From NCBI GenBank assembly GCA_016190205.1, contig JACPQZ010000005.1:1-9661 (forward strand): a DNA stretch of 9,661 bases. The letters are read 5' to 3'. This DNA comes from Candidatus Omnitrophota bacterium (GTDB lineage Bacteria > Omnitrophota > JACPQZ01). Both the position numbers and the translations under genes were made by a program. The first letter of the stretch is position 1; every line of letters begins with the position of its first letter. This document shows positions 1 to 9,661 of this stretch, piece after piece. The notes below the pieces were generated by a model. The model saw only the letters and a list, made by a program, of their open reading frames with translations. It was not told where the DNA came from and did no database searches.

Positions 1-361
1 TCACGAAGTTTCTGATTTCCTGAGGGGTGACGGGCTTGGCCATGAAGGGAAAGCCCCTGATGACGCGCCCCTCCGGACCGGTCTCGTCCCTGGAGACCAT
101 CGAGGTCAAAAAGGCGACCGGGACCCGGGCGGTCTTCTCGTCTTCCTGAAGGGTCCTGGCCACCGCGGGGCCGTCCATATGCGGCATCATGACATCTAGC
201 AGAATGGCATGAGGCCGGTACTCCTGCGCCACGGGCACGACAAAGGCCCCCCTTTTCTCAATGCGCACCTCAAACTCACCCGTCTGTTCCAGCGAGACCT
301 GAATGAGCTTCGCAAAGGTTACATCATCGTCCACTACCAGGATTTTCTTCTTGTCAGCCAT
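1..361 (-). CDS. Single-domain response regulator (receiver domain), 3' end cut by window edge
   Basis: This is a CheY-like phosphoreceiver protein that would be phosphorylated by a partner histidine kinase, which is not in this window. The 120 visible residues begin MADKKKILVVDDD. They carry the acidic pair D11/D12, the phospho-acceptor D56 (in LLDVMMP), the switch threonine T86 (in FLTS) and the conserved K109 (in MAKP), so all the catalytic positions of the family are intact. Only the last receiver helix has begun (PQEIRNF) when the window ends, so I cannot tell whether an output domain follows. The ATG at 359-361 follows a GAGGGG purine stretch and sits about 20 nt downstream of a good predicted promoter. 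It therefore appears to be transcribed separately from uvrC, 81 bp upstream. The family call is secure; the regulated process is unknown. Confidence 0.93.
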   Translation of the reverse strand, partial: MADKKKILVVDDDVTFAKLIQVSLEQTGEFEVRIEKRGAFVVPVAQEYRPHAILLDVMMPHMDGPAVARTLQEDEKTARVPVAFLTSMVSRDETGPEGRVIRGFPFMAKPVTPQEIRNFV

Positions 362-387
362 GACTCTTACCCCTCACATTGCCCCCC

Positions 388-416
388 ATTCTAAGCTCAT
401 CTTAAGACGCATTCAA
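388..416 (-). promoter_or_regulatory. Predicted sigma-70-type promoter of the response regulator gene
   Basis: Read on the minus strand, TTGAAT (411-416) is followed by a 17-bp spacer and TAGAAT (388-393). These match TTGACA at 4 of 6 and TATAAT at 5 of 6 positions at the optimal spacing. The expected transcription start near 381 would give a leader of about 20 nt that still contains the ribosome-binding site. No terminator hairpin is visible between uvrC and this promoter, so uvrC readthrough may also contribute. Confidence 0.6.
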
Positions 417-442
417 GTACCAAAGGCTGGGATCTGTTGCCC

Positions 443-1849
443 TCATCCCGTACGGAGCATCTCCAAGATGGTTTCTGCGAGCCTGGCGCTGACCCCCTCC
501 ACCCCAGCCAGCTCGCCCGGCGAGGCGCGCTGGATGGCTTGAACGTCCCCGAAGCGCTGCATGAGCCTCTTTTTGATGGCGGGGCCGACGCCCCGGATAT
601 CATCCAGCCGAGACGCAACCATGGCTTTCGCGCGCAGATTCTTGTGGTAGGACACGGCGAAGCGGTGCGCCTCGTCGCGCACCTGCTGAAGCAGACGCAG
701 GGCCCGCGAGCGGCGCGGGAGCCTCAAAGGCTGGGAAAGATTCCAGCGGTAAATCTCTTCTTCCTCTTTGGCCAGACTGATGGCTGGGATCTTCTCCCGG
801 TGCCGCTCCGCCAAAACCTTCCGGGCCGCGTTTAAGTGTCCCAATCCGCCGTCAATGAGTATGAGATCGGGAAAGGGGTCGGCGCCCCCATGCGTCTCCA
901 GACTACGCCCCACGATCTCCTGGATCATGGCATAATCATCTATCCCCGCGACTGTTCTAACCCTAAATCTCCGGTACTGATCTTTTTCGGCGAGCCCATC
1001 CAAAAAGGAGACGCGCGACCCGACTGCGGCCCTCCCCTGAATATTGGATATATCGAACCCGTGGATCCGGTGCGGGATCTCGGCGAGCCCCAAATGGAGG
1101 CGCAGCTCTTCCAGGGCTGAACCCAAATCCAGCATGCGGGTCTGGCCCAGCATGTCTTCCAGGGCGCGCAGGCGGTCCCGCAGGCGGGAGGCCTCTTCAA
1201 ACTCAAGGCGCGAGGCCATAAGGCGCATGCGCGCCTCGAGCTCGCGCATGACCTCCCGGCTCTCGCCCCGCAAAAAAAGGTCCAGCTCCTTGACGATGCG
1301 CCGGTGGACCTCGCGCGCCCCGGCAAATTCACAGGGGCCGACGCATTGCTTAAGATGGTATTCGAGGCACACCGTTTTAGGCAAGGTCCGGCATGACCGG
1401 ATGGGAAAGATTCGTTTGAGGTAGCTCACCGCCTGCCTCAAGGTCTTCACGTCGGTATAGGGACCGTAATAAAAGGCCTTCCGGTCGCTTCGATTTCGGG
1501 TAATGACGAGCCGCGGAAATTCCTCCCCCATCGTGAGCTTGAGCATGGGATAGCTCTTATCGTCCTTGAGCTCCACGTTGTAAGGAGGCTTTAAATCACG
1601 GATGAAATTGGCTTCGAGAAGAAGGGCCTCGATCTCGGAGCGGGTGACGAGGTAAGCGATGCGCCTGATGCGCTGGACGAGACTGCGGGTGCGGGGATGC
1701 GCGAGGCGGCCCGCAAAATAAGAGGCGACGCGCTTGCGCAGGCTGGCGGCCTTACCGACGTAAAGGACCGCGCCTCCTTCGCCCTTCATAAAATAGACTC
1801 CGGGTCCTTCAGGGAGCCCTCGCGCCTTTTCCCGCTCCACTTCATGCAC
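443..1849 (-). CDS. uvrC: UvrC, excinuclease ABC subunit C, compact form
   Basis: UvrC makes the 3' and 5' incisions in UvrAB-directed nucleotide excision repair. The 468-residue product has an N-terminal GIY-YIG nuclease (GVYF at 17-20, LYVG at 29-32). Four cysteines (C153, C161, C169, C173) match the family's Fe-S cluster pattern. A UVR/UvrB-binding helix pair lies at about 198-233 (LEFEEASRLRDRLRALE). The RNase H-like nuclease has D266 (FDIS), D333 (LIDGG) and H395 (RDEAH), and a C-terminal helix-hairpin-helix pair covers about 412-468 (IRGVGPAIKKRL). Typical UvrC is about 560-610 residues; the missing length lies between the UVR helices and FDIS. The frame is continuous with no sign of a frameshift. 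The start is GTG at 1847-1849, 10 nt after AAGGGG and overlapping the end of murJ by 8 bp, so the two are probably co-transcribed and translationally coupled. Confidence 0.96.
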   Translation of the reverse strand: MHEVEREKARGLPEGPGVYFMKGEGGAVLYVGKAASLRKRVASYFAGRLAHPRTRSLVQRIRRIAYLVTRSEIEALLLEANFIRDLKPPYNVELKDDKSYPMLKLTMGEEFPRLVITRNRSDRKAFYYGPYTDVKTLRQAVSYLKRIFPIRSCRTLPKTVCLEYHLKQCVGPCEFAGAREVHRRIVKELDLFLRGESREVMRELEARMRLMASRLEFEEASRLRDRLRALEDMLGQTRMLDLGSALEELRLHLGLAEIPHRIHGFDISNIQGRAAVGSRVSFLDGLAEKDQYRRFRVRTVAGIDDYAMIQEIVGRSLETHGGADPFPDLILIDGGLGHLNAARKVLAERHREKIPAISLAKEEEEIYRWNLSQPLRLPRRSRALRLLQQVRDEAHRFAVSYHKNLRAKAMVASRLDDIRGVGPAIKKRLMQRFGDVQAIQRASPGELAGVEGVSARLAETILEMLRTG

Positions 1850-3413
1850 AGCGGCTTCGCCCCTTAACCTTAGCCAAAGTTTGCTTCAAGACGACCTCCA
1901 TTTCACTCATGCGCAGCAAGAGACAAACACCCACATAGGCCAGGACGCCCGCGGCAATAGGGCCCAGCACGGCCGCGGCCTTGAGGGCAAGACCGGTCAG
2001 GGGTGCGGTCTGGATGACCCAGGCATGCAGAACAAGGGCCACGGCCCCCATAATTGAGGAGGCGAAAAGCGCCTTCACAGCCGTCAGCAGCACTTTCCTC
2101 CCCCCCAGGTTTCCAATCTTGCGGCGCAGGAATAAAAACAAAAGGCTGTATTCCATAAAACCTGATATGGAAGTCGCCAGGGCAAGCCCGGCCTCACGCA
2201 AGAATTGCATGAGGATGAGATTCAGGATCAAGTTTACGATGACCGCGGCGATGACAATGCGGACGGGGGTACGCGTGTCCTTGAGCGCATAAAAACACGG
2301 GGCGAGTATCTTCCCGCCGGAATAGGCCACGAGGCCCAGACAGTAGAACATGAGCGTCGAGGCGGCCCTCGCCGTGGACACGGAGTCAAAGGCGTTGCGC
2401 TCGAAAAGAAGCTGGACAATGGGGTGAGCCAATACGATGAGCCCGACGGAGGCGGGGATCATAATGATAAAAATAGTCCGCAGCGAGAATGAAAGGGTCT
2501 CCTTAAGCTTATCCATCTCGGCCGCCGCGGTCTGCCCCGAGAAGGTGGGAAGAACCACCGTGCCCATGGCAATGGCAAAAAGACCCAGGGGAAACTGCAT
2601 GAGCCGACCCCCGTACCAGAGGCTCGAGACCGCCCCCTCCCCTAAGGTATATCCGAGGGCAAGGTCAATAGTGACATTCAGGCGATGGAGCATGACCCCG
2701 GCCGCGGCGGGCCCCATGAGGGCCAGTATCTTCCGCACGCCCGGGTGGTCCACCGCCGGGCGGTATCTCCAGCCTTTCTTTCGCAGCGAAAAACACTGCA
2801 TGGCCAGCTGCGCCACACCAGCTGCCAAGAGCCCGTACGCCAGGCCATAAATCTTATCTCCCAGCCCCGGCCCCATAAAAGGACAGATGAGATACAGGGA
2901 AGCCATCCAGACGAAATTAAGCAGGATGGGACTCGCCGCCGGGATCCCAAACCCCCCGAGCGACTGCGAGGCCGCTATTGCGAGGGCCGTCAGATTCACC
3001 AGGATGAGGTAGGGCAAAAGAAGCCGCGTGAGGGACAAGGTGAGCGCGAGTTTAGGGTTCGCCCCCACTGCATCCTCAACCAGCAAAAGGACTCCGACCG
3101 CCGCCAGGACGATGACCGCGGTCACAAGGAAAAGGATAGTGAGCACCCTGTTGGTAAGCTGCCAGGCCCCGTCACGGCCTTCCCTTTTAAGGGTATCGGC
3201 AAAGATAGGTATAAAAGAACTGGACAACGCGCCTTCCCCCAAGAGGCCGCGAAAGAGATTGGGAATCATAAAACTAATGAGGAAGGCGTCCCAAACAAAC
3301 GTGGTTCCGAAAAGGCTTGCGCTCGCGATGTCCCGGATGAGCCCGAGGCACCTGGAGAGAAGGGTAAAAAAACTGATAATGCCGAAGGATCTTAATACGG
3401 AACGGGTTGACAA
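1842..3413 (-). CDS. murJ: MurJ (MviN), lipid II flippase
   Basis: MurJ is an inner-membrane MOP-superfamily transporter that flips the peptidoglycan precursor lipid II to the periplasmic face. The 523-residue product is hydrophobic throughout and of normal length for the 14-helix family. The N-terminal signature is clear: SRCLGLIRD at 20-28, VWDAF at 40-44 and IPNLFRGLLGEGA at 50-62. R21, R27, D42 and R55 correspond, with an offset of three, to E. coli R18, R24, D39 and R52, which are needed for flipping. The start is an unusual TTG (3411-3413). It is supported by a strong Shine-Dalgarno AGGAAGG five bases upstream, by a stop codon nine codons further up with no other start between, and by the absence of any early ATG or GTG. 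It is divergent from rpsT and overlaps uvrC by 8 bp. This adjacency to rpsT recurs in other bacteria, as far as I recall. Confidence 0.96.
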   Translation of the reverse strand: MSTRSVLRSFGIISFFTLLSRCLGLIRDIASASLFGTTFVWDAFLISFMIPNLFRGLLGEGALSSSFIPIFADTLKREGRDGAWQLTNRVLTILFLVTAVIVLAAVGVLLLVEDAVGANPKLALTLSLTRLLLPYLILVNLTALAIAASQSLGGFGIPAASPILLNFVWMASLYLICPFMGPGLGDKIYGLAYGLLAAGVAQLAMQCFSLRKKGWRYRPAVDHPGVRKILALMGPAAAGVMLHRLNVTIDLALGYTLGEGAVSSLWYGGRLMQFPLGLFAIAMGTVVLPTFSGQTAAAEMDKLKETLSFSLRTIFIIMIPASVGLIVLAHPIVQLLFERNAFDSVSTARAASTLMFYCLGLVAYSGGKILAPCFYALKDTRTPVRIVIAAVIVNLILNLILMQFLREAGLALATSISGFMEYSLLFLFLRRKIGNLGGRKVLLTAVKALFASSIMGAVALVLHAWVIQTAPLTGLALKAAAVLGPIAAGVLAYVGVCLLLRMSEMEVVLKQTLAKVKGRSRCA

Positions 3414-3435
3414 GACGGCCTTCCTATGATGTACT
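3407..3435 (+). promoter_or_regulatory. Predicted sigma-70-type promoter of rpsT
   Basis: A perfect TTGACA (3407-3412) is followed by a 17-bp spacer and TGTACT (3430-3435), a 4-of-6 match to TATAAT. A start near 3442 would give a leader of about 22 nt containing the AAGGAG site. TATGAT at 3425-3430 looks better as a hexamer but is only 12 bp from the -35 box, so it is less likely to be used. The -35 box overlaps the murJ start codon on the other strand. Confidence 0.6.
3419..3425 (-). promoter_or_regulatory. Ribosome-binding site that fixes the TTG start of murJ
   Basis: On the minus strand AGGAAGG lies five bases before the TTG at 3411-3413. It is one of the strongest Shine-Dalgarno matches in the window and is the main reason to accept the non-ATG start. 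The same bases form the spacer of the opposing rpsT promoter. Confidence 0.75.
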
Positions 3436-3463
3436 ATTCATCCCTAAACGCCAAGGAGCCTGC

Positions 3464-3739
3464 ATGCCCATATTGCGAAGCGGATACAAGACGGTGCGAC
3501 AGGACAAAAAAAGACGCCTGCGCAATCAGGCGGTCGCGACAGAGCTCAAGCACCTTTCCGACAAAATCGAAAAACTGCTGAACGAGAAAAAGGCAAGCGA
3601 CGCCGAGTCGAAAATCCAGCTCCTCTCGCGCCTCCTGGACCGCGCGGCGGTCAAGGGGATCATCCCCAAGAGCAGGGCGTCGCGCAAAAAATCCCGCCTT
3701 AAAGTTCGCCTAAACCGGCTCCAATCCGCAAAGGCATAA
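3464..3739 (+). CDS. rpsT: 30S ribosomal protein S20
   Basis: S20 is a primary 16S rRNA-binding protein of the small subunit. The 91-residue product is of normal family length and very rich in Lys and Arg. It has the typical S20 pattern of a basic N-terminus (KTVRQDKKRRLRNQAV), a long helical middle with LLSRLLDRAAVKGIIPKSRA, and a basic tail KKSRLKVRLNRLQ. The frame is open upstream, but the ATG at 3464 is chosen because AAGGAG (3453-3458) lies five bases before it and the S20 similarity begins there. It is the only plus-strand gene here. It diverges from murJ and its last 30 bp overlap the 3' end of holA tail to tail. Some bacteria autoregulate S20, but no leader structure is visible in the short 5' region. 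Confidence 0.96.
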   Translation: MPILRSGYKTVRQDKKRRLRNQAVATELKHLSDKIEKLLNEKKASDAESKIQLLSRLLDRAAVKGIIPKSRASRKKSRLKVRLNRLQSAKA

Positions 3740-4780
3740 GACCAAAACCTCGAGTGCGGTTCTTTCCTTCATACCGGTCGACTTAAGTTTAAGGTCGGCC
3801 TCGAGCACCCACTTCAGATCCCGCATAAGCTCCTTCTGCGAAAAAAGCCTAGCCTGGCGGATGAGCGCCTCCGCGGCAAAGTCAGGGGTCCCCAAAGCTG
3901 CGGCCAGCTCTTGAGGCGACCGCCCACTGCTTAAAAACGCGCGCGCGGTCGCAAGCTGCTTGAGCTGCCAAAAGATGCGGCCAATGATCTCCGGGGCGCG
4001 CCTGCCTTTGAGCAAAAGTTCGTGCACGAAACGCAGGGCTCCGGCACTGTCTTTTTTGGAAAAGGCATTCGTGAGTTCATAGGGACTGCCTTCGCGGACC
4101 ACGGGGATGAGGCGGTCCACGGCGTCGGTGTCTTGTTTCCCGGCGCCTTGGGTATAGAGCTGAATCCGCTCCATGGCCATCACGATTTCTCCCATGTTCC
4201 CGGTCAGGCGGTCCGCCAGAAGCGCCACGAGATCTGGAAGGGGCTCGAGTCCCCGGGCCCTTAATCCGGTTTGAATCCATGCCGTGAGCCTGGGGCCGGC
4301 AAGAGACTCGCACCAGACGACCACACCGGCCTCTCCCGCGAAACGGACGAGCGCGTGGTCCTTCCGCAGGGACTCGGCCTCCAAAAGAAGGTGATTCGCC
4401 GGGAGGGTGCCGGCCCAGCCTGCCCGCAGCGCTTCGATCCCCTCTGACTTGAGCCGCTCGCAGCCGCTTACCCACACGAGCCGCCCCTTGGCCTCAACAG
4501 GCAGGGTCTTGAGCTCTTCGAGCGCGCGGTCCAGGGAATCCTCGTGAGCGGAAAGGCGTGTCTCGTTCATGACCCGGGCGGCGGAAGGCAGCGCCTGATC
4601 ACGCAGGCGTTCGATATGGGTCCTTCTTAAGTAGGCTTCCGGGCCGCATATCAAGGTAATGCGTGCGCGGCCGTGGATCGTGGATCGTGAATCGTGAATC
4701 GTGAGCCGCTTCCCGCTTCCCGCTTCCCGCTTCCCGAGACCTGGGACCTGGGACCTGGGACCTGGGACATCTTTATTCAT
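3710..4780 (-). CDS. holA: DNA polymerase III delta subunit (clamp-loader wrench)
   Basis: Delta opens the beta sliding clamp within the clamp loader. The 356-residue product aligns in layout with HolA (E. coli about 343 residues). It has an AAA+-like N-domain starting at LICGPEAYLRRTHIERL (43-59), a mid-region containing GNMGEIVMAMERIQLY, and a C-terminal collar region with IGRIFWQLKQLATARAFL and a helix-rich end. As is normal for delta, no Walker A motif is seen. I chose ATG 4778-4780, which shares one base with the lptE stop (TGATG) and suggests coupling; a TTG and a GTG sit just upstream. Residues about 4-36 come from a heptamer tandem array and give a period-7 peptide (VPG, GKR and TIH recurring) unlike any delta domain. 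A TTG at codon 43 is a possible alternative start that would exclude it. lptE-holA adjacency also occurs in E. coli. The 3' end overlaps rpsT by 30 bp. Confidence 0.9.
   Translation of the reverse strand: MNKDVPGPRSQVPGLGKREAGSGKRLTIHDSRSTIHGRARITLICGPEAYLRRTHIERLRDQALPSAARVMNETRLSAHEDSLDRALEELKTLPVEAKGRLVWVSGCERLKSEGIEALRAGWAGTLPANHLLLEAESLRKDHALVRFAGEAGVVVWCESLAGPRLTAWIQTGLRARGLEPLPDLVALLADRLTGNMGEIVMAMERIQLYTQGAGKQDTDAVDRLIPVVREGSPYELTNAFSKKDSAGALRFVHELLLKGRRAPEIIGRIFWQLKQLATARAFLSSGRSPQELAAALGTPDFAAEALIRQARLFSQKELMRDLKWVLEADLKLKSTGMKERTALEVLVLCLCGLEPV
4673..4770. repeat. Composite heptamer tandem array of 14 units in one register
   Basis: Starting at 4673, 98 bp read as 14 consecutive 7-mers, each beginning with G on the plus strand. 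The series is GTGGATC twice, GTGAATC twice and a degenerate GTGAGCC, then GCTTCCC four times. It continues with a degenerate GAGACCT, then GGGACCT three times, and ends with GGGACAT. Three sequence families are thus joined without a phase break. It lies in the first codons of holA immediately after lptE. Comparable short heptamer repeats (STRR) are known from cyanobacteria; a relationship is only by analogy. No other copy is present in the window. Confidence 0.93.
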
Positions 4781-5304
4781 CACCAATTCTCTATGGTGCG
4801 GTCGACGATATTCTTGGCCAGATCATCCATGGCTTCGATGAGGGCGGCGCCCTCCGTCTTGAGCCGTGAACCTGTCGTATCGTAAAGGGTGTCCCCCGCA
4901 AAGCTGCTCTCTTGAAAGATGACCTCGCCGTTCCTCTGATCTGTCAGCTTCATATTTACGAGCAGGGTCAGGCGGTACTGCTCCACGTCTTCGTCGTTTA
5001 TGGCATACCGGAGCGGCTCCTTCAAGTAGTCGACGAGCGTACCCTCGAGAACAGCGTCGGCGTTCTCCCGGTGCGCGATCCTGAGACTACCGTCAAAGAT
5101 ATAACGGTTGATGATTTTATTGGTGACATCCAGCTCCACCCCCGGCTGGAGCTGATAGGACTGGGAGGTTTCCGGGGAGATCCCGTTCTTGAAGCCTTCC
5201 ACGTAAATCGTCCTGATATTATTGGGGAGGACGGCGCCTGTGGTATAGCCGCACCCGCACACACCTAAGATAAGGGCGACCAGAATCCGCGACTTAGGGT
5301 TCAC
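4780..5304 (-). CDS. lptE: LptE-like outer-membrane LPS-assembly lipoprotein
   Basis: LptE plugs the LptD barrel and helps insert lipopolysaccharide into the outer leaflet. The 174-residue product has a short basic N-terminus, a hydrophobic segment (ILVALILG) and a plausible lipobox VCGC giving a lipidated C18 followed by GY, as in many LptE proteins (GCGY/GCGF). The family pattern follows: IRTIYVEGFKN, ELDVTNKIINRYIFDGSLRI, ADAVLEGTLVDYLKEPLRY, YRLTLLVNMKLTDQRNGEVIF and a C-terminal helix ALIEAMDDLAKNIVDRTI. The start is GTG 5302-5304, overlapping the upstream stop in a 4-nt GTGA junction. The longer open frame back to 5370 would bury the signal sequence and is rejected. It is coupled to holA downstream by TGATG. 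LptD is not in the window. The fold family is fairly certain; the specific LPS role is inferred from family and from the adjacent BamD-like gene. Confidence 0.87.
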   Translation of the reverse strand: MNPKSRILVALILGVCGCGYTTGAVLPNNIRTIYVEGFKNGISPETSQSYQLQPGVELDVTNKIINRYIFDGSLRIAHRENADAVLEGTLVDYLKEPLRYAINDEDVEQYRLTLLVNMKLTDQRNGEVIFQESSFAGDTLYDTTGSRLKTEGAALIEAMDDLAKNIVDRTIENW

Positions 5305-6287
5305 TGCGCACCGCCCTTTAACAAAGGCGCATCTATCTCTTTGAGCTTCTCTTCCGCCATGAGCGCCCACGTGGTCCCCGGGAATTTTTCAGACACGTTT
5401 TTATAATACACCTCTGCGCTTGAAAAATAATTCTGTTTTTCGTAAAAGGCGGCGATGTTGAACTCCTCCTCGGCCATCTTCTCATTCACCGCGAGGAGCA
5501 GCCCCTCCGCCTCCCCTTTCCATTTGGATTCCGGATACTTCTCGAGAAATCCCTCCAGCTTGTCGAGGGCCGCGCCCATGCCTGCCGCATCATGACCCGA
5601 CTGCTCCGCCAGACGGAAGGCCGCGTTCGAGATCATGAACTCCGCCTCCTCGGCCTTTTCAGAAGCCGGAAAATCCTTGACGAGCTCCTCAAACGCGCGG
5701 ATCGAAAGGGTATATTTCTCATCGTCAAAATGGATGTGCCCGATTGAGCTGAGCGCCTCTACGGCATGGGGACCATAAGGCGCGTTGGCCGACACATGCT
5801 CAAAGACTTCCAGGGCCTTTGCCCTGTCGAGGCCGGGCAGGATGGGAACGGTCACGCCCGCCACCTTTTTCTCTTCCTTCGTCAGAAAATAGTTTCCGAT
5901 ACGGAACTGCCTGTCCACGATCTCCCCGACGCGCTGGGTCTCGGGATAACGGTTCACGACCTCTTGATAAGATTGATAAGCCTCGTACTCGTCGCCCATC
6001 TCTTCCTGCGAAACCCCCTTAAAATAGAGGGCCTCCATCGCCTCTTTGGATTTCGGAAAGCGCTTGGCGACCTTGGCAAATTCCTGGGCGGCCTTCTCGA
6101 AATCCCCCTTTTGAAAAAGCTCCTGGGCCCACCGAAACTGCCCGGCGGCCGTAGCCTCGGCCGCCTCGCCGGAACGCTCAAACTTGCCCTTTTGGGAAGT
6201 CCACAGCCAGAAGGCATGCGCGGGGGCGGCCGCGGAGAGTTCAATCCAGAATAGAAGAAGGAGAGTTGCGGAAAGGCGGGACAACAT
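5301..6287 (-). CDS. bamD: BamD-like TPR protein of outer-membrane assembly, exported, no lipobox
   Basis: BamD-type proteins support BamA in folding outer-membrane beta-barrels from the periplasmic face. The 328-residue product has a signal peptide (about 1-25, hydrophobic LLLLFWI, predicted cleavage after APAHA). The mature chain begins FWLWTSQKGKF. Repeated TPR-like helix pairs follow, including WAQELFQKGDFEKAAQEFAKV, ALYFKGVSQEEMGDEYEAYQS, IGHIHFDDEKYTLSIRAFEEL and FYEKQNYFSSAEVYYKNV. Each hairpin tends to end with a proline-turn such as RFPKS, RYPET, DFPAS, KYPES or KFPGT. E. coli BamD is about 245 residues and lipidated; this one is longer and has no cysteine in the signal region. ATG 6285-6287 is preferred over an upstream TTG at 6326, which is itself the promoter -35 box. 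It is first in a bamD-lptE-holA cluster. A CpoB/YbgF-like periplasmic TPR role is an alternative. Confidence 0.83.
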   Translation of the reverse strand: MLSRLSATLLLLFWIELSAAAPAHAFWLWTSQKGKFERSGEAAEATAAGQFRWAQELFQKGDFEKAAQEFAKVAKRFPKSKEAMEALYFKGVSQEEMGDEYEAYQSYQEVVNRYPETQRVGEIVDRQFRIGNYFLTKEEKKVAGVTVPILPGLDRAKALEVFEHVSANAPYGPHAVEALSSIGHIHFDDEKYTLSIRAFEELVKDFPASEKAEEAEFMISNAAFRLAEQSGHDAAGMGAALDKLEGFLEKYPESKWKGEAEGLLLAVNEKMAEEEFNIAAFYEKQNYFSSAEVYYKNVSEKFPGTTWALMAEEKLKEIDAPLLKGGAQ

Positions 6288-6296
6288 AGCACGCAG

Positions 6297-6326
6297 ACTA
6301 TAGCACAGGCGGGCGCAAATTGTCAA
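6297..6326 (-). promoter_or_regulatory. Predicted strong promoter at the start of bamD-lptE-holA
   Basis: On the minus strand a perfect TTGACA (6321-6326) is followed by an 18-bp spacer and TATAGT (6297-6302), which matches TATAAT at 5 of 6. The base pair TG one position before the -10 box makes it an extended -10. The expected start (about 6289-6291) is only 2-4 nt before the bamD ATG at 6287. No Shine-Dalgarno precedes that ATG, consistent with a leaderless or near-leaderless mRNA. Confidence 0.6.
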
Positions 6327-6341
6327 GGAACCCTATCTCTC

Positions 6342-8732
6342 TCAAAGAGTTACGGAATTGCCGTCCCCGTACGTACTGACCTTAAGATCGCCGCCCCGTA
6401 AGCGAAAGATGATCGCGCCGGAAAGGTCGGTACGTAAGAGCCGGCAGGATTCCTGGATGAGTTCCAGTGTTCCCCGATCGGGATGGCCGTAGCGGTTAGC
6501 CGCGCCTACACTTACGACCGCGTATCGGGGCCTTACCCCTTCCATAAGTTCTGCTAGAATACCCGGGTCAAGACGGGCGCCGTGATGAGGCACCTTAAGG
6601 ACATCTGCCTTAATATCCAACCCTGAATCCAGAAGAGAACGAATCCCCTTCTCTTCAATATCGCCCGTGAGGATGGCGGAGAAATCCCCGTACGTTACCT
6701 TAAGAACCAGAGAGCGGTCATTCTCCGAAATATGACTGGCTCCGTGCCATTCCCGGGGAGGATGAAGGCACACGACCTCAAACCCAGACGGGGAGCGGAT
6801 ACGGTCTCCCCGGGCAAGGGTCATCCGGGGGACGCGCGCGGTCCGTACCGCCTCGGTATAACGATCCAGAGTCCGGCCCGGGGAATTTAGTAAGTCCCCC
6901 TCCAAGGCCGCGCGCGCCGGAAAAAGACGGGCGATACGCGCCATCCCGCCGGCGTGATCAGCGTCCGGGTGGGTTACGATCGTGCCGGATACCCTCTGGA
7001 CACCTTCACTCCATAGGTAAGGTACGACGACCCGGCGCCCTTTGTCGGCAGGCTCCCCCAGCCCCGCGTCTACCACCCACACCCCGCCTCCAGGCGCCTC
7101 GAGTACAAGTGCATCCCCCTGGCCAACGTCTAGAAACGCAAGTGCTAAGTTGTTGTTCCGCTGTGCTAGAAATCTCCAAGCCCAAAGATTTAGCATGATG
7201 AGAAGAACGGCAAGAACGGGAAACGCGTATCGCCTGATATACCCTTTAAAAAGTAAAACAACCAGCACCGCGTAACACGCCCCTATGACCCAAGGCAGAG
7301 GAGACGAAAGATAATAAAACCCATAAGGGACACCCGCAAAAAAATCCACCGTGAGATCCAAAGCCCCGAGCGACCAGCCCACCGCCCGGCCCAGGGCTTG
7401 ACCCCAAAAAACTCCAAAGGGGGCGACTAGAAAAAAGATTACGAAGAGTGCGAGTATAGGAGTCAATAATGGAACTACTGCCAGATTAGCTATGAGAGAA
7501 ACAGGGGTCACCAGATTAAACCTAAGCAGGATGAGCGGGGCTAGCCCCAGCCAAGCCGCCGTGCTCACCGCCGCAAGGCGCACCAAAAACCTCCCCGGGG
7601 CCTTTCGGCCCAGCCAGGGATCCCAACGCTCAATGAGGGATGGGCTCATGAGCATGATGGAGAGAACCCCGCCGAAGGAAAGCTGAAAGCCTATTTCCTC
7701 AACCCCATGGGGATTCAGACCCACAAGGACGAGGGCCGCCAGCGCCAGGGAGTTCAAAGGGTCTGATCCCCCTCCTGCGAGGCGGCCCAGGGCCAGAAAT
7801 ACGAACAGGAGGACCGACCGCACCACAGGGGCCTGGGCACCTGTCAATGGTATGTAGACTACGAGGAGGAGGATGAGCAATGTCATACGTACAGGAATGG
7901 AGCCGATGAGATGGCGGAGGACAAAGAGCAAAATGACCGCCAAGATGCCGACATGGAGACCGCTAATTGAAAGGACATGGACAGTCCCCGTTTCGATAAA
8001 GCGGTCGCTGATGGCCTGCTCTATTCCGGTCCGGTCCCCCAAAACGAGCGCCTGGGCAAGCCCCGCATAAGGAGCGGTTACATACCGCCCTATGAGGCTA
8101 AGGCCTCTTGATCTCAAATCAGATAAAAACCGGGCCAGGGAAAACCCGCCCTTTTGGGTTACGAAGAGGTCAAGGGCCGACGGGACTTTAAGCTCATAAA
8201 ACTGCGACCGCCGCGCGAGCCAGTCGCGGCGGCTCCACTCGCCGGGGTTCGTGGCTCCGGACACCTGCTCGAGCTTCCCAAAAAGAACCACCCGGTCCCC
8301 CGGCTTTAGGTCCGGCGGCCGGCGGGCGCGCAGAAAAACACGGACACGCCCCCGGGCAGCCTCGACCTTCCCATCCTTTTCTACAGAAACTGTCCCGAGG
8401 ACAAACCGGTGCGAGGGCGCGCCGCCGAAGCCCTTTTCACTTTCTACAGAATCTTGAACGACTCCCAGGCAATAGACGTCTGCCTCTTGAAAGGGCTCCA
8501 GATTAAAAGGTTCCTGCCAGCGATCATAGACAGAAACCCAAAACGCGCCGGCGGCCATGGAAAACGCAACGAGCAGACTAACGAAAACCCGGGTCCGGCG
8601 CAGAGAGAGCCCGAGCGAAACAAAAATTGCCGCGCTCAATACGCCCGGAATAATCGGCGAGGCACGGAGGGAATCTTGCAGAAAGATTCCCAATATGACG
8701 GAAGGGGCAATCCAGGGGAAGGGCCGCTGCAT
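6342..8732 (-). CDS. comEC: ComEC/Rec2-type DNA uptake channel with metallo-beta-lactamase domain
   Basis: ComEC carries single-stranded DNA across the inner membrane during transformation. The 796-residue product has N-terminal membrane helices (about 8-65) and a soluble beta-rich DUF4131-like region (about 80-185). The polytopic Competence domain (about 215-520) carries the signature HVLSISGLHVG at 252-262. A C-terminal metallo-beta-lactamase-like domain begins at about 530 with FLDVGQGDA (533-541) and continues with VVDAG (553-557), THPDADHAGG (587-596), LTGDIE (688-693), LKVPHHGA (712-719) and ANRYGHP (745-751). The HxDxDH metal motif and the later D and HH residues are intact, so nuclease activity on the incoming strand is plausible. 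Full length is normal for the family. The ATG at 8730-8732 lacks a good ribosome-binding site; no alternative start lies nearby upstream in frame. It is 25 bp downstream of comEA, suggesting one transcript. Confidence 0.95.
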   Translation of the reverse strand: MQRPFPWIAPSVILGIFLQDSLRASPIIPGVLSAAIFVSLGLSLRRTRVFVSLLVAFSMAAGAFWVSVYDRWQEPFNLEPFQEADVYCLGVVQDSVESEKGFGGAPSHRFVLGTVSVEKDGKVEAARGRVRVFLRARRPPDLKPGDRVVLFGKLEQVSGATNPGEWSRRDWLARRSQFYELKVPSALDLFVTQKGGFSLARFLSDLRSRGLSLIGRYVTAPYAGLAQALVLGDRTGIEQAISDRFIETGTVHVLSISGLHVGILAVILLFVLRHLIGSIPVRMTLLILLLVVYIPLTGAQAPVVRSVLLFVFLALGRLAGGGSDPLNSLALAALVLVGLNPHGVEEIGFQLSFGGVLSIMLMSPSLIERWDPWLGRKAPGRFLVRLAAVSTAAWLGLAPLILLRFNLVTPVSLIANLAVVPLLTPILALFVIFFLVAPFGVFWGQALGRAVGWSLGALDLTVDFFAGVPYGFYYLSSPLPWVIGACYAVLVVLLFKGYIRRYAFPVLAVLLIMLNLWAWRFLAQRNNNLALAFLDVGQGDALVLEAPGGGVWVVDAGLGEPADKGRRVVVPYLWSEGVQRVSGTIVTHPDADHAGGMARIARLFPARAALEGDLLNSPGRTLDRYTEAVRTARVPRMTLARGDRIRSPSGFEVVCLHPPREWHGASHISENDRSLVLKVTYGDFSAILTGDIEEKGIRSLLDSGLDIKADVLKVPHHGARLDPGILAELMEGVRPRYAVVSVGAANRYGHPDRGTLELIQESCRLLRTDLSGAIIFRLRGGDLKVSTYGDGNSVTL

Positions 8733-8757
8733 GGGGTCAGGTCTTGCAATATAACAT

Positions 8758-9144
8758 CTAGTCGAAGACGATCTTGCCGCTTATCTTCTCCAAAAGCCGG
8801 GGGCCGATACCGCGCACGTTCAGGAGGTCTTCGGGGTGCCGGAAAGACCCGTGGGCGGTGCGCCACTCGACTATTCGTAGTGCCAGGGCGGGACCGATTC
8901 CGGGCAATAACTCAAGGGTCCCAGTTTCGGCGGAATTAATGTGAATGAGGCGCTGCGTCTCTATTGCGGTGCGGCCCGCCTCGAGTTCGGCCGCCTCCTC
9001 CGCCCTAATGAGGGTAAAGGAAGCCCGGCGCCTTCCTTCGACAAAGTAAGACGTCACAAGTCCTGCCACGACGAGGGCCGCCAGGCTTATGAGCATGACT
9101 CGCTGTTCGAGGGAAAAAACACTTGGAGGGGATTTCTCGGACAC
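8758..9144 (-). CDS. comEA: ComEA-like helix-hairpin-helix DNA-binding protein
   Basis: ComEA is a membrane-anchored periplasmic DNA receptor that ratchets incoming DNA toward ComEC. With the GTG at 9142-9144 the product is 128 residues. It has a short cytoplasmic N-terminus, one transmembrane helix (about 17-35, MLISLAALVVAGLVTSYFV), a charged linker, and a tandem HhH domain at about 68-125. Its hairpins are ELLPGIGPALALRIVEWR and LLNVRGIGPRLLEKI, preceded by the usual IN-A motif (HINSAE). I prefer this GTG because GAGGA lies three bases upstream and coding-like sequence begins there. An ATG at 9187-9189 and further upstream codons are in frame but fall inside a palindromic repeat with no ribosome-binding site. 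The gene leads comEC with a 25-bp gap. The HhH assignment is certain; the uptake role rests on the neighbour. Confidence 0.9.
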   Translation of the reverse strand: MSEKSPPSVFSLEQRVMLISLAALVVAGLVTSYFVEGRRRASFTLIRAEEAAELEAGRTAIETQRLIHINSAETGTLELLPGIGPALALRIVEWRTAHGSFRHPEDLLNVRGIGPRLLEKISGKIVFD

Positions 9145-9183
9145 AGGTCCTCGAAGTCTTTGGTCTGCAGACGCGGTTTCATA

Positions 9184-9223
9184 CGTCATTGCGAGCCCCG
9201 CACAGCGGGGCGAAGCAATCTCA
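9184..9223 (+). repeat. REP-like palindromic unit, left copy
   Basis: The unit has an outer stem ATTGC (9188-9192) with GCAAT (9215-9219). Its inner stem is GCCCCGC (9195-9201) with GCGGGGC (9205-9211) around an ACA loop. It is flanked by CGTC on the left and CTCA on the right. This CGTCATTGCGAG...GAAGCAATCTC pattern is a widespread type of bacterial intergenic palindrome. It overlaps the alternative upstream starts of comEA. Confidence 0.88.
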
Positions 9224-9231
9224 ATGAGGCC

Positions 9232-9254
9232 ATGAGTTGCTGAAAGCAACTCAT
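9232..9254. repeat. Perfect 10-bp inverted repeat between the two REP-like units
   Basis: ATGAGTTGCT (9232-9241) and AGCAACTCAT (9245-9254) are perfect complements around a GAA loop. Flanking GGCC on both sides (9228-9231, 9257-9260) can extend the stem past a short AG bulge. No T-run follows on either strand, so it is not a canonical intrinsic terminator. Confidence 0.85.
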
Positions 9255-9284
9255 AGGGCCGAATTGATCCCGAGCGCGTCGTAA

Positions 9285-9320
9285 TGAGATTGCTTCGGCC
9301 CTTCGGGCCTCGCAATGACG
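9285..9320 (-). repeat. REP-like palindromic unit, right copy (inverted)
   Basis: This is the reverse-oriented counterpart of the unit at 9184-9223. The outer stem is ATTGC (9289-9293) with GCAAT (9312-9316), and the inner stem is GGCCC (9297-9301) with GGGCC (9305-9309) around TTC. It is bounded by TGAG and GACG. The outer-stem sequence is identical to the left copy but the inner stem differs while still pairing. Confidence 0.88.
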
Positions 9321-9330
9321 CGCGAGGGAT

Positions 9331-9345
9331 CTCCTCGCAATGACA
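9331..9345 (-). repeat. Truncated third copy of the REP-like unit
   Basis: On the minus strand TGTCATTGCGAGGAG matches the beginning of the unit (TCATTGCGAG shared with both full copies), then similarity stops at GATC. The second half of the palindrome is absent. It lies 25 bp from the end of the open frame at 9370. Confidence 0.65.
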
Positions 9346-9369
9346 TTTGCTGCTCTACGTCCAGTTCGT

Positions 9370-9661
9370 CTAGAAAAGCTTGAGAGTAACGATCTCGTCC
9401 CGGGTTTCCAGAACGATCTCCGACTCACGGATCTCGCGCACGACGGCAGATCCGATGGGGTCGCCCCGGTGCACGATCCGGTCATTGAGGATGGCATAGG
9501 GGTCGTGCTCGTCCCACAGGATGCCTGAGAGTGTAAGGGCGCGGGGGTCATCCGGGATGGGCATGGTGTCAAAGGTGTTCGTAAAGACTTGCGTCTCCGG
9601 TTTCATACCCGCCTGCGGAGGAGCTGCTGCAGGCGCCATGGAAACCTGGACGAGCTCGTGA
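9370..9661 (-). CDS. PilP/GspC-like secretion or type IV pilus component, 5' end outside window
   Basis: The frame is open from the right window edge to a TAG at 9370-9372, giving 96 visible residues. An Ala/Pro-rich stretch (APAAAPPQAG) looks like a periplasmic linker. It is followed by a compact beta-rich domain: LTLSGILWDEHDPYAILNDRIVHRGD, then VVREIRESEIVLETRDEIVTLKL. The pattern of 'G-I-x-W', 'A-I-x-N-D-R', 'GD' and a final strand resembles the small homology-region domain shared by PilP, GspC and GspB proteins of pilus and type II secretion systems. That domain contacts the secretin in the periplasm. An internal ATG at 9637-9639 could be a start, but the linker character suggests the gene begins further upstream. 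Proximity to comEA-comEC fits a pilus-linked uptake system, by inference only. No named family is firmly recognised. Confidence 0.55.
   Translation of the reverse strand, partial: HELVQVSMAPAAAPPQAGMKPETQVFTNTFDTMPIPDDPRALTLSGILWDEHDPYAILNDRIVHRGDPIGSAVVREIRESEIVLETRDEIVTLKLF

What the first reader, a model, noticed from the sequence alone, without database searches (positions are those of the whole stretch)
4673..4770. Three different heptamer families joined in one uninterrupted 7-bp register
Fourteen consecutive 7-mers fill 98 bp: a GTG(G/A)ATC block, a GCTTCCC block and a GGGACCT block, with slightly degenerate units at the block edges (GTGAGCC, GAGACCT, GGGACAT). Three unrelated motifs keeping the same phase is unlikely from independent slippage. 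It suggests either a process that makes or copies 7-bp units with drifting sequence, or a composite mobile repeat inserted whole. Heptamer STRR repeats of cyanobacteria are the nearest analogue I know.
Basis: partly seen in the sequence, partly recalled or inferred. Interest (0 to 1): 0.62.

Follow-up and report, generated by a model that had tools for sequence, protein, structure and literature searches.

The report
Solo heptamer arm of mobile IVP-type cassettes
The 98-bp patch of 7-letter repeats is three copies of short dispersed elements that, elsewhere in this genome and in many other bacterial phyla, form the matching inverted ends of a small mobile cassette carrying an unexplained four-helix-bundle gene (the 23S-rRNA 'intervening sequence' protein), which gives a likely origin for the puzzling 7-bp repeats seen across bacteria.

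Summary
Confirmed: window 4672-4770 holds three abutting 7-bp arrays. It is not a local accident, and the shared 'register' is mostly bookkeeping. In a 382-kb sample of the genome, period-7 tracts outnumber every other basic period (72 vs 0-3; Markov control 0). Arrays have fixed ends and mostly 4 units + 2-3 bp (~31 bp), unlike slippage products. All three families recur; the third block is letter-identical (34 bp, degenerate edges included) to a copy at C70:106661. Arrays lie mostly between genes, cluster, and often form nested inverted sets (A-D-E...E'-D'-A'). New link: genes of the 23S-rRNA-IVP four-helix-bundle family (PF05635), in this genome, its phylum, named genomes of other phyla and cyanobacterial plasmids, are bracketed by inverted heptamer arrays. 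The heptamer differs by locus, but both sides match in 49/64 loci; HolA control 0/29. Related plasmids give filled and empty sites, including one operon with the cassette at two places, between stop and start codons, with 0-3 bp duplication. The window array, at the lptE stop/holA start junction, is best read as a one-sided leftover of such elements, now translated into HolA's N-terminus. Shown: association, presence/absence. Inferred: IVP as mobility factor, arm-loss history here.

The parts
4672..4701 (+). Element A: CG-TGGAT-CG-TGGAT-CG-TGAAT-CG-TGAAT-CG, 30 bp, four heptamers + CG (CGTGRAT family; GTGAATC of the finding)
   Evidence: same start phase at many own-genome sites; GTGAATC x4 in at least 119 stretches of GTDB genomes
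4702..4706 (.). 5-bp spacer TGAGC between elements A and B (part of the 'GTGAGCC' edge unit)
4707..4736 (-). Element B: (CGGGAAG)4CG on the - strand, 30 bp (GCTTCCC family)
   Evidence: 14 own-genome loci collected, nine or more with exactly four units and the same ends; absent as a x3 tandem from 96 same-phylum genomes
4737..4770 (+). Element C: AGACC(TGGGACC)3TGGGACAT, 34 bp (GGGACCT family)
   Evidence: letter-identical 34-mer at C70:106661; third copy at C21
4780..5370 (-). lptE (PF04390); its stop TGA (4782-4780) overlaps the holA ATG by one base (TGATG)
3710..4780 (-). holA (DNA polymerase III delta); the array lies between its only upstream start codons (ATG 4780-4778; TTG and GTG just before it) and the conserved first strand, so it is read as a ~40-residue N-terminal leader unless translation starts at the internal TTG
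   Evidence: most relatives start 3-14 codons before the conserved motif

Best explanation
The window array is a cluster of three ~31-bp 'heptamer arms'. Such arms normally occur as inverted pairs at the two ends of small mobile cassettes: [arm] - gene for a PF05635 four-helix-bundle protein (23S-rRNA intervening-sequence protein, IVP/S23p) - [inverted arm], ~420-500 bp in all, plus internally deleted or non-coding derivatives. Each cassette has its own heptamer, but its two arms match each other as inverted repeats. Cassettes and derivatives insert between the stop codon of one gene and the start codon of the next, or into or beside earlier arms, which gives nested arms of several families (A-D-E...E'-D'-A'). 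Here, at the lptE stop/holA start junction, only one side of such a nest, or three one-armed insertions, is left. Shown by sequence: genome-wide dispersal with fixed ends and unit number; bracketing of IVP genes by inverted, co-varying heptamer arrays in several phyla; filled and empty sites in plasmids; an internally deleted copy in this genome; the open reading frame through the array. Inferred: that the IVP protein or the arm hairpin drives or targets the movement, that the window lost its mirror arms, and that the array has no function in holA beyond being tolerated.
For: Dispersal. Period 7 only: 19, 20. Fixed ends and ~31-bp mode in own and foreign sets: 26, 29, 50. IVP bracketing, 64 loci: array within 150 bp in 34/64 left and 31/64 right against 0/29 and 0/28 at HolA loci and 0-7/64 in farther bins. 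In the phylum set, not chosen by arrays, period 7 in 17/29 left and 14/29 right flanks, other non-harmonic periods at most 2. Left-right inverted complementarity above the 99th percentile of swapped pairs in 49/64 (35, 43). Own genome: 3 of 5 IVP genes have inverted arms on both sides, 1 on one side; their families F, D, G are the commonest in the sample. Deletion derivative C24:38967-39197 next to intact C24:40212-40684. Nested mirror order in about a dozen clusters. Clustering: 41 gaps of 40 bp or less against 2 expected; 34% of arrays in ORFs against 90% ORF coverage. Plasmid IVP genes and filled/empty sites: 60, 63-76, 77-84, 86, 87. Y1 transposase genes of the same genome mostly not bracketed. 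Literature: tandem heptamers GACAGAT upstream of the S23p ORF in the Coxiella IVS, number varying by strain, 28-bp terminal stem (PMC4990558); Nostoc tRNA-Leu intron P6b stem built of 7-nt repeats of two classes that replace each other (PMC4476775).
Against: Families B and C were not seen directly beside an IVP gene; family A flanks one only in Desulfacinum (L292) and, in this genome, brackets nests of other arms. No mirror arm lies near the window array. About a quarter of IVP loci (15/64) lack detectable inverted arms, and a few have 8-bp units. Presence/absence sites could in part be precise losses. The 16 named genomes were chosen because they carry GTGAATC x4; the 29 phylum loci and the plasmids were not. 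IVP proteins are not strongly basic (median pI 8.0). No close relative of this genome was found, so the window insertion itself has no empty site.
Confidence: 0.72

Rival explanations
1. Ordinary simple-sequence repeats: replication slippage expands chance heptamers, as proposed for the excess of 7-mers in bacteria (polymerase contact length).
For: Heptamer SSR excess is known in many genomes and was given this explanation (quoted in PMC4692102 and PMC4679880). Some foreign genomes show long exact heptamer tracts of up to 133 bp, so slippage acts on top.
Against: In this genome the unit number is fixed near four, ends have fixed phase, the same element with the same degenerate edges recurs, arrays come in inverted pairs and bracket one gene family. 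Other periods are nearly absent.
Confidence: 0.08
2. Dispersed regulatory elements: four-heptamer sites bound by a protein or acting in RNA to control neighbouring genes, as suggested for the 49 GGGACCG x4 elements of Geobacter metallireducens and for TAACTGA repeats.
For: Same four-unit architecture in Geobacter (PMC2700814); many arrays lie just before or after start codons; mostly outside ORFs.
Against: Dozens of different heptamers in one genome, nested inverted arrangements, bracketing of one gene family, insertion into an IVP gene (L323), and no fold signal for the window RNA beyond shuffles (z 0.15).
Confidence: 0.1
3. RAYT/REP-type or IS200/IS605-type system: arms mobilised by a Y1 transposase, the IVP gene being cargo.
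For: Four Y1_Tnp genes of RAYT-like size in the genome; insertions without clear target duplication fit single-strand transposition.
Against: None of the Y1 genes is bracketed by arms; only one has an array within ~100 bp of the domain. IVP genes are bracketed consistently.
Confidence: 0.07
4. Assembly or binning artefact.
For: Draft metagenome-like assembly, repeats.
Against: The array is 98 bp, shorter than typical reads, inside an operon; families recur in many contigs; the same architecture stands in closed plasmids of cultured cyanobacteria.
Confidence: 0.03

Closest known systems
23S rRNA intervening sequences (IVS) with S23p/IVP ORF (Coxiella, Leptospira)
   Same: Same protein family (PF05635); terminal inverted repeats; the Coxiella IVS has tandem heptamers GACAGAT upstream of the ORF and a 28-bp terminal stem (PMC4990558); long suspected to be mobile
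   Different: These cassettes sit between protein genes, not in rRNA; their arms are 7-bp arrays whose sequence differs from cassette to cassette; solo and nested arms occur
STRR heptamer repeats of heterocystous cyanobacteria, and GGGAATC/GGGGAYT repeats of Xanthomonas and Nostoc
   Same: Tandem heptamers, mostly intergenic, about four units being commonest in Xanthomonas (PMC4692102); here cyanobacterial plasmid arrays are seen to bracket IVP genes
   Different: Described as simple repeats or G-quadruplexes; the passages read give no element, gene partner or filled/empty sites; many arrays here are not G-rich
Nostoc tRNA-Leu(UAA) intron P6b stem
   Same: Inverted arms built of 7-nt repeats of two unrelated classes, replaced as a whole (PMC4476775)
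   Different: Lies inside a group I intron, no IVP gene
Geobacter metallireducens four-heptanucleotide elements (GGGACCG x4, 49 copies)
   Same: Dispersed, exactly four heptamers (PMC2700814)
   Different: One family of consensus GGACCGG, read as regulatory; no partner gene reported in the passages read
MITEs, REP/BIME elements, cyanobacterial small dispersed repeats (the last from memory, paper not held)
   Same: Short inverted-repeat elements, internal deletion derivatives, nested insertion
   Different: Ends are not of conserved sequence but of conserved period; no transposase identified; 0-3 bp target duplication

Membership tests
Heptamer STRR-type repeats | tandem 7-bp units, several copies, dispersed mostly between genes | tested here: met
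Heptamer STRR-type repeats | host is a heterocystous cyanobacterium | tested here: inconclusive
   host phylum not named by the tools; only same-phylum relatives are given; nothing points to cyanobacteria
23S rRNA IVS | carries or derives from an S23p/IVP (PF05635) ORF | tested here: inconclusive
   no IVP ORF in the window; IVP ORFs are bracketed by the same kind of arms elsewhere in the genome
23S rRNA IVS | inserted in a 23S rRNA helix | tested here: not met
   window array lies at lptE/holA; no Rfam match in the window
MITE / non-autonomous derivative | terminal inverted repeats | tested here: not met
   not met for the window copy; met for 62/141 arrays of the genome sample
MITE / non-autonomous derivative | derivation from a coding element by internal deletion | tested here: inconclusive
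   seen for the genome's family D pair at C24, where segmental duplication plus deletion is not excluded; not testable for the window copy
MITE / non-autonomous derivative | target-site duplication | tested here: not met
   0-3 bp at the cyanobacterial filled/empty sites that align cleanly
REP/RAYT | Y1 transposase gene flanked by the repeat | tested here: not met

The most novel reading that the evidence does not exclude
PF05635 proteins are the mobility or targeting factor of a widespread, undescribed class of mobile element whose ends are defined by period (five like dinucleotides 7 nt apart, ~30 nt) rather than by sequence. The five-fold IVP ring would bind the five anchors of one arm (one subunit per heptamer step, like RNA on TRAP), so any heptamer can serve, which would explain both the fixed four-unit length and the freely changing sequence.
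Probability: 0.25. Interest if true: 0.88.

Novelty: new variant of a known kind. Interest (0 to 1): 0.7.

Why it matters
Heptamers are the commonest long simple repeats in many bacterial genomes and their origin is open; the IVP/S23 four-helix-bundle family is widespread and without a known role. The data tie the two together: IVP genes lie between inverted heptamer arms whose sequences change together, and filled and empty sites show that such cassettes come and go at stop/start junctions. That makes both questions testable and suggests that many annotated 'intergenic repeats' and odd N-terminal extensions, as in HolA here, are leftovers of these elements.

Tried and rejected
Common 7-bp register: rejected, offsets mod 7 peak at 3-4. 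Sister-genome comparison at lptE-holA: relatives too distant. RNA structure of the window array: no signal, though B and C pair weakly as UCCC/GGGA. Rfam: none. Reverse transcriptase as driver: none found in the genome. Y1 transposases: not bracketed. An endonuclease III-like ORF at C34:99881-100612 has AGCGACC arrays at both its first and last codons: read as two insertions at gene edges, not as a cassette cargo, for want of other cases. Phage records: no IVP relative at E 1e-3. IVP charge as support for nucleic-acid binding: weak. Literature searches for PF05635 or TIGR02436 with repeats found no description of the arm structure; the small-dispersed-repeat paper is not held.

Full report
WHAT IS THERE. 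Window 4672-4770 lies at the junction of lptE (stop TGA 4782-4780, - strand) and holA (ATG 4780-4778; a TGATG overlap). It reads A = (CGTGGAT)2(CGTGAAT)2CG, 4672-4701; spacer TGAGC; B = (CGGGAAG)4CG on the - strand, 4707-4736; C = AGACC(TGGGACC)3TGGGACAT, 4737-4770. TRF sees three abutting period-7 arrays.

IS IT CHANCE. In 382 kb of the same genome (four large contigs plus the window) tracts with 11 consecutive matches at lag 7 number 72; other basic lags give 0-3 (14, 21 and 28 are harmonics; lag 24 gives 7) and a Markov control 0. All three families recur in tandem at many places, with no match to the reversed control patterns. GCTTCCC x3 is absent from 96 same-phylum genomes, so families are genome-specific, although GTGAATC x4 turns up in at least 119 stretches of GTDB genomes over many phyla.

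NOT SLIPPAGE, NOT A REGISTER. Copies of a family start and stop at the same phase and most often have four units. Array length peaks at 30-32 bp in this genome and also in the IVP flanks of other genomes. C is letter-identical over 34 bp, degenerate edges included, to C70:106661. Neighbouring arrays are offset by 3-4 mod 7, not 0. Arrays cluster (41 gaps of 40 bp or less against 2 expected) and avoid ORFs (34% inside against about 90% ORF coverage, a rough ORF count). 62 of 141 arrays are in inverted pairs within 700 bp, and about a dozen clusters show mirrored nesting such as A D D E E' A', A D D' D' A' and A E A'. One arm of such a nest looks just like the window block. No mirror arm lies near the window block.

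THE PARTNER GENE. One of the inverted pairs holds a PF05635 gene (23S-rRNA intervening-sequence protein, four-helix bundle). The genome has five; three have inverted arms on both sides and one on one side. Their heptamers (CGTACTG, AGWWACC, CGTGCTT) are the commonest families of the sample. Next to the intact cassette C24:40212-40684 lies a copy with the same ends and an internal deletion of the gene, C24:38967-39197; the shared right flank means that a segmental duplication followed by deletion is not excluded. Best PF05635 hits of the phylum (29 loci, not chosen by arrays) and of 16 named genomes of other phyla (30 loci; 15 of 16 genomes have PF05635) were then read. An array lies within 150 bp in 34/64 left and 31/64 right, against 0/29 and 0/28 at HolA loci and 0-7/64 in farther bins. 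In the phylum set period 7 occurs in 17/29 and 14/29 flanks, other non-harmonic periods in at most 2. The heptamer is different at nearly every locus, but left and right are inverted copies: complementarity exceeds the 99th percentile of swapped pairs in 49/64. Arms sit typically 10-60 bp from the conserved domain.

FILLED AND EMPTY SITES. Nine plasmid records hold a relative, eight of them cyanobacterial (Nostoc, Calothrix, Pseudanabaena, Picosynechococcus, Aulosira). Of the eight regions read, most show inverted heptamer arms; two (L315, L316) have 8-bp or irregular units. Nostoc ATCC 53789 pNsp_c and Nostoc C052 pC052_D share one operon with an IVP cassette at two different junctions, so each shows the other's empty site: TTCTAG-GTT-ATG filled as TTCTAA|ATCAGGAGTCAG...GATT|ATG, and GAGGTAATGGG filled as GAGGTAATG|TTAGGGGAAAAGG...GAATT|ATGGG. 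Further pairs: cas10/cmr3 in PCC 7003 against PCC 7002, nrd in N. edaphicum against Calothrix NIES-4105, Aulosira against Fremyella. Two non-coding, heptamer-armed insertions were also seen, one inside an IVP gene (L323 against L324) and one between genes (L322 against L321). Where the alignment is clean the duplication is 0-3 bp. Precise loss cannot be excluded for single sites, but one operon with two positions and a relative empty at both (L325) is most simply explained by insertion.

THE WINDOW COPY. In most relatives HolA begins 3-14 codons before the conserved first strand; here there is no start codon between array and strand except a TTG inside the strand, and the frame is open through the array from the ATG that overlaps the lptE stop. 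The simplest reading is insertion at a stop/start junction, as in the plasmids, with the arm now translated as MNKDVPGPRSQVPGLGKREAGSGKRLTIHDSRSTIHGRAR. Whether the mirror arms were lost, or three one-armed copies inserted, cannot be told.

MECHANISM. Shown: arms define cassette ends; arms co-vary; sites are polymorphic. Inferred: how they move. No reverse transcriptase was found in the genome and its Y1 transposases are not bracketed. Solved PF05635 structures (2gsc, 2rld) have five chains each, and the first is titled as five four-helix bundles (reference in PMC10053308). Five like dinucleotides at 7-nt steps fill 30 nt, the observed arm length; a ring that binds one anchor per subunit would explain fixed length with free sequence. 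This is a guess to be tested; IVP is only mildly basic.

KNOWN RELATIVES. Coxiella IVS with heptamers before the S23p ORF (PMC4990558), Nostoc tRNA-Leu intron P6b (PMC4476775), Xanthomonas/Nostoc G-rich heptamers (PMC4692102), Geobacter four-heptamer elements (PMC2700814), TAACTGA repeats and mixed heptamers of Microcystis (PMC4679880). None of the passages read describes the bracketing of IVP genes by inverted, locus-specific heptamer arms; most subscription papers were not searchable.

Noticed in passing
window 9184-9349: Another dispersed repeat: TCATTGCGAG...GAAGCAATCTC with its inverted copy. TCATTGCGAG occurs 12 times and GAAGCAATCTC 8 times in 382 kb, against under 1 expected each; unrelated to the heptamers and overlapping the 5' end of the comEA-like ORF.
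   Followed up: partly
own genome C34:99881-100612: Endonuclease III-like ORF whose first and last codons are made of inverted AGCGACC arrays: gene edges rewritten by insertions at both ends.
   Followed up: partly
own genome C36:1-240 and 3130-3423: Tandem duplicates of a ~81-bp unit, each starting with an ATGACGC-heptamer array; looks like an amplified arm plus flank.
   Followed up: no
L323:766-975 (Nostoc N6 pNPM1): Non-coding heptamer-armed element inserted inside an IVP gene, with central palindromes; compare cyanobacterial minitransposons.
   Followed up: partly
L313 (Pseudanabaena galeata pPg_01), L316 (PCC 7003): IVP cassettes sit inside CRISPR operons (between cas6 and cas4; between cas10 and cmr3).
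   Followed up: no
own genome arrays, families D, F, J: Variation between units is often A/T or C/G at one or two inner positions (AGWWACC, CGTACWG, AGTCSAC) rather than transitions, perhaps a trace of copying from the inverted arm.
   Followed up: no
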